Source: an uncultured Gemmatimonadota bacterium
Lineage (GTDB): Bacteria > Gemmatimonadota > Gemmatimonadetes > Gemmatimonadales > Gemmatimonadaceae
DNA: 64,000 nucleotides
Assembly (NCBI GenBank): GCA_903882745.1
Contig: CAIRYG010000011.1
Span: 558,001-622,000, forward strand
Direction of reading: 5' to 3'
In this document: positions 1-64,000 of the stretch, piece by piece
Layout of the letters: each line of letters starts with the position of its first letter
Position numbering within the stretch: the first letter of the stretch is position 1
Made by a program: the position numbers and the translations under genes
Notes under the pieces: model-generated
The model's input: the letters and a program-made list of their open reading frames with translations, nothing else
Database searches by the model: none
What the model was told of the DNA's origin: nothing

Positions 1-373
<373 letters not shown>

Positions 374-1276
374 CTAAGCGGCTACGGGAATCCCACCAGC
401 CACCAGCAACTCCCGAACCCGAGTGCGTCCCGCGGCATCCAGGTCCGTCAGGGGGCCCCGAACGACCCCTCCCGCGAGCCCCACAAGCTCCGCGGCGGCC
501 TTGACCCCCGCCACCCCCAGCTCCCCCACAATCGCCACCGCCATGGGCTTCATGCGCTCCTGAAGTTCGGTCGCGGCGGCATCGTCGCCGCGGACGACCG
601 CGTCATGAATCGCCACCGCCAGGGCCCCACCAAAGATCGAGACCGCCACGATCCCACCCCCCGCCCCACCCTTCATGGCCGGCACAATCTGCCCGCCATT
701 GCCGGTCAGGACGGTGAACTGCGGACCGCGCGAGCCCAGGTAACCTCCAAGCAACTCCAAATCGCCGGAGCTGTCCTTGATCCCGATAATATTCTCGTGC
801 TGCGACAACTCAGCCACCAGCGCGGGCGAGAGCTTGAAGTGCATGTACTTCGGGATGTTGTAGAGCACCACCGGCAACGGACTCGCATCGGCCACGCGCG
901 TGTAGTGCGTCCGCAACGCGGTGTCGTGCATCGCGTTGGAGTAGTAGTGCGGTGCAACGACGAGCGCGGCATCAGCCCCAGCGGTCTTCGCGTCTTTCGC
1001 GCGCTGAATGGTCTGACGGGTGGACTCGCCACCGCAGCCCATGAGAATCGTGCTCCCGACCTTCGCCGACTTGCGCGCCTGCTCAAGCACGGCCACGCGC
1101 TCGTACTCGGAGAGCAACGCCGCTTCACCGGTGGAGCCGCAAATCACGAGCCCACCCACGCCGGCGGCGCCGTGTGCTGCCGCGTTCCGTCCGAAGGACT
1201 CCAGATCGAGATCCTCGCTTCCCCGATGGAAGTTCGTGATCATCGGCGCAAAGATTCCCGCAAGCTTCACAGTCAT
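374..1276 (-). CDS. DapA-family class I aldolase (dihydrodipicolinate synthase-like), substrate unknown
   Basis: A 300-residue TIM-barrel lyase of the DHDPS/N-acetylneuraminate lyase superfamily. These enzymes form a Schiff base between a catalytic lysine and a 2-keto acid such as pyruvate. Visible landmarks are GSTGE (47-51), the catalytic tyrosine in YNIP (Tyr139) and the Schiff-base lysine in GIKDSSGD (Lys167). The tyrosine is followed by IPKYMH instead of the VPxRTG of true DapA, so the arginine that binds the carboxylate of aspartate semialdehyde is missing. I therefore do not call it dapA. It is last in an operon after a 2-hydroxyacid dehydrogenase (24-bp gap), so a 2-keto/2-hydroxy acid route is possible. 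Confidence 0.85.
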   Translation of the reverse strand: MTVKLAGIFAPMITNFHRGSEDLDLESFGRNAAAHGAAGVGGLVICGSTGEAALLSEYERVAVLEQARKSAKVGSTILMGCGGESTRQTIQRAKDAKTAGADAALVVAPHYYSNAMHDTALRTHYTRVADASPLPVVLYNIPKYMHFKLSPALVAELSQHENIIGIKDSSGDLELLGGYLGSRGPQFTVLTGNGGQIVPAMKGGAGGGIVAVSIFGGALAVAIHDAVVRGDDAAATELQERMKPMAVAIVGELGVAGVKAAAELVGLAGGVVRGPLTDLDAAGRTRVRELLVAGGIPVAA

Positions 1277-1300
1277 GACGTCATCCGTGTGAGAAGAAGA

Positions 1301-2353
1301 TCAATACCCGGTGGCGCGATCCACGACGTTGCGCATCGGCCGTCCTTCGCGATACTCCGCCCAGTTCTCGAGAAACAGAGCGCTCAGGCGATCCCAAAAC
1401 TTCCGCGTGCTCACCCCAGAAATGTGCGGCGTGATCACCACCTGCGGTAACGCCCAGAGGGGACTGTCGCGCTCGAGCGGCTCCTGCGCAAACACGTCGA
1501 GCACCGCGCCGCGCAAATGCCCCGACCGCAACGCCCCAATCAGCGCCGGCTCCTCCACCAACGCCCCGCGCGACACATTGCACACAATCGCCCCGCGCGG
1601 TAACAGCGCCAACCGCGCCGCCGTCAGCAGTTGACGCGTCTCCGGCGTCAACGGCGCCGCCAACACCACAATGTCGGCGTGCGGAAGTTCGGCGTCGATC
1701 TCCGAAATCGGAAAGAGACGAGAGAATCCGGCCGGCGCACCGGCCCCCAAGCGCCGCCGCGATCCCACCACCGTCGCACCGAGCGCGGCGAATCGCGACG
1801 CGACCTCCGCACCGATCCCGCCCGCCCCCACCACCAGCACCCGACACTCACACAACTCGCGCAACATCGTCTCGTCGGTCGCAAACGGCGCCGCATCCCA
1901 CACCCCGCGACGCTGCAACGCCCCCGCAACATCCAACCCGCGTAGCAGCTGCATCACCCCAGCTAACACATGCTCGGCGATCGTCGGCCCATAGATCAAC
2001 GAGTTCGTCAAAATCACATCGCTGGCCACGAGCTCGGGAAAGAGCAACGACGCAACGCCCGCGGTGCCGGTGTGCACCCACCGAATGTCCTTCGCCGCCA
2101 CAAACAACGACTTGGGCATACCGAAGCCGAGGTAGACCTCCGCGTCCACGATCTCACGGAGCGACTCCTCACTGGGCGACTGCGCCCCGTCACCGAACGA
2201 ATCCGTGTCCGCCTCAACCACGTGCGTATGCCATCCCGCAGGCGTTGCGGCTACGAGCGTCGCCGCCACCGCGTCCGGCATCCGGAACGCCTGCGTCCGC
2301 GAGCGAAGATCCACGACCAGCCGTCGTACCGTCATGTTAGTCGAAGTCCGCAT
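1301..2353 (-). CDS. D-2-hydroxyacid dehydrogenase, NAD(P)-dependent
   Basis: A 350-residue member of the D-isomer-specific 2-hydroxyacid dehydrogenase family, interconverting 2-hydroxy and 2-keto acids. The Rossmann motif GAGGIG is at 176-181. The catalytic triad is visible as Arg262 (NVSRG), Glu291 (QEP) and His310 (TPHISG). The first ATG is used; a second ATG seven codons in (2335) gives MTVRRL and is an equally good start because neither has a clear ribosome binding site. It lies 27 bp after trpS and 24 bp before the aldolase, in one operon. The exact substrate (glycerate, glyoxylate, phosphoglycerate-like) cannot be read from the sequence. Confidence 0.88.
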   Translation of the reverse strand: MRTSTNMTVRRLVVDLRSRTQAFRMPDAVAATLVAATPAGWHTHVVEADTDSFGDGAQSPSEESLREIVDAEVYLGFGMPKSLFVAAKDIRWVHTGTAGVASLLFPELVASDVILTNSLIYGPTIAEHVLAGVMQLLRGLDVAGALQRRGVWDAAPFATDETMLRELCECRVLVVGAGGIGAEVASRFAALGATVVGSRRRLGAGAPAGFSRLFPISEIDAELPHADIVVLAAPLTPETRQLLTAARLALLPRGAIVCNVSRGALVEEPALIGALRSGHLRGAVLDVFAQEPLERDSPLWALPQVVITPHISGVSTRKFWDRLSALFLENWAEYREGRPMRNVVDRATGY

Positions 2354-2380
2354 TCAAGATTTCGCCGGCGCTGCAGCTGT

Positions 2381-3370
2381 TCACGCGAGCGGCAACCCCA
2401 TCTTTTCCTTCGTCTCCGTCATCGTCTCCTGTGCCACCGCGCGCGCCTTGGCCGCGCCATGGTCGAGCGCATCGGCCACGAGTGCCGGCGACGCCATCAG
2501 CACCGCCGCACGCTCACGAATCGGCGTCAACTCCGCCACCATGTTCGCGTGCAACACCTTCTTACAGTCAATGCACCCCCACTGCGCGCCGCGACAGTTC
2601 GACTCCACCTCGGCAACCGTCGCCTCAGCCGAAAATGCCTTGTGCAGTTGGAAGATCGTCGCACACTGCTCGGGATTCCCCGCGTCGGTCTTACGCTGGC
2701 GGGCTGGGTCAGTCACCGCGGGACGCAACTTGTCCCACATCGCCGCCGGCTCCTCCAGCAGTCCAATCGTATTACCCATGGACTTCGACATCTTCGCCTG
2801 CCCGTCGAGCCCAACAATCCGACGCGTGGGCGTCAGACGCGGCTTCGGCTCCGGAAAAAAGGGCGCATCGGGAGAGAACCGCGCATTCCAGTTGCGCGCG
2901 ACCACCCGCGACAGCTCCAGATGCTGAATCTGATCCTCGCCAACCGGCACGGTGTCCGCACGGTACAGCAGAATGTCCGCCGCCTGGAGCACGGGATAGT
3001 TCAACAACCCGGCCATAATCTGCTCTTGCCGCGCCGATTTTTCCTTGAACTGTGTCTGCCGCTCGAGCTCGCCGAGCGGCGTCACCGTATTGAAAATCCA
3101 CGCGAGCTCCGCGTGCTCCGGCACCTGTGACTGCACGAACAGCGAGCACTTGGCAGGATCAATCCCCGCCGCCAAGAGCCCCACCGACATCTCATACGTT
3201 CGGCGCCGCAGTTCATCCGGCGCGTACGCGACGGTGATGGCGTGGTAGTTTACGACACAGAAGAACGCCTCGGCCTCATCCTGCAGCGCCACCCAATTCT
3301 TGACGGCGCCGAGGTAATTTCCGATATGCAGTTCGCCCGACGGTTGGATCCCGCTAAAGATGCGCGTCAT
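2381..3370 (-). CDS. trpS: Tryptophanyl-tRNA synthetase
   Basis: Class Ic aminoacyl-tRNA synthetase that charges tRNA-Trp. At 329 residues it matches bacterial TrpRS. The ATP-binding HIGH motif appears as HIGN (15-18) within GIQPSGELHIGNYLGA, and the KMSKS loop is at 193-197. The segment AADILLYRADTVPVGEDQ is also diagnostic. It is first in the minus-strand operon with the dehydrogenase and aldolase. Only 23 bp separate its ATG from the divergent phosphatase gene at 3394, so its promoter must overlap the start of that gene. Confidence 0.97.
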   Translation of the reverse strand: MTRIFSGIQPSGELHIGNYLGAVKNWVALQDEAEAFFCVVNYHAITVAYAPDELRRRTYEMSVGLLAAGIDPAKCSLFVQSQVPEHAELAWIFNTVTPLGELERQTQFKEKSARQEQIMAGLLNYPVLQAADILLYRADTVPVGEDQIQHLELSRVVARNWNARFSPDAPFFPEPKPRLTPTRRIVGLDGQAKMSKSMGNTIGLLEEPAAMWDKLRPAVTDPARQRKTDAGNPEQCATIFQLHKAFSAEATVAEVESNCRGAQWGCIDCKKVLHANMVAELTPIRERAAVLMASPALVADALDHGAAKARAVAQETMTETKEKMGLPLA

Positions 3371-3393
3371 ACACTGAAGTTACGGGTGCGACC

Positions 3394-4238
3394 ATGACCA
3401 ATCAATCTACCGGCACGCCAGGCCCGACCGATCAGGAGCCACCGGCCGTGGATTCCATTCTGCTAACCGTCGCGCGCGCCGCGGCGCGCGAGGCCGCGGC
3501 CATTATCCGCGACGCCGCGCCCCGCCGTGGGTCAATCGTCTGGCAGGAAAAGAGCGCCACCGATTTCGTGAGCGAAGTGGACCTCGCGGCCGAAGCCGCC
3601 ATCCGCGCCGCCATCGCCGCACAGCTGCCACACGCCTCGCTCCTCGCCGAAGAAAGCGCCGAACAATTTGACCTCGCCTCAACCAGTACGGGCATTGTCT
3701 TCGTCGCCGACCCGCTCGACGGCACCACAAACTTCCTCCACGGGTTTCCCGAATACGCTGTATCGGTGGGCGTCCTGAACGACGGCGTCCTCGTGGCCGG
3801 CGTTGTCATCAACGTCCCCTCCAACGAAGAGTTCACCGCCATGCGCGGCGCCGGCGCCCACCGCAACGGCGCGCCGATTCACGTCTCAACCATCGACACA
3901 CCGACCCGCGCCCTCATTGGCACGGGATTCCCGTTCAAGAATCCCGACGACATCGCCCCGTACCAGGCACAAATGTCACGCGTGATGGCTGGCGTCTCCG
4001 GCGTCCGACGCCCGGGCGCCGCGGCCCTCGACCTCGCGAGCGTCGCCTGTGGTCGCTTGACGCCTTCTGGGAGAACATGCTCGCCCCCTGGGATATCGCC
4101 GCCGGCACCTTGCTCGTCCGTGAGGCGGGAGGCATCGTCACCGATCTCACCAACGCTCCCGCCGCAGTCGCGCATACCGCCATCGTCGCCGGCAATCCCG
4201 CCATGCACCGTTGGCTCCTCAACACACTCCACGCCTGA
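3394..4238 (+). pseudogene. Inositol-1-monophosphatase family gene with a one-base frameshift
   Basis: The intact part encodes an IMPase/SuhB-type Mg-dependent phosphatase: EES (86-88), the metal motif DPLDGTTNFLHG (106-117) and the block GAAALDLASVACGR. At 4057-4058 one base of an expected Phe/Leu codon (CGC TT? GAC) is missing. From 4059 the family's C-terminus continues one frame back (DAFWENMLAPWDIAAGTLLVREAGG), up to TGA at 4236-4238. The WD that supplies the third metal ligand lies beyond the shift. Without correction the ORF reads through, out of frame, into the next gene and would make a false 793-residue fusion. The break is not in a homopolymer. It may be a real mutation or a sequencing or assembly error. 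Confidence 0.85.
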
Positions 4239-4251
4239 ACCGTCCTCGATC

Positions 4252-5775
4252 ATGAAACTCGTCGAATGCGTTCCGAACTTCTCCGAGGGGCGTCGCCCCG
4301 AGGTCATCGCCGCCATCACGAGCGCCATCGCGAGCGTCGAGGGCGTGGTCATCCTCGATACGTCGAGCGATCCCAGCCATAACCGCACCGTCGTCACCTT
4401 CGTGGCGCCCGCCAACGGCGCGGTGCAGGCCGCCTTCAACGGCATCGCTAAGGCCCGCGACCTGATCGACCTCACCACCCACCAAGGCGAACACCCCCGC
4501 ATCGGCGCCACCGACGTCTGCCCCTTCATTCCGCTCGAAGGGGCCACAATGGACGACTGCATCGCCCTCGCCCGCGAGCTCGGCGCCAAAGTCGGCACCG
4601 AACTGGGCATCCCCGTCTTTCTCTACGAAAAAGCTGCCGCCCGCCCTGATCGCGAGAACCTCGCTGATATCCGCCGCGGCGAGTTCGAGCTGGCGCGCAC
4701 TGACATCGGCACCAATCCCGCCCGCGTTCCCGACTTCGGCCCCAACGCCATTCACCCGACCGCCGGCGCCACCGTCATCGGCGCTCGCCCCTTCCTCGTT
4801 GCCTACAACGTCTACCTCGGCGGCGCCGAGAATGTGAACGTCGCCAAAGAGGTCGCCAAAGCCGTTCGCGGCTCCAGCGGCGGACTCCGCTACGTGAAGG
4901 GTCTGGGCCTCGAAGTCGACGGCCAAGCCCAAGTCTCCATGAATCTTCTCGACACCGACAAAACCCCGCTCTACCGCGCCTACGACATGGTGCGCATGGA
5001 AGCTGAGGCCCGCGGTGTCACCCCGACGTGGAGCGAGCTGGTCGGCCTCGTCCCCGAAAAAGTCCTCTTCGAAACCGCCGCCCGCCACATCCGCCTCCCC
5101 AACTTCTCCACCGCCATGGTCCTCGAGCACAAAGTGCGCGCGGCACTCGGCGGCGGTGAATCGCTCAGCGGCTTCGTCGCAAGCGTCGCGAGCAGCGCCC
5201 CGGTGCCCGGTGGTGGTTCCGTCAGCGCGCTCGCCGGCCAACTCGCCGCCGCCCTCGCACAGATGGTTGCGGGGCTCACGGTAGGCCGCAAAAAATACGC
5301 AGCCGTCGACGCCGAGATGAAGGAACTCGCCCTCACCGCCGTCACCCTCGGCAACCGCCTCTCCTCGCTGGTACAAGAGGACGCCGACGCCTACGCCCTG
5401 GTCAGCAACGCCTACAAGCTGCCCAAGGAGACGGCGGAACAAAACATGGCGCGCGAGGCGGCTATCCAAGCGGCGCTCATGACCGCGGCCGAAATCCCGC
5501 TCGAGACGGCCCGTGCCTGCGCGCAGGTCGCTGCTCTGGCCGTCACCTGCGCCCACAAGGGCAACAGCAACGCCGTCAGCGATGCCGGAGTCGCGGCATT
5601 GCTCGCCGAAGCCGCCTGCCGCGGCGCGGCGTACAATGTGCGCATCAATGTCGCCTCAATGGCCGATAAGGCCGCAGGCGAGCCGCTGAGCGCTGCCGCG
5701 GCTGCCCTGGTAGCCGACACGCACGCACTCGCCGAGCAGGCCACCGCAGCCGTTGAGGCCGCGATCGGCGCGTAG
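4252..5775 (+). CDS. ftcD: Bifunctional glutamate formimidoyltransferase / formimidotetrahydrofolate cyclodeaminase
   Basis: Transfers the formimino group of formiminoglutamate, from histidine breakdown, to tetrahydrofolate, then deaminates it to 5,10-methenyl-THF. The 507-residue protein has the transferase part first (VECVPNFSEGR at 4-14; catalytic-region HQGEHPRIGATD with His81). The cyclodeaminase part follows (PVPGGGSVSALAG near residue 317 and an alanine-rich helical C-terminus). The ATG at 4252 lies 13 bp after the corrected stop of the phosphatase gene and gives the family's canonical N-terminus. It converges on map with a single-base gap and no visible terminator. No other hut genes are nearby. 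Confidence 0.93.
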   Translation: MKLVECVPNFSEGRRPEVIAAITSAIASVEGVVILDTSSDPSHNRTVVTFVAPANGAVQAAFNGIAKARDLIDLTTHQGEHPRIGATDVCPFIPLEGATMDDCIALARELGAKVGTELGIPVFLYEKAAARPDRENLADIRRGEFELARTDIGTNPARVPDFGPNAIHPTAGATVIGARPFLVAYNVYLGGAENVNVAKEVAKAVRGSSGGLRYVKGLGLEVDGQAQVSMNLLDTDKTPLYRAYDMVRMEAEARGVTPTWSELVGLVPEKVLFETAARHIRLPNFSTAMVLEHKVRAALGGGESLSGFVASVASSAPVPGGGSVSALAGQLAAALAQMVAGLTVGRKKYAAVDAEMKELALTAVTLGNRLSSLVQEDADAYALVSNAYKLPKETAEQNMAREAAIQAALMTAAEIPLETARACAQVAALAVTCAHKGNSNAVSDAGVAALLAEAACRGAAYNVRINVASMADKAAGEPLSAAAAALVADTHALAEQATAAVEAAIGA

Positions 5776-5776
5776 C

Positions 5777-6529
5777 CTACAGCCGGGTGAGAACCACCGG
5801 CCCATCCTCAGTCACCGCCACGGTGTGCTCGAAGTGCGCCGAGTTCTTGCCGTCGGCGGTCACTACGGTCCACTTGTCGCCCAAGGTGCGCGTCTTCTCG
5901 GTGCCAATGTTGACCATCGGCTCAATCGCGATCGTCAGCCCCGCCACCAAGCGCATGCCACGCTTCGGCTTGCCATGGTTCGGGATCTGCGGCTCCTCGT
6001 GCATCATGTGTCCCACACCATGCCCCACGAGATCGCGCACGACCGTGAATCCACCGGCCTTCACGACAGACTCCACCGCGTGGCCGATGTCCCCAACATG
6101 ATTCCCGATCACCGCGGCCTGCATGCCGGCCACGAGCGATGCCTCGGTGACATCCAAGAGGCGCTGCGTCTCAGCATCAATCGGCCCAACAGGATACGTC
6201 CGCGCGGAATCGGTATGTAAGCCGCCGAAAAACACCCCGATGTCCACCGAGATGATATCCCCGTCCCGAAGAATCTTCTTCTTGTTCGGGATGCCGTGCA
6301 CGATCTCTTCGTTCACCGACGCGCAAATGCTGGCCGGAAATCCGTAGAGTCCCTTAAAGCTCGGCACCGCGCCCTTCGAGCGAATAAAATCTTCGACCAC
6401 CTGATCGATATCCCAGGTGGACATCCCCGCAGCCACCGCATCCCGAGCGGCCAGATGAGCTTCGGCGAGAATCCGCCCGCCCACGGCCATCGTTTCAATT
6501 TCGCGCGCAGATTTGAGCTGGAGCATCAC
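5777..6529 (-). CDS. map: Methionine aminopeptidase, type I
   Basis: Removes the initiator methionine from nascent proteins. The 250-residue protein has the full type I metal site, counted from the GTG start: Asp96, Asp107, His170, Glu203 and Glu234, plus the accessory His78 and His177. Two starts are possible: GTG at 6529, overlapping the adk stop as GTGA, or the next codon ATG at 6526. Either way it is translationally coupled to adk. It ends the long ribosomal-protein/secY block; infA, rpmJ, rpsM and rpoA, which often follow map, are not in this window. Confidence 0.95.
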   Translation of the reverse strand: MMLQLKSAREIETMAVGGRILAEAHLAARDAVAAGMSTWDIDQVVEDFIRSKGAVPSFKGLYGFPASICASVNEEIVHGIPNKKKILRDGDIISVDIGVFFGGLHTDSARTYPVGPIDAETQRLLDVTEASLVAGMQAAVIGNHVGDIGHAVESVVKAGGFTVVRDLVGHGVGHMMHEEPQIPNHGKPKRGMRLVAGLTIAIEPMVNIGTEKTRTLGDKWTVVTADGKNSAHFEHTVAVTEDGPVVLTRL

Positions 6530-7176
6530 GAGCGGCCGAGGGCGCTCAGCGCCCGGGCCTGCACGTCTGCCAGCGAACCCACGGCGTCAATCGACACGAT
6601 GTGCGCGTGCTGATCGCGATACCACGCAATGACAGGCGCCGTCTGCTGCTGATAGACATGCAGACGATTGCGAATGGCGTCCGGCTCGTCGTCCTTGCGG
6701 CGCACCAACGTTCCCTTGGGATCCTTGGCGCACTCGGCGTGCAGCTCCCCCGGTGCACGCGCCGTGAACGGGGTCTGGCAGCAATCGCAGACCGTCCGGC
6801 CGCTCAGGCGACTCACCAACAGGTCGTCGGAGATCTCGAACAGCATCACCGCGTCGAGCGGGCGACCGAGTTCGCTCAGCACCGCCGCGAGTCCTTCCGC
6901 CTGCGGAACCGTGCGCACGACTCCGTCGAGGACAACGCCCTTGGCCTGTTCCGGCGCCTTCAGCGCCTCCTTCATCATCCCGAGGATCACGGCATCAGGA
7001 ACAAGGTCGCCCCTGTCCATGAAGCCCTTCGCCTCGAGGCCGAGTGGGGTCCCAGCCTTGACCGCAGCACGGAGCACATCCCCCGTAGCGATCTTGGGGA
7101 CGCCAAGAGATGCGGCAATCCGCTCTCCCTGCGTCCCCTTGCCGGCGCCCGGTGGTCCGAGCAGCACGACGATCAT
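6526..7176 (-). CDS. adk: Adenylate kinase with an atypical DGVVR motif
   Basis: Converts ATP + AMP to 2 ADP. The P-loop GPPGAGKGT is at 7-15. The LID domain is the long type with Cys130, Cys133, Cys149 and Asp152 spaced as a structural zinc site. The 216-residue length is normal. The usually invariant DGFPR signature reads DGVVR (84-88): Phe and Pro are both replaced by Val while the AMP/ATP-binding arginine is kept. It lies between secY and map, the common order, with a 4-bp overlap into map. Identification is firm; the motif change is unusual. Confidence 0.95.
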   Translation of the reverse strand: MIVVLLGPPGAGKGTQGERIAASLGVPKIATGDVLRAAVKAGTPLGLEAKGFMDRGDLVPDAVILGMMKEALKAPEQAKGVVLDGVVRTVPQAEGLAAVLSELGRPLDAVMLFEISDDLLVSRLSGRTVCDCCQTPFTARAPGELHAECAKDPKGTLVRRKDDEPDAIRNRLHVYQQQTAPVIAWYRDQHAHIVSIDAVGSLADVQARALSALGRS

Positions 7177-7191
7177 TAGTACGCTCCTGCT

Positions 7192-8526
7192 TTAGAAGCC
7201 GCCGGTGGCTGAGCGACCGCGGAACTTCACGCGGCCCTTCTTCATGAAACCGTCGTACTTACGCAGCAGCAAGTGCTGCTGCATCTGCGCCATAGTGTCG
7301 AGCGCCACGCCCACCACAATGAGGAGCGAGGTACCACCGAACTTGAACGGGACGTTGATCAGGTCCGCAATCCAGATCGGCATCAACGCGATGGCCGTCA
7401 GGAAAATCGCGCCCGGCAACGTGATCCGGCTGACCACATGGTCGATGTACTCGGCGGTCTTGCTCCCAGGCTTGATGCCGGGAATAAAGCCGCCCTGCTT
7501 CTTGAGGTTCTCCGCCAGGTCGATCGGATTGAAAATGATCGACGTGTAGAAGTACGTGAAGAACACGATCAGCGTCGCCGAAATCAGGAAGTACAGCCAG
7601 GTTCCCGGCGCGAGATAGTCCGCGAAATCGCGGAGCTTCTCGCTCCCGCTGACCTGCGCCAGTGCACCCGGCACCACAATCAGCGAGTTCGCAAAGATGA
7701 TCGGCATCACGCCCGCACTGTTGATGCGGAGCGGAATGAAGTTCTTGGCCGCTTCGCGCTGACGGCCACGGGCCATCGTGCGCTGCGGAATCTGAATCGA
7801 AATCCGACGTGCCGCGAGCGTGATTCCAACAACGCCCGCCACCACACCGAGCATGATCGCACCGAGCGCCACGAGCCCAATGAGCGGCACCGCACCCGTG
7901 CTGACATACTTGAACGTATCGATGATACCAGGCCAGAAGCGTTCAACAATCGAGAAGAAGATCAGCAGCGAGGCGCCGTTGCCGAGGCCACGCTCCGTGA
8001 TCTGCTCGCCCAGCCACATCACGAAGATCGCGCCGGTCGTGAGGATAAACGCCATCTGGAGTTTGAACCCCATACCCGGCGTGCCGACGGCACCCTGCAC
8101 GCTCTCGGTAAAGAGCGCAAAGCCCCACGCCTGCACCATCGCCAGGGCAACTGCACCATAGCGGGTCCACTGCGTGATCTGCTTTCGGCCCTCTTCGTCC
8201 TTCTGCATCTTGTCGACCTGCGGAATCACCGCACCAGCAATCTGCGCGAAAATGCTCGCGGAGATGTACGGCATGATCCCGAGCGCAAAGACCGTGGCGC
8301 GCGAGAGGTTCCCGCCGACGAACAGGTCATAGAGGCCCAAGAGGCCCCCGCCCTTCGACTGGTTCTGGAAGAAATCCACCATCGCCTGCACGTCGACGCC
8401 AGGAGCGGCAACGTGCGAACCCACCCGGTACACGACCAGGCAGATGAAGGTGAACACAATCTTTTCCCAGAGCTCCGGCGTGCGGTAGATGTTCGCGACC
8501 GCCGCCGCGGGATTCGCCTGAGCCAT
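7192..8526 (-). CDS. secY: Protein translocase subunit SecY
   Basis: Core channel of the Sec translocon in the inner membrane. The protein is 444 residues with about ten hydrophobic transmembrane segments. It shows family landmarks such as FFQNQSKGGGLLGLYDLF, LGIMPYISASIFAQI and the C-terminal LLLRKYDGFMKKGRVKFRGR. The ATG at 8526 (MAQANPAAAV) is chosen: an upstream start at 8580 would run 53 bp into rplO, whose TAA is at 8528-8530. It sits between rplO (1-bp gap) and adk (15-bp gap) as in most spc operons. Confidence 0.96.
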   Translation of the reverse strand: MAQANPAAAVANIYRTPELWEKIVFTFICLVVYRVGSHVAAPGVDVQAMVDFFQNQSKGGGLLGLYDLFVGGNLSRATVFALGIMPYISASIFAQIAGAVIPQVDKMQKDEEGRKQITQWTRYGAVALAMVQAWGFALFTESVQGAVGTPGMGFKLQMAFILTTGAIFVMWLGEQITERGLGNGASLLIFFSIVERFWPGIIDTFKYVSTGAVPLIGLVALGAIMLGVVAGVVGITLAARRISIQIPQRTMARGRQREAAKNFIPLRINSAGVMPIIFANSLIVVPGALAQVSGSEKLRDFADYLAPGTWLYFLISATLIVFFTYFYTSIIFNPIDLAENLKKQGGFIPGIKPGSKTAEYIDHVVSRITLPGAIFLTAIALMPIWIADLINVPFKFGGTSLLIVVGVALDTMAQMQQHLLLRKYDGFMKKGRVKFRGRSATGGF

Positions 8527-8527
8527 G

Positions 8528-8992
8528 TTATTCCTCGACAGTTCCGCCGGCCGCGACAATCTTCTCGCGAGCCTGCGCACTCATTTTGATGCCCTTGACC
8601 GTCACCGCGTGGGTGATCTCGCCGTTGGCCAGGAGCTTCGCCGGTCCCTTCGCGGACTTAATCAGCCCGGCGGCGACCAGCGTCTCACGCGACACCTCGG
8701 TGCCGGCCGTCAGCAGCGCCAGATCGGCAATGCTCACCACCTGCGACTCGATGCGGAACGGGTTCGTAAAGCCACGCTTCGGAATACGGCGGGTCATCGG
8801 CATCTGACCGCCCTCGAAGTGCGGCTTGTTGCCGCCGTGGCCGTGGTGACCCGAGCGCGCCTTGATACCCTTATGACCCTTGCCCGACGTCTTACCCGTG
8901 CCGGAGCCCGGGCCACGGCCAAGCCGCTTGCGGTTCCGATGCGAGCCCGGCGCCGGCGCCAGGTTATGAAGTCCAATCTTTTCGTTCGACAC
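8528..8992 (-). CDS. rplO: 50S ribosomal protein L15
   Basis: Late-assembling 23S rRNA-binding protein of the large subunit. It is 154 residues, close to the usual 145-150. The Gly/Arg/Lys-rich N-terminal arm ([18 protein letters not shown]) and [17 protein letters not shown] are diagnostic. It lies 4 bp after rpmD and 1 bp before secY, in standard spc-operon order. Confidence 0.97.
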
Positions 8993-8996
8993 GGGA

Positions 8997-9248
8997 TTAC
9001 TCCTGAACAGGGGTGACCGTCACGAGGTGACGCACCCGCTTGATCATGCCGCGCAGCGACGGGGAATCCTGCTGCGTGACTGCAGACTGATGGTGCTTGA
9101 GACCGAGCGCCTCAAGGTTTGCGCGCATACGGGCGGTCTGCCCGATTCCGCTCTTGACCTGCTGAATGAGCACCTTACCCGTCGTCAACGTCTCGGGTGG
9201 CGTGGTCTTTGGACCCCGCGAACGGTGCCATACGAATGTCCTAGGCAT
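8997..9248 (-). CDS. rpmD: 50S ribosomal protein L30 with a short N-terminal extension
   Basis: Small large-subunit protein; the core [13 protein letters not shown]...[10 protein letters not shown]...[12 protein letters not shown] is typical L30. With the ATG at 9248 the protein is 83 residues, about 20 longer than usual. This start is favoured because GGAGG (minus strand, 9255-9259) lies six bases upstream, and because it overlaps the rpsE stop by 8 bp. The longer open frame to 9329 would lie inside rpsE and is rejected. Confidence 0.92.
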
Positions 9249-10044
9249 GCGCGGCCTCCTTCGACTTGGCACGCGAGCGGTAGCCGAGCGAGGAAACCTC
9301 GACGCCACGTTCACGCGCGATCTGCTCAACCGTCGTCAGGGCCTGAAGACCCTGCATCGCGGCAAGCACCATGTTATGCGGGTTGGTCGAACCCAGCGAT
9401 TTCGTGAGGATGTCACTGATGCCAACGCACTCCATCACGGCGCGCACAGCACCACCAGCGATCACACCGGCACCAGGAGCCGCCGGCTTCATCAGGACCT
9501 TACCGGCCCCGTGCGATCCAACAATCTCGTGCGGGATGGTCGAGCCCGTCATCGGGATCGACACCATATGACGACGGGCGGCGTCCACGGCCTTACGGAC
9601 CGCTTCCGACACTTCGTTCGCCTTACCCGTCGCGATCCCAACCTTGCCCTGCCCATCGCCCACCGCGACAATCGCGTTGAACGAGAAGCGACGACCACCC
9701 TTCACCACCTTGGCCACGCGGTTGATCGCGATCACGTTCTCGACGAGATCCGACCCTTCCTCCCCGCGTCCGCCCGGTCCACCCGGGCCGCCACGATCGC
9801 CACGGCCACGGCCGCCTTCACCGCCACGTCCGCCGCCTGGGCCACCACGGCCTGCACCACCGCCCGGGCCGCCAGAACCACCACCCGGGCCACCACGCCC
9901 ACGCCCGCCGCCCGCGCCACCGCCAGGGCCACCAGGACCGCCGCGACCGCGCGGAGGACCGTTGCGGTTCGCGCCACTGCGGGCGCTGCCACCCATACGC
10001 GGGGCCGGAGCCGCCGCCGGAGTCGTCTCTTCGTTATCTGCCAT
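9241..10044 (-). CDS. rpsE: 30S ribosomal protein S5 with an RGG/GGP-rich N-terminal extension
   Basis: S5 helps shape the mRNA entry and decoding region of the 30S subunit. The conserved part starts near residue 98 ([20 protein letters not shown]) and runs through [13 protein letters not shown] and GSTNPHNMV to the end. Ahead of it lies a low-complexity segment of about 97 residues, almost entirely Gly, Arg and Pro (roughly 31-95), bringing the total to 267 against about 165 in typical S5. It resembles RGG-box RNA-binding tails. It starts directly after the rplR stop (0-bp gap). Confidence 0.95.
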
Positions 10045-10401
10045 TTAGAACTCCAGCCCGCCTTCGCGGGCACCGTCGGCCACCGCCTTCACGCGGCCGT
10101 GATACTGGTAGCCAGCACGGTCGAACACGACCTTGCTGATGCCGGCGGCCTTCGCCTTCTCGGCGATGCGCTTCCCGACTTCGACCGACTTCTCGGTCTT
10201 CTTCCCGGTCAATCCCGAATCGGTGACCGTCACAATCGTGCGCTGCACAACGTCGTTCACCAACTGGGCGTAGATGTGCTTGTCCGAGCGGAATACGACC
10301 AACCGCGGACGCTCTTCCGTGCCCTTCACCTTGGCGCGCACACGAATGTGACGACGCGTGCGAAGATTGGCACGACCCTTGGGTACTCTTTTCCCTGGCA
10401 T
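10045..10401 (-). CDS. rplR: 50S ribosomal protein L18
   Basis: Binds 5S rRNA and joins it to the central protuberance with L5. 118 residues, normal length. [16 protein letters not shown] and the C-terminal [26 protein letters not shown] are characteristic. Its ATG overlaps the last base of the rplF stop (TAATG), indicating coupled translation. Confidence 0.97.
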
Positions 10402-10940
10402 TACTTGCCTCCTGCCTTACCGGCCTTACGCCGGATGACTTCGCCAGCGTACTTGACGCCCTTGCCCTTGTAGGGCTCCGGCTTGCGCAACGACCGGATC
10501 TCGGCCGCCACCTGCCCCACGATCTCCTTGTCCGCGCCCGACACAAACACATTCGTCGGCTGCGGCGCCGTCAGCGAAATCCCCTTCGGGGCCTTCACTT
10601 CAATCGTGTGCGAATACCCCAGCGACATGAGCAGCCCGTAGGGCTTCACTTCCGCCTTGTATCCCACGCCCGAAATCTCGAGCTGCTTCACAAAGCCCTT
10701 CGTCACACCCTCGACCATGTTGGCCACGAGCGTACGCGACAACCCGTGCAACGACTTGTGCACCGGCTCGTCCGACGGACGCGTCACCGTGCACACGGTC
10801 CCTTCAATCGTCACACCAATCTGCGAATTCAACACCCGATGGAGCTCACCCTTGGGACCCTTCACCGTCACGGCAGAACCCTTCACCGTGATGGTTACGC
10901 CCGCGGGGATCTCGATTGGCAACTTTCCGATACGCGACAT
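10401..10940 (-). CDS. rplF: 50S ribosomal protein L6
   Basis: Large-subunit protein near the factor-binding (GTPase-associated) site. 179 residues. The start [14 protein letters not shown] and the C-terminal [24 protein letters not shown] are textbook L6. Located between rpsH (12-bp gap) and rplR (1-bp overlap). Confidence 0.97.
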
Positions 10941-10952
10941 GTCTGAGTCTCC

Positions 10953-11354
10953 TTACCAGACGAGGGCAAGAAGCTCACCACCGGTCCGCTGCGCACGCGC
11001 CTGACGGTCGGTCAACAGCCCCTTCGAGGTGCTGAGAATCGCCACGCCAAGACCATTGCGCACACGCGGAATCTCCGTCGCGCCCACGTACGTGCGAAGC
11101 CCAGGGCTCGACACGCGCTTCAGCTCGCGGATCACCGACTGCCCGCCATGCGCGTACTTCAACACCACGCGCAGCACCGGACGTCCTTCTTCCGTTTCGA
11201 CAGTCTTATAATCGGTGATGAAGTGATTCTCCTTCAACAACCGAGCGATCTCCAGCTTCAGCTTCGAGGCCGGGATGTCCACGCGACGGTGCTTCGACCC
11301 GCAAGCGTTGCGGATCCGCGTGAGCATATCGGCCACAGGATCGGTCATGCTCAT
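10953..11354 (-). CDS. rpsH: 30S ribosomal protein S8
   Basis: Primary 16S rRNA-binding protein of the 30S central domain, and a translational autoregulator of the spc operon in some bacteria. 133 residues; TDPVADMLTRIRNA at the start and GLGVAILSTSKGLLTDRQAR near the end identify it. The ATG at 11354 is favoured over the one two codons later because AAGGA lies eight bases upstream. The 85-bp spacer to rpsN is unusually long for this operon and contains the 12-bp palindrome GTTGGTACCAAC. Confidence 0.96.
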   Translation of the reverse strand: MSMTDPVADMLTRIRNACGSKHRRVDIPASKLKLEIARLLKENHFITDYKTVETEEGRPVLRVVLKYAHGGQSVIRELKRVSSPGLRTYVGATEIPRVRNGLGVAILSTSKGLLTDRQARAQRTGGELLALVW

Positions 11355-11439
11355 GATGTATGTCCTTGTCTCCTGTGGTTTCCAGTCGTTGCCGACCAGA
11401 CCTGCAGGAAGTGAATGGTTGGTACCAACGGCCCTACAG

Positions 11440-11745
11440 TTACCAGCTCGCCTTGCGCACGCCGGGGATCAGGCCGTTCAGCGCCATATCCCGGAATGCC
11501 ATACGCGACAAGCCGAACATCGCAACATAGCCTCGCGCACGGCCGGTCATCGAGCACCGGTTCCGAATGCGCTCGCGAGCCGAGTTGCGCGGCAGCTTCT
11601 GCAGCTTAACCTGCGCTGCCGCCTTCTCTTCGTCCGTCGACTTCGGATTCTGCATGATCGCCTTCGCCGCCGCGCGCTTCACGGCGTACTGGGCGGTCAT
11701 CTTCTTCCGGCGGTCGTTCTTCTCCGTGCTGCTCTTCTTTGCCAT
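11440..11745 (-). CDS. rpsN: 30S ribosomal protein S14, long zinc-independent form
   Basis: Helps assemble the 30S head. 101 residues; C-terminal RNRCSMTGRARGYVAMFGLSR and GLIPGVRKASW are the family signature. It has a single cysteine and no CxxC pairs, so it is the long, zinc-free type rather than the 61-residue zinc-ribbon type. Located between rplE (11-bp gap) and rpsH. Confidence 0.96.
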   Translation of the reverse strand: MAKKSSTEKNDRRKKMTAQYAVKRAAAKAIMQNPKSTDEEKAAAQVKLQKLPRNSARERIRNRCSMTGRARGYVAMFGLSRMAFRDMALNGLIPGVRKASW

Positions 11746-11756
11746 GGTCGGATCCC

Positions 11757-12425
11757 TTAGTGATGAACGACGATCGGCTTATCGTCGCCGCGGAACGGCA
11801 TACCGAGTTCGCGCAGCAGCGCGAAGGCCTGGTCATCCTTGTTCGTCGTGGTCACGAACGTGATGTCCATCCCGTGGATCTGCTCAACTTGATCGTAGTT
11901 GATCTCCGGGAAGATCATCTGTTCCTTGACGCCGAGGCTGTAGTTGCCACGGCCGTCAAAGGCACGCGTCGACAATCCGCGGAAATCGCGAATGCGGGGA
12001 ATCGCCGTCGTCACAAACCGGTCGAGAAACTCCCACATCCGATTGCCACGCAGCGTCACGCTCGCGCCAATCTCCTGGCCCTGACGCAACCCGTAGTTGG
12101 CGATCGACTTCTTCGCCTTCTTCCGCGTCGGGCGCTGACCGGCGATGATCGACAACTCCTCGACCACCGTGTCCAGCACCTTCGGCTGCTTGATCGCTTC
12201 GCCCATGCCCACGTTCAGCACGATCTTCTCGAGATTCGGAATCTGGTGCGGATTCGCGAGTCCGAACTGCTTCGAGAGGTTCGCACGAACGGTGTTCGTG
12301 TAGTAGTTGCGGAGGCGCGGTGCCGGTACCGGCAACTCGACGCCCGCATGCGCCTCACGCGGAGCCGGAGCCGCCGCCTGACGCTTGCTTCCGCCCTTCT
12401 TTGGGTCCTTTTCCTTGGTCGCCAT
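11757..12425 (-). CDS. rplE: 50S ribosomal protein L5 with an N-terminal extension
   Basis: Binds 5S rRNA and contacts the P-site tRNA. The core (IPNLEKIVLNVGMGEA, LRGNRMWEFLDRFVTTAIPRIRDFRGL, YSLGVKEQMIFPEI) is standard. The 222-residue protein is some 40 longer than typical because of a Lys/Ala/Pro-rich N-terminal stretch (about residues 1-38). The ATG at 12425 is the only start before rplX (18-bp gap). Confidence 0.96.
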   Translation of the reverse strand: MATKEKDPKKGGSKRQAAAPAPREAHAGVELPVPAPRLRNYYTNTVRANLSKQFGLANPHQIPNLEKIVLNVGMGEAIKQPKVLDTVVEELSIIAGQRPTRKKAKKSIANYGLRQGQEIGASVTLRGNRMWEFLDRFVTTAIPRIRDFRGLSTRAFDGRGNYSLGVKEQMIFPEINYDQVEQIHGMDITFVTTTNKDDQAFALLRELGMPFRGDDKPIVVHH

Positions 12426-12443
12426 CAGATATAAGTCCTCGGA

Positions 12444-12848
12444 TTAGCGCTTGGTGGGACGCGGGAACGCGTCACCAGACTTCACGCTGATCCGCTCCTT
12501 CGTGCCGTCGGCGTCGATCCGCGCGCGGACGCGCGTGGGTGCACCCGACTTCGGGTCCTTCAACATCACGTTGGACGCATGCATTGGGGCGGGCATCTCG
12601 ATAATCCCCGACTGCTCCTCTGCCGTGCGCGCCTTGCGATGCTTCTTCACAATGTTGATCCCTTCAATCAGCACACGGCCCGTCTTCGGGTACACGCGGA
12701 TGATCTTCCCTTCCTTCCCCTTATCGTCGCCGCGGACCACCTTCACGGTGTCCCCCTTCGACACATGCATCACCTCGCGCTCCGCATTGATCTCGTGGCG
12801 CGTGCGGTTCCGCTTGCCTAGGGTCTTCTTATAAACATGCGTACGCAT
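12444..12848 (-). CDS. rplX: 50S ribosomal protein L24
   Basis: Assembly-initiator protein of the large subunit, with a KOW motif (SKGDTVKVVRGDDKGKEGKI, from about residue 30). 134 residues, about 26 more than usual at the N-terminus. The ATG at 12848 is preferred because GAGG lies nine bases upstream, overlapping the rplN stop. An internal ATG at 12770 would give the usual length, but its GAGGTG directly abuts it. Order rplN-rplX-rplE is standard. Confidence 0.94.
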   Translation of the reverse strand: MRTHVYKKTLGKRNRTRHEINAEREVMHVSKGDTVKVVRGDDKGKEGKIIRVYPKTGRVLIEGINIVKKHRKARTAEEQSGIIEMPAPMHASNVMLKDPKSGAPTRVRARIDADGTKERISVKSGDAFPRPTKR

Positions 12849-12849
12849 A

Positions 12850-13218
12850 CTAGATCACCTCGGGCGCAAGCGACACAATCTTCATGTAGCGCTTGTCGCG
12901 CAGTTCACGGGCCACCGGACCAAAGATACGTGTCGCACGCGGCTCGCCATTGTCATTGATGATGACCACAGCGTTCTCGTCGAAGCGAATGTAGCTCCCG
13001 TCCTTCCGTCGCGTCTCCTTCACCGTGCGCACCACGACGGCACGCGCGACGTCGGACTTCTTCACCGTGCCATTCGGCAGGGCGTTCTTGACCGCAACGA
13101 TCACGATATCCCCAAGTCCGGCATACCGCCGGCGGGTTCCACCAAGCACGCGGATCACCAGGGCCGTCTTCGCCCCTGAGTTGTCCGCCACTTTAACCAT
13201 CGACTCCTGCTGAATCAT
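12850..13218 (-). CDS. rplN: 50S ribosomal protein L14
   Basis: Large-subunit protein at the 30S-50S interface (bridge B8). 122 residues; it starts [17 protein letters not shown] and ends [19 protein letters not shown], an essentially canonical L14. One base separates its stop from the rplX start. Confidence 0.98.
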
Positions 13219-13230
13219 TAGTCGTCTCCC

Positions 13231-13512
13231 TTAGCGCGCGCGTTCAACAATCTCGACCACGCGCCACCGCTTGTCCTTCGACAGCGGGCGGGTCTCCATG
13301 ATGCGCACGGTGTCGCCCGTCTTCGCCGAGTTTTCCTCGTCGTGCGCCTTCAGGCGCTTCGTCCGGGTGACCATCTTGCCGTACACGGGATGCGGAACGC
13401 GACGCTCGATCTGCACCACGATCGTCTTCGCCATCTTGTCGCTCACCACCAGCCCCGTCCGCGTCTTGCGCGCACCGCGCGCCGTCGTCGAGGCACTCTG
13501 CATATCAGCCAT
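13231..13512 (-). CDS. rpsQ: 30S ribosomal protein S17
   Basis: Primary 16S rRNA-binding protein of the 30S body. [29 protein letters not shown] is diagnostic. A GTG at 13518 overlaps the rpmC stop by 4 bp, but the ATG at 13512 (MADMQSAS) is placed nine bases after GGAGG and is preferred; the GTG is only three bases from it. The result is 93 residues with a short unstructured N-terminus. Confidence 0.95.
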
Positions 13513-13514
13513 GG

Positions 13515-13742
13515 TCACTTACCTCCCGCCTTGCGCGCCGCAACGGCCGGCGCGGCCTGCTGCACGCGCAGCTCCGTCTTGAGCCGCGCGATGTCGCGGC
13601 GAATCCCCCGCAGGCGAAGCGGATCTTCCAGCGTCTGCGTCGCCCCACGGAACTTCAGGTTGAACCGCTCGCGTTCCAGCTCGGCGATACGGGTCACGAT
13701 CTCTGCGGTCGACAACTCGCGAATCTGCGATGCCTTCATCAT
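13515..13742 (-). CDS. rpmC: 50S ribosomal protein L29
   Basis: Small two-helix protein at the peptide exit of the 50S subunit, near the binding site of SRP and trigger factor. 75 residues; the core [13 protein letters not shown]...[32 protein letters not shown] is typical. A short Ala/Lys C-terminal tail is extra. It starts with ATGATG, overlapping the rplP stop. Confidence 0.95.
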
Positions 13743-14161
13743 TCGGTATGCGCCTCCTCGCGGGCCACGAACTTCGACTTGATGCCAAGCTTCGCCGAAG
13801 CGAGGCCCAGCGCCTTCTTTGCCAACTCACGCTCAACGCCTTCGATCTCGAACATCACACGACCAGGCCGCACCACCGCCACCCACAACTCTGGCGAGCC
13901 CTTGCCCTTACCCATTCGGGTCTCGGCCGGCTTCTTCGTGATCGGCTTGTCCGGGAAAATCCGGATCCACACCTTACCACCGCGCTTGATGTGACGCGTC
14001 AGCGCCACACGTGCGGCTTCGATCTGTCGGGCCGTCACCCAACCAGGCTCCAGCGCCTGCAGCCCAAAGTGCCCGAAGGACACCTCGGCGCCACGGGTCG
14101 CGATCCCGTTGGTACGCCCCTTGAACATCTTGCGGAACTTCACGCGCTTCGGTGCGAGCAT
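13739..14161 (-). CDS. rplP: 50S ribosomal protein L16
   Basis: Positions the A-site tRNA and is needed for peptidyl-transferase centre assembly. 140 residues; starts [16 protein letters not shown] and contains [27 protein letters not shown], both canonical. Overlaps rpmC by 4 bp; 15 bp after rpsC. Confidence 0.98.
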
Positions 14162-14176
14162 TATTTGTCTCCTCCC

Positions 14177-14836
14177 TTACGCGTCCGACGAGTACGTCTT
14201 GCCACGACGGTCCTCGACGATCTCGCCCTTAAAGATCCAAATCTTGACGCCAATCGTGCCGAACGTCGTCTTCGCCGTGCTCGTGGCGTAGTCGATGTTC
14301 GCACGCAGCGTGTGCAGGGGCACTCGCCCCTCATGGTAACCCTCGACGCGCGCAATCTCGGCGCCGCCCAGACGACCACTGCACTTGACCTTGATGCCTT
14401 CTGCGCCCATACGCATCGCGCTCTGCACCGCACGCTTCATCGCGCGACGGAACGAAATACGCTGCGCCAGCTGCGCCGAGATGTTGTCGGCAACCAACTG
14501 CGCCTCGATTTCCGGACGCTTGATCTCCTCGACATTCACCCCAACTTCCTTGCCGGTCAGCTGCTGGAGCTCGTTCTTCAGCTCCTCCACCGCCTGACCC
14601 TTCTTCCCGATAACCACACCCGGACGACCGGTGTGAATCGTCACCACGACCTTGCCCGGCTTACGCTCAATCGTGATGTCGCTGATCGCGGCACCCGAGA
14701 GACGCGCCTTCAGATACTTGCGGAGGAGTTCGTCCTCCTGCAACAGCGCCGGAAAGTCCTTCTTGGCATACCACTTCGAACGCCACGTCTTCGAGACGCC
14801 GAGGCGAAAGCCGATCGGATTAGTCTTCTGTCCCAT
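14177..14836 (-). CDS. rpsC: 30S ribosomal protein S3
   Basis: Forms part of the mRNA entry tunnel and its helicase activity with S4 and S5. 219 residues; starts [14 protein letters not shown], has a KH RNA-binding domain ([13 protein letters not shown] about 85-97) and the C-terminal block [28 protein letters not shown]-like. The ATG overlaps the rplV stop by one base. Confidence 0.97.
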
Positions 14837-15195
14837 TATCGCCCTTCCTTCTCGGACACGATGATGTCGATGTGGCTCGTGCGCTTGTGAATCGGGGTAG
14901 CACGTCCCATCGCCGCCGGGGTGAAGCGCTTGAGCTTCGGCCCCTCGTTCACAATGGCGTGCGTCAAATACAACGCGTCGACGTCGATCGAGGTGTTCGC
15001 GTTACGTGCCGCCTGTTCGGCGTTCGCAATCGCGCTCCGCAGCACCTTCTCGATCTGCTTCGCCGCATGCTTCTTGCTGAACTTCAGGAGAGCGAGCGCC
15101 TCATTGACGTTCATTCCCCGCACCTGATCAATCACCAGGCGCATCTTGTACGGCGACTGACGTGCCGTACGCTGGATCGCGCGTGCTCCGGCCAT
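14836..15195 (-). CDS. rplV: 50S ribosomal protein L22
   Basis: Lines the peptide exit tunnel; its beta-hairpin is a common site of macrolide resistance mutations. 119 residues; [18 protein letters not shown] and the hairpin tip region [23 protein letters not shown] are typical. Three bases after rpsS. Confidence 0.97.
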
Positions 15196-15198
15196 GGG

Positions 15199-15525
15199 TT
15201 ACTTGCCTCCCTTGCCGGCCGGCGCCTTCGCCGGCGCCGCAGACACGGACGGCTTCGCCGCCGCACCCGCTGCAGTGTGCCCGCGGAACAGACGCGTCGG
15301 CGAGAACTCGCCGAGCTTATGCCCGACCATGTTCTCCGTCACGTAGACCGGGATAAACTTGTTGCCGTTGTGCACCCCGAACGTGTGCCCGACAAAATCA
15401 GGCAACACCGTGCTGGCGCGCGACCAGGTCTTGATGACCTTCTTCTCACTGCGGGCGTTCATGCCCTGGACGCGCTTCATCAGGCTGTCCTGGACGAATG
15501 GGCCCTTCTTAATGCTTCTCGCCAT
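15199..15525 (-). CDS. rpsS: 30S ribosomal protein S19 with an Ala/Lys-rich C-terminal tail
   Basis: 30S head protein contacting S13 and the A-site finger. The core ([52 protein letters not shown]) ends near residue 82. A 25-residue Ala/Pro/Lys tail follows, for 108 residues in total against about 92 usually. Standard S10-operon position between rplB and rplV. Confidence 0.96.
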
Positions 15526-15540
15526 AGTATCGTATCCCGG

Positions 15541-16371
15541 TTACTGAGTCGCCTTGCCGCGCTTCCGTCCGCGCACGATCAGGCGCTCCGACGGCTTCTT
15601 CTTATTACGCGTCTTGACGCCTTCCTTCTTGCCCCACGGACTCACGACGTTACGACCGCCGCGTGTACGACCACCGTGCGGGTGATCCACGGGGTTCATG
15701 ACTTCGCCGCGAACCTTCGGGCGCTTGCCAGCCCAACGGCTCGCACCGGCCTTACCGGCCGACTTGAGCTCATGCTCCGCGTTGCCAACTTCGCCGATCG
15801 TGGCCAGGCAGGTGCCGTGCACCATACGCATTTCCGTCGAGGCCATGCGCAACGTCACGTAATCGCCTTCCTTCGCCACCACCTGCACACTCGTGCCGGC
15901 CGAACGCGCCATCTGCGCGCCCTTCTTCGGCGTAATCTCCACGCAATGCACCGCGGTACCGAGCGGGATCTCCTTCAGCGGCAGCGCGTTTCCGTTGCGC
16001 ACATCGGCGCCCGGACCCGACACCACCGTGTCGCCCTGCTTCAGTCCCTTGGGGTGAATGATGTAGCGCTTCTCCCCGTCGGTGTACTCGATCAGCGCGA
16101 TGCGAGCCGAACGGTTGGGATCATACTCGATCTCCTTGACCGTGCCGACCACACCAAACTTGTTGCGCTTGAAATCGATCACGCGATACATCTGCTTGTG
16201 TCCACCGCCGATGCGGCGCATCGCGATGTGGCCGTGATTGTCACGCCCGCCGCTCTTCGGCTTCGGCTCGACCAACGACTTCTCAGGCGTAGAACGCGTG
16301 ATAGTGTCGAAGTCCGAAACGGAGCGGAAGCGCGAGCTCTTGGTGACCGGCTTGAACTGGCGGATACCCAT
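15541..16371 (-). CDS. rplB: 50S ribosomal protein L2
   Basis: One of the most conserved 50S proteins, essential for subunit joining and peptidyl transfer. 276 residues. The C-terminal [22 protein letters not shown] contains the conserved functional histidine region. 5 bp after rplW and 15 bp before rpsS. Confidence 0.98.
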
Positions 16372-16376
16372 ATGCC

Positions 16377-16664
16377 TCAGCCCTCAAAGATCTCGATCGT
16401 GTCGCCAGCCTTCAGCGTCACGATGGCCTTCTTCCAGCGCGGCCGTAGGCCGGAGCGGGTTCCCACGCGCTTCAACTTGCCGCGCTGCTGGGAGGTCCAC
16501 ACACCCGTCACCTTGACACCGAACAGCGTCTCGATCGCCTGCTTGATCGCTTGCTTGTTCGCTTCCGGATGCACTTCGAAGGTGTACTCGCCACGATCCT
16601 GGTAAGCCGCCGAGCTCTTCTCGGTGACGATCGGGCGCACGATGGTACGGAGGAGCGTTGCCAT
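16377..16664 (-). CDS. rplW: 50S ribosomal protein L23
   Basis: Peptide-exit protein that docks trigger factor and SRP. 95 residues; [14 protein letters not shown] at the start and [22 protein letters not shown] in the middle are diagnostic. Three bases after rplD. Confidence 0.97.
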
Positions 16665-16667
16665 TGA

Positions 16668-17522
16668 TTACTTCCCCTTCTTCTTGGCCGCCGGCTTCGC
16701 GGCAGTCTTCTTGGGCGCCGCGGCCTTCTCGGCCTTCGGAGCAGCGGCCTTCTTCTTCGCGGCCGGTGCCTTCTCAGCCTTGTCGGCCTTCGGGGCAGCG
16801 GCCTTCTTCTTGGCAGGAGCCTTTGCAGCGGCCTCAGCCTTCGGTGCAGCCTTCCGGACCTTCACCTTCGCGACGTCCTTCTCCGCGATCGGCGCAAGCG
16901 CCTCTCCCAGAGCAGCCGACTCGACCAGCACCGTGTGCGACCACAAAATGTGGTACGTCGACACGTCGCTGTACGGCAGCACATGCACGTTCTGCAGGTT
17001 GCGGCCCGACAAAAACACGTTCGACTTCACGCCGTCAGTCAGCACGAGCACCTTCTTGCCCGTGAGCTCCAAACGCGCGAGCAGTTGCAACATCCGCGAC
17101 GTCTTCGGGCTCTCCCACTGGAACGCATCGATCACGTGCAGCGCGCCTTCACTGGCGCGCGCATTCAGCGCACTCTTACGAGCCAGCGCACGCACCTGGC
17201 GCGGCACGGTCTCGGTGTACTTGCGCGGACGCGGACCAAACACGGTACCACCGCCAACCCAGACCGGCGAACGCGTCGAGCCCGAGCGGGCGCGGCCAGT
17301 TCCCTTCTGCTTCCACGGCTTCTGGTTACCGCCGATCACTTCGCCACGCGTCTTCGTGCTGTGCGTGCCCTGGCGCTGATTGGCCAAGTACGCCTTCACG
17401 GCCTGGTGCATGACCGGCACGTTCACCGTGCCATCAAACACCGTGCCCGGAAGGGCCATACGGTCGCGCGGCGTTCCCTGTGCGGTGAACGCGGCAGCGT
17501 CAATGTTCATCGTGTCAGCCAT
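16668..17522 (-). CDS. rplD: 50S ribosomal protein L4 with a Lys/Ala-rich C-terminal tail
   Basis: Lines the exit tunnel and, in some bacteria, represses the S10 operon by binding its own leader. The core spans residues 1 to about 217 ([18 protein letters not shown] and [14 protein letters not shown] are diagnostic). After it come about 67 residues made almost wholly of Lys, Ala and Pro in repeats such as KKKAAAPKA, resembling a histone H1-type tail. Total 284 against about 205 usually. The low-complexity tail ends at the stop at 16668-16670, three bases before rplW. Confidence 0.96.
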
Positions 17523-17525
17523 CGG

Positions 17526-18209
17526 TTAACCCTGCTTGCGGACGAGGACGATCCCATTCTTCGGACCGGCAACAGAACCGCGGATGTAGATCAGGTTGCG
17601 CTCCGCATCGATCTTCTCGACACGAAGGTGCGTCTGCGTGACGCGCTCGGCACCGTAATGGCCCGGCATCTTCTTGCCCTTGATAACGCGCGACGGATCC
17701 GTGCCGGCTCCGATCGAGCCAGGACGACGATGCTTCGTGTTACCGTGCGTGTTCGGGCCACCACCGAAGTTCCAGCGCTTCACGACGCCCTGGAAACCAC
17801 GGCCCTTCGAGGTGCCGGTCACCTTGACGGTGTCCCCTTCGGCGAAGACGCCGACGGTGATCACGTCACCGACCTTGTACGACGGCACTTCCGGGTTCTT
17901 CCCCGGCGCGTCGTCGAGACGGAACGAACGCAGAAATGCCGGCGCCGCCGACAAGCCGGCCTTGGCCGCATGTCCGAGCTCCGCCGCTGCGGCACGACTG
18001 CCCTTCGGATTGCGCTCACCCTTCTTAGAGTCGCGCGCCGTGCGCTGCGATTCAAAGCCGAGTTCGATGGAATCGAAGCCCGCCGCATCCTTCGTCATGA
18101 CCTTCGTGACGGGATTCGGGGCGGCCTCCACCACCGTGCACGGGATCTGCTGCCCCGCCTGATTAAAGATCTGGGTCATCCCCAGCTTTCTTCCGATAAT
18201 GCCGATCAT
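17526..18209 (-). CDS. rplC: 50S ribosomal protein L3
   Basis: Assembly-initiating 50S protein reaching the peptidyl-transferase centre. 227 residues; IGIIGRKLGMTQIF at the start and GRGFQGVVKRWNFGGGPNTHG with RRPGSIGAGTDPSRVIKGKKMPGHYG further on are canonical. Three bases before rplD; a 128-bp spacer separates it from rpsJ. Confidence 0.98.
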   Translation of the reverse strand: MIGIIGRKLGMTQIFNQAGQQIPCTVVEAAPNPVTKVMTKDAAGFDSIELGFESQRTARDSKKGERNPKGSRAAAAELGHAAKAGLSAAPAFLRSFRLDDAPGKNPEVPSYKVGDVITVGVFAEGDTVKVTGTSKGRGFQGVVKRWNFGGGPNTHGNTKHRRPGSIGAGTDPSRVIKGKKMPGHYGAERVTQTHLRVEKIDAERNLIYIRGSVAGPKNGIVLVRKQG

Positions 18210-18337
18210 TGTTTCCTCGTGGCGTAGTCACGGCCCGGCGCGCACGCCGGATTGCTGCCGTTGGACTGTGGCGTGCCGCGCGACCGATGCGGGGGAGAGT
18301 CCCCGGATGCATTCGCGCGCGGTACGTCTGCTAAGTA
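18210..18337 (-). other. 128-bp rpsJ-rplC spacer
   Basis: No open reading frame. This is the longest gap inside the S10-spc block and is GC-rich with several short inverted repeats (for example CCGGGGACTCTCCCCCG on the minus strand). It could be an internal leader or processing site, but no promoter or known r-protein leader is recognisable. Confidence 0.35.
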
Positions 18338-18646
18338 CTACTGAACCTTGATTTCGACGTCCACACCGGCCGGGAGATCGAGCTTCGTCAGCGCGTCCAC
18401 CGTCTGGGCACGGGAATCGAGAATATCGATCACCCGCTTGTGCGTCTTCAACTCGAACTGCTCACGCGACTTCTTGTCGACGTGCGGGGACCGCAACACG
18501 GTCCAACGCTGCGTCTTCGTCGGGAGCGGAATCGGCCCCGACACCTGCGCCCCGGTCTTCTCAGCCGTGCGCACAATGTCACCAGCGGCCTGATCGATCA
18601 CCGCGTGGTCAAACGCCTTCAAACGGATACGGATTCTGCCAGCCAT
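18338..18646 (-). CDS. rpsJ: 30S ribosomal protein S10 (NusE)
   Basis: 30S head protein and, as NusE, partner of NusB/NusG in antitermination. 102 residues; [21 protein letters not shown] and [32 protein letters not shown] are signature. It lies 66 bp after tuf, joining the str-type and S10-type gene sets as in many non-enteric bacteria. Confidence 0.98.
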
Positions 18647-18670
18647 GTTACTCTCAGTGAAGAGACCCGC

Positions 18671-18697
18671 CCGGCGCCGCCGATGCGACGGCGCCGG
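18671..18697 (-). terminator. Hairpin between tuf and rpsJ (attenuator or processing site)
   Basis: A perfect 9-bp inverted repeat CCGGCGCCG/CGGCGCCGG with a 9-base loop and no T-run, so it is not a clear terminator. It may tune expression between tuf and the S10 genes. Confidence 0.4.
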
Positions 18698-18712
18698 TAG
18701 GTCCGGTTCTGC

Positions 18713-19915
18713 TTACGCGAGGATCTTCGTGATGACGCCAGCGCCCACCGTACGTCCGCCCTCGCGGATCGCGAAGCGAAGCGACTCTTCCATGGCGATC
18801 GGGTTGATCAGCTCGATGGTCATCTGGATGTTGTCACCCGGCATCACCATTTCCGTGCCGGCCGGAAGCTCGATCGAGCCCGTCACGTCCGTGGTGCGGA
18901 AATAGAACTGCGGGCGGTATCCCTTGAAGAACGGCGTGTGACGGCCGCCTTCATCCTTCGTGAGCACGTAGACCTCGGCCTCGCACTTGGTGTGCGGGGG
19001 GATCGAGCCTGGCTTGGCCAACACCATGCCGCGCTCAATGTCCTTCTTGTCCACGCCGCGGAGCAGAAGACCGACGTTGTCACCGGCCTGGCCGTCATCC
19101 AGCAGCTTGCGGAACATTTCAACGCCCGTCACAACCGACTTCTTGTCCGAGTTGAATCCGACGAGGGCGATTTCCTCGCCCACCTTGATCTTGCCACGCT
19201 CGATACGGCCCGTCGCCACCGTGCCACGACCGGTGATCGAGAACACGTCTTCGACCGGCATCAGGAACGGCTTGTCAACTTCGCGCATCGGCTCCGGGAT
19301 GTACGAATCAAGAGCGTCGTACAGCTCCTTGATCTTGTCCACCCACTGCTGTTCGCCTTCGATCGCACGGATCGCCGCGCCACGCACGACCGGGGCGTTG
19401 TCGCCGTCAAAGCCGTACTTGGAGAGCAGTTCACGCACTTCGAGCTCGACGAGATCCAGAAGCTCGGCGTCCTCAACGAGGTCGCACTTGTTCAGGAACA
19501 CGACGACCTTCGGCACGTTCACCTGCTTCGCGAGCAGGATGTGCTCACGGGTCTGCGGCATCGGGCCGTCGACCGCGCTCACCACGAGGATCGCGCCGTC
19601 CATCTGCGCAGCACCCGTGATCATGTTCTTGACGTAGTCCGCGTGGCCTGGGCAATCGACGTGAGCGTAGTGACGGTTGGCCGTCTCGTACTCAACGTGC
19701 GACGTGGCGATCGTCAGAATCTTCGTGGGGTCACGACGACCCTGCGACTCAGACGCCTTCGCGACCTGATCGTATGCGACGTACTTCGTGCCGTAGCCGA
19801 GGTCGGCCGACACCTTCGTCAGCGCCGCGGTGGTCGTCGTCTTGCCGTGGTCCACGTGACCGATCGTTCCGACGTTCACGTGCGGCTTATTGCGCTCGAA
19901 CTTTGCCTTGGCCAT
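18713..19915 (-). CDS. tuf: Elongation factor Tu
   Basis: GTPase that delivers aminoacyl-tRNA to the ribosome. 400 residues; P-loop GHVDHGKT (19-26), switch [14 protein letters not shown], and the guanine-specificity motif NKCD are present. The C-terminal barrels are complete ([34 protein letters not shown]). 78 bp after fusA. Confidence 0.99.
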
Positions 19916-19993
19916 TGTAGAATCCTGCTGCTAGTTGGTTGATGGAAACCCGGAGACTGCGCTAAAAAATCCCTACCTACTACCGAAACCTGC

Positions 19994-22120
19994 TTATGCC
20001 TTCACCTTCGCAATAATCTCTTCCGCCTTCGACTTCGGCACTTCGTCATAGTGCGCGAACTCCATCGAGTACACGGCGCGCCCCTGAGACATCGAGCGCA
20101 ACTTGGTCGAGTACCCAAACATCTCGCTCAGCGGCACGCTCGCCGAGATGACCTGCGCCTCGCCACGCTGCGTCATACCACCAATCTTGCCGCGACGCGA
20201 GGAGATGTCGCCCAGCACGTCGCCCATGTACGCTTCCGGCGAGACGACTTCCACATTCATCACCGGCTCCAGCAGCACTGGCGACGCCAACCGCACGCCC
20301 TCCTTTACCGCCATCGAGCCTGCGATCTTGAACGCCATTTCGCTCGAGTCGACGTCGTGGTACGAGCCATAGATCAGCTCAACCTTCACGTCCACCATCG
20401 GGTAGCCGGCATAGATGCCGTTCTCGAGCGCTTCCTTGATGCCGGCTTCCACCGGCTTGATGAACTCACGCGGAATCACGCCGCCCACGATCTTGTCTTC
20501 GAACACGAAGCCCTGACCGAGTTCGGCCGGCATCACGTTGATGACCACGTGGCCGTACTGACCCTTACCGCCGGACTGACGGACAAACTTGCCCTCGACC
20601 TTCTGCACGGTCTTGCGGATCGTTTCGCGGTACGCCACCTGCGGGCGACCGACGTTCGCGTCCACCTTGAACTCGCGCATCATACGATCGACGATGATCT
20701 CAAGATGCAACTCGCCCATGCCGGAGATGATCGTCTGACCCGTCTCGGCGTCCGAATGCACGCGGAAGGTCGGATCTTCTTCGGCCAGCTTGCTCAGGGC
20801 GATCGCGAGCTTGTCCTGGTCGGCCTTGGTCTTCGGCTCAATGGCGACGTCGATGACGGGGTTCGGGAACTTCATCGCTTCGAGAATGATCGGACGCTCT
20901 TCATCGGCCATGGTATCGCCGGTGCGGGTGTCCTTGAGGCCGATTGCGGCGGCAATATCGCCGGCGCGCACTTCCTCGATCTCCTCGCGCTTGTTCGCAT
21001 GCATCTGGAGCAGACGGCCCACGCGCTCGCGCTTGTCCTTCGTCGCGTTGTACACGTAGCTGCCAGCCTTGATCGTGCCAGAATAGCAACGGAAGAAGGT
21101 CAGCTTTCCGACGAACGGATCGGTCGCGATCTTGAACGCCAGCGCCGAGAACGGCGCCTCGTCGCTCACTTCACGCGTCTCGAACGTGTCGTCGTGGCCC
21201 GGGATGTGCCCCTGCATCGGGGGCACGTCGAGCGGCGACGGCAGATAGTCGATGACCGCGTCGAGCAACGCCTGCACGCCCTTGTTCTTGAACGAGGCGC
21301 CGCAGAGCACGGGGATGAACTTCATCTTGATCGTCGCCGAGCGAATCGCCTGGCGGATTTCTTCGACCGTGAGCTCGATGCCGCTGAAGTACTTCTCAAT
21401 CAGCTCGTCATCGTGCTGCACCGCCGCTTCAACCAGCTCATGACGCGCCTTCTCGACCGCTTCCTTCATGTCGTCCGGCACGGCGGCGACGGTGAAGGTC
21501 TTGCCAAGGGTTTCTTCGTCGAAGATGTACTGCTTGCGCTCGATGAGGTCGATGTGGCCGGTGAACAGTTCACCCGAGCCCACCGGCAGCTGCAGCGGAT
21601 ACGCATCCTTCGAAAGGCGGTCCTTGATCATCGCCATGCAACGATCGAAGTTCGCGCCCACGCGGTCCATCTTGTTCGAGAAGATGAGACGCGGCACGAG
21701 ATAGCGATCGGCCTGGCGCCACACCGTCTCCGTCTGCGGCTCAACACCGGCGACCGAATCCAGCAGCGCCACCGCGCCGTCGAGCACGCGGAGCGAGCGC
21801 TCCACTTCGACGGTGAAGTCCACGTGGCCTGGCGTGTCGATGATGTTGATGCGATACTCGGGGCCCGTCTGGTTGCCGATCACATGGCTGTCACCAGCGC
21901 GCTTCCAGAAGCACGTCGTCGCGGCGGAGGTAATCGTGATGCCGCGCTCCTGCTCCTGCTCCATCCAATCCATCGTGGCCGCACCATCGTGGACCTCGCC
22001 GATCTTGTGCGACTTTCCCGTGTAATACAGGATGCGCTCAGTCGTCGTGGTCTTCCCGGCATCGATGTGGGCCATGATGCCGATATTGCGATAGTACTTC
22101 AGTTCAGTGTCGCGAGCCAT
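19994..22120 (-). CDS. fusA: Elongation factor G
   Basis: Translocation GTPase. 708 residues with P-loop AHIDAGKT (17-24), DTPGHVDFT and [10 protein letters not shown], followed by full domains II-V ending in [11 protein letters not shown]. In most bacteria it directly follows rpsG; here rpsG is 41 kb away beyond the flagellar locus, so fusA is the first gene of the downstream half of the str operon and must have its own promoter. Confidence 0.99.
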
Positions 22121-22639
22121 CGTAATCAGAATCCCGTATTTGCGTCGTTCGCGGCAGACAGTCCCGCCGCGATATTATGGATACACAGTGTCATTGCCAG
22201 CACCTGCTGCAGTTCTCCTGCCTTTCTCCTGCCTTTCTCCTACCCTGCGCTCCCCAAACCGCTGGGAGCAAAAATGCGGCTGGACCAGTCACCCTGACAC
22301 ATCGTTTGGCGACATACACATCGCAACGACGGCAGGATTGGTATCCATCCGCTCTCGCCGGGTACATTCGCCACTGCTGCGCGAACGGGGACCCTCGGCG
22401 CGCCGGAAGTTGTTGCAGCAATCGTGAGACACTCGTCTCGCGATCCATTCCGACGTCAAATTGTCCTGCGTTGCTTTTCGGGAACCTTCGTGTCCGCACA
22501 GAGCGGAAACGTTCGGTTGACTGATCCCACAATCCCCGCGCGTGCAATCACACCATCAGCACGTTGGCGAGCCCATAAGTCCCGGTACGCAGTTCACCGG
22601 TTTGCCCTAGCGCGTGACACTTTTTGCTAGAGCCTTAGG
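22121..22639 (-). other. About 520-bp non-coding leader region upstream of fusA
   Basis: No convincing gene. On the minus strand it carries an 11-bp tandem repeat (GGCAGGAGAAA units, about 22214-22245) and a GCGGC/GCCGC hairpin about 35-55 bases from the fusA ATG. A CATAATAT-type -10-like element sits near 22175-22183. Short open frames on both strands lack family features and ribosome binding sites. Confidence 0.4.
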
Positions 22640-22667
22640 AAGATAGCGCGGTTGGCCCTTAAGTCAA
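22640..22667 (-). promoter_or_regulatory. Candidate sigma-70 promoter for fusA-tuf-S10
   Basis: Minus strand TTGACT (22667-22662), 16-base spacer, TATCTT (22645-22640). It lies just downstream, in transcription direction, of the terminator closing the flgM genes, as expected for the promoter of the next unit. It would imply a leader of about 510 bases before fusA. Match is fair, not perfect. Confidence 0.4.
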
Positions 22668-22727
22668 CCGCTGGGCGATCCCAGGATTCCGGGGTCTACC
22701 CAGCGGTTTGAGCCTACCCACAAAAGG

Positions 22728-22753
22728 GAGCGCCACCCATCCGGGTGGCGCTC
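22728..22753. terminator. Bidirectional-looking terminator between the flgM genes and fusA
   Basis: Perfect 11-bp stem GAGCGCCACCC/GGGTGGCGCTC with loop ATCC. On the minus strand it is followed by CCTTTTGTG, and on the plus strand by TTTAGG. It ends the flgM-small ORF transcript. Confidence 0.75.
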
Positions 22754-22763
22754 TTTAGGTTCC

Positions 22764-22934
22764 TCAGCCCTCGGCTGCCGGTCCCGTCGAGGCGTCCGTG
22801 CCCCAGGCCAGCGAGGTGCTTCCTGCTCCGCCATCTCGGTTCGGCATTGCGCGAAGGGTCGAGACTTCAAGGTCCACGGCGCGAAGCGCTACTTCGGAGT
22901 TGTACAGGATCTCTTCGATTCGTGCTGGCGTCAT
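22764..22934 (-). CDS. Small ORF (56 aa) following flgM, unknown
   Basis: ATG at 22934 to TGA at 22764-22766 encodes 56 residues beginning MTPARIEEILYNSEVALRAV. The first 28 residues would form an amphipathic helix; the rest is Gly/Ala/Ser-rich. It lies 36 bp after flgM and immediately before the terminator, so it is in the flgM transcript if expressed. No strong ribosome binding site is visible and I do not recognise a family. It could be a small export or regulatory factor, or non-coding. Confidence 0.45.
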   Translation of the reverse strand: MTPARIEEILYNSEVALRAVDLEVSTLRAMPNRDGGAGSTSLAWGTDASTGPAAEG

Positions 22935-22970
22935 GGGAATCCCTTTGGGGCTGAGGAGATGGGACGACGA

Positions 22971-23261
22971 CTACAGGTCGCCGGACTTCAGGATCGCGCG
23001 AGCGACCGAATCCAGCACGGCGGCCGAGTCGTATGCCTTTTGGTTCACCCGCTGGCGAATCTCCGCCAAGCGTGCGGCGTTCGCGGCATCGCCCTTCGAC
23101 ATGGCGAGCCCTTCGGCCGAAAGTGTTACGGCATCACGCTTTGGCGCACGTGAGGTCGTAACAGGCGACGACACCGACGACGCGGTCGGCTTGGCCGAGT
23201 CGCGATTGACGGTGGTGTTGGCGATGTGGGTCGCCGGCGTTCCAGTATTTCCGATCTTCAT
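22971..23261 (-). CDS. flgM: Anti-sigma-28 factor FlgM
   Basis: Binds FliA and holds it inactive until the hook-basal body is finished, when FlgM is secreted. 96 residues, the usual size: a disordered Ser/Thr/Pro-rich N-terminal half, then DAVTLSAEGLAM and the sigma-binding C-terminal helices RLAEIRQRVNQKAYDSAAVLDSVARAIL-type. AGGAGG lies upstream of the ATG. It has its own sigma-28-like promoter, giving the usual negative-feedback wiring. Oriented opposite to the main flagellar operons. Confidence 0.9.
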   Translation of the reverse strand: MKIGNTGTPATHIANTTVNRDSAKPTASSVSSPVTTSRAPKRDAVTLSAEGLAMSKGDAANAARLAEIRQRVNQKAYDSAAVLDSVARAILKSGDL

Positions 23262-23286
23262 TTCGATGTTTCCTCCTGTACAAGCA

Positions 23287-23313
23287 ATATCGACAGCGAG
23301 CGAAAAAACTTTA
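23287..23313 (-). promoter_or_regulatory. Sigma-28 (FliA) promoter for flgM
   Basis: Minus strand TAAA (23313-23310), exactly 15 bases, then GTCGATAT (23294-23287), against consensus TAAA-N15-GCCGATAA. The -10 differs at two of eight positions. It ends 26 bases before the flgM ATG. Confidence 0.7.
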
Positions 23314-23346
23314 GCGGCTGCTCAATCTGACGGTCAGGCCGGGATC

Positions 23347-23742
23347 CTAGTAACGCACTTCGAACGGTACTGCATTTTTCGCGCCAGAATGTCCGGAGGT
23401 GGAACCGGCGAGCGACCCTGAGAGCGAACCGGCGAGCGAACCGGCGAGCGACACGGCGGCGTGATCGCGGATGCTTGAGGCACGAGCGCGGGCCGCCCGG
23501 AGCATGGCGGGCTGGCGGTCCACCTGGGTGGTGGCCAACGCAATCATGTCGGCGACCGACCAGCTTGGCTGCTCGGGTGCAGATCCCTGCGGTGCAGAGC
23601 CCTGCCGTGCAGAGCTCTGCGGTACCGCCCCCTTGGTGCCGGCGGCAATCGCCTCAGGCACCGGGCTGTCGGCCAGGGTCGCGAGGAGGACGAGGCCACC
23701 CCATCGAGTGCCTGGCGGCGCCTGTCGGCGGTACAGCTTCAC
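23347..23742 (-). CDS. Unknown protein with Ala/Gly/Ser repeats, upstream of flgM
   Basis: 131 residues, no recognised family. Starts MKLYRRQAPPGTRWGGLVLLATLA, which may be a short hydrophobic/export-like N-terminus. It then has a Gln/Ser/Ala repeat region, a helical part SVADMIALATTQVDRQPAMLRAARA, and LAGS repeats near the C-terminus. Both repeat zones are mirrored in DNA tandem repeats. Its ATG overlaps the stop of the preceding gene (ATGA), so the two are probably cotranslated. Position next to flgM suggests a flagellar role but nothing proves it. Confidence 0.6.
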   Translation of the reverse strand: MKLYRRQAPPGTRWGGLVLLATLADSPVPEAIAAGTKGAVPQSSARQGSAPQGSAPEQPSWSVADMIALATTQVDRQPAMLRAARARASSIRDHAAVSLAGSLAGSLSGSLAGSTSGHSGAKNAVPFEVRY

Positions 23743-24185
23743 TTGGTGAGCCGGAGCTGAGGTGGGCCCTTTGCCGGGGCGGCGGTGTAGGTCGCCGCGA
23801 CCGCTTCAACGGCCTCAAGAGGAGCCTCTCCATTAATGAGGCGGGACTTGAGTTCGTCGAGGATCCGCTGGAGTTCCTTGCCGAATTCGCCGGGCAGCGG
23901 GGTGGCAGTCGGCGATTCTTGCCGCAATGCCTCCCGAAGTGCCGGATAGTTCACCGTCAGATGATCAGTCACACGGGCCCCGACGCGAACGTCGAGGGTC
24001 GATACCCGAACGGACGCCGATGGGGCTGGCGCCGGCTTGACGTGCCGCGGATGCGGCCGCAAGTCGGGGTTCGAGCTTCGAATGAGAGTCATGGTGAAGG
24101 AATCCATGAGTGATATGTCGGCCCGTGTCCTGCAAGACTTGAGGATTTTTGCGCAGGAAGATCGAAATATTTGCGCCCTATTCAT
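23739..24185 (-). CDS. Unknown protein, first gene of the minus-strand pair ahead of flgM
   Basis: 148 residues from the ATG at 24185; internal ATGs at 24107 and 24092 give 122 or 117 residues and may be the true start, since none has a clear ribosome binding site. The N-terminal half is basic (SSNPDLRPHPRHVKP). The C-terminal half is helical (LREALRQESP...FGKELQRILDELKSRLINGEAPLEAVEAVAATY). No family recognised. Coupled by 4-bp overlap to the next gene and divergent from flgL. Confidence 0.6.
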   Translation of the reverse strand: MNRAQIFRSSCAKILKSCRTRADISLMDSFTMTLIRSSNPDLRPHPRHVKPAPAPSASVRVSTLDVRVGARVTDHLTVNYPALREALRQESPTATPLPGEFGKELQRILDELKSRLINGEAPLEAVEAVAATYTAAPAKGPPQLRLTK

Positions 24186-24320
24186 TCAAGCAGCGCTGAG
24201 GACCCTGACACCGCCCCTGGCACTGCACCGGCATCGCGCCCGCATCGCGCCCGAACCGCACCGAAATAGGGCCCACGGTGAGGCGGCCAGTTTCGTGACG
24301 GTGACCGCTTTGCACGGTTC

Positions 24321-24336
24321 TGGCACGAATCGTGCT
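24321..24336 (+). promoter_or_regulatory. Sigma-54 promoter for flgL-fliW
   Basis: TGGCACG-AATC-GTGCT matches the -24/-12 consensus TGGCACG-N4-TTGCW except for one base; GG and GC are correctly spaced. It lies 60 bp before the flgL ATG. The core is itself a palindrome, GCACGAATCGTGC. Confidence 0.75.
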
Positions 24337-24395
24337 GAATCAGCCCGCGAGGCGGCAGCTTTGTCCGCCAACCCCTGCTCATGGATGGTCCATCG

Positions 24396-25298
24396 ATGCG
24401 CGTCACCAACTACAGCATCAGCGACAACGCCGTTCTGAATCTGAGCACGCTCCGCGGGCAGGTCGACGCGGCGCAGCAGCAGGTTTCGAGCGGCAAGCGG
24501 TTCACTGATGCGTCGGTCGATCCAGCCGCGGCCCACGCCGTGATGCAGAATCAGACGCAGCTTCGCGCGGTGACGCAGTATCAGCGCAACGTCAATCTGG
24601 CGACGGCGCGCGCAACGCTCGAAGAGTCCGCCCTGAATCAACTGGGCGATATCCTCTCGCGCGCACGTGAACTCGCGATTGCGCAGGCCACCGACACGGC
24701 GGACGCCGCAACACGGAATGCCGCAGGATCCGAGATGAGCCAGCTGCTCGCCCAGGCGGTGAATCTTGGGAATGCGAAAGATGGCGCCGACTATTTGTTT
24801 GGCGGCACCTCGTCGAGCACGGCGCCGTACGCCATCAATACGAGTGGCGCGACGGCAGCCTTTACGGTGTCCGGCCAGCCAACGGGTGTACGCACGGTGC
24901 AGATCGGGAGCGGACAACAGCTCACGCCGACGCACGATGGCGCCACCGTCTTTGGGAACGCCACCGCTGGGCCACTCAAGACCTTGCAAGACATGGCCGC
25001 GGCATTGCAATCCAATGACCTGCCCACGTTGCGGTCCCTCATTGGCGACAGCAACAGCGCGTTTGAGAAAGTTCAGAGCCAACTCGGAGAAGTCGGGGCG
25101 CGCGCCAGTCAGTTGCAGCTCGCCGACTCGAACCTGACCTCGCTCTCGCAGCAACTCCAAGCGTCGACCTCGAATCTGCAGGATGTGGATATCGAAGCCG
25201 CGATCACGATGCTCACATCACGACAGACCGCGTATCAGGCTGCGATGGCCGCGACGTCGCGCATTCTCAACCTCTCACTCACCGATTACCTCCGATGA
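24396..25298 (+). CDS. flgL: Hook-filament junction protein FlgL (HAP3)
   Basis: Second junction protein between hook and filament, exported by the flagellar type III system. 300 residues; flagellin-like N-terminal coil (RVTNYSISDNAVLNLSTLRGQVDAAQQQVSSGKR) and C-terminal coil (IEAAITMLTSRQTAYQAAMAATSRILNLSLTDYL). DGADYLFGGT is typical of FlgL. The ATG at 24396 is chosen because it yields the family's MRV/MRI start; an in-frame ATG at 24381 adds five residues. flgL is far from flgK (59231), an uncommon split. Overlaps fliW by 4 bp. Confidence 0.93.
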   Translation: MRVTNYSISDNAVLNLSTLRGQVDAAQQQVSSGKRFTDASVDPAAAHAVMQNQTQLRAVTQYQRNVNLATARATLEESALNQLGDILSRARELAIAQATDTADAATRNAAGSEMSQLLAQAVNLGNAKDGADYLFGGTSSSTAPYAINTSGATAAFTVSGQPTGVRTVQIGSGQQLTPTHDGATVFGNATAGPLKTLQDMAAALQSNDLPTLRSLIGDSNSAFEKVQSQLGEVGARASQLQLADSNLTSLSQQLQASTSNLQDVDIEAAITMLTSRQTAYQAAMAATSRILNLSLTDYLR

Positions 25299-25765
25299 AC
25301 GACACGATGTCCGACGCTTCAACTCGCATGACGACGATCCAGTCGGAGCTGTTCGGCCCACTCGCGGTCGCCGACGACGCGTTCGTGGATTTTCCCACGG
25401 GCATTCCAGGATTCCCATCGTGCCAGCGCTGGGTGTTTATCACCGGCGCCAAGCAAGGCACCGCTTGGCTACAGTCGGTGGATCGTTCGGGCCTCGCCTT
25501 CTTGCTCGTGGATCCATTTCTCGCCTTCGAGGGATACTCCGTTGAGCTCAGCGACTCCGACGTGCGACGTCTCGACGCAGGTCAGCCGAATGACGTCGCG
25601 GTCTACGCGATCGTCACGCTACCCGGCAGCGCCGGCGAGCATGCGACCGCGAATCTACAAGGACCGTTGCTCCTGAATCATGGACGCCGCCGTGGCATGC
25701 AGCTCGTGCTTGGCGATGGTCCGTGGGGCATTCGCGAATCGTTTCCTGTGACGAAGATCGCGTGA
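25295..25765 (+). CDS. fliW: Flagellar assembly factor FliW
   Basis: Binds cytoplasmic flagellin; when flagellin is exported FliW is freed and sequesters CsrA, releasing flagellin translation. 156 residues; the family core is visible as DDAFVDFPTGIPGFPSCQRWVFI, FLLVDPFLAFEGYSVELSD and NLQGPLLLNHGRRRGMQLVL. It lies between flgL and fliC, and csrA is encoded in the same locus at 60582, so the full FliW-CsrA-flagellin switch is present. Confidence 0.92.
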   Translation: MNDTMSDASTRMTTIQSELFGPLAVADDAFVDFPTGIPGFPSCQRWVFITGAKQGTAWLQSVDRSGLAFLLVDPFLAFEGYSVELSDSDVRRLDAGQPNDVAVYAIVTLPGSAGEHATANLQGPLLLNHGRRRGMQLVLGDGPWGIRESFPVTKIA

Positions 25766-25772
25766 GTGCCGT

Positions 25773-25802
25773 GATGCGCACACTGTCACTCGTGTGCGCA
25801 TC
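25773..25802 (+). terminator. Strong hairpin after fliW
   Basis: Perfect 11-bp inverted repeat GATGCGCACAC/GTGTGCGCATC with an 8-base loop, 8 bp after the fliW stop. There is no T-run, so termination would have to be weak or Rho-assisted. Confidence 0.45.
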
Positions 25803-25860
25803 GCAGTCACGTTGCATGCACATCGCATGACGAGGACTGCACACCGCTGTGAGATCGCAC

Positions 25861-25887
25861 TACAGAAATTCAAACAGCGGCCGATAA
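25861..25887 (+). promoter_or_regulatory. Upstream sigma-28-like promoter of fliC
   Basis: TACA-N15-GCCGATAA: the -10 is a perfect sigma-28 consensus and the -35 matches three of four. It would give a leader of about 207 bases. Confidence 0.55.
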
Positions 25888-25994
25888 GAGTGAATGTGAA
25901 ACTGTTGTGACGCTCGAAAAAAGTTTTTCGCCGGTGCAGGACATGTTGTTGCAGGTGATTCACGAGCGACATCAGACACGCTGCGCTGCGACGC

Positions 25995-26021
25995 TAAAGT
26001 CTGAGATGGTCTGGTCGATAA
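25995..26021 (+). promoter_or_regulatory. Main sigma-28 promoter of fliC
   Basis: TAAA (25995-25998), exactly 15 bases, GTCGATAA (26014-26021): perfect -35 and seven of eight at -10. Predicted start near 26028 gives a leader of about 73 bases carrying the CsrA-type hairpin. Confidence 0.8.
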
Positions 26022-26058
26022 TGGTCAGTGGAGGCGATGCACTCACGCATCAACTCAC

Positions 26059-26093
26059 GAGGGAACGGATTCCCTCCAACGCACACTAGGGAG
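26059..26093 (+). promoter_or_regulatory. CsrA-type binding region in the fliC leader
   Basis: The 6-bp stem GAGGGA/TCCCTC (26059-26064, 26071-26076) presents the hexaloop ACGGAT, the classic ANGGA loop for CsrA. A second GGGA lies in the Shine-Dalgarno AGGGAG (26088-26093), seven bases before the ATG. Two sites with one over the ribosome binding site is the known arrangement for CsrA repression of flagellin. Confidence 0.65.
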
Positions 26094-26100
26094 CAATACC

Positions 26101-26928
26101 ATGCGCATCAACACGAACGTCAGTGCCCTCTCGGCAGCCCGCAACCTCACCAACACGCAGAACGCGGTTGCCGCCTCCACCCAGAAGCTGTCCTCCGGCT
26201 TCCGTATCACCCGCGCGGCTGATGACGCTGCCGGCCTCGGCACGGCGAACGTCCTGCGCTCGGACATCCGCGCCTACAACCAGGCGACGCGTAACGCGGA
26301 GCAGGCGAACTCGGTGTACAGCATTGCAGAAGGCGCCGCTTCGTCGGTGCAGTCGATGCTGGAGCGTATGAAGGAGCTCGCCACGCAGGCCGCGTCGGAC
26401 ACGGTGGACAGCAACGGCCGCGGTCGCATCAACGACGAGTTCACGCAGCTCGCCGCCGAAATCGACCGCACGGTCAGCGGCACCAAGTTCCAGGGCACGT
26501 CGCTGCTCAACGGCAGCTACGCCGCGACCTTCCTCGTCGGCGCCTCAGGCGACTACACCGGCAACGACACCTTGGCGGTTGACGGCACCAAGCTCGACCT
26601 CTCGACGTCGACGCTCGGCATCGGCAGCTCCGCGGTGGACACGCTTGCCAACGCGCAGTCTGCTCTGACCGCCCTGGACAGCGCGATCGGAAGCGTCAAC
26701 GCCTCGCTCGGTTACATCGGCGCCAGCCAGAGCCGCATGGAGAACGCGGTCTCGAACCTGAAGACCACTGTTCAGAACTACTCGGCCGCCGAGAGCACGA
26801 TCCGCGACGTCGACATGGCGGATGAGATGGTGAACTTCTCCAAGAACAACATCCTCGCGCAGGCCGGCACCGCGATCCTCGCCCAGGCCAACCAGGCCGG
26901 CCAGGGAATCCTGAAGCTCCTCGGCTGA
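26101..26928 (+). CDS. fliC: Flagellin
   Basis: Filament subunit, secreted without a cleaved signal. 275 residues: conserved N-terminal D0/D1 coil (MRINTNVSALSAARNLTNTQ, SSGFRITRAADDAAGLG) and C-terminal coil (ENAVSNLKTTVQNYSAAESTIRDVDMA ... NNILAQAGTAILAQANQ), with a short variable middle (about 135-190). It is the only flagellin gene in the window. Strong ribosome binding site AGGGAG. Controlled by sigma-28 promoters and probably by CsrA/FliW. An adjacent glycosyltransferase could modify it. Confidence 0.97.
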   Translation: MRINTNVSALSAARNLTNTQNAVAASTQKLSSGFRITRAADDAAGLGTANVLRSDIRAYNQATRNAEQANSVYSIAEGAASSVQSMLERMKELATQAASDTVDSNGRGRINDEFTQLAAEIDRTVSGTKFQGTSLLNGSYAATFLVGASGDYTGNDTLAVDGTKLDLSTSTLGIGSSAVDTLANAQSALTALDSAIGSVNASLGYIGASQSRMENAVSNLKTTVQNYSAAESTIRDVDMADEMVNFSKNNILAQAGTAILAQANQAGQGILKLLG

Positions 26929-26957
26929 TTCTGGCCAGTAGTCTCGAGCTACATCAC

Positions 26958-26997
26958 ACGCCGTCCCCGGGACCGATCATGGTTCCGGGGGCGTCGT
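26958..26997 (+). terminator. Hairpin between fliC and fliD
   Basis: A 17-bp imperfect inverted repeat (14 positions paired, others mostly G-T) around loop GATCAT, 30 bp after the fliC stop, without a T-run. Likely to reduce readthrough from the highly expressed fliC into fliD, or to protect the fliC mRNA end. Confidence 0.5.
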
Positions 26998-27022
26998 GCT
27001 CCAACCATCCGCTGGTTCTCAC

Positions 27023-29749
27023 ATGACCTCTCCCATCAGCTCCTCGAGTTCCTCGCCCGCCGGCTCCGTTCAGGGGCTCGCGAGCGGCGTGCAGTGGCAA
27101 ACGATGGTCGATCAGATCATGGCAGCGGAATCAGCACGAACGCTGTCGCCGGTGCAAAAACGCCAAGCCGCGCTCCAGGCGCAGAGCACCGCGTGGCACC
27201 AGTTCCAGAGCGTCGTTGGGCAGTTTAAGATTGCCGCGAGCGCACTCCGGAATCCTAGTTCCTTTGATTTGTTTCAGGCGACAGCGGCGAAGAGTGCCAC
27301 GTCAGCGCGCGAACTGCTGAGTGTATCCGCCACGACGGGAGCCGTTCCTGCGTCGTATTCCGTTGAGGTGATGTCGCTGGCGAAGGCGGAGAAGGTCAGC
27401 GGGAACGTCGTCGCTGATGCAACCGTCGCGCTTGGGCTCACCGGTCAACTCTCGCTTGGCGGGCGCGCAGTCACTGTTGCGGCGAGCGATTCACTTTCCA
27501 ACCTCCGCGACAAGATCAACGCGGCGAACGCGGGGACCACGCCAAGCGGGGTGTCGGCGTCGCTCCTCTCAACGGGCGGTGGCGCGCGACTCGTGCTCAC
27601 CAGCGCGAGTGCCGGCTCGTCCGGCGTCGAGATGCTCGACGATGGCAGCGGCACGCTGCAGGCGCTCGGACTGACGGACGGCTCGACCGTCACGAACCGC
27701 TCCGCTTCGGGCGCGACCCAGAGCAACCGTCTTTCGAGCAGCACCGCGGCGATTGCGACCTTGCTCGGAATTCCACTGCCGGGGCCGTCGAGCATCCGCG
27801 TCAACGGCCAGATCATTCGTGTCGATTTTTCGGTCGATTCGCTGGCGACCGTCGCGCAGAAGATCAACGCCGCCACTGGCGATGCGGGCTCCGCCTCGTT
27901 CAAGTCTGAGGCGTTGAACGGCAGCACCGCCTACCGACTCTCAACGACGGCGACGATCGAAGGGGATCCCGCTGACGCCACCAATAGCGCCGCAACTCTG
28001 GCAGCACTTGGCTTTACGAAGCCTGGTCGCGCCGGGATTACGCAGGTCCTTGGGAGTGCGTCGGCTTTTACAGATGCTACCAGTGGCGCCTCTGCTGATG
28101 CCACCACGCGCCTGTCCGATCTTTCGAGGGATGGGACCTCGATGGCACTCGCGACTGGAGACCAGATTTCCATTGGTGGCACGTCAGGCGACGGCGCGAC
28201 GGTCAACAAAACGTTTACGGTAGGCGCGAATAGCACACTTGGCGATCTCCTCACGGCGATCAATGCCTCAGACAGTGGGTTCGGCGCCAACACGCGATCG
28301 GCAAGCGCCGCGATCAGTGCGGGGCATCTTACCCTGACGGACGGCACGGCTGGTGATTCTCGCCTCGCGATGTCGCTGTCGGTGACGCATGCGTCAGGTG
28401 GAACGGACTCGTTCGGCGCACTGTCGGCCAGCTATGGAAGCACGGGACGCAGCCGGCAGCTCGTTGCTGGCGCCGACGCGCAGTTAATGATCGACGGGCA
28501 GTATGTCACGCGCGGATCCAATACGATCAGTGATGCCATCAGTGGCGTCACGTTGTCACTCACGTCCGCTGAAGTTGGGACCGCGGTGGACGTGACAATC
28601 GCCCGCGATCCTGACGCGATTGCAACGACGTTGACGGATTTTGCGACGTCATACAATGCGGTGCGCTCGTTCATCAACTCGAACGGCGCGGCGGGCGGAC
28701 CGCTCGCGAACAACAGCACGCTGCGCTCCATGGGTTCGTCGCTGACGTCGAGTCTCATTAGCAACGTCACCGGATTGTCTGGGAGCTACCTCACAGCGGC
28801 CACCGCCGGCCTTCAGCACGACTCCAAGGGCACGCTGTCGCTTGATGCGGTCACGTTGAAAGCCAAGCTCGCCACCAACTTCGACGACATCAAGCGGCTC
28901 TTCACGATGACCGGAGCGCCGTCTGACTCCGAGGTGTCGTTTGTGAGCGCGCGAACCACGGCGAAAGCGACGCAGCCGGCCGCGCCATACGCCATTGATA
29001 TCTCGCGCGTGGCCGCTCCGGCGGATGCCACCGGTGCCGCCTTGACGTCGTACGCGACGTCGGGAGACGCCGACACGATGACCATCAAGGACAGCGCGAC
29101 TGGCCTCAATGGCTCGATCAGCCTCGCAAACGGCGACTCGCTCGATACGATTGTGCAGCGATTGAATGGGCTGTTCGGTGCGCAGCGCATGCGACTGACG
29201 GCATCGCGCACCGCAGGCAATCAACTGCGGATCCTCGGAAGCGACGCTGGCTCATCGAGTGGGTTTACGATCGCGTACACCGCCGGTGCCGGCGGCAATG
29301 GGACCGCGGCACTCGGCCTCGCCGCGGGGAGCTACGCGGGTACCGACGTCGTCGGCACGATCAACGGTGTCGCGGGCGTCGGGCGCGGACAGTTCCTCAC
29401 CGGCGCGAAGGGCGATGCGAGTGAGGGCGTCACGATTCAGTACACAGGGTCCACGGCGCGGAGCGCGGGGACGTTAGCACTGAGCCTGGGCGTAGGCGGG
29501 CAGCTGGCGTCGATTGCCGACTCGATCTCGGCGACGGGCACCGGCAGTGCGACCACGCAGGCCGACACCGCCGACACCCAAGCGAGCGCTCTCGACAAGC
29601 ATATGACGGATATCCAAACGCGACTCGACGCACGCAGGGCCGCGCTCACGAAACAGTTCATCGCCATGGAATCGGCGATGTCAAAAGCACAGAGCATGGG
29701 CAACGCACTGACGTCGCAGATTAACTCGCTTCAGAGTTCGTCGAAGTAG
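27023..29749 (+). CDS. fliD: Filament cap protein FliD (HAP2), long form
   Basis: Caps the growing filament and folds incoming flagellin. 908 residues, much longer than the common 450-700. Conserved N-terminus GLASGVQWQTMVDQIMAAE and C-terminal FliD_C region with coil (ALDKHMTDIQTRLDARRAALTKQFIAMESAMSKAQSMGNAL). The enlarged middle holds several flagellin-hook-IN-like segments (for example SLSNLRDKINAANAGTTPSGVSA, TLGDLLTAINASDSGFGANT). ATG 27023 is preferred; a GTG at 26996 lies inside the fliC-fliD hairpin. Confidence 0.92.
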   Translation: MTSPISSSSSSPAGSVQGLASGVQWQTMVDQIMAAESARTLSPVQKRQAALQAQSTAWHQFQSVVGQFKIAASALRNPSSFDLFQATAAKSATSARELLSVSATTGAVPASYSVEVMSLAKAEKVSGNVVADATVALGLTGQLSLGGRAVTVAASDSLSNLRDKINAANAGTTPSGVSASLLSTGGGARLVLTSASAGSSGVEMLDDGSGTLQALGLTDGSTVTNRSASGATQSNRLSSSTAAIATLLGIPLPGPSSIRVNGQIIRVDFSVDSLATVAQKINAATGDAGSASFKSEALNGSTAYRLSTTATIEGDPADATNSAATLAALGFTKPGRAGITQVLGSASAFTDATSGASADATTRLSDLSRDGTSMALATGDQISIGGTSGDGATVNKTFTVGANSTLGDLLTAINASDSGFGANTRSASAAISAGHLTLTDGTAGDSRLAMSLSVTHASGGTDSFGALSASYGSTGRSRQLVAGADAQLMIDGQYVTRGSNTISDAISGVTLSLTSAEVGTAVDVTIARDPDAIATTLTDFATSYNAVRSFINSNGAAGGPLANNSTLRSMGSSLTSSLISNVTGLSGSYLTAATAGLQHDSKGTLSLDAVTLKAKLATNFDDIKRLFTMTGAPSDSEVSFVSARTTAKATQPAAPYAIDISRVAAPADATGAALTSYATSGDADTMTIKDSATGLNGSISLANGDSLDTIVQRLNGLFGAQRMRLTASRTAGNQLRILGSDAGSSSGFTIAYTAGAGGNGTAALGLAAGSYAGTDVVGTINGVAGVGRGQFLTGAKGDASEGVTIQYTGSTARSAGTLALSLGVGGQLASIADSISATGTGSATTQADTADTQASALDKHMTDIQTRLDARRAALTKQFIAMESAMSKAQSMGNALTSQINSLQSSSK

Positions 29750-29783
29750 TCGATACTGTGAGAGACACTAACGGAGACGTCGC

Positions 29784-30179
29784 GTGAGCCAGCCAGGGAT
29801 GATGACCAACAAGTACCGTGAGACGGAGATTCTCTCGGCCGCGCCTGAGCGGTTGCTGATCATCACGTTCGATGGACTCATCGCCGCGATGACCAGAGCG
29901 CGGGTTGCCGCTGCCGCCTCGCGCTCCGATGTGCTCTTTCCTGCGCTCGAGAAGTCGCGCGATATTCTCGGCGAACTCTTGGCCTCGCTCGACTTCAATC
30001 GCGGTGGCGCCATTGCACGCCAGCTCTCGTCGATCTACGTCTTCCAGCTGAGTCAGCTACAGACCATGGGGATGACGCCGGACGTGCGGATGCTGGAGCG
30101 GCTCACCGCCCAAATTCGTGAGCTCCGTGATGCCTTTGCCGAGATCGCGGCACGTGTGCCGCAGATGGAAGTCGCATGA
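29784..30179 (+). CDS. fliS: Flagellin export chaperone FliS
   Basis: Cytoplasmic chaperone that keeps flagellin unfolded for export. 131 residues with a GTG start (GGAG 10 bases upstream). KYRETEILSAAPERLLIITFDGLIAAMTRA is the family core and the C-terminal helices (LSSIYVFQLSQLQTMGMTPDVRMLERLTAQIRELRDAF) fit FliS. Position after fliD is standard. Confidence 0.9.
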   Translation: MSQPGMMTNKYRETEILSAAPERLLIITFDGLIAAMTRARVAAAASRSDVLFPALEKSRDILGELLASLDFNRGGAIARQLSSIYVFQLSQLQTMGMTPDVRMLERLTAQIRELRDAFAEIAARVPQMEVA

Positions 30180-30544
30180 ACCCCGCCGTGATCGCCGAAG
30201 ATGCCGCGCTGCGTCTGCACGAAGCCGCAGACCTCTGCGATCGTGCGCGCGCCGAAGCCGAGGCGAGCGATGAACAACTAGCGCTGTCGCTCGAACAGGC
30301 GGCGTCGGTGATTGAGTCGATTTCGCCGACGGCGATCCCCACCGGGACATCAGCGCGCCAGCGGGTGGACGAAGCATGCGCCCGCGCGCTCAAATCACAT
30401 GCGGCGTTGTTGACGACGATCGCCGAGCGCATGCAGAGCATCCGTCGCGAGCTCGGGCAGCTGAGCCAAGGGGTATCGGCGACCTCCGGCTACACGACGC
30501 GACCCGCGGCATCGCGCGCTCTGGTGGTCGATCGGATCGGCTAG
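30176..30544 (+). CDS. FliT/FlgN-like small helical protein
   Basis: 122 residues, nearly all helical (AALRLHEAADLCDRARAEAEASDEQLALSLEQAASVIESI ... ALKSHAALLTTIAERMQSIRRELGQL). Overlaps fliS by 4 bp and lies where fliT (FliD chaperone) is normally found, so a FliD-chaperone role is inferred from position, size and helicity. Sequence alone does not show a clear FliT family match. Confidence 0.55.
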   Translation: MNPAVIAEDAALRLHEAADLCDRARAEAEASDEQLALSLEQAASVIESISPTAIPTGTSARQRVDEACARALKSHAALLTTIAERMQSIRRELGQLSQGVSATSGYTTRPAASRALVVDRIG

Positions 30545-30556
30545 CTGAGGCGTGAC

Positions 30557-31546
30557 TCAGCCGCCGTCGGCCTTTCGGGCTCGACGGCGGTATTTTTTTT
30601 GCGCCCGTGCCATGGCGGCGCGGAAGCGCCGTTCGAACCCGTCCGGCGCGAACTCGCGCAGTGCCGTCTCACGAGCCGCGGCGCCCATCGTGCGCGCCAG
30701 TTCGGGGTCGGCGAGCAGACGTTCCGCTGCGCGACGGGCCTCGTCCGGGGTGCGAGCCACGAAGCCGTCGACGCCGTCCGTAACTGGCGTGCCTGGATGC
30801 GCGTTGGTGATCACGGGCAGCCCCGCGGCCATGGCCTCGCAGGTCGACATGTTGAATCCGTCCTCGTAGGACGGATTTGCTGTATGGATATAGAACCGGT
30901 GCTCCGCGAACAGGCGCTTGAGCGCCTCCCAGTTCTCGGCGGCTTCGACCCCCAGTTCTGGATTGTGCCCGACCAGCGTGACCGGGAGTCCGTGAAAACT
31001 CTGGATGTGGAAGTCCCAGTCGAGAAAGACCTGCTTGGAGACGATATGGTTCGCGACCCGAAGGCCTGCGGCCCGCGCGTAGGTCGGGGGGAAGTAGTCG
31101 TTGACGTCCGCGCTGTGGCGGAGCGCCGTGCCTGGGACCCCCCAGGATCGCCCTTTGAGGTCGGTGACTGCCACCACGTCGGCACCCTGCAGCGTCAGGT
31201 ATTGGCGGAGCCGCTCCTGCATCTGCTTGGGTGAGATATCCGCCCCTTGCTGCGCGATCCGGCCTTCAATGGTCTCATGAATGACCAGCAGCTTGGGAGC
31301 GTCGATCGGGGCGGTATCGAGGAGGTCGGTGATGTTGTGACAAATCACCAGATCCCACGGACCGCCAACCCCCGCCAGCGCGTCGGGGAGTTTCAGGGTG
31401 CGTGCGCCCCGCGGGAGGGGGCGCATCCGGGTGTCCCAGCCCGAGACCTGCCGCCCCGGGAGATCCACCACCAGGTGGAGCTCCTCGTTGAGTCGGTCCA
31501 GCTGATGAATCCAGCCTTCGTGACAATTGAGGACAAGCAGTCGCAT
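30557..31546 (-). CDS. GT-B glycosyltransferase (family 4-like) in the flagellar locus
   Basis: 329 residues with the retaining GT-B acidic motif EDGFNMSTCE followed by AMAAGLPVITNAHPG (about 240-265) and a C-terminal basic tail. Start ATG at 31546 (MRLLVLNCHEGW); the frame is open further upstream but that part lies antisense to the regulator gene. Divergent from the sigma-54 regulator (99-bp spacer), convergent with the fliD operon. Its location suggests flagellin or surface glycan modification, an inference only. Its last 13 codons are encoded across the terminator hairpin of the fliT-like gene. Confidence 0.85.
   Translation of the reverse strand: MRLLVLNCHEGWIHQLDRLNEELHLVVDLPGRQVSGWDTRMRPLPRGARTLKLPDALAGVGGPWDLVICHNITDLLDTAPIDAPKLLVIHETIEGRIAQQGADISPKQMQERLRQYLTLQGADVVAVTDLKGRSWGVPGTALRHSADVNDYFPPTYARAAGLRVANHIVSKQVFLDWDFHIQSFHGLPVTLVGHNPELGVEAAENWEALKRLFAEHRFYIHTANPSYEDGFNMSTCEAMAAGLPVITNAHPGTPVTDGVDGFVARTPDEARRAAERLLADPELARTMGAAARETALREFAPDGFERRFRAAMARAQKKYRRRARKADGG
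30561..30600 (+). terminator. Terminator of the fliD-fliS-fliT-like operon
   Basis: Stem CCGCCGTCG/CGACGGCGG (30561-30569, 30582-30590) followed by TATTTTTTTT, 16 bp after the stop codon. It lies inside the 3' end of the convergent glycosyltransferase gene. Confidence 0.9.
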
Positions 31547-31645
31547 GCGGGATGTAACGGAGTTCGGGAGTCGAGGCTTCTGTATTTTGTGCTTCTCGGG
31601 CGTTAGCTTGCAAGGTTCACGCCAAACTTCCGTCAACCAGACTGC

Positions 31646-33127
31646 ATGGCCACGATTCTCTTTGTCGACGATGAACCATCGGTCGACATGATCATCGAAG
31701 ATACGCTGCAGCGCGCGGGGCATCAGACCGTGGGGTGCCGGAACGTGGGCGAAGCGCTCCAAGTTTTGGCGCGCGGCGATATCGACCTCATTATCTCCGA
31801 CTATCGGATGCCGGGAATCTCGGGCATCGAGTTCTTGGGGATCTTGGCGCGTGACGGCATTGACGTCCCGCTCATTATGCTCACGGGCTACGCGAGCATT
31901 GAGCACGCGGTCTCGAGCATCAAAGCCGGCGCAGTCGACTACATCACCAAGCCGGTGCGGCCGCAGCAGCTGCAGTTCGCGGTTGACCAGGCACTCGAGT
32001 TCGTTCGCCTGCGGCGCGAAAACGAGGCGTTGAAGCGCGAGGTGAACGAGTTCCGGAGTGAGCGGCATATTATCGGCGAGAGTGCCGCTATTCGGCGCGT
32101 GCTCCAGACCGTGACGATGGCCGCCCCGACGCGAGCCACCGTCTTGCTGCAGGGCGAGAGCGGCACCGGTAAGGAACTGTTTGCGCGCGCGGTCCACGAC
32201 CAAAGCAATCGGCGTGACCATCCGTTCATCCAACTGAACTGCGCGGCGCTGCCCGAGGGGCTGATCGAAAGCGCCCTTTTTGGCCATGAGAAGGGCGCCT
32301 TTACAGGGGCCGTGAAGCGCGTCGAAGGCGCGTTCGAGCGCGCCCATCGTGGCACGCTCCTCCTTGACGAGGTCAGCGAAATGCGCCTGGACTTGCAGGC
32401 GAAACTGCTGCGCGTGCTACAGGAGCAGGAGTTTGAGCGGGTCGGCGGAACAGTGCCGATTCGCGTGGATGTGCGCATCATTGCGACCACCAACCGTGAA
32501 CTCGCCTCGGAGGTTGAAGCGGGCACCTTTCGCCGCGACCTGTACTATCGGCTCGGCGTTATCCCGATTCTGATTCCGCCGCTTCGCGAGCGCAAGGAAG
32601 ACATCGCGATTCTTGCGCAGCGCTTTGCGGTGCGCACCGCAAGCGAGATTGGGAAGAACATCAACGGGATCGCGCCGGACGCCATTCAGCTGCTGCAGTC
32701 CATGGACTGGGCCGGCAATGTGCGCGAACTGCAGCATGCGGTTGAACGGGCGGTGATTTTCACCACTGAGGGAATTGTCCAGGCCCACGCGTTCGACGCC
32801 AGCCGGTACGGGCTGACCCCGGCGAGCAGTTCGTCGATTGGCACGTCGTCGCCGGCACTCCTGCCTCCGGTCGTCGACACCGCCGCGGCCGGTGAGGTCG
32901 TCACGCCCGGCACGCCCGTCACAGCCGCGGGGCCGTCTGGGCCGTTTGACCCGTCGTCCCCCGTGTCGCTCGCCCTGCAGTCGTTGAACGTGGACGACGC
33001 CGAGAAACAGCTGATTGCCCGGGCGCTGGAAGCAGCCGAGGGGAATCGGACCAAGGCCGCCGAACTACTGGGAATCAGTGTGCGAACCCTTCGGAATAAG
33101 TTGAACACGCCAGGCAAGGACGACTGA
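31646..33127 (+). CDS. Sigma-54-dependent response regulator (NtrC family, FlrC/FleR-like)
   Basis: 493 residues: receiver domain with phospho-acceptor Asp52, Thr80 and Lys102; AAA+ domain with Walker A GESGTGKE (170-177) and sigma-54 contact loop GAFTGA (217-222); Fis-type helix-turn-helix at the C-terminus (GNRTKAAELLGISVRTLRNKL). An approximately 60-residue Pro/Ser/Thr linker separates the last two. It is the obvious activator for the four sigma-54 promoters in this locus. Its kinase is not certain: the only kinase-like gene here (60845-61561) is degenerate. Confidence 0.93.
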   Translation: MATILFVDDEPSVDMIIEDTLQRAGHQTVGCRNVGEALQVLARGDIDLIISDYRMPGISGIEFLGILARDGIDVPLIMLTGYASIEHAVSSIKAGAVDYITKPVRPQQLQFAVDQALEFVRLRRENEALKREVNEFRSERHIIGESAAIRRVLQTVTMAAPTRATVLLQGESGTGKELFARAVHDQSNRRDHPFIQLNCAALPEGLIESALFGHEKGAFTGAVKRVEGAFERAHRGTLLLDEVSEMRLDLQAKLLRVLQEQEFERVGGTVPIRVDVRIIATTNRELASEVEAGTFRRDLYYRLGVIPILIPPLRERKEDIAILAQRFAVRTASEIGKNINGIAPDAIQLLQSMDWAGNVRELQHAVERAVIFTTEGIVQAHAFDASRYGLTPASSSSIGTSSPALLPPVVDTAAAGEVVTPGTPVTAAGPSGPFDPSSPVSLALQSLNVDDAEKQLIARALEAAEGNRTKAAELLGISVRTLRNKLNTPGKDD

Positions 33128-33152
33128 CCGATTACGCGGGTCCAGCCGGTCT

Positions 33153-33185
33153 CCCACGGGGCGGCACAATGTGCCGCCCCGTGGG
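33153..33185 (+). terminator. Strong hairpin after the response regulator gene
   Basis: Perfect 15-bp stem CCCACGGGGCGGCAC/GTGCCGCCCCGTGGG with loop AAT, 25 bp after the stop. No T-run follows (CGTATAT), but stability makes it a likely transcript end. Confidence 0.6.
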
Positions 33186-33236
33186 CGTATATCCCCGACA
33201 GGTCGCTAGGAACGCCGAGCGCCGCTAAATATTCAT

Positions 33237-33248
33237 AAACTGTTGTGA
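33237..33248 (+). promoter_or_regulatory. Candidate activator site AAACTGTTGTGA upstream of flgB
   Basis: The same 12 bases occur upstream of fliC at 25899-25910. Here the site is centred about 85 bp before the predicted sigma-54 start, the usual position for an enhancer-binding protein site. Function is inferred. Confidence 0.35.
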
Positions 33249-33300
33249 AATAAGGAGATACAAGCATACACCTGACACCGAAAACCCGGGCGAAATGCTG

Positions 33301-33315
33301 TGGCATCACAGTTGC
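33301..33315 (+). promoter_or_regulatory. Sigma-54 promoter for the flgB-flgE operon
   Basis: TGGCATCACAGTTGC, followed by A: -24 GG and -12 TTGCA correct, two mismatches (positions 6-7). Lies 33 bp before the chosen flgB start and excludes the earlier in-frame GTG at 33300, which is inside the promoter. Confidence 0.75.
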
Positions 33316-33347
33316 ATAAGGGCAGGCATCACCCTCCGGAGCAAACC

Positions 33348-33629
33348 GTGTCAGTGGGCTTCATCGGCAGGACCTCGATGGCCAATCAACTGAAGTCCGC
33401 ACTCGATGCGAGCTCAGTGCGCGCGCGCGGGATTGCCGACCGTGTGGCGCAGGCCTCGTCCCAGACGGCCCAGTTTTCCATTCCGGGACAGCCGGCGTCG
33501 CAGGGTGCTCCGATTGACCTTGAAACCGAAATGGTTGGCCTCGCGGACGAACAGCTCCGCTATGAGGCGACGGCCAAGCTGCTCGAAAAGACCTACTCTG
33601 GGCTGCGCGATGCCCTGCGGGAGAAGTAA
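33348..33629 (+). CDS. flgB: Proximal rod protein FlgB (short form)
   Basis: First rod subunit. 93 residues from GTG 33348, with GGAG seven bases upstream. LKSALDASSVRARGIADRV aligns to the N-terminal rod helix and GAPIDLETEMVGLADEQLRYEATAKLLEKTYSGLRDAL is the canonical C-terminus. It is about 35 residues shorter than usual: the segment after the N-terminal helix, including the typical ANNIANVxTPGF motif, is degenerate or missing. An ATG at 33378 is an alternative start but would cut the helix. Confidence 0.85.
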   Translation: MSVGFIGRTSMANQLKSALDASSVRARGIADRVAQASSQTAQFSIPGQPASQGAPIDLETEMVGLADEQLRYEATAKLLEKTYSGLRDALREK

Positions 33630-33632
33630 GCC

Positions 33633-34184
33633 ATGCCAGGCCCGATCAACACCAACGCGAACGGCTCGTCGCAGCGCCCGATGTTCCGGACGCTCGGCAT
33701 CGCCTCGACTGGCCTGTTTGCGCAGCGTCTCCGCATGGAGACGATTGCGACGAACATTGCCAACGCCGAGACCACGCGGACCGAAGGTGGTGGACCGTAT
33801 CGCCGTCGTATGGTGGAGATGACCTCCGCCGCCGACACTGGCGTTGCCAACGCTGGACCGAACGAAGCCTCCGCCTTGGCGCAGGGTCGCGGTGCAGCTG
33901 CCGCCGCGCTTGCGAGTGCGGACACGACGCTTGCCAATGCGACCGGTCAGGATGTGACGACCGGTGGCGTGAAGGTGACGGGCATCGTGGAAGACGCCAC
34001 CGAAGGACCGCTGGTGTACGACCCGAGCCATCCAGACGCCAACCCCGACGGCTACGTGCGCTATCCGAATGTGCGCGTGACCGATGAAATCGTCGACCTC
34101 ATGGATGCCAAGCGCATCTATGAGGCGAATGCCACTGTGTTCCAGGCGGCGAAGTCGATGCTTCGCCGCGCCATCGATATCTGA
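33633..34184 (+). CDS. flgC: Proximal rod protein FlgC
   Basis: Rod subunit. 183 residues; N-terminal FRTLGIASTGLFAQRLRMETIATNIANAETTRTEGG and C-terminal GYVRYPNVRVTDEIVDLMDAKRIYEANATVFQAAKSMLRRAI are standard. An Ala-rich stretch (about 70-105) replaces the short loop of other FlgCs. Three bases after flgB. Confidence 0.95.
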   Translation: MPGPINTNANGSSQRPMFRTLGIASTGLFAQRLRMETIATNIANAETTRTEGGGPYRRRMVEMTSAADTGVANAGPNEASALAQGRGAAAAALASADTTLANATGQDVTTGGVKVTGIVEDATEGPLVYDPSHPDANPDGYVRYPNVRVTDEIVDLMDAKRIYEANATVFQAAKSMLRRAIDI

Positions 34185-34197
34185 GGATCGCCATTCC

Positions 34198-34569
34198 ATG
34201 AGCATCAACGCCCTGACCAACACCGCCTCCACGCTGCTCGCGCCGCGCCCGGATACCACCGCCAACGGCGGCATCGGTACACCGTCGCGTGCGAATGGCG
34301 CCAACGGCGCGAACACGCTGGCCACCGCGCTCACCAATGGCGGCGCCAAAGACGCCTACACCGCGTCGTCAGCGACCTCGTCGCTCACGGCTCGCGCGCC
34401 AGAAGGGACTGACCCGGGCCTCTGGAGTGTGTTGACCTCCGAGGAGCGGAACTTCTTCTCGAAGACTGTGACCTCTGGTCCGCTTACCTACAGCCGCGTC
34501 ATGCTGAGCGGTGCCCGGGCCACACCCGCGCCGGCCGCCCGTGGCGGTCGTATCGACATCCGAGCCTAA
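34198..34569 (+). CDS. Unknown protein between flgC and fliE
   Basis: 123 residues from ATG 34198. The N-terminal two thirds are low-complexity (Ala/Asn/Gly/Thr). The C-terminal part GLWSVLTSEERNFFSKTVTSGPLTYSRVM looks structured and conserved. Placed 13 bp after flgC and 2 bp before fliE, so certainly in the rod operon. Possible rod or MS-ring accessory factor; I recognise no family. Confidence 0.75.
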   Translation: MSINALTNTASTLLAPRPDTTANGGIGTPSRANGANGANTLATALTNGGAKDAYTASSATSSLTARAPEGTDPGLWSVLTSEERNFFSKTVTSGPLTYSRVMLSGARATPAPAARGGRIDIRA

Positions 34570-34571
34570 TC

Positions 34572-34952
34572 ATGAGCGATCCGATCGGCGCAGCAGTGTC
34601 GCGCTTCACGCAGTCTCTGTCGAGCTCTGGCCTTGGCCAGGGGATGTCGTTGCCCGGTGCAAACCAGGGCGTCGGCGCGGGTCGTCTTGGTGGCGGTGAC
34701 TCGACCGCTCGACAGGTCCCGTTGGCCGACGGTCCGTCGTTCGGCGACACCTTGAAGAAGGCGATCAATGATGTCTCCGCCCAGCAGGACAAGGCGTCGG
34801 ACACATTGGGCGCGTTTCTGCGTGGCGAGAATGTGGAACTCCATCAGGTGATGGCCGCCACGGAAGAAGCGCAGATCTCGCTGCAGATGCTGATCGAAGT
34901 CCGCAACAAGTTCACCGATGCGTATAAGTCCCTCGCCAACATGCAGGGCTGA
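34572..34952 (+). CDS. fliE: MS-ring/rod junction protein FliE
   Basis: Joins the FliF ring to the rod. 126 residues with a long N-terminal variable part. The conserved C-terminus (FGDTLKKAINDVSAQQDKASDTLGAFLRGENVELHQVMAATEEAQISLQMLIEVRNKFTDAYKSL) is unmistakable. 5 bp before fliF. Confidence 0.95.
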   Translation: MSDPIGAAVSRFTQSLSSSGLGQGMSLPGANQGVGAGRLGGGDSTARQVPLADGPSFGDTLKKAINDVSAQQDKASDTLGAFLRGENVELHQVMAATEEAQISLQMLIEVRNKFTDAYKSLANMQG

Positions 34953-34957
34953 TCGCA

Positions 34958-36463
34958 ATGCCGCCTGATCTTCTGCAGAAGCTTGGTGGTCCCCGCCGCA
35001 TCATGATCGGCGCCGTTGGGCTGATCGTGGCTGGGGTGATCCTCGTGATTTCCCGCGTCGCCACGGAGCCGAATTGGGTGCCCGCGGTGACCGGCGTTCC
35101 GCTTCAGAGCGCGTCGGAGCTGACCGACCGATTGGATCAGGCCGCCATCAAGTACAAGCTCGATCGTGGGGGCGCGGAGATTTTGGTCGCGCAGGCCGAC
35201 TTGGCTCGTGCCCGCGTGACGCTGGCGAAGGACGGACTCCCGGGCGGCAATCGCCCCGGGCTCGAAATCTTTGACCGTCCGTCATGGGGCTGGAATGACT
35301 TTACGCAGCGCGTGAACTATCGCCGTGCGCTGGAAGGCGAGTTGGAGCGCACGATCGGCCGCATGCGCGGCATCGAGCGCGCCGAGGTGCACATCGCGAT
35401 TTCGGATCAGGGAGGCTTCCGGGCCGCCAACGAGCGTCCGGCGACCGCCTCTGTGCTGATCGCACTGAAGGACGCGGGACTTCCCGCACAGGATATTGTG
35501 CAGGGCATTGCCCATCTCGTGTCATCGAGCGTCGACGGACTGAGCTCGGAGAACGTGAGCATCCACGACGAAACGGGTAAGCAGTGGTCCGACCCCTCCG
35601 ATGGCTCGAGCGCGGGCCTGACGAGCCGTCAGCTGCGCGTCCAACAGGATGTCGAGAAGTACCTCGAGCATAAGGCCTCGGACCTGGTGTCCCAGGTAGT
35701 GGGCCCGGGCAACAGCCGCGTGCAAGTCGCGGCGGCCATCAACTTCGATAAGGTCGAGCGCACCACGCTCTCCGTCGACCCCGAGAAGCAGGCGCTCGCG
35801 CAGGAAACCAAGGCGGAGATCGTGCCGGGCGCGCAGGGTGGCGCGGGCTCGACCAACGTGAACAGCAGCTACGAGAACACCAAGAGCACGGAAGTCTTCA
35901 GTGGCGCGATCGGCAACATCCGCCGGATGACGGTGGCCGTGTTGGTCGCAGACGCCCCCGTGCCAAGCACGGGCCCAACCGACACGATTCCGCGCTACAC
36001 CCCCCGCCCTCCCGAAGAACTCGCCCGACTGGAAACGCTGGTTCGCAGCGCCTTGGGCGCAGACTCCTCGCGCGGCGACGCGGTGAGTGTCGTGAGCCTT
36101 CCGATGCCCGTGCAGCGTGTGAAGCCGTCGGTCCCCGTTGTGCCGACCTTCGCGGAAAAGATGCAGCCCTATGAGCGCCCCGCGCTGACGGTGATTGGCC
36201 TCCTCTTGGCCTTTGGAATGGGGATGATGGCGTTGCGTTCGCTGCGCACGCCGCCGGTGAAGGCCGCTTCGGCGACGCTCACTCTGGCCCCAGCGGAACC
36301 GGCGCCGGCCCTCGTACGCGCGGCACCACCGCGCTCGGCGGATCTGCCCAGCTATTCGTTCCCGATCGCCGACACGCAGATTCGTGATCGCGTGGTGCAG
36401 ACCGTTGATGAGAACCCCGATGCGGCCGCGCGCTTGGTCAAGTCGTGGCTCAAGGATTCGTGA
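34958..36463 (+). CDS. fliF: MS-ring protein FliF
   Basis: Forms the inner-membrane MS ring. 501 residues: N-terminal membrane segment (about 14-30), secretin-like ring-building domains (LGGNRPGLEIFD-like, FTQRVNYRRALEGELERTIGRMRGIERAEVHIA) and a second membrane segment near residue 410 (LTVIGLLLAFGMGMMAL). The C-terminal FliG-binding tail is ENPDAAARLVKSWLKDS. Tail and fliG start overlap or nearly abut. Confidence 0.96.
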   Translation: MPPDLLQKLGGPRRIMIGAVGLIVAGVILVISRVATEPNWVPAVTGVPLQSASELTDRLDQAAIKYKLDRGGAEILVAQADLARARVTLAKDGLPGGNRPGLEIFDRPSWGWNDFTQRVNYRRALEGELERTIGRMRGIERAEVHIAISDQGGFRAANERPATASVLIALKDAGLPAQDIVQGIAHLVSSSVDGLSSENVSIHDETGKQWSDPSDGSSAGLTSRQLRVQQDVEKYLEHKASDLVSQVVGPGNSRVQVAAAINFDKVERTTLSVDPEKQALAQETKAEIVPGAQGGAGSTNVNSSYENTKSTEVFSGAIGNIRRMTVAVLVADAPVPSTGPTDTIPRYTPRPPEELARLETLVRSALGADSSRGDAVSVVSLPMPVQRVKPSVPVVPTFAEKMQPYERPALTVIGLLLAFGMGMMALRSLRTPPVKAASATLTLAPAEPAPALVRAAPPRSADLPSYSFPIADTQIRDRVVQTVDENPDAAARLVKSWLKDS

Positions 36464-36468
36464 TTACC

Positions 36469-37506
36469 ATGCGCTCGAATACCGCATTCGCCACACTCGC
36501 CGACGAACAGTCCTTCACCGGACGGCAGAAGGCTGCCATCCTCTGCATGGCACTCGGCGCCGAAGGGGCAGCGAAGATCACGCAGAAGCTGTCGCCCGAA
36601 GAAGCGGAGGCCATTTCGTTTGAGATCGCCCGCATGGATCGACTCGCGCCTGAGGAGGCCGAAGGGGTCCTGCTCGAGTGGATTGAGACCTCGGTCGCCT
36701 CGCAGGCGTTGAACTCGGGTGGCGTGGACTACGCCCGCGAGATTCTCGAGAAGGCGTTCACCACCACAAAAGCACAGCAGATTCTGAAGCGGGTTGTGAG
36801 CCAGCTCGCGGACTCGAGTGGATTGCGCCGTCTGCGCAACGCCGATCCGCAGCAGGTCGCGACGATGTTCCGCAACGAGCACCCGCAGACGGTCGCCATG
36901 ATTCTGGCGCACTTGATGCCGCAGCAGGCAGCGGCCGTGCTCAAGGAAATTGATCCGTCCCACGCGGCGGACATCGCGTTCCGTATGGCCAAGATGGAGA
37001 AGGTGTCGCCAGAGATGCTCCAACTCATTGAGAAGTCGCTGGGTACCGACACGGACCTCAACATCCAACAGGGCATGTCGGCCGCCGGTGGCCCCGCGGC
37101 TGTCGCAGCGGTGCTCAACCTGATGCAGGGCACCATGGAGAAGGAGATTCTTGCGCAGGTTGCCGCGCGCGATCTCACCCTCTCGGAACAGATCAAGCAC
37201 CTGATGTTCGTGTTCGAAGACGTCGTCGGTCTGGACGACCGCTCGGTGCAACGCATCCTGCGCGACCTGGACAACAAGACCCTGGCGCTCGCGCTCAAGG
37301 GAGCAAGCGCGGAGCTTCGCACCCGCATTATCGGGCAGATGTCGCAGCGAGCCTCGCAGGCGCTGGCCGACGAAATGGAAATGCTTGGCCCGGTCCGCAT
37401 GCGGGATGTCGAAGCGGCGCAGATGGGCGTGGTCGCACAGATTCGCACACTCGAGGAGGCCGGAGAAATCGTTCTGGGCGCCAGTGCCGACGACCTTGTC
37501 GCCTAA
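36469..37506 (+). CDS. fliG: Flagellar motor switch protein FliG
   Basis: Rotor protein that couples the stator to the C ring. 345 residues; FTGRQKAAILCMALG at the start, the EHPQTVAMILAHL segment in the middle domain, and the C-terminal torque helix (MFVFEDVVGLDDRSVQRILRDLDNKTLALALKGAS). The ATG at 36469 is used; a GTG at 36460 overlapping the fliF stop is an alternative. Its end overlaps the proposed fliH start. Confidence 0.96.
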   Translation: MRSNTAFATLADEQSFTGRQKAAILCMALGAEGAAKITQKLSPEEAEAISFEIARMDRLAPEEAEGVLLEWIETSVASQALNSGGVDYAREILEKAFTTTKAQQILKRVVSQLADSSGLRRLRNADPQQVATMFRNEHPQTVAMILAHLMPQQAAAVLKEIDPSHAADIAFRMAKMEKVSPEMLQLIEKSLGTDTDLNIQQGMSAAGGPAAVAAVLNLMQGTMEKEILAQVAARDLTLSEQIKHLMFVFEDVVGLDDRSVQRILRDLDNKTLALALKGASAELRTRIIGQMSQRASQALADEMEMLGPVRMRDVEAAQMGVVAQIRTLEEAGEIVLGASADDLVA

Positions 37507-38125
37507 CCCGGCGGGGAGAAAGTCCTCGCCGAGCGCGTGGGCGCTCGACGACTTCGGGTCGTTCCGCAAGGAACACCCGCAGGACACGCCGACCGAAGCT
37601 GTACCGACCGCGCAAGAACTCGCGGTCGAGGAAGCCTGGCAGGCGGGGTATCAGGCCGGGCGCCTCGAGGGCGAGATGGCCGAGCAGGCACGTCTCGCAC
37701 CGACCTTGCGTGCCGCGTCCGATGCTATCGATGACATCCGCTCATCCGAAGAACGGTGGCAGGGTGCGATCGAAGAGAACATTATTGCACTTGCCACCGC
37801 GATTGCGCGCCATTTGGTGGATCGCGAAATGGAAACGGACATGACCGTGGTCTCGACGCTGATTGAACGCGCGCTCGAAGCGTTCCCGATCGATCAGCCC
37901 GTGCGCGTCCGCGTGAACCCGCGTGACCTCACTGTGATTGAATCGCTCTCGGCGCACGACCATCCGATGCCGGGTGCCGCACGCGGCACGAATGCGCGGT
38001 GGATCGCCGATGCGCGCATTGCGCCAGGCGGCGCGATGGTTGAAGGGCGCGAACGCATTGTGGACGCGCGTGTCGACAGCGCGCTCGAACGTATTTACCG
38101 CCGACTGACATACACCGGTGCCTGA
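37496..38125 (+). CDS. fliH: Flagellar export ATPase regulator FliH
   Basis: Links FliI ATPase to the C ring and holds it inactive. 209 residues from TTG 37496, the only plausible start that does not run deep into fliG. EEAWQAGYQAGRLEG (GxxxG-type helix) then the C-terminal domain (ENIIALATAIARHLVDREMETD ... VRVRVNPRDLTVIESL ... APGGAMVEGRERIVDARVDSALERI) fits FliH. The start codon is uncertain. Confidence 0.85.
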   Translation: MSPNPAGRKSSPSAWALDDFGSFRKEHPQDTPTEAVPTAQELAVEEAWQAGYQAGRLEGEMAEQARLAPTLRAASDAIDDIRSSEERWQGAIEENIIALATAIARHLVDREMETDMTVVSTLIERALEAFPIDQPVRVRVNPRDLTVIESLSAHDHPMPGAARGTNARWIADARIAPGGAMVEGRERIVDARVDSALERIYRRLTYTGA

Positions 38126-39449
38126 GCTCCTCGCACGTCGTATCGGGGAAATGCCCCGTTTCGCCACCAACGGACGCGTCATTCGTGTGACGGGTCTTGT
38201 CGTCGAAGTCGCCGGCCTCGACCTCGGCCTGGGCGAGATTTGCCAGCTGTCCTCGTTCACCGACGGGCGCACCGTGCTCGCCGAAGTGTGCGGATTCGAC
38301 AGCGATCGCTTGCTCCTGATGTCGCTCGGCGAACTCGATGGCATCCATCCGGGCGCGATGGTCACGCCGCTCGGGCGATCGTTTGGCATTGAAGTGGGGC
38401 CTGACCTTTTGGGCCGCGTGCTCAACGGGCTCGGGCAGCCGATTGATGGGGGACCGAAGCTTCGCAATACGGAGCGTGTCTCGCTCACATCCGAGCCGCC
38501 GAATCCCCTGCACCGTCAGATGATCAGCGAGCCGCTCGAGACTGGCGTGCGCGCGATCGACGGCCTGCTCACGATTGGACGCGGCCAGCGTGTCGGTATT
38601 TTCGCCGGCTCCGGCGTGGGAAAGAGCACACTGCTCGGGATGATTGCGCGCCAGGCCAAGTCCGACGTGAACGTCATTGCGCTGCTTGGCGAACGTGGAC
38701 GCGAAGTGCGGGAGTTCCTCGAGCACTCGCTCGGCGCCGAAGGGTTGGCGCGATCTGTTGTCGTGGTTGCCACTGGTGATCAGGCTGCGCTGGTGCGTGC
38801 GCGCGGCGCGCTGGTGGCGACCGCGATTGCGGAATATTTCCGCGATCAGGGCAAGCAGGTGACGCTGATGATCGATTCCGTGACGCGTGTGGCGATGGCG
38901 TGGCGCGAGATTGGCCTGGCTGTGGGCGAGCCGCCAACGACCAAGGGCTATCCGCCTTCGGTGTTCGCGAATCTGCCGCGGCTGCTTGAGCGCGCGGGTA
39001 ACGGTTCGACGGGCGGGATCACCGGGCTCTACACCGTGCTCGTCGATGGCGATGACTTCAATGAACCCGTCGCTGATGCCGCGCGATCGATTCTGGATGG
39101 TCATATTGTGCTCACGCGCAAACTGGCGAGCGCCGGGCATTATCCGTCGATCGACATTCTCGACAGCAAGAGTCGTGTGAAGGATCTCGTCACTGAGGTT
39201 CCACAACAGGCGGCGGCGCGTTCTGTGTTGCGGACTGAAGCGGCATACCGTGAGAAGGAAGACTTGATCATGGTCGGCGCGTATCAGCGCGGCAGCGATC
39301 CGCATGTGGACGCGGCGATTCAGTTTCGCGAGCCGGTGCTCTCGTATCTGCAGCAAGCGCCGTCGGAGCATTCGACGCTCGAGCAGACGACCAATGATCT
39401 CTTGGCACTCGGCGGCGCCATTGATGCGTCGACTGCACGGCCCTCGTGA
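38118..39449 (+). CDS. fliI: Flagellum-specific ATPase FliI
   Basis: Type III export ATPase related to the F1 beta subunit. 443 residues with a GTG start overlapping fliH by 8 bp. Walker A GSGVGKST (164-171), TLMIDSVTRVAMAWREIGLAVGEPPTTKGYPPSVFANLPRLLERAGN-type catalytic region and C-terminal LKQ-like helical domain. Overlaps fliJ by 4 bp. Confidence 0.97.
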   Translation: MPELLARRIGEMPRFATNGRVIRVTGLVVEVAGLDLGLGEICQLSSFTDGRTVLAEVCGFDSDRLLLMSLGELDGIHPGAMVTPLGRSFGIEVGPDLLGRVLNGLGQPIDGGPKLRNTERVSLTSEPPNPLHRQMISEPLETGVRAIDGLLTIGRGQRVGIFAGSGVGKSTLLGMIARQAKSDVNVIALLGERGREVREFLEHSLGAEGLARSVVVVATGDQAALVRARGALVATAIAEYFRDQGKQVTLMIDSVTRVAMAWREIGLAVGEPPTTKGYPPSVFANLPRLLERAGNGSTGGITGLYTVLVDGDDFNEPVADAARSILDGHIVLTRKLASAGHYPSIDILDSKSRVKDLVTEVPQQAAARSVLRTEAAYREKEDLIMVGAYQRGSDPHVDAAIQFREPVLSYLQQAPSEHSTLEQTTNDLLALGGAIDASTARPS

Positions 39450-39901
39450 GTTCTGACCGCTTCACCTTTCGGCTTGAGCGGTTGCTCTCGCTGCGACAGA
39501 AGGCGGAAGAGGTTGCCGCTATTGCGCTGGCTGAGGCCCGCAATGCGGAAACGGCTGCGCACGAGGCCAAGGCGGCACTCGAAATGCACCGCGTGCGGAC
39601 GCAGGAGTCGTTGACGCTTCGCGCTGGCGACACCTCCACCGTTGCCACATTGCGGCAGGTTGCGCTGCTGATGGAGGACGCCGACCGCCGCATTGCGCAA
39701 GCGGACGAGCGTTTGACGGCGTGCCGCACCACCATGCTGGCTCGGCGGGACGTGTTGAATGCCGCCGTCCAGGAGCGTCGCGTGCTTGGGCGCTTGAAAG
39801 AGCGCGCCCTGGACACCTGGCAGCAGGCGGCTGCCCGGTCGGAACAGATCACCATGGACGAATTCGCGCAGACCCGGCGGAATGGTACGGATATTGCATA
39901 A
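39446..39901 (+). CDS. fliJ: Flagellar export protein FliJ
   Basis: Coiled-coil stalk of the export ATPase complex. 151 residues, GTG start in GTGA overlap with fliI. Begins FTFRLERLLSLRQKAEEVAAI, a standard FliJ N-terminus, and is predicted almost entirely helical. Confidence 0.9.
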   Translation: MSSDRFTFRLERLLSLRQKAEEVAAIALAEARNAETAAHEAKAALEMHRVRTQESLTLRAGDTSTVATLRQVALLMEDADRRIAQADERLTACRTTMLARRDVLNAAVQERRVLGRLKERALDTWQQAAARSEQITMDEFAQTRRNGTDIA

Positions 39902-39928
39902 CTAGGGATCGGACACTTCCGATTCCCT

Positions 39929-40534
39929 ATGAAACGACTTCTGATTCCCTTCGCCGCGGCACTCCTTGCCGCCGCATCCGGCACCTCCGCTCTTTCTGTC
40001 TCGCAGGCCAAGACCGTGGCGGCCGAAGCACAGGCCAAAGCGAAAGTGGTCCACGACAGCCTCGAGCGAATCGCCGCGGACTCCACAAAGCGCGCCGCTG
40101 ACGCCAAGCACGTGGCTGACAGCACGGCGACCGACAGCCTGATGTCGGCCACACCGGCTGCCGCACCGGCTGCACCGCCGGCTGCTGCACCCGCGCCAGC
40201 AAATAAGAAGACCGCCGCCCCCGACGCCAAGCACCCGGCCCCGGACGCGAAGCACCCGGCCCCGGACGCGAAGCGCCCGGCACCTGGCCTGCTCGCCGGC
40301 CCACTGCAGACTGGCGATGCCGTGCTCCCCAGTGGCCGGCTGTCAAAGATTTTCGCGAACATGCCAGCAAAGGATGCCGCCAAAGTTCTCGCGCACCTCG
40401 ATGATGCCGATGTCTCGCGGATCCTAGGGGCGGTCACCGACAAGCGCGCGGCCGAGATCCTCGCGCTCCTGCCATCGGAGCGGGCGGCGGCCATCAGTAA
40501 GACGGCCCTCAAGTCGCCCGCAGGCGCCAAGTGA
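39929..40534 (+). CDS. MotE/YlxF-like exported protein with an MgtE-N-type domain
   Basis: 201 residues: signal peptide (about 1-24), a coiled part (SVSQAKTVAAEAQAKAKVVHDSLERIAADS), an Ala/Pro stretch and a threefold APDAKHP repeat. The C-terminal domain LSKIFANMPAKDAAKVLAHLDDADVSRILGAVTDKRAAEILALLPSERAAAI matches the MgtE N-terminal/MotE fold. Genes of this type (ylxF, motE) are known between fliJ and fliK. Probable periplasmic partner of rod or stator parts. Confidence 0.75.
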   Translation: MKRLLIPFAAALLAAASGTSALSVSQAKTVAAEAQAKAKVVHDSLERIAADSTKRAADAKHVADSTATDSLMSATPAAAPAAPPAAAPAPANKKTAAPDAKHPAPDAKHPAPDAKRPAPGLLAGPLQTGDAVLPSGRLSKIFANMPAKDAAKVLAHLDDADVSRILGAVTDKRAAEILALLPSERAAAISKTALKSPAGAK

Positions 40535-42078
40535 ACAGCATTCCGTCGTTCGTCCCGGTCAACGCGCCGGCAGCGTCGACGGCAGCGCCGACGGCTGATG
40601 CCTTCAGCGATGCGGTGAACGGCGGAACCTCGTCGAGCGCGTTCGCGGGAGCGCTGGATCGCGCGACGCGCGTTCGCGAGAGCCACGACCTTGACGCAGC
40701 GAGCGCCGAGAAGGCTGAGAAGAAGCGCCGCGAGAAGGAAGACGCGGAGCGTCCGACCGCTGATAGTTCCGGCGCAACCGGAGAGACAAGCTCCGGCACG
40801 AGCGCCCTGCGCGCCTTGCTGGCCCGCGCCTCACTGGAGTCATCGGGCGCCACCACGCGTGTCGATGCACAGCTTACCGATCGTGCCGCGCGTGAAGCAG
40901 CCGGCAGTGATCCCTCGACAGTCTTTCGCGACCCTGCCCTCTTGCAGCCGGAGTTCCGGAGCAAGGTGGAGCGGGTCGTGCAGCGCATGAAGGGGGAAAC
41001 GGGCGCCGATGTCTCGATCCGAGAAACCTGGCGGAGTCAGACGCGCCAGAATGCACTCTACGATCAGGGACGCTCCACGAGCGGCCCCGTCGTGACCTGG
41101 ACGCAGAACTCCCGTCATTCCTCTGGATTGGCCGCAGACCTCGTGGTGTCGGGCGGCAGTTCCAGCCAATACGCGGCACTCCAGCAGATTGCGAACGAAG
41201 AAGGACTTCGGACGCTAGGCGCGAAGGATCCGGGTCATGTCGAGCTGAATCTTGGCGCCCTCCAGCAACAGACCGGTGCCTCGGTACTCGGCGCCGAGAT
41301 CAGCCTCGCGACGCCGGGACAGCAGGGGGCGCTCGCGCAGGGGGCACAGGGCGCGCAACTGGCGCAGGTTGCGGCGGTGGCACAAGTCGCGCAGGTCGCA
41401 GAAGTTGCGCAGGTCGCCGGCGTCGCTGCTCCCGGCGTTTCTACTCCAGGGGGCGCTGCTCCACGTGGCGCGTCAAAGTCTGACGCCACGGCGGCAGCAA
41501 CTGGCGCTGGGGCATCCGTGCGGTCGGCCAAGTCGTCGCGCTCATCTCGCTCGTCCTCAGAGTCACGGGACGACAGCGGGAGTAACGGGAACAGTGGCAA
41601 TGGGGCTCGGACGCCGCAGGCGATTGCGCTCTCGAGCCTTGGAAGCCCGGTGAACACGGGTGGTGTGAGCGCGCCGCGTTTCGTGGCGCCGCTGCCCAGC
41701 GATGCCGCCGCCCGTGTGGATCGCGTCTTGGCGCTGCAGGATGCCCGGGCCGCACAACCGATGAATCAAATGTTGCTCCGCGTCGACAACGGCGCTGGTG
41801 GCGAGGACCGGATTCGCATTGGAACGATGGGCGCGCGCGTTGGCGCGACGATCGACCTCGCGGATCCCGCACTCGCGGCCCAGATCGGCCTCCGGGCTTC
41901 CGAGCTCGGCAAGACGCTGGCCGCACGTGGACTCTCCATGGATGCCCTCCGTGTGCGCGGCAACAGCGGACCCGCTTCGACTTCCAACGATCTCCTTAAC
42001 GCGCTGATCGCCAATGGCGACCTCGCGCCTACTCCTTCCCGTCGTCGCACCGGCGACACCACCGGACATCAGCCATGA
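40531..42078 (+). CDS. fliK: FliK-type hook-length protein with an internal M15-like peptidase domain
   Basis: 515 residues, GTG start overlapping the previous stop. C-terminal 411-476 resembles the FliK hook-length domain (LLRVDNGAGGEDRIRIGTMG ... LGKTLAARGLSMDALRV), and the gene sits just before flgD as fliK does. Residues 141-240 look like an M15/LAS peptidase: RETWRSQTRQNALYDQGRS (163-181), GPVVTWTQNSRHSSGLAADL (185-204) with zinc-ligand pattern H196/D203, and GHVEL with H236 and E238. Between them lies an AQVAQV-type repeat (269-300) and a Ser/Arg-rich linker. The peptidase part is the L-Ala-D-Glu endopeptidase type that cuts peptidoglycan peptides. Confidence 0.8.
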   Translation: MNSIPSFVPVNAPAASTAAPTADAFSDAVNGGTSSSAFAGALDRATRVRESHDLDAASAEKAEKKRREKEDAERPTADSSGATGETSSGTSALRALLARASLESSGATTRVDAQLTDRAAREAAGSDPSTVFRDPALLQPEFRSKVERVVQRMKGETGADVSIRETWRSQTRQNALYDQGRSTSGPVVTWTQNSRHSSGLAADLVVSGGSSSQYAALQQIANEEGLRTLGAKDPGHVELNLGALQQQTGASVLGAEISLATPGQQGALAQGAQGAQLAQVAAVAQVAQVAEVAQVAGVAAPGVSTPGGAAPRGASKSDATAAATGAGASVRSAKSSRSSRSSSESRDDSGSNGNSGNGARTPQAIALSSLGSPVNTGGVSAPRFVAPLPSDAAARVDRVLALQDARAAQPMNQMLLRVDNGAGGEDRIRIGTMGARVGATIDLADPALAAQIGLRASELGKTLAARGLSMDALRVRGNSGPASTSNDLLNALIANGDLAPTPSRRRTGDTTGHQP

Positions 42079-42761
42079 CCGTTCCTTCGATCGGCAGCAC
42101 CGCGGCGGCCAGCGGCGCGACAACGAGCAGCGCCACATCCAAAGGCATGCTGGGCAAGGACGACTTTATGAAGTTGCTCGTTGCCCAAATGCAGCACCAG
42201 GATCCCATGAACCCGAGCGACAGCTCGCAGATGGCGGCGCAGTTGGCACAGTTCTCGTCGCTCGAGCAGCTCACCAACATCTCGCAGCAGATGGCCTCGC
42301 AGGCGGCCGACAGCGCGACGCTCGTGAATACCGTCAACAACTCGTCGGCCATCGGGCTGCTCGGCAAAACCGTGTCCGTACTCGACGACACCGTTCAGGT
42401 GGGTGGCACCTCGCCAACGCGTACTGCCTCGACAACCGTCGGCGCGGGCGGCGGTGACTTCACCGTTCGCCTCGAAGACGCAAACGGCTTCACGGTTGCG
42501 ACCAACCATATGGGGCGTGTCTCCGGCGGACAGCAGAACGTGTCGCTCGATTCGCTCACCAGCGGACTCCCCGAGGGCAACTACAAGGTGGTGTTCGACG
42601 TGACCAATGGCGTCGGGAGCACGCGGACCATTGCGCACCCGACCTCGACGGTCGCAGCGCATGTCGACGGCATCGGCTTTGGCACGAATGGTGCAGTGGT
42701 GACGAGCGGCTCCAAGAAGTACACGATCGGGCAGGTTCTGTCCGTCAACGCGACCAACTAA
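42075..42761 (+). CDS. flgD: Hook-cap / hook assembly protein FlgD
   Basis: Scaffold that caps the hook during growth. 228 residues; LGKDDFMKLLVAQMQHQDPMNPSDSSQMAAQLAQFSSLEQLTNI is the family N-terminal signature, followed by a FlgD Ig-like/Tudor region. Overlaps fliK by 4 bp and precedes flgE by 18 bp. Confidence 0.96.
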   Translation: MTVPSIGSTAAASGATTSSATSKGMLGKDDFMKLLVAQMQHQDPMNPSDSSQMAAQLAQFSSLEQLTNISQQMASQAADSATLVNTVNNSSAIGLLGKTVSVLDDTVQVGGTSPTRTASTTVGAGGGDFTVRLEDANGFTVATNHMGRVSGGQQNVSLDSLTSGLPEGNYKVVFDVTNGVGSTRTIAHPTSTVAAHVDGIGFGTNGAVVTSGSKKYTIGQVLSVNATN

Positions 42762-42779
42762 TCCGCACCGAGGATTCTC

Positions 42780-44093
42780 ATGCTGAACTCGCTCAACACT
42801 GGACTCGCGGGACTGAAGAACCACCAGTCCATGATGGATATGATCGGTAATAACATTGCCAACGTGAACACGCTGGCTTTCAAGTCTGGCCGCATGACCT
42901 TCAAGGAAGGCTTCGCGGACATGCTGCAGGGCGCGACGTCGCCGACCGCCGGTCAGGGTGGCTCGAATCCGATGCAGCTTGGTCTTGGCTCCACCATCGG
43001 CGCGATCGACACATCGTTCACGCAGGGCAACTTTCAGTCGACCGGACGCAATACGGATCTCGCGATCACGGGCAATGCCATGTTCGTGACCCGCACGGGC
43101 AATCAGCAGATGTACACGCGGTCCGGCAACTTCCAGGTCGACGGCAACGGCACGCTCATCGCGCCGCCGACAGGTGCAGTGGTTCAAGGGCGCCTCGCCG
43201 CCAACGGCATCTTGGGCACGAGCATCGGCGACATCGTCCTCCCCTTCGGGCAGAAGACGGCCGCACACGCGACGACCGCCATGAAGCTCTCCGGCAATCT
43301 CGACGCGTCGGCACCAATTTTTGACACGAGCTCGTACCAGGGGAGCGCCACAGGGTTCAACGCCACCACCGGCGCAAATCCTGCGAACTCCAAGTCGTGG
43401 AGTGAGTCATCGCTCACCGTGTACGACTCGCTCGGCAATAAGTACGACGTTCGCGTGAACATGTGGAAGTCGGGGACGTCCGAGTGGACGTGGGCCGTCG
43501 ACCCGCAGAGCCTCGTCGATGCAAAGGTCCCGGCGGACTCCATCTCCGGTGGCGGCGTCCTCAGCTTTGGCCCCGATGGCATGCTGACCGCGCCGAGCCC
43601 GGGCACCATCAACTTCGCACCTCCGGGTGCAAAGCCCGTCATCATCAATGTGGATCCGGGCAGCGGCGTGAACGGTCTCACCGATATCGCCTCCCCCACC
43701 ACCGCCGTGCTGCGCGATCAGGATGGGTACACGTCCGGACTGCTGCAAGACTTCACGATCGACCGCACCGGTGTGATCTCGGGCTCGTTCAGCAACGGTC
43801 AGACGCTGACCCTTGCGCAGATTTCGCTCGCCGATTTCAACAACCCCGACGGACTCATTCGCGCCGGCGACAACATGTACAAGGCGTCGGCCAACTCCGG
43901 CAGCCCGGTCGTTGGATTCGCGAGCGAAGGAAGCCCCTCCTCCATCACGAGCGGCGCACTCGAACTGTCGAACGTTGATCTCGCGAGTGAGTTCACGCAG
44001 ATGATTGTCGCGCAGCGTGGATTCCAGGCCAACAGCAAGGTCATCACGACCTCTGACGAGATGCTGCAGGAAATCATGCTCCTCAAGCGCTAA
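42780..44093 (+). CDS. flgE: Hook protein FlgE
   Basis: Hook subunit. 437 residues; N-terminal LNSLNTGLAGLKNHQSMMDMIGNNIANVNTLAFKSGRMTF and C-terminal LELSNVDLASEFTQMIVAQRGFQANSKVITTSDEMLQEIMLLKR are canonical. Last gene of the flgB operon; followed by a hairpin terminator. Confidence 0.96.
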   Translation: MLNSLNTGLAGLKNHQSMMDMIGNNIANVNTLAFKSGRMTFKEGFADMLQGATSPTAGQGGSNPMQLGLGSTIGAIDTSFTQGNFQSTGRNTDLAITGNAMFVTRTGNQQMYTRSGNFQVDGNGTLIAPPTGAVVQGRLAANGILGTSIGDIVLPFGQKTAAHATTAMKLSGNLDASAPIFDTSSYQGSATGFNATTGANPANSKSWSESSLTVYDSLGNKYDVRVNMWKSGTSEWTWAVDPQSLVDAKVPADSISGGGVLSFGPDGMLTAPSPGTINFAPPGAKPVIINVDPGSGVNGLTDIASPTTAVLRDQDGYTSGLLQDFTIDRTGVISGSFSNGQTLTLAQISLADFNNPDGLIRAGDNMYKASANSGSPVVGFASEGSPSSITSGALELSNVDLASEFTQMIVAQRGFQANSKVITTSDEMLQEIMLLKR

Positions 44094-44109
44094 ACCCTGC
44101 GCTGGGATG

Positions 44110-44136
44110 AACGCCGCTCTCAACCGAGGGCGGCGT
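44110..44136 (+). terminator. Terminator-like hairpin after flgE
   Basis: AACGCCGCTCTC/GAGGGCGGCGTT with loop AACC (one G-T pair), followed by CGCTATT. Lies 16 bp after the flgE stop and probably ends the flgB-flgE transcript. Confidence 0.6.
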
Positions 44137-44222
44137 TCGCTATTCGAGGAGCTCGGAGGCGGCAGAAGTTGCCGCCCAACAAAAACATGCGCAGAAGGTC
44201 GATTCCACCTCCGCCGAAACAA

Positions 44223-44257
44223 TGACGTAAGATTCAGTAATACATAGACTTACGTGA
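44223..44257 (+). repeat. Inverted repeat TGACGTAAG ... CTTACGTGA upstream of fliL
   Basis: Nine-base arms (eight complementary) separated by 17 bases in an AT-richer stretch, centred about 67 bp before the predicted sigma-54 start of fliL. Could be a regulator site; not a terminator. Confidence 0.4.
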
Positions 44258-44261
44258 CCAT

Positions 44262-44296
44262 AAAGGCCGTGCCCTTCATCTGGCACGGCCTTTGCT
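44262..44296 (+). promoter_or_regulatory. Sigma-54 promoter for the fliL-fliA operon, overlapping a 12-bp inverted repeat
   Basis: TGGCACG-GCCT-TTGCT (44281-44296) is a perfect -24/-12 match. The -24 half lies in the right arm of the perfect inverted repeat AAAGGCCGTGCC/GGCACGGCCTTT (44262-44273, 44282-44293), which could also act as a second terminator for flgE. Predicted start near 44307, 33 bp before fliL. Confidence 0.8.
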
Positions 44297-44339
44297 ATTC
44301 ATAGCACCAGAAAGACACCCGTTTACTTCTGCCCCGACT

Positions 44340-44888
44340 ATGACAGTCCCGAACGACGCCACGGAAGGCACTGAGCAGCCCGCAACGAAGCCCGGCATGA
44401 TGCCCATCATCGGAGCAGCGCTCGTTGGGATCCTTGTCGGCGCAGCTGCCGGGAGTTTTGTCATCGGACCGAAGGTCGCGTCCTCCATGCACATCGGCAC
44501 CATGACCGCGGCCGATTCCGCCAAACTCGCCGACGCTGAAGCCGAAGCGTCCGCCGGAAAAGAAGGAAAAGGTGGAAAGGAAGGCGCGACCAACGTGCAC
44601 ATGATCGAAAACCTGGTCTTGAACCCCGCCGGCTCCAATGGCGCGCGATTCCTGCTGGTTTCGGTTGGCCTCACCATGAACTCCATCGGCGCGGCCACTC
44701 GCGTCAAAGAACAAGACGCCGAAGTGCGCGACATCGTCCTCCGCGTGCTCGGCAGCCGCTCGATCAATGACCTCTCGGAGGTCGGCAATCGCGAGCGGCT
44801 CAAGCAGGACATCCTCGTCGCGGTCGACTCGCTGTTCAAGGGTCACTCGGTGAAGAGCGTCTACTTTCCGCAGTTCGTGCTCCAGTGA
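44340..44888 (+). CDS. fliL: Flagellar basal body-associated protein FliL
   Basis: Inner-membrane protein surrounding the stator. 182 residues from ATG 44340: one transmembrane segment (about 21-44), a Glu/Lys/Gly linker and the periplasmic stomatin-like FliL domain (NVHMIENLVLNPAGSNGARFLLVSVGL ... VLRVLGSRSINDLSEVGNRERLKQDILVAV ... VKSVYFPQFVLQ). First gene after the perfect sigma-54 promoter. Confidence 0.93.
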   Translation: MTVPNDATEGTEQPATKPGMMPIIGAALVGILVGAAAGSFVIGPKVASSMHIGTMTAADSAKLADAEAEASAGKEGKGGKEGATNVHMIENLVLNPAGSNGARFLLVSVGLTMNSIGAATRVKEQDAEVRDIVLRVLGSRSINDLSEVGNRERLKQDILVAVDSLFKGHSVKSVYFPQFVLQ

Positions 44889-45904
44889 CCGCCCCCGTGT
44901 CGAGCCCTTCGGACGCTGCTGGCGAGGCGCAAGGCGCACCGCCGGTGAGCGCCCCGTCGGGAAGCGCGCCGAGCGGCCCAAGCACAAAGCCCACCAAGGG
45001 GGCGAAGCCCGCCAACATTCATGCGTACGACTTCAACCGTCCGTATCGCATTTCGACGGACCGTCTGCGCACGCTCGAGGCGATCTTTGAGCGCCTCTGC
45101 AAGTCGCTCGAAGCGTGGCTGATCGGCCGTGTCCGCAAGCAGGTCGAGTTCCGCCTGCTCAGCGTGGAGCAGAAGTCGTTCGGCGAGTTTACGCAGACGT
45201 TGCCGGCCCCGTGCGCGGCTTTTGGATTTGAGATTACCAATGCGGGTGGCCAGAAGGGGGTCATCAACTCTGGCGACCTGTTCTCGTTTTTTGTGGTGGA
45301 TCGGCTGTTCGGCGGCGCCGGTAAATCGTCGAATCTCTCGCGTACGCTGACCGTCATCGAACGCATGACGGTCAAGCTGGTCGTCGAGCGTATTGGCACC
45401 CTGCTCTCCGAGATCTGGATGGACTACGTCCCGCTCGAGATTGAAATCACGTCGTTCGAATCGGTGCCAGAGATGGTGCAGGCCGGGAGTCGTCAGGATC
45501 CCGTGCTCGTGGCAAACATTGAGTTCTATGCGGACGGCGAAAGCGCCCTCATTCCGATCTGCCTGCCGTTCGGCGTACTCGACTCGTTCTTCTCGTCCAT
45601 CGAGCAGCAGCGTGTGAAGCCGATGACCGGCAGCGACGACGAGCGCCGCGTCACGCGCGAGCGCGCCGAAGGCACGCTGCGCAGCACCAACGTGGATGTG
45701 TCCGCTCGCTTGCCGCGGTTCACGCTTCCCTTCCGCACGATTCTGGGCTTGCCGGTCGGCGGTGTGTTGGCGACGCCGATTAGCGCCGACACGCCCATGG
45801 AACTCTGGATTGGCGATGAGCCGCGCTACCGCGGCGTTCCGGGCCGCTCTGGCACGAAACTCGCATTACGAATCACCGAAGACGTCGACGCTCCGTCGCG
45901 CTAA
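44885..45904 (+). CDS. fliM: Flagellar motor switch protein FliM lacking the N-terminal CheY-binding motif
   Basis: C-ring switch protein. 339 residues with GTG start overlapping fliL. The middle domain is clear (FNRPYRISTDRLRTLEAIFERLCKSLEAWL, GQKGVINSGDLFSFFVVDRLFGG-type) and the C-terminal FliN-like domain follows (VDVSARLPRFTLPFRTILGLPVGGVLATPI). The first about 40 residues are Ser/Pro/Gly-rich and do not contain the usual LSQxEIDALL peptide that binds CheY-P. Confidence 0.93.
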   Translation: MTAPVSSPSDAAGEAQGAPPVSAPSGSAPSGPSTKPTKGAKPANIHAYDFNRPYRISTDRLRTLEAIFERLCKSLEAWLIGRVRKQVEFRLLSVEQKSFGEFTQTLPAPCAAFGFEITNAGGQKGVINSGDLFSFFVVDRLFGGAGKSSNLSRTLTVIERMTVKLVVERIGTLLSEIWMDYVPLEIEITSFESVPEMVQAGSRQDPVLVANIEFYADGESALIPICLPFGVLDSFFSSIEQQRVKPMTGSDDERRVTRERAEGTLRSTNVDVSARLPRFTLPFRTILGLPVGGVLATPISADTPMELWIGDEPRYRGVPGRSGTKLALRITEDVDAPSR

Positions 45905-45925
45905 ACTCGTCACTCCGACGCCCCT

Positions 45926-46249
45926 ATGTCCGATCTTACGCAGACGCCAGAATACGAAGAGCTCGCTCCCGGCACCTCGATCACCGGTGAAGTGCCTCTG
46001 TCGATGATGCTCGACCTCTCGCTGCCGGTCTCGATTGAACTGGGCCGCACCAAGATGACCGTCCAAGAAATTCTGAACCTGGGCCGCGGCTCGGTGGTGC
46101 AGCTCGACCGTCTGGCCGGTGAGCCGATTGACGTGTACGTGGGCGACCGTCGTTTCGCCGAGGGCGAGGTCGTGGTAATGAACGAGTATTTCGGGATCCG
46201 CATCACGCGGCTCCTCGGCGCGTCGGCGTTGGCCGACGTCGCGGCATAG
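45926..46249 (+). CDS. fliN: Flagellar motor switch protein FliN
   Basis: C-ring base protein. 107 residues, one SpoA/FliN domain: LDLSLPVSIELGRTKMTVQEILNLGRGSVVQLDRLAGEPIDVYVGDRRFAEGEVVVMNEYFGIRITRL. 21 bp after fliM. No extra phosphatase or CheY-binding part. Confidence 0.96.
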   Translation: MSDLTQTPEYEELAPGTSITGEVPLSMMLDLSLPVSIELGRTKMTVQEILNLGRGSVVQLDRLAGEPIDVYVGDRRFAEGEVVVMNEYFGIRITRLLGASALADVAA

Positions 46250-46270
46250 TACGACCGAGCGACCGAGGCC

Positions 46271-47566
46271 ATGACTGTTTCGTCGTTTATCGGCGTCCTA
46301 GGGACGCTGGGGTTGGTTCTCGGGTTGCTCCTCGTCACGCTCCGGCTGCTCAAGCGGCTGTCGGTCACGACGGCAACAGGGCTCGCCCCGCTCCCGCTCC
46401 GTGTTGAACAGCGGCTAGCCGTTGGGCCTCGTCAGGGAATCGCGATCGTCCGTATTGGAACGCGCGTGGTCGCCGTGTCCACAGGGGAAGGCGGCGTCCG
46501 TCGCATCGCCGATGTCACGGATGACGCCGAGGCGCTCAACCCGACCACGGAAACTGACGGTTCTGAGCCGATCAACACGATGGGCGCCGGAGATCCCACC
46601 GCCCCCACCGGCTTCGGCAATATCCTCCGCACGGCCATCAAGCGCTCGCTGCCGCTCGTGTTCGCACTCGCCTGCGCGCTCCCCTCCATGGGCGCCCAGG
46701 CCACCAAGGCGCCAGCAACGGCGCCGGCAACGGCGCCGGCAACGGCCCCGGCAAAGGCGGCGGCGAATGCTGCAGCGAAAACCGCCACCAAGGCTCCTGC
46801 CGGCAAGGGAGCTGCCAAGCCTGCGACGCCTATCGTGCAGCCGGTCGTGCAGCCGACGGCCGGCCGCGCCGACACCATGATCACCAAGCTCGCCCCAAAA
46901 ATCGACCTGCGCGTCGGCGGCGACAACGCCTCCGGACTCCGCCTGTCGGGTACGGTCGGTGTGATCGTGCTGATGGGGCTGCTCACCTTACTCCCCACGC
47001 TGATCCTCATGATGACGGGCTTCACCCGCATCATGATTGTACTGAGCTTCCTCAAGCAGGCGATCGGCGCCCAAAGCGCACCGCCCACACAGCTCGTCGC
47101 AGGGCTCGCGATGTTGCTCACGGGGTTCGTCATGGCACCGACGCTCACCGAGGTGAACAAGACCGCGCTCGAACCGTGGATGGATGGCAAGATCGAACAG
47201 GCACAGATGCTCAGCGAGGGCGTGAAGCCCTTTCGTGCGTTTATGCTCCGCCAAGTGCGCTCCGCAGACTTGGCGACCTACATGAAGATCAGCCGTCAGG
47301 CGCCAGTCGCGACCGTCCAGGACGTGCCGCTGATCGTCCTGACGTCGGCGTTCGTCACGAGTGAGCTCCGGACCTCCTTTCAGATTGGCTTCGCACTCTT
47401 CCTGCCGTTTATCGTCATCGATATTGTCGTCGCCGCCGTGCTCATGTCGATGGGTATGATGATGGTGCCGCCGGCCATGATCGCCCTGCCCTTCAAGCTG
47501 TTGCTCTTTGTGCTCGTGGACGGGTGGTCGCTGGTGATTCAGGGCCTCGTGCAGAGCTTCAACTAA
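46271..47566 (+). CDS. fliP: FliO-FliP fusion protein
   Basis: 431 residues in one frame. Residues 1-100 look like FliO: one N-terminal membrane segment (5-26) then a small cytoplasmic domain (LPLRVEQRLAVGPRQGIAIVRIGTRVVAVSTGEGG). Residues 119-144 form a Sec-type signal peptide (LRTAIKRSLPLVFALACALPSMGAQA) with an AxA cleavage site, as in stand-alone FliP. An Ala/Pro repeat follows and then complete FliP (VIVLMGLLTLLPTLILMMTGFTRIMIVLSFLKQAIGAQSAPP to the C-terminus). No stop or ribosome binding site separates the parts; an ATG at 46580 could start FliP alone but has no ribosome binding site. Confidence 0.9.
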   Translation: MTVSSFIGVLGTLGLVLGLLLVTLRLLKRLSVTTATGLAPLPLRVEQRLAVGPRQGIAIVRIGTRVVAVSTGEGGVRRIADVTDDAEALNPTTETDGSEPINTMGAGDPTAPTGFGNILRTAIKRSLPLVFALACALPSMGAQATKAPATAPATAPATAPAKAAANAAAKTATKAPAGKGAAKPATPIVQPVVQPTAGRADTMITKLAPKIDLRVGGDNASGLRLSGTVGVIVLMGLLTLLPTLILMMTGFTRIMIVLSFLKQAIGAQSAPPTQLVAGLAMLLTGFVMAPTLTEVNKTALEPWMDGKIEQAQMLSEGVKPFRAFMLRQVRSADLATYMKISRQAPVATVQDVPLIVLTSAFVTSELRTSFQIGFALFLPFIVIDIVVAAVLMSMGMMMVPPAMIALPFKLLLFVLVDGWSLVIQGLVQSFN

Positions 47567-47835
47567 TGAACGACGCCGCCATCGTTGATCTCGCGCGAAA
47601 CGCGCTGCTCATGGCCGTGACGCTCGCAGCGCCCATGTTGCTCGTTGCGCTTGTCGTGGGATTGTTGATCTCGATTGTGCAGGCCGTGACCCAGATTCAA
47701 GAACAGACACTCGCCTTCGTTCCAAAGTTGCTGGCGGTGGCCATGGTCTTTCTGATCGGGCTGCCGTGGATGATTCAGATGGCCGGCAAGTACACCACGG
47801 AACTGCTCCGCTCGATTCCGGCGCTGGCACGCTAA
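47566..47835 (+). CDS. fliQ: Flagellar export protein FliQ
   Basis: Small membrane component of the export gate. 89 residues with two transmembrane helices; VDLARNALLMAVTLAAPMLLVALVVGLLISIVQAVTQIQEQTLAFVPK is typical. Start ATG is in a TAATG overlap with fliP; its own stop overlaps fliR the same way. Confidence 0.97.
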   Translation: MNDAAIVDLARNALLMAVTLAAPMLLVALVVGLLISIVQAVTQIQEQTLAFVPKLLAVAMVFLIGLPWMIQMAGKYTTELLRSIPALAR

Positions 47836-48626
47836 TGGTCGCGGCCGCGTTCGACCCCTTCGCCCCAGGATCGGCGGAGACACTGGCACTCTTCGGTGCG
47901 CGCGTCGGCGGCATGATGCTGATCGCGCCGTCGTTCTCCTCGACCCTGGTCTCGCGCCAAGCGCGCGTTGCCCTGATGGTCGTGCTGACGGTCCTGCTGC
48001 AGCCGGCCGCGCTGGCCTCGGTTCACGGCGTCCCCGCCATGACCGCAACCGCCTTCCTCTCCGAAACACTCATCGGATTCGCGATCGGGTTCGGCGCGGC
48101 ACTGTTTATTGGTGCGGCCGAGACCGCCGGCGACGTGATGTCCATTCAGATCGGACTCAGCGGTGCCGCGATCCTCGATCCCACCGATCATTCCCAGCTT
48201 CCGGTGCTCGGCGCGTTCATCCGCGTGCTCGTGCTGACGCTGATGCTGACCTTTGACCTGCACAACACGCTTCTCTCGGCACTCGCCGACAGCACCATCG
48301 CACTCCCGGTGGGCGTGCCGCTCGCCCTAGAATCCGGCGCGAAGGCGCTGCTCATGGAAGGTGGCGCTATGTTTGCCATCGGCGTGCGACTGGCCGCGCC
48401 GGTGATTGCCTGCGTGATGCTCGCCAACGTCGCAATCGCGGTCCTCGGACGTGCGGCGCCCCAGCTCAATATCCTGACGGTCGCCTTCCCTATTCAGATC
48501 ACCGTGGGGCTTCTCGCGCTATTCGCGTCGCTGCCAGCTATCGCTCGCTTCGTCAGCGGCTGGAATGGGATCTACGATTCCATGCTCGGCGACGTGGTGC
48601 GAGGGCTTACCCTCGTGCACCGGTAA
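47835..48626 (+). CDS. fliR: Flagellar export protein FliR
   Basis: Export gate membrane protein. 263 residues, about six membrane segments; GARVGGMMLIAPSFSSTLVSRQARVALMVVLT and LSETLIGFAIGFGAALFIGAAETAGDVMSIQIGLSGAAILDP are characteristic. ATG in the TAATG overlap with fliQ. Confidence 0.96.
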   Translation: MVAAAFDPFAPGSAETLALFGARVGGMMLIAPSFSSTLVSRQARVALMVVLTVLLQPAALASVHGVPAMTATAFLSETLIGFAIGFGAALFIGAAETAGDVMSIQIGLSGAAILDPTDHSQLPVLGAFIRVLVLTLMLTFDLHNTLLSALADSTIALPVGVPLALESGAKALLMEGGAMFAIGVRLAAPVIACVMLANVAIAVLGRAAPQLNILTVAFPIQITVGLLALFASLPAIARFVSGWNGIYDSMLGDVVRGLTLVHR

Positions 48627-48641
48627 ACTCGGCATCCCGCG

Positions 48642-49748
48642 ATGGCTGACGGCGCCGACTCCGAAGCAGAAAAAACAGAAGCCCCAACACCGCGAAAAGC
48701 CCAAGAAGCGGCCGACGAAGGGCGAATTCCGCGATCGCCTGAACTCAGCGTCGCCGTCGCACTGCTCGGCGCCGCCGCAACGGTAAGCGCCGTCATGCCG
48801 TCGATCTCGACGCGCCTCATGGCGATGTTCGCGACGGGACTCCGCACCATCGGCAACCATCCGGGCGACTCGGGTGCCTCGCTCGGCCTGCTGCAGACCA
48901 CCGGCCGTGAGATGCTGACCATTGTGGCGATTCTTGGTGCCGGCCTGGCCGGGACCGCGCTCGCCGTCGGGGCGCTCCAGGGTCGCGGCACGCTGACGTT
49001 CACGCCGCTCGCCCCCAAGTGGGCGCGCATCAATCCGATGTCGAACGCTGGCCGCATGCTCGGCATGCAGGCCTTTGTGGATCTCGGAAAATCGTTGCTC
49101 AAGCTGGTGATTGTCGGCTCTGCCGTGTGGAAGTCCCTGTCGGCAGCCTGGCCCGATTTCATGGACCTCTCGGCGCGAGATCCCCTGAGCCTGCTCGGGA
49201 GCGTTCAGAGTTACTCGGTCAAGTTGCTCACCACCGCCGGGCTCTCGTACTTGGTGCTCGCAAGCGCCGACTACGGCTGGCAGTTCTGGCAGCATCTCAA
49301 GGGACTCCGCATGACCAAAGACGAGGTCAAGCGCGAGTCGAAGCAGAACGAAGGCGACCCGATGCTCAAGTCGCGCGTCCGTTCCATCGCGCGAGCGCGT
49401 GTGCGACGTCAGATGATGGCCGCGGTCCCGAAGGCCGACGTGGTCATTGTAAACCCGACCCATATCGCGATCGCCCTCCGGTACGACCCAGACGAGGCCC
49501 CCGCACCGATTGTCTTGGCCATGGGTCAAGAGCTTATCGCGTTGAAAATCAAGGAGTTAGCGTTCGAACATGGCATTCCGGTCATTGAGAACCGGCCGCT
49601 GGCACGAGGCTTGCTTGCATCTGCCAATGTGGGGCTCATGATCCCGGCAGAGCTATACGCTGCTGTCGCCGAGATCTTGGCCTTCGTGCTACGACAGCGT
49701 GCTGCTGCCGGAAAGCCCGTGACTTGGACCCGAACTCCTGACGCATGA
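48642..49748 (+). CDS. flhB: Flagellar export switch protein FlhB
   Basis: Export gate subunit that switches substrate class by self-cleavage. 368 residues: KTEAPTPRKAQEAADEGRIPRSPE at the start, four membrane segments, and the autocleavage site NPTH (271-274) followed by IAIALRYDPDEAPAPIVLAMGQE. 15 bp after fliR; overlaps flhA by 4 bp. Confidence 0.97.
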   Translation: MADGADSEAEKTEAPTPRKAQEAADEGRIPRSPELSVAVALLGAAATVSAVMPSISTRLMAMFATGLRTIGNHPGDSGASLGLLQTTGREMLTIVAILGAGLAGTALAVGALQGRGTLTFTPLAPKWARINPMSNAGRMLGMQAFVDLGKSLLKLVIVGSAVWKSLSAAWPDFMDLSARDPLSLLGSVQSYSVKLLTTAGLSYLVLASADYGWQFWQHLKGLRMTKDEVKRESKQNEGDPMLKSRVRSIARARVRRQMMAAVPKADVVIVNPTHIAIALRYDPDEAPAPIVLAMGQELIALKIKELAFEHGIPVIENRPLARGLLASANVGLMIPAELYAAVAEILAFVLRQRAAAGKPVTWTRTPDA

Positions 49749-51826
49749 CCGCCGCAGCCCTGCCGATCGTCGATTCCAAGAGTGGCCGCAATGCCGAAGT
49801 CGGCGCTGCCATCGCCATCGTGGGGCTCATCGGTCTGCTGATTGTTCCGCTGCCGCCGATCCTGCTCGACCTGTTCATTTCGCTCTCAATCGGCATCTCG
49901 CTTGTCGTGCTGCTGCTGGCTCTGAACACGAGTGATCCCCTTGAGTTCAGCTCCTTCCCCTCGCTGCTCCTCCTGCTCACCCTGTTCCGCCTCGCGCTGA
50001 ACGTGAGCTCCACCCGCTTGATCCTTTCTGAAGGACACGCGGGCCAGGTCATTCAAGCATTCGGACAGTTCGTCATCGGCGGTAACTACGCCGTGGGGCT
50101 CGTCCTGTTCCTGATTCTCGTCGGGATCAACTTCATCGTCATCACCAAAGGTGCCGGGCGCGTGGCAGAAGTTGCCGCCCGCTTCACCTTGGACGCCATG
50201 CCCGGCAAGCAGATGGCCATCGACGCTGATCTCGGCGCCGGGCTCATCGACGAGGCCACGGCACGTCAGCGTCGTTTGGTGATCTCGCAGTCGGCGGACT
50301 TCTACGGCGCGATGGACGGTGCTTCGAAGTTCGTGAAGGGCGACGCGATCGCCGGCCTGCTCATTACCGCCATCAACATCTTGGGCGGCATCTTCATTGG
50401 CGTTGTCCAGAAGGGGCTCCCGATCGGACAGGCGGCCTCGACCTACACCATGCTCACGGTCGGTGACGGCCTGGTCGCGCAGATCCCCGCGCTGATCGTC
50501 TCGACGGCCGCCGGCCTGATGGTGACGCATTCCAACGGTGGCAACCGCCTCGGTCAGGTGCTCGTCCGCCAGATCGGTGGTCAGCCCCGCGTGATGTACA
50601 TGGCAGGCGCGGTCCTCGCCGTGTTCGCCTTGGTACCGGGTCTTCCGATCACTCCCTTCCTGGCACTCGCCGGTGGGTTTGCCTTTCTCGGCCGCGCCGC
50701 AGAAAAGCAGCGCTTGGCCCGCGAGACGGCCGAAGCGATCGCCTCGGCGCCCATCGAAGAGGGGCCGCCAGCGGCCGACCCGATGCGCGACCTGCTCCAG
50801 CTCGACCCCATCGAGCTCGAGGTTGGCTACGCGCTGATCCCGTTGGTGGATGAATCGCAGGGCGGCGACCTGCTCGAACGCATTGGCCTGCTGCGCAAGC
50901 AGGCGGCGGTTGAGTTCGGCATTCTGATTCCGGCCATTCGCATTCGCGACGACGTGCGACTCCCCGCGAGCGAGTACGTGATTCGCCTCCGCGGCAGCGA
51001 AGTCGCCCGCGGCGAGATCATGCCGCGCCACCTCCTCGCCCTCGACACTGGCGCTGTCATCGACATTGTTGACGGGTTGGAGACCACCGACCCGAGCTTC
51101 GGCATGCCGGCCCGCTGGATCGCGCCGAACCGCCGCAACGACGCGGAGGCCATGGGCTACGTGGTTGTCGAGTCCACAACCATGATTGCGACGCATCTCA
51201 TGGAGACCCTCAAGTCCAACGCCGCGGAGTTGCTTGGGCGCCAGGACGTGCAGGAAATGGTGGACACCATCAAGAAGACGCACCCGGCCCTCGTGGACGA
51301 CCTGATCCCCAGCAAGGTGCCACTCGCCACGCTCCATCGTGTGCTGCAGCGCTTGTTGCGCGAACGGGTCCCGATTCGCGACCTCATCACGATTCTGGAA
51401 GCCGTGGGCGATGCCGCGGACACGACCAAGGACCCGGAACAGCTCACCGAACATGCGCGGCGCGCGCTCGGCAATGTGATTGCGCAGCAGTACGCGGAAG
51501 CCGATGGCACCGTGCGCGGCGTCACGCTTGGACCCCGCCTCGAAGCTGCACTGATGTCGCTCTTTACGCCGCGGGCGGCACAGGCCGGCCAGACGATGAT
51601 CACGCCAAACACCTTGGCGAATCTCCTCCGCGATCTGCAGACGCTCACCGCCACCAGTCCGGACGCGCGTCCGCTGCCCTTGATCGTTCCGCCCGGACTG
51701 CGCGTTGGCATCCGTCGGTTCGTGGAACCGGTACTCCCGGCGCTCCCCGTGCTGTCGCTCGCCGAACTCCCCCCGTACGTCAACCTGAACACCACAGCGA
51801 TGTGGGAGATGCAACATGCGGCTTGA
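49745..51826 (+). CDS. flhA: Flagellar export gate protein FlhA
   Basis: Large export-gate component. 693 residues with about eight membrane segments and the FHIPEP-type loop ([58 protein letters not shown]-like). The cytoplasmic domain (from about 350) is complete to [12 protein letters not shown]. Its end overlaps flhF by 11 bp. Confidence 0.97.
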   Translation: [693 protein letters not shown]

Positions 51827-52640
51827 GACCTTCCGCGCGGCCGACCTCACGGCCGCGTTCGCGATGGCGCGCCACGCCCTCGGCGAGGATGCGATGATTA
51901 CGCACTCGCGGATCGTGCGCGAGGGACTCGGCACCGCTCACGAAGTGGTGGCCGCAGACGCCAGCGACATCCAACAGTTCCGTCGACTGCTCAACCCCGA
52001 GCCGCCGCGCCTCGGTGCGCGTCGTGCCGGCACCGGTGGTCAGCGGCCGTTTGTGGTCTCGCTCATTGGTCCTACCGGCGCCGGCAAGACGACGACCGTC
52101 GCCAAGTTGGCGGTGAGTGAGCTCACATTCGTGGGTCGCGAAGTTGGACTGATTTCACTGGACACCTATCGTGCGGGCGCCATCGAGCAGCTTGGTGGCT
52201 TCGCCGATGCTGCCGAACTCCGGCTCGAAGTGGTGTTCGAACCGTCGCAAATTTCCGAAGCCTTTAAGCGCCTCGCCGGTTGTGACATTGTGATTGTCGA
52301 CACGCCAGGACGCGGCCCGAAAGGACAAGACGGCGACTGGCAGCGCATGCTCCGTCAGCTCGGACCCGACGAAACGCATTTGGTGGTTCCCGCAACCACG
52401 CGGCTCGATCTCGCGCCACGGCTCCTCGAGAGCTACAAGCGCGTGCGTCCCACTCATGCACTGTTGACCAAGCTCGACGAAGTCCCGAATGACGCCGAGA
52501 TCGCGCATTTGGCGGCTGCCCTTGAGCTCCCCATGCGCTACGTGACGGACGGACAAGAAGTGCCCGCCGATTTGCATCCCGCAGGCCCGCGTGTCTTCCC
52601 GACGCTGACGGTCGCTCCGGAATTCTCGGCAACCACGTGA
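51816..52640 (+). CDS. flhF: SRP-type GTPase FlhF (short form)
   Basis: Sets number and pole of flagella. 274 residues; N-terminal MRLETFRAADLTAAFAMARHALGEDAMI is FlhF-specific, P-loop GPTGAGKT (85-92), LISLDTYRAGAIEQL, DTPGRG and TKLDE follow. The basic linker before the NG domain is short (about 30-40 residues), making the protein shorter than the usual 360-450. Confidence 0.93.
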   Translation: MRLETFRAADLTAAFAMARHALGEDAMITHSRIVREGLGTAHEVVAADASDIQQFRRLLNPEPPRLGARRAGTGGQRPFVVSLIGPTGAGKTTTVAKLAVSELTFVGREVGLISLDTYRAGAIEQLGGFADAAELRLEVVFEPSQISEAFKRLAGCDIVIVDTPGRGPKGQDGDWQRMLRQLGPDETHLVVPATTRLDLAPRLLESYKRVRPTHALLTKLDEVPNDAEIAHLAAALELPMRYVTDGQEVPADLHPAGPRVFPTLTVAPEFSATT

Positions 52641-53491
52641 GCGTTCAGACTGAGGAACTGCGTCGGTTCGTTGCCGACCGTCCTCCCGAGTCGTGGCGCG
52701 AAGCGTCGACGCGGACCATCGTCGTCGGAAGCGGCAAGGGCGGCAGCGGAGCGTCCACCATCGCCGCGTTGCTCGGTCTTGGTATGGCCGAGGCTGGGCG
52801 GCGCACGCTGCTCGTGGACGGTGACGATGCCATCGGCGCGCTCCATCATTTGTTTGGCATTCCCTCCGCGAGCGAGGCGTTGCTGCGCCAGGACGATCCC
52901 GACGGAGAGATCATCTGGGTTGCCGATCGATTGGCGCTGCTGCCTGGCGGTAGCGTTCGGCACCGTGTCGAAGCGGTTCGCACCACACCCGTGCATCGCA
53001 GCGCATTTTACCGGCGCATTATGCCGATGGCCGTCACCTTCGACGTGCTCATTGTTGATGCCGGATCGCGCCTTGATTCCGTCGTCGCCGCCACCAGCAC
53101 CCACGCCGCACGGTACATCGCGGTCAGTGGTATTGAACCGGCAGCATTGGCCGCGTCCTACGCGCTGGTCAAAGCCGTCGAGCAGCGCGTCCCGGAGGCA
53201 CGAGTCGAGCTGTTGGTGAATGGCCACGACGAGGTCAGCGCACTCACCGCCTTCCAGCACGTGTCCACAGCGACGGAGCAGTTCCTCGGCCGCGACCTCA
53301 CCTACGCTGGCACGATTCCTGCTTGCCAAAGCCTCAGAGTGGCCATCCTTTCCGGTCGCTCCCTTGACGATGTCGACCGAAACGCCTCAGCCACGGCTGC
53401 GGCTCGAACTCTAGCCAGACGATTGTTGAATGATCTCGACCGGGATGCCTCGGCACCCTCGGACACGCGACGACACCTACGGAGGGCGTGA
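52637..53491 (+). CDS. flhG: FlhG/FleN-type MinD-like ATPase with an altered P-loop
   Basis: Flagellar number regulator partnering FlhF. 284 residues with a GTG start overlapping flhF. The deviant Walker A reads GSGKGGSGAST (31-41): the MinD signature lysine Lys34 is kept, but the invariant P-loop lysine before Ser/Thr is Ala39. The following parts (TLLVDGDDAIGALHHLFGI, FDVLIVDAGS) are recognisable but diverged. It directly precedes fliA, the normal flhF-flhG-fliA order. Confidence 0.87.
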   Translation: MSVQTEELRRFVADRPPESWREASTRTIVVGSGKGGSGASTIAALLGLGMAEAGRRTLLVDGDDAIGALHHLFGIPSASEALLRQDDPDGEIIWVADRLALLPGGSVRHRVEAVRTTPVHRSAFYRRIMPMAVTFDVLIVDAGSRLDSVVAATSTHAARYIAVSGIEPAALAASYALVKAVEQRVPEARVELLVNGHDEVSALTAFQHVSTATEQFLGRDLTYAGTIPACQSLRVAILSGRSLDDVDRNASATAAARTLARRLLNDLDRDASAPSDTRRHLRRA

Positions 53492-53495
53492 CGCG

Positions 53496-54257
53496 ATGGA
53501 CGATACCGGCATTTGGACCAAGTTTGCCGCCGGCGATGAAGACGCACGTCAACGCGTCCTGACCGAACACTTGGGGCTCGTGCACTTCGTGGCACGTCAG
53601 CTCGCGCGAGGGCTCGCCTCCGCCGCTGAGTACGACGAGCTCGTGAGCTGTGGCACGATCGGCCTGATGTCGGCCCTCGAGAACTTCGAGCCCGCCCGTG
53701 GCCTCGCCTTCAGTACCTTCGCCGCACCGCGCATTCGTGGAGCAATCCTCGACGAACTGCGTCGCCACGACATCGTCCCGCGCTCCGTCCGTAAAAAGTC
53801 GCGCGATATTGGCGCGGCCAAAGAATCGCTCGCCCGTCAGGGTGGGGGGACACCGTCCGATCGCGAGACCGCAGCCGCACTGGGCATCGATCTCGACACG
53901 CTCTGGAAGTGGGAAGCAGACTGCGAAGGCTCCGTCCACGTCCCCCTCGACCACGGAACGTCGAACGACGAGGAATCGTCGGGACCGTCGCCCTCCGAGA
54001 TGCTCGCTGGCGCCGACGACTACGACGTCGAAGAGTCCATGACCTTCGACATGGAAGTCTCGGTCCTCCGCGACGCGCTGCAAAATCTCACTGAACAAGA
54101 ACGCATCGTCCTCACGTTGTACTTCTACGAGGAACTCAAGTTGCACGAGATCGCCACCATCCTGGAACTCACCGAATCGCGGGTGAGCCAGATTCGCAGC
54201 AAGGCCCTCGGCAAGCTGCGCACCACCATGAAACCGCTCCGAGAGCAAGTCGCATGA
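53496..54257 (+). CDS. fliA: RNA polymerase sigma-28 factor FliA
   Basis: Late-flagellar sigma factor. 253 residues from ATG 53496 (GGAGG upstream): region 2 (EHLGLVHFVARQLARGL, ELVSCGTIGLMSALENFEPARGLAFSTFAAPRIRGAILDELR) and region 4 (LTEQERIVLTLYFYEELKLHEIATILELTESRVSQIRSKAL). Predicted to read fliC, flgM and perhaps motA; restrained by FlgM. Confidence 0.95.
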   Translation: MDDTGIWTKFAAGDEDARQRVLTEHLGLVHFVARQLARGLASAAEYDELVSCGTIGLMSALENFEPARGLAFSTFAAPRIRGAILDELRRHDIVPRSVRKKSRDIGAAKESLARQGGGTPSDRETAAALGIDLDTLWKWEADCEGSVHVPLDHGTSNDEESSGPSPSEMLAGADDYDVEESMTFDMEVSVLRDALQNLTEQERIVLTLYFYEELKLHEIATILELTESRVSQIRSKALGKLRTTMKPLREQVA

Positions 54258-54634
54258 GCCGCGCCGAAATGTCGAACTACGCGTCCAGCGCCGTCGCCAG
54301 TTTCTTCTCCCCATTCGTCGTGCGTCGTCGTCGGAACGCGCAGCGGACCGCCCATCGGACTGCCAAGGCCCTCGCGGCCACCGGCGCCGCCGTTGGCACG
54401 ATCGCGCAGCGTACCGGACTCCCACGCGATGTGGTCGCCATGCTGATCGCCGGCTGCACCATCCCGGCCGCTGCGCCCAGGAAGAACGTACCCGCCCCCT
54501 CGACCCCAACGGCAGCATCTGCCGCTCGCCTGAACGTGCGCAGCACCACCCTGCCCACGGGCCAGATTGCTAACCGCTTGAAAAACAACAACTTGCAGAT
54601 TGGAAATCGTGGCACGGGTGTTGCTCTAGCATAG
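54254..54634 (+). CDS. Unknown protein after fliA with a DUF2802/SwrB-like helix pair
   Basis: 126 residues, ATGA overlap with fliA. The segment TAHRTAKALAATGAAVGTIAQRTGLPRDVVAMLIA resembles the C-terminal helix-turn-helix-like motif of DUF2802 and SwrB-type proteins found right after fliA/sigD in other flagellar operons. No membrane anchor is clear. The 3' end contains the flgF sigma-54 promoter. Assignment by position and motif only. Confidence 0.65.
   Translation: MSRAEMSNYASSAVASFFSPFVVRRRRNAQRTAHRTAKALAATGAAVGTIAQRTGLPRDVVAMLIAGCTIPAAAPRKNVPAPSTPTAASAARLNVRSTTLPTGQIANRLKNNNLQIGNRGTGVALA
54610..54625 (+). promoter_or_regulatory. Sigma-54 promoter for the flgF-csrA operon
   Basis: TGGCACG-GGTG-TTGCT is a perfect -24/-12 consensus. 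It overlaps the last codons of the preceding gene; predicted start near 54636, 19 bp before flgF. Confidence 0.85.
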
Positions 54635-54640
54635 AGCAAC
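54620..54640 (+). repeat. Palindrome over the -12 region and start of flgF transcription
   Basis: GTTGCTCT-AGCAT-AGAGCAAC, perfect 8-bp arms, spanning the -12 element to about +5. Possible repressor site or very short 5' hairpin. Confidence 0.5.
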
Positions 54641-54654
54641 ACTCGGAGGTCACG

Positions 54655-55389
54655 ATGGGAATCGGTATCCGACCCACTGGGGTCGACAACGCAGCAGCAG
54701 CGCTTCGCTATCTCGAGCGCCGTCAAGAAGTCAGCGCGAACAACCTCGCAAACGTCAGCACCGACGGCTTCAAGGGGGAACGCGCCTTCGCGCGGCTCCT
54801 GGCCGACGGCAGCACACCAACGGCAGAGACGGCCACGGATCTCCGGGCCGGCACACTCACCGCCACGAATAATCCGCTCGACCTCGCCATCTCCGGCAAG
54901 GGCTTTCTCGTGGTGCAGACTCCCACGGGCGAGAAGCTCACCCGAAGCGGCGCCTTGCACATCGACGACGCCCGTCGCCTCGTCGACGTGACCGGCAACC
55001 CGGTCCTCGGCGAGACAGATGCGCAGTCCGATGCCACCACGCCAATCATCATCCCGGCGACGGTCAAGTCCATCACCTTCTCGTCCAACGGCGCGGTCAT
55101 GGCCGACGGCACGCAGATCGGAAAGCTCCGCGTTGAGGACGTGCCCGCTGGCGCCAAGCTCCAGCATGAAGGCAACGGCCTCTTTGCCGCACCCGCCGGC
55201 CGTACCCCCGTGGGCGACGCCGACCGCACCGTCCGCCAAGGCATGCGCGAGGAGTCGAACGTCAACTCCGTCGAGGCCATGGTCGACATGATCGCCGTCC
55301 AGCGCGCCTACGCCAGCGTCCAGAAAGTCATGACCACCATCGACTCGGCGCGCGGTATCGCGACCACCGAGCTCGGTAAGCCTGTTTAA
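54655..55389 (+). CDS. flgF: Proximal/distal rod protein FlgF
   Basis: Rod protein. 244 residues: ALRYLERRQEVSANNLANVSTDGFKGERAF at the N-terminus, hook-basal body core LDLAISGKGFLVVQTPTGEKLTRSGALHID, and C-terminal MREESNVNSVEAMVDMIAVQRAYASVQKVMTTID. Good ribosome binding site (CGGAGG). First gene under the perfect sigma-54 promoter. Confidence 0.93.
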   Translation: MGIGIRPTGVDNAAAALRYLERRQEVSANNLANVSTDGFKGERAFARLLADGSTPTAETATDLRAGTLTATNNPLDLAISGKGFLVVQTPTGEKLTRSGALHIDDARRLVDVTGNPVLGETDAQSDATTPIIIPATVKSITFSSNGAVMADGTQIGKLRVEDVPAGAKLQHEGNGLFAAPAGRTPVGDADRTVRQGMREESNVNSVEAMVDMIAVQRAYASVQKVMTTIDSARGIATTELGKPV

Positions 55390-55413
55390 TCCCGCTCCTC
55401 GAGGACGAATACT

Positions 55414-56202
55414 ATGGATCCCGCACTCCGCGCCGCTGCCACGGGCATGATGGCCCAGCAGACCCGCACCGAAGTCATCGCCAACAACTTGGCCAACGTC
55501 AACACGACCGGCTTCAAACAGAGCCGGACGCATTTCGTCGATCTCCTGTACCAAACCGTCCAGGGCGCGACCACCGTCAGCAACACCGACGCCACCATGA
55601 CCCCCGCCATTCAGGTGGGTCGCGGTACGCGTCTGGCTGGCATCGAGCGCAACAACGGACAGGGCGCCATGGAGCAGACCTCGCGTCCGCTCGACATCGG
55701 CATCCAGGGCGACGGCTTCTTTCAGATCAACATGCCCAACGGGCAGCTGGCCTACACGCGCGACGGCTCCTTCCAGATCAGCGACCAGGGGACCCTCGTC
55801 ACGAGCGAAGGGCTCACGGTCGCGCCTGGCATCAAGATTCCGAGCGATGCGTCGTCGGTCAATATCTCGTCGACCGGCATCGTCTCCGTGACCTCTGGCA
55901 GCTCGGCGAACCTCACTGAAGTTGGCCGTATTGAGCTCGCCCGCTTCGCGAATCCGTCCGGGCTCCAGTCCATGGGCGGGAACCTCTTCCAGGCCACCGC
56001 AGCCGCTGGCGAGCCCACCACGGGCTACCCGCAGGACGAAGGCCTCGGCCGCGTCCAGCAGGGATATCTCGAAGGCAGCAATGTCGAGATCGTGCAGGAA
56101 ATGGTCGACATGATCAGCGCCATGCGCGCCTACGAAGTGAACTCCAAGGCCATCAAGAACAGCGAGTCGATGGCGGAAATCTCGAACGCCCTGATTCGAT
56201 GA
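55414..56202 (+). CDS. flgG: Distal rod protein FlgG
   Basis: Distal rod subunit. 262 residues; PALRAAATGMMAQQTRTEVIANNLANVNTTGFKQSRTHFVDLLYQTV and C-terminal YLEGSNVEIVQEMVDMISAMRAYEVNSKAIKNSESMAEI are canonical. 24 bp after flgF. Confidence 0.97.
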   Translation: MDPALRAAATGMMAQQTRTEVIANNLANVNTTGFKQSRTHFVDLLYQTVQGATTVSNTDATMTPAIQVGRGTRLAGIERNNGQGAMEQTSRPLDIGIQGDGFFQINMPNGQLAYTRDGSFQISDQGTLVTSEGLTVAPGIKIPSDASSVNISSTGIVSVTSGSSANLTEVGRIELARFANPSGLQSMGGNLFQATAAAGEPTTGYPQDEGLGRVQQGYLEGSNVEIVQEMVDMISAMRAYEVNSKAIKNSESMAEISNALIR

Positions 56203-56609
56203 ACTTCGGCGTTCGTTCGGTCGTGGCAGGCATCGGCCTGGCGCTTTTGGCCGGGCGAGCCTCGTCGCAACAGCTCCGCGCCGCGCACGATATCGCTCGC
56301 GGCACGGTGCTTGCATATACCGATATCGTGGCGGATTCGTCCGCCGACGCAAAACGGTACGACGGCTGGATCACTCGGCGGATTGTGCGGCAGGGTGAGG
56401 TGCTCAAAGAGCCGGCAATCGGGCAACGCGTGTTGGTTGCCAATGGGAGCCGAGTTCGGCTGGAAGCGGTTGTGGATGGGGTCGTCGTCAGCCGAGAGGG
56501 CATCGCAACCGCTGCAGGATCGCTGGGCGACAGGGTGCGGGTTCGCATCGACGCGCAGCGAGCAGTGACGGGCACGGTGACAGGACCGGCGACCGTACGA
56601 CTTCCTTGA
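56199..56609 (+). CDS. flgA: P-ring assembly chaperone FlgA
   Basis: Periplasmic chaperone for FlgI. 136 residues: signal peptide (about 1-24), then an SAF domain (LRAAHDIARGTVLAYTDIVADSS ... RIVRQGEVLKEPAIGQRVLVANGSRVRLEAVVDGVVVSREGIAT). Shorter than Salmonella FlgA, keeping only the C-terminal SAF part. ATGA overlap with flgG. Confidence 0.88.
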   Translation: MNFGVRSVVAGIGLALLAGRASSQQLRAAHDIARGTVLAYTDIVADSSADAKRYDGWITRRIVRQGEVLKEPAIGQRVLVANGSRVRLEAVVDGVVVSREGIATAAGSLGDRVRVRIDAQRAVTGTVTGPATVRLP

Positions 56610-56627
56610 CCTGACGATCGACTTCTC

Positions 56628-57308
56628 ATGACTTTCTCCCGCTCCTTCCGGACTGCCACGCGCCTCGCGACCCTGGTCGCGACCCTGGTCGCGATGACCG
56701 TGGCATCACGCGCGCTTGAGGCTCAGGCCCGCGGAGCTGCGCAGCCCGTGAAGCCCGTCGTGCTGGATTCGACGACGCTCGACGCGCCGGTCCGCTCCTC
56801 GTGGACCTCGGACCGCGTGCGCTTCGGCGTGGGGGACATTATCACCGTCCTAATCGACGAGCGCACGTTGGCTGCCGCGACGCTGACCGACAACGCGTCC
56901 GACACCCGCCAGAAGTCCCTGGGACTGAATGTGCGCCCCCCCGCCTCGCCAACCGGCCTGACGCCGAATGTGAATGTGGGTGTGGACGTCAACAACAACG
57001 GCAACTCCAACAAGAGCGGCTCCGCTGCTCGCCAGAACACGTTTCGCAGCGAAATGAGCGTCCGCGTGGTCGCCGTCTCCCCCACGGGAATGGTCAAGAT
57101 CTCCGGACACAAGACGGTGAACGTCGACAAGAATCAGCAGGACGTCGTGCTCAGCGGCTGGGTGCGCCCGCAGGACATCTCGGTCGGCACGAACACCGTC
57201 GAGTCGGCACGTATTGCCGATGCTGAACTGAACTACGTACAGAAGGGTGCGCTGGGCGCACCGAAGTCTGGCATCATCACCCGCGTGCTCGGAGCGCTCT
57301 GGCCGTGA
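56628..57308 (+). CDS. flgH: L-ring protein FlgH without a lipoprotein cysteine
   Basis: Outer-membrane ring of the basal body. 226 residues; signal-like N-terminus (1-32, ending ASRALEA) then VRFGVGDIITVLIDERT, NTFRSEMSVRVVAVSPTGMVKISGHKTVNVDKNQQDVVLSGWVRPQDIS typical of FlgH. The protein contains no cysteine at all, so it cannot be a lipoprotein like the Salmonella FlgH. Confidence 0.92.
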   Translation: MTFSRSFRTATRLATLVATLVAMTVASRALEAQARGAAQPVKPVVLDSTTLDAPVRSSWTSDRVRFGVGDIITVLIDERTLAAATLTDNASDTRQKSLGLNVRPPASPTGLTPNVNVGVDVNNNGNSNKSGSAARQNTFRSEMSVRVVAVSPTGMVKISGHKTVNVDKNQQDVVLSGWVRPQDISVGTNTVESARIADAELNYVQKGALGAPKSGIITRVLGALWP

Positions 57309-58363
57309 GCATGCGTCGTGCGCTTCCGTATTCGGCCCTCGTGCTCGGGCTGTTCGGCCTGGCCGGACGGTCGGCGGCCGCGCAGGATGCGCGCATCCGC
57401 GATCTCGTGCTCGCCGACGCCGCGCCGCCAACCCGTCTGATGGGCTACGGTCTGGTGACCGGCCTCAACGGCACGGGCGATCGCGTGACCGGCGGCAATG
57501 GCTCGCGCCAGACGGTGCAGTCCATCGTCAATCTCCTGCGTCGCTTCGACGTGGAAGTCCCCGCAGAAGTTCTGCGGACGCGTAACGTGGCCGCAGTCCT
57601 CGTGACCGCTGAAGTCTCGCCGTACCTGCGTCCTGGTGGACGGTTCGAAGTGCGCGTCTCCTCAGTGGGCGACGCGCAGTCGCTCCGCGGCGGCGTCCTC
57701 TGGATGACGCCCCTGGTCGCCGATGCCGGCGGACGTCCCATGGCCGGCGCGCAGGGCGCGCTGATCGTGAGCGGTGGCGAAACCCGTACCGTGGCCAATA
57801 CCGGGAGCCAGACGACCGCTCGCGTGCTCGACGGCGGCGTCCTCGAAGCCGAGATGCCGCGGCCGCGCGCCGCAGCCAATGACCGACTCTTTCTGAAAGA
57901 CCCCGACCTCAACACCGCGGTTCGCATCGCGGCCGTCATCGATTCGGCACTCGGCGCCCCCAAGCAGGCACTGGTCGAAGACCCGGGCCTCATTCGCCTC
58001 GTCCTCAAGGACACCGCGAATGGCTCGTCGGCCGCCCTCGCCTTCATTCGCGACTTACGGATTCGCGCGCCACGCACGTCCCGCGTGACCATCGACGCCC
58101 GCAGCGGAACGATTGTGGCTGGCGGCGACATCTCCATTGGTGAAGCCACGGTCAGCCACGGGGGACTCACCCTGAGCATCGGCGGCGGCAGCGGAACCGA
58201 CACCACAACCGTCGCCGGCGAAGTCCGGATGGCAGCGGGCGCCTCGGTACAGAAGGTGGCCTCTGCCCTCCGCGCACTGCAAGCGACGGCAACGGAAATC
58301 GCCGCGATCTTCGAAGCGCTCCGCGATGCCGGCGCGATCGCAGCCGAGGTGATTGTCCGATGA
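57305..58363 (+). CDS. flgI: P-ring protein FlgI
   Basis: Periplasmic ring around the rod. 352 residues: signal peptide ending SAAAQ (about residue 26), then RIRDLVLADAAPPTRLMGYGLVTGLNGTGDR and later VTIDARSGTIVAGGDISIGEATVSHGGLTLSI. GTG 57305 or ATG 57311 may start it. Overlaps flgH and flgJ by 4 bp. Confidence 0.96.
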   Translation: MSMRRALPYSALVLGLFGLAGRSAAAQDARIRDLVLADAAPPTRLMGYGLVTGLNGTGDRVTGGNGSRQTVQSIVNLLRRFDVEVPAEVLRTRNVAAVLVTAEVSPYLRPGGRFEVRVSSVGDAQSLRGGVLWMTPLVADAGGRPMAGAQGALIVSGGETRTVANTGSQTTARVLDGGVLEAEMPRPRAAANDRLFLKDPDLNTAVRIAAVIDSALGAPKQALVEDPGLIRLVLKDTANGSSAALAFIRDLRIRAPRTSRVTIDARSGTIVAGGDISIGEATVSHGGLTLSIGGGSGTDTTTVAGEVRMAAGASVQKVASALRALQATATEIAAIFEALRDAGAIAAEVIVR

Positions 58364-58689
58364 TTCGCGCCACGTCGACCACAGGCACCACTCCGCCCGT
58401 CGATCCGCAGGCCAAGGCGATCGCACGACTGACAAAGACCGCCAAGCAGTTCGAAGGCGTCTTCGTCCAGCAACTCTTCAAGGCGATGCGTGACACGGTG
58501 CCCCAGGACGGACTCACGTCCGGTGGCGCCGGCGAAGACATGTTCACTGGCATGCTCGACCAGAACCTGTCGGATAAGCTCCCCCAGCAGTGGAAGCACG
58601 GCCCCGCCGAGGCAATGGTCGCACACTTCCGCGCCCAAGTCACCGCACAGGCCGACAGCTCGCCGACTCCCGTGGATTTTCGCCGATGA
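58360..58689 (+). CDS. flgJ: Rod-binding protein FlgJ, N-terminal domain only
   Basis: Rod-cap scaffold. 109 residues: RLTKTAKQFEGVFVQQLFKAMRDTV ... GAGEDMFTGMLDQNLSDKL is the rod-binding domain. It lacks the muramidase domain that follows in beta/gamma-proteobacterial FlgJ, so wall opening must be done by another enzyme; the M15-like part of the FliK protein is a candidate. Confidence 0.93.
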   Translation: MIRATSTTGTTPPVDPQAKAIARLTKTAKQFEGVFVQQLFKAMRDTVPQDGLTSGGAGEDMFTGMLDQNLSDKLPQQWKHGPAEAMVAHFRAQVTAQADSSPTPVDFRR

Positions 58690-59234
58690 TGCCCTCCCGT
58701 CAGTTGCACCCCGGATATATGCCACCGTCGGCCGCGTCCAACAGTGCCAGCGCCATCAGTGCACTGACACACGCGCTGCAGACGGAGGCCAAGTTGTTGC
58801 ACGACCTCTGTGACGTGCTCGACCGCCAGCGTATCGCGGTGGCCGAGAGCGACATCGAGGCCGTTGATGACTCCGTCTTCGTGACGCATCGCCTGTTGCT
58901 CTCCCTTGGCGAAGCTCGCAAGCGCCGTCGCACCATCAATCACATCCTGGGCGAAGGGGACGATCTCAGCATCCCCGCGCTCGAAGAATATTTCGGCGGT
59001 AACGTTCCGGACGAAGTCCGCGCGGCGGCTGAACAGCTCGCCGATTCGGCCCGCATGCTCCAGCACGACGTCGCCATCAACCGCCGCGTGCTCCGCTCGG
59101 CCATTGATGTCGGCGACGAGCAGGTCCGTGCGCTCTGTGGCGCGCCGACCAATCGTTCGGTCTCGTACTCCACAGCGGTGCGTCCGCAGGCGACATCGTC
59201 CGTCAACAGCTCGATCCTGGACCGGCGCGTATGA
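58686..59234 (+). CDS. flgN: FlgK/FlgL chaperone FlgN
   Basis: Cytoplasmic chaperone for the hook-filament junction proteins. 182 residues from ATG 58686, overlapping flgJ. Helical core ALTHALQTEAKLLHDLCDVLDRQRIAVAESDIEAVDDSVFVTHRLLLSLGEARKRR matches FlgN. Placed directly before flgK. Confidence 0.85.
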   Translation: MMPSRQLHPGYMPPSAASNSASAISALTHALQTEAKLLHDLCDVLDRQRIAVAESDIEAVDDSVFVTHRLLLSLGEARKRRRTINHILGEGDDLSIPALEEYFGGNVPDEVRAAAEQLADSARMLQHDVAINRRVLRSAIDVGDEQVRALCGAPTNRSVSYSTAVRPQATSSVNSSILDRRV

Positions 59235-60571
59235 GCAGCGATCTTGGTGGCGTCATGGACAGCGTGAGTCGTGCATTTGCGACGCAGCAGCAGTCCCTCA
59301 GCATCATCTCAAAGAATATTTCCAGCGCCACAGTAGACGGCTACTCGCGTCTCTCGGTACAAGTATCGCCAACTACCGGCGATAACATTACCCTGCGTGC
59401 GCGCGACGCCCTGCTCGATCGCTCGGTCCGACTGCAGAACGGTCCTGCGGCGCAGAGCAAGCAGCGCGCCGAGACCTTGGGGCAGATTCAGAGTGTGTTC
59501 GGCGAGCCGTCGGACAATGGCCTTGCCGCAGCCATGGACGGATTCTGGGGGGCGTGGGGCGATCTCGCCAACACGCCAACGGACTCGGTGACAAAAACCG
59601 CCGTGCAGCAGAAGGGGCTCGCCCTGACGAGCACCTTCAATCGCTACGCGGCGCAGCTCACCAACGTGAATGATCTGACCCGCAGCGGCGTGATCGACGG
59701 CGTCGCCAAGGTCAATGAACTCTGCCGGCAAATCGGCAACATCAACGGACAGCTCGGTGGCGTCACGGCTGATAACGGGGACTCGGGCGCGCTGCTCGAC
59801 ACCCGCGATCGCTTGATCGATCAGCTCTCCAAGTTGGTGCAGACCACGGTCAACACGTCATCCGATGGCACCGTGAGTCTCTATGTGGGATCCGACGAAC
59901 TTGTCCGCGGCCCCCATGTGAGCCCGATGTCGGTGCAGAACGGACCGCCGGTCGCCGTTTCGGTCCTTGGTGCGAACTTCGCCGGCCCCGATCTCGGCGG
60001 TCAGCTCGGCGGCTTACTGCAGGCGCTCAACACCGACATCCCCGCGGCCCAGAATGGCCTCGACGCACTGGCCAAGGCTTTGGTGCAGGACGTCAATGCT
60101 GTTCACACCGCCGGGTGGTCGCCCGCAACGGGCGGAACCGGCGTGCCATTCTTCTCGACGGCACCCGAAGGGATGCTCGCCGCCAAGATGACGCTCTCGG
60201 ATCAGGTTGCGAACGATGCCTCGGCAATCGTGACCGGCTCGCTCCCGAACGCAAAGGGCGACAACACGGTCGCGCTGTCCCTGGCGGCGCTCCGCGATCT
60301 CTCGCCCAGCGCAGCGGGCGGCTCGTTTGGGTCGATGTATCAGAGCTTGGTGACGCAAAACGCCTCGTCCAAGAATGCCGTCGACGCCGACGCGACCGTC
60401 TACGGCACGCTCGCCGATCAAGCGGCAAGCCGTCGCCAGTCTGCGATCGGCGTCAACACGGACGAAGAACTCGTCAAGATGATGGGGTTCCAGCAGTCCT
60501 ACGCCGCCGCTGCCAAAGTCTCCGCCGCGCTCGACCAGATGATTCAGACGCTTCTCAACTCCAAGAACTGA
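59231..60571 (+). CDS. flgK: Hook-filament junction protein FlgK (HAP1)
   Basis: First junction protein. 446 residues: SRAFATQQQSLSIISKNISSATVDGYSRLSVQV at the N-terminus, FLHGFWGAWGDLANTPTDS-type middle, and C-terminal VNTDEELVKMMGFQQSYAAAAKVSAALDQMIQTLLN. Its partner flgL lies 34 kb away at the other end of the locus. Confidence 0.95.
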   Translation: MSSDLGGVMDSVSRAFATQQQSLSIISKNISSATVDGYSRLSVQVSPTTGDNITLRARDALLDRSVRLQNGPAAQSKQRAETLGQIQSVFGEPSDNGLAAAMDGFWGAWGDLANTPTDSVTKTAVQQKGLALTSTFNRYAAQLTNVNDLTRSGVIDGVAKVNELCRQIGNINGQLGGVTADNGDSGALLDTRDRLIDQLSKLVQTTVNTSSDGTVSLYVGSDELVRGPHVSPMSVQNGPPVAVSVLGANFAGPDLGGQLGGLLQALNTDIPAAQNGLDALAKALVQDVNAVHTAGWSPATGGTGVPFFSTAPEGMLAAKMTLSDQVANDASAIVTGSLPNAKGDNTVALSLAALRDLSPSAAGGSFGSMYQSLVTQNASSKNAVDADATVYGTLADQAASRRQSAIGVNTDEELVKMMGFQQSYAAAAKVSAALDQMIQTLLNSKN

Positions 60572-60581
60572 GCCGCTGCCC

Positions 60582-60848
60582 ATGTTAATTCTCAGCCGCA
60601 GCGAAGGCGACGTCATTCACATCGGCGACGGTGTGCGATTGGTCGTGCTCAGCTGCGACCGCAAAGGCGTCCGGCTTGGCATCGATGCGCCACGCGATGT
60701 CCGCATTCTCCGCGGCGAAATCGTCGTTGATGTTGAACAGGAGAATAAGCGCGCGATGACAGCCCAGAAGGAATGGCTACACCTCGCGCCTGCCACGACG
60801 ATTCGATCCAACGTCGTCGAGTCTCCCGAACCGACGAAGCAGGACTAA
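60582..60848 (+). CDS. csrA: Carbon storage regulator CsrA
   Basis: RNA-binding dimer that blocks ribosome access, here probably to fliC. 88 residues, about 25 more than E. coli CsrA: MLILSRSEGDVIHIGDGVRLVVL ... VRLGIDAPRDVRILRGEIVVDV is the core and a Glu/Lys/Thr tail follows. Paired with FliW at 25295. Stop codon overlaps that of the convergent kinase-like gene. Confidence 0.93.
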   Translation: MLILSRSEGDVIHIGDGVRLVVLSCDRKGVRLGIDAPRDVRILRGEIVVDVEQENKRAMTAQKEWLHLAPATTIRSNVVESPEPTKQD

Positions 60849-61561
60849 GCCCCTCCGCGCGCGGGAAGCCGCTCGGCTCGCCGCGCGGCTTCCCGCGCGG
60901 CACCAAGCTCCGGGAGGGTCAAGGTCCGGCCTGACGCACCGGTGTGCACCACCCCTCCCGCATGCGCGACTAGGATCGCCGCGGCACGCACAAGCCCGCT
61001 TTCAAGCCCGCTCTCCGATCCGGCTGGCCCGCGCGACAGCTCAATCGAAACGACCTCTGCCGACGTCGTGGGATACCGCACGACGACCGGCACACTCTCG
61101 TCCGTGGATTCACGCGCGGCATCGGTGAGCAACACCAACAGCGCCTGGATCAGCGAACCGCGACGCGCCAACACCGGCGCCGGGGCCTGATGCGCCGAAG
61201 AGGCCTCAGCCGGTAGTTCCACAGGAACTGACCGCACATCCGCGTGCTGCGCCAGCAACGCCACCGCGACCGCCATCACGTCGGGAAGCGCGATAGGCTC
61301 CAGCTCCCCCTCCCCGTCCAGCGGTATCGATCGGAAGAGCTGCAGGAGTGCCTCAAGGCGTGCCATCTCGCCGTCAAAGGCCTCGCCCCAGCGGGGTTCC
61401 GACGGGCGCTCCCGCATCGCCGTGCCGATACTCCACACAGAGAACATCCGATTCCCCAGCGAGTGCGTGAGCCCGCGTGTCAGGGCGTCGGCGGTCTCAA
61501 TCCATGCAGCAGCAGCGGCAGAATCTGCCGCCAAGTCAGCTGGTGTAATCCGCTTAGTCAC
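60845..61561 (-). CDS. Degenerate histidine kinase-like protein, antisense to the flagellar operon
   Basis: 238 residues. A dimerisation/phospho-acceptor-like helix ALTRGLTHSLGNRMFSVW with His33 resembles HisKA H-box sequences. A C-terminal segment SLIQALLVLLTDAARES aligns with the kinase N-box but has Asp147 where the Mg-binding Asn belongs. No DxGxG G1 box is present, though AAILVAHAGGVVHTG...LPEL resembles the end of the fold. Probably an inactive kinase, a phosphatase or phosphorelay partner for the response regulator at 31646. It is convergent with csrA (4-bp stop overlap) and divergent from motA. Confidence 0.6.
   Translation of the reverse strand: MTKRITPADLAADSAAAAAWIETADALTRGLTHSLGNRMFSVWSIGTAMRERPSEPRWGEAFDGEMARLEALLQLFRSIPLDGEGELEPIALPDVMAVAVALLAQHADVRSVPVELPAEASSAHQAPAPVLARRGSLIQALLVLLTDAARESTDESVPVVVRYPTTSAEVVSIELSRGPAGSESGLESGLVRAAAILVAHAGGVVHTGASGRTLTLPELGAAREAARRAERLPARGGA
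60858..60899 (+). terminator. Hairpin after csrA
   Basis: A 14-bp perfect stem CGCGCGGGAAGCCG/CGGCTTCCCGCGCG with a 14-base loop, inside the 3' end of the convergent kinase-like gene. No T-run; a probable transcript end for the flgF-csrA operon. Confidence 0.45.
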
Positions 61562-61596
61562 GGGTGAACGCTCCTGCAGGAGAAATCCGCGGACCG

Positions 61597-61604
61597 GCCG
61601 ATAC
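61597..61604 (+). promoter_or_regulatory. Possible sigma-28 -10 element before motA
   Basis: GCCGATAC matches seven of eight bases of the sigma-28 -10 element, 52 bp before motA, but no TAAA sits 15 bases upstream (nearest GAAA is at 11). Weak on its own; motAB is a usual sigma-28 target. Confidence 0.3.
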
Positions 61605-61655
61605 TAGAAGTGTGGACATGAGGTCCTCGCCCCCATTCGACACGGAAGCGTCGCT

Positions 61656-62513
61656 GTGTTTCTGATCATTGGTATCATTGTTGTCTTCGGAAGCATCATC
61701 GGAGGCTACCTGAACGAGCATGGCAATTTTGCCGTGCTGATTCAGCCGAACGAATTCCTCATCATCGGCGGAGCCGCCCTCGGCTCAATGGTGATCGGCA
61801 ACTCGCCCGCGACCATCAAACGGTGCGGGCAGATGACGCTGGGCCTCCTCAAGCCAAACCCATTCAACTCGACCGCGTACGAGGACCTGCTACAGGTACT
61901 CTACAAGGTGTTCCAGAAGGCCCGCAAGGACGGCCTTGTCGGACTCGAGTCCCACATCGTGGATCCTGAGAAGAGCGACATCTTCAAGGCCCACCCAATG
62001 TTCATGCACCACACCCAGGCGGTCGCCCTGTTGTGCGACACCCTGAAGGTACTGCTCACCGGTGCCGTCGAGAACCATCACCTCGACGAAATCATCTCCT
62101 CCGACCTCGAACAACAGCATCACGAAGCGATGTCGGCCCCATCGGCGATCACGAAGGTCGGCGACGCCATGCCCGGATTCGGCATCGTGGCCGCCGTACT
62201 CGGTGTCATCATCACCATGAGCTCCATCGGCGGCGCGGCATCCGAAGTGGGCGAGAAAGTCGGCGCTGCCCTCGTCGGCACCTTCCTGGGCATCCTGATG
62301 TCGTACGGCGTCATGGGGCCCATCGCGCAGGCCATCGAGGGACGGATTGCCTCCGAACATGCCTACATGCTCGTGATCAAGACCGCCCTGCTCGCCTATG
62401 CTCGCGGCGACTCGCCAATGTCGGCCGTGGAGTTCGCACGCCGCGGCATCGAACCTGAGGACCGTCCGTCGTTCGCCGCGCTTGAGTCAATGGTCCGCAA
62501 CCGAGCGGCCTAA
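61656..62513 (+). CDS. motA: Flagellar stator protein MotA
   Basis: Proton-channel stator subunit. 285 residues from GTG (GGAAG nine bases upstream), four membrane segments. Cytoplasmic loop residues and the conserved block GDAMPGFGIVAAVLGVIITMSSIGG and VGAALVGTFLGILMSYGVMGPIA are standard for MotA. Paired with motB 3 bp downstream. Confidence 0.96.
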   Translation: MFLIIGIIVVFGSIIGGYLNEHGNFAVLIQPNEFLIIGGAALGSMVIGNSPATIKRCGQMTLGLLKPNPFNSTAYEDLLQVLYKVFQKARKDGLVGLESHIVDPEKSDIFKAHPMFMHHTQAVALLCDTLKVLLTGAVENHHLDEIISSDLEQQHHEAMSAPSAITKVGDAMPGFGIVAAVLGVIITMSSIGGAASEVGEKVGAALVGTFLGILMSYGVMGPIAQAIEGRIASEHAYMLVIKTALLAYARGDSPMSAVEFARRGIEPEDRPSFAALESMVRNRAA

Positions 62514-62516
62514 GCC

Positions 62517-63326
62517 GTGAGTAAAACTGCCCCGACGAAACGCCCCATCGTCATTAAGAAGATCAAGAAGGCTGGGCACGCACACCACGGCGGATCGTGG
62601 AAGGTGGCGTATGCCGACTTCGTGACGGCGATGATGGCGTTCTTCATGGTGATGTGGATCGTCGGCATGGACGACGCCACCAAGAAGTCCATTGAGACCT
62701 ACTTCTCGAACCCGAACCCCAGCATGAAGGGATCGGCCTCCGGGACGAGCCCTATCGGCCACGGCAGCAAGCCGGTGCAGCTGAATCCAGTTCAGGTCAA
62801 GCAGATGATTCGCGTAGCCGAGGAGAAGTCGTTCAAGGCCGCGGCAGATCGCATCCGTGCCCGGCTCGACTCCGCGCGTGGATCGCTCGGCACCGCCAAG
62901 TTCGAAGTCACCGTCACGGAGGGCGGGCTTCGCATTGAGTTGATCGAAGGCGAAGCCGGTGATTCGTACTTCGCGCGCGGTTCGGGCCAAATGCGCACCG
63001 CGGCAAAGGTTGGCCTGGTCCTCATTGCATCTGAGCTCAGCGCGCTGCGTAATCCGGTGGTCCTTGAGGGACACACCGACGCCAGCCACTACGGCTCAAG
63101 CGCGAGCTACAGCAACTGGGAGCTCTCCGCCGACCGCGCAAACGCCGCGCGCCGCATGCTCGAGGAAGCGTCGCTCGACTCCAAGCGGATTGTCGAAGTG
63201 CGCGGCTATGCCGACACCCGACTGCGGAATGCGAAGGACCCGAGCGCACCGGAAAATCGCCGGATCTCCATTTTCCTGCCCTTCAGTGATGTCAAAGCCA
63301 AAGCAGATTCGCTCGCGGTAAACTAA
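62517..63326 (+). CDS. motB: Flagellar stator protein MotB (proton type)
   Basis: Anchors the stator to peptidoglycan. 269 residues, GTG start. The membrane segment WKVAYADFVTAMMAFFMVMWIV contains the proton-binding Asp34. The C-terminal OmpA-like domain (LIASELSALRNPVVLEGHTDASHYG ... NWELSADRANAARRMLE) binds the wall. The YADFVTAMMAFF form is the H+ rather than Na+ type. Last flagellar gene before the ribosomal genes. Confidence 0.96.
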   Translation: MSKTAPTKRPIVIKKIKKAGHAHHGGSWKVAYADFVTAMMAFFMVMWIVGMDDATKKSIETYFSNPNPSMKGSASGTSPIGHGSKPVQLNPVQVKQMIRVAEEKSFKAAADRIRARLDSARGSLGTAKFEVTVTEGGLRIELIEGEAGDSYFARGSGQMRTAAKVGLVLIASELSALRNPVVLEGHTDASHYGSSASYSNWELSADRANAARRMLEEASLDSKRIVEVRGYADTRLRNAKDPSAPENRRISIFLPFSDVKAKADSLAVN

Positions 63327-63355
63327 GTCGTACCGACGTGAATCCCCGGAAAGAC

Positions 63356-63389
63356 AACGCGCCCCGTCGGTAACCCGACGGGGCGCGTT
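63356..63389. terminator. Bidirectional terminator between motB and rpsG
   Basis: A perfect 15-bp stem AACGCGCCCCGTCGG/CCGACGGGGCGCGTT with loop TAAC, placed between convergent motB and rpsG. On the minus strand it is followed by GTCTTTCC. It closes the rpsL-rpsG transcript, showing that this half of the str operon ends here rather than running into fusA. Confidence 0.8.
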
Positions 63390-63407
63390 CTGTAGCGAGA
63401 GACGCGA

Positions 63408-63874
63408 CTACCAGCGATAGTGCGCGAAGGCCTTGTTGGCCTCGGCCATGCGGTGCGTGTCTTCCTTCTTCTTGACGGCATTGCCTTCGCCCTTGCTCGC
63501 GGCGATCGTCTCGGCGGCAAGCTTCTCCGCCATCGACTTCTCGTTGCGGTCGCGCGAATAGCTGATCAGCCAACGCATGGCGAGTGCCGTACGGCGTTCC
63601 GGGCGAACTTCGACCGGCACCTGATACGTGGCACCACCGACGCGGCGGCTCTTGACCTCGACGACGGGCTTGAGGTTCGTGAGCGCCTGCTTGAAGACGT
63701 TCACACCAGGCTGCGAGGTGCGGCTCTCCACGAGATCCATCGCCCCGTAGAAGATGCGCTCGGCCGTGGACTTCTTGCCCTGATACATCAGGACGTTGAT
63801 GAACTTGCTGACAGTCTGGCTGTCGTAGCGCGAATCCGCGAGGATCGTGCGCTTCACACTCTTTTTGCGGCGGC

Positions 63875-63878
<4 letters not shown>
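63408..63878 (-). CDS. rpsG: 30S ribosomal protein S7
   Basis: Primary assembly protein of the 30S head. 156 residues with a GTG start overlapping the rpsL stop. [46 protein letters not shown] and [25 protein letters not shown] are canonical. It lacks its normal downstream neighbour fusA. Confidence 0.97.

Positions 63879-64000
<122 letters not shown>

Follow-up and report, generated by a model that had tools for sequence, protein, structure and literature searches.

A predicted LAS-type (M15) peptidase domain within the flagellar hook-length protein FliK of Gemmatimonadota

The flagellar hook-length protein FliK is usually viewed as a non-enzymatic ruler and switch. A flagellar locus in the window, the whole 64,000-nucleotide stretch of DNA from an uncultured Gemmatimonadota bacterium that was analysed here, raises the question of whether this protein may also open the cell wall for the growing rod. 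Flagella with a single-domain FlgJ normally need a separate, dedicated enzyme to cross the peptidoglycan (PMC8517470). A preliminary description had placed an M15-like peptidoglycan peptidase inside the FliK-type protein at 40951-41250 (residues 141-240), and the motif positions it gave are exact. The gene lies in the following setting:

39929..40534, + strand: motE/ylxF-like gene, upstream of fliK (Pfam MgtE_N 3.9e-7)
40531..42078, + strand: fliK, an ORF of 515 aa with a GTG start, between the motE-like and flgD genes (orthologue alignment)
42075..42761, + strand: flgD, hook cap, overlapping the end of fliK (Pfam FlgD 4.9e-24)

These genes are surrounded by a large flagellar cluster that includes P- and L-ring genes. 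The position of fliK among fliI-fliJ-motE and flgD-flgE is found in the window and in loci of three families, f1, f4 and f5; in the loci compared, fliI, motE and the M15-bearing fliK stand together, and flgD and flgE come next unless the contig ends first. Elsewhere in the window, a single ORF (46271-47566) encodes both FliO (27-123) and FliP (234-426). An error of frame, assembly or annotation that fused two genes has a negligible probability: the same open frame, free of internal stops, occurs in 63 genomes, and these open homologues refute an assembly or frame artefact.

The protein comprises a disordered N-terminal part, the M15 domain, a long low-complexity linker and a C-terminal switch domain, and inspection by eye revealed no Sec-type signal at its N-terminus. 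A model of the full-length protein is of low confidence (pLDDT 46) and can be interpreted only at the M15 core and the C-terminal strands. Just after the M15 domain the linker contains a VAxVAxVAx repeat (41358-41421, residues ~277-297), which is kept in most orthologues and is predicted at low confidence to form a helix (H273-297); the repeat might be a ruler element. The identity of the carrier protein depends on its C-terminal part:

41692..41967, + strand: FliK C-terminal (switch) domain, residues 388-479 (Flg_hook in orthologues, C-terminal profile, predicted secondary structure)

The Flg_hook family (PF02120) gave no significant match to the window protein alone, and the proposed FliK-like C-terminus is instead borne out through its orthologues, 18 of 20 of which match the family at E <= 0.1 (best 1.1e-9). 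The A3 profile, built from the C-terminal domain, also finds FliKs that lack M15, in family f2 at domain E-values of 3.6e-16 to 6.5e-11 and in f11, which belongs to another, basal class, at 5.3e-5; Flg_hook itself matches M15-less f2 FliKs at 7.1e-12 and 4e-7. The secondary structure is predicted, at low confidence, to run strand-strand-strand-helix-strand. Judged from these sequence comparisons, the window protein has a true FliK switch domain at its C-terminus. The protein shares with FliK of Salmonella and other flagella this switch domain, the operon place before flgD and a disordered ruler part, and differs from described FliKs, which are not known to have an enzyme domain, by carrying one.

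40924..41259, + strand: LAS/M15 metallopeptidase domain, residues ~132-243 (PHROG endolysins, PDB profile matches, AlphaFold2 and PDB fold matches, identity, dN/dS)

Three motifs mark this domain within the ORF, namely RSQTRQNALYDQGRS (168-182), RHSSGLAAD (195-203) and DPGHVEL (233-239). When profiles were compared, two endolysin families matched the whole FliK (phrog_6523 at 9.9e-16 and phrog_2649 at 5.8e-12) and all 20 orthologous domains examined, and a 20-sequence profile of the domain matched the solved structures of Ply500 (2vo9, 1.9e-12) and LysB4 (6akv, 2.9e-12). The curated Pfam models fared less well than the PHROG and PDB profiles, since the domain alone scored below the cut-offs for both VanY (3.7e-4, 20.7 bits against 25) and Peptidase_M15_3 (18.5 bits against 23.2). 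A curated Pfam cut-off is a database convention and not a biological feature, and these marginal scores may explain why automatic annotation would miss the domain.

Structure prediction, the other check proposed, gave a concordant result. An AlphaFold2 model of the window domain, built with 31 relatives, has a mean pLDDT of 84.1, with means of 86-94 for the ten-residue blocks containing H196, D203, D233 and H236, and its predicted fold is that of the LAS enzymes. These occupy the top PDB fold matches, comprising 2vo9 (Foldseek 6.2e-07), 8q2g, 6akv, LdcB, ChiX and VanXY; Hedgehog domains rank after them, as expected for a LAS fold. Structural Z scores were 10.2-10.8 against 8q2g (Z 10.8, rmsd 3.0, 103 aligned), 2vo9 (10.7, 3.7, 112), 5opz (10.5, 2.5, 102) and 6akv. 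A chance motif is ruled out by the PHROG, PDB profile and fold matches, and the identity of the domain as a LAS/M15 enzyme embedded in FliK, as first proposed, is strongly supported. The residues expected at its active site are the following, compared across 30 FliK domains of families f1, f4 and f5 and 26 phage sequences:

41116..41118, + strand: H196, expected zinc ligand (identical in 30/30 FliK and 26/26 phage sequences)
41137..41139, + strand: D203, expected zinc ligand of the HxxxxxxD motif (identical in 30/30 FliK and 26/26 phage sequences)
41227..41229, + strand: D233, expected catalytic acid of the DxxH motif (30/30 FliK; 25 phage, one gap)
41236..41238, + strand: H236, expected third zinc ligand (30/30 FliK; 22 phage, four alignment gaps)

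Both the HxxxxxxD pair and the [DE]xxH motif, which supplies the catalytic acid and the third zinc ligand, are thus present in every FliK domain compared. The original assignment of the HxxxxxxD pair and the last histidine agrees with the expected ligands, but the glutamate of GHVEL does not have the role given to it; by the [DE]xxH rule, the catalytic acid is likely to be D233 of DPGH instead of E238. Five further residues (R168, Q173, G180, R181 and W190) are also identical in all 30 FliK domains and nearly so in the phage enzymes. No other part of FliK is as well conserved as the M15 domain, whose mean pairwise identity is 0.56; the C-terminal domain reaches 0.36, and the linkers and other parts 0.15-0.19. 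In four pairs the dN/dS of the M15 domain was 0.07-0.19, with values of up to 0.15-0.64 in linkers; in these pairs the domain evolves under purifying selection.

The invariant residues, the high conservation and the low dN/dS together argue, at the sequence level, for a retained catalytic function. It could nevertheless be supposed that FliK keeps the LAS fold without catalysis, either to bind peptidoglycan or as a folded stop that times the ruler. Rulers are subject to constraints of length and folding, and the Hedgehog proteins among the structural neighbours reuse a LAS-like fold without known hydrolysis. Under purely structural reuse some residues should have come under weaker constraint, so that the identity of all four metal and catalytic residues and of the five additional positions in 30/30 FliKs counts against this explanation, which we consider quite improbable.

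The domain resembles Ply500 (2vo9), LysB4 (6akv), LysECD7 (8q2g) and Serratia ChiX (5opz) in its LAS fold and HxxxxxxD...DxxH site, and has the signature RSxxxQxxLYxQGRxxxGxxVT in common with them. Those proteins are stand-alone lysins or wall enzymes, whereas the FliK domain is embedded and has neither a Sec signal nor a wall-binding domain. Its nearest stand-alone relatives are phage endolysins and proteins of f6, a non-flagellated family. In a tree of M15 domains the FliK copies stand apart from nearly all phage enzymes, with a support of 33 and five outside sequences nested among them. The f6 proteins (L195, L196 and L197), from class-mates without FlgJ, are ~370-446 aa in open-frame length and carry an M15-like domain related to that of FliK, with DPGHVYLP at its end; some have a signal-peptide-like N-terminal stretch. 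The viral match closest to the FliK domain is an 809-aa ORF on a viral contig (L056, 913-3339) with a C-terminal M15 domain (VanY 9.1e-7).

The rod-cap gene of the window is the following:

58360..58689, + strand: flgJ, single-domain rod cap, 109 aa (Rod-binding 3.3e-13 only)

As had been stated, the window FlgJ contains no hydrolase domain; it matches Rod-binding only and so is not a dual-domain FlgJ, whatever the M15-bearing FliK works like. A hydrolase hidden in relatives is likewise ruled out for the FlgJ C-termini of 18 further f1 and f2 loci, none of which has one, and every FlgJ read in f1, f2 and f5 has a single domain. In f11, the three FlgJ proteins scanned end in an SLT transglycosylase domain (7.3e-30, 7.8e-31 and 2.1e-31), and SLT was recognised by sequence in a fourth; these loci, L151, L165, L170 and L174, encode Rod-binding followed by C-terminal SLT. 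The FliK peptidase is comparable with such dual-domain FlgJ proteins (GH73 in Salmonella, SLT in f11) in that a wall enzyme is fused to a flagellar export substrate. It differs in being a peptidase on the ruler rather than a glycosidase or transglycosylase on the rod cap. SltF of Rhodobacter and BB0259 of Borrelia, unlike an enzyme fused to FliK, are separate FlgJ-interacting proteins, and they supply the activity absent from a single-domain FlgJ (PMC8517470).

The distribution of the fusion was examined in 298 genomes spread evenly over Gemmatimonadota, with FlgJ as the marker of flagellated genomes. The FliK-type M15 domain is present in 63 of them, always at E < 1e-43, and eight further genomes have weaker M15 matches (best 5e-16). 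Among the 78 FlgJ-positive genomes it occurs in 54/55 of f1, 2/2 of f4 and 6/7 of f5. The f5 genome without it (G209) was rejected as a true exception, as its contig ends before fliK. In the f1 exception (G081), the flagellar cluster looks intact and the M15 domain of FliK is decayed, with the catalytic residues absent; its fliK (L181, reverse strand, ORF 4833-6554) is otherwise an open gene, a natural loss of the enzyme. Its FlgJ has not gained a hydrolase and is still single-domain. No FliK-M15 was found in the eight flagellated genomes of f2, where the FliKs inspected in five genomes lack the domain, or in the six genomes of f11. The contig scan for relatives used one query sequence and recovers close relatives only; a 98%-identical domain lies in a Gemmatimonadota MAG (L028). 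Three families of the class and most of the flagellated genomes sampled share the fusion, whose distribution largely replaces that of the FlgJ-linked SLT of the basal class. The suggestion that the wall hydrolase moved into the ruler is correct in that FlgJ lacks an enzyme and FliK has one, but the f11 transglycosylase is unrelated to the FliK peptidase, so that this would be a replacement and not a relocation.

Family f2 has neither FliK-M15 nor a FlgJ hydrolase, and among the ORFs of two f2 clusters, comparison with the window and inspection by eye brought no linked wall enzyme to notice. Together with the decayed domain of G081, this indicates that some relatives can do without the role: either another enzyme substitutes there, or the M15 domain is accessory. 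One explanation would therefore assign rod penetration to an unlinked general lytic enzyme, with the FliK peptidase as an active accessory that helps in some conditions only. The flagella of f2 and G081 manage without a functional-looking M15, and unlinked SLT genes occur in all 14 genomes tested, as do other unlinked wall enzymes in every genome tested. The window genome has one SLT gene, which is unlinked, and no GH73 gene, and no SLT match fell inside flagellar stretches. Unlinked SLT genes number 3-5 in f2 genomes (n=5-6) and 3 in G081; of four M15-bearing f1 genomes, three have 1-2 and one has 6. This sample is too small to weigh. Retention of M15 in 54/55 flagellated f1 genomes and the purifying selection in the pairs tested oppose an accessory role, and we regard it as rather unlikely.

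The peptidase might also be active for another purpose, with FliK released via the completed hook acting on neighbouring cells' peptidoglycan or on wall fragments that have been set free. The domain is of phage-endolysin type, FliK is secreted outside after the hook emerges (PMC13344023), and the flagella of f2 and G081 dispense with M15. We noticed neither a lysin wall-binding domain nor a neighbouring immunity gene, however, and the near-universal link with a single-domain FlgJ and the contrast with the FlgJ-SLT of f11 fit assembly better, so that an action outside the cell appears very doubtful.

The best explanation, which draws on the identity of the domain, the intact metal and catalytic residues, selection, operon place and distribution, is that FliK is a ruler and switch fused with an active LAS-type (M15) zinc endopeptidase that would open the peptidoglycan for the rod; we assign this reading a probability of about 55%. 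The steps that we infer run from export and zinc binding through activity and substrate to the role in rod passage. The flagellar type III apparatus would export FliK unfolded while the rod is still periplasmic, and the M15 domain, once in the periplasm close to the rod tip, would fold and bind zinc. It would cut the stem peptides of peptidoglycan, and by analogy with Ply500, its closest solved relative, the L-Ala-D-Glu bond is the most likely substrate. Such cuts near the rod tip would let the rod cross the wall, and once the hook is outside, later copies of FliK would be released harmlessly. Few FliK copies are made per flagellum, which may limit the activity. Secretion of FliK in Salmonella goes on throughout the building of rod and hook, with the periplasm as its destination as long as the rod is short, and a FliK-beta-lactamase fusion is also exported and becomes active there (PMC13344023). 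This timing and the active fusion suggest that an enzyme borne by FliK can arrive where and when it is needed.

The preliminary description did not recognise this architecture among described flagella, and we likewise found no description of a wall enzyme in FliK in the open-access literature; enzyme and flagellar protein are each known, and the fusion of both was not found described. It seems to us an even chance that in most flagellated members of the class the hook-length ruler is also the wall-opening enzyme, a phage-lysin-type peptidase having replaced the FlgJ-linked transglycosylase. Natural variants, comprising f2 without the domain, G081 with a decayed one and f11 with FlgJ-SLT, make the question of wall crossing directly testable. 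If the domain is active, FliK would be added to the carriers of flagellar wall-opening enzymes, here a peptidase in place of a glycan-cutting enzyme, and would provide a new place to look in bacteria with a single-domain FlgJ. One exported protein would then clear the path, measure and switch flagellar assembly.
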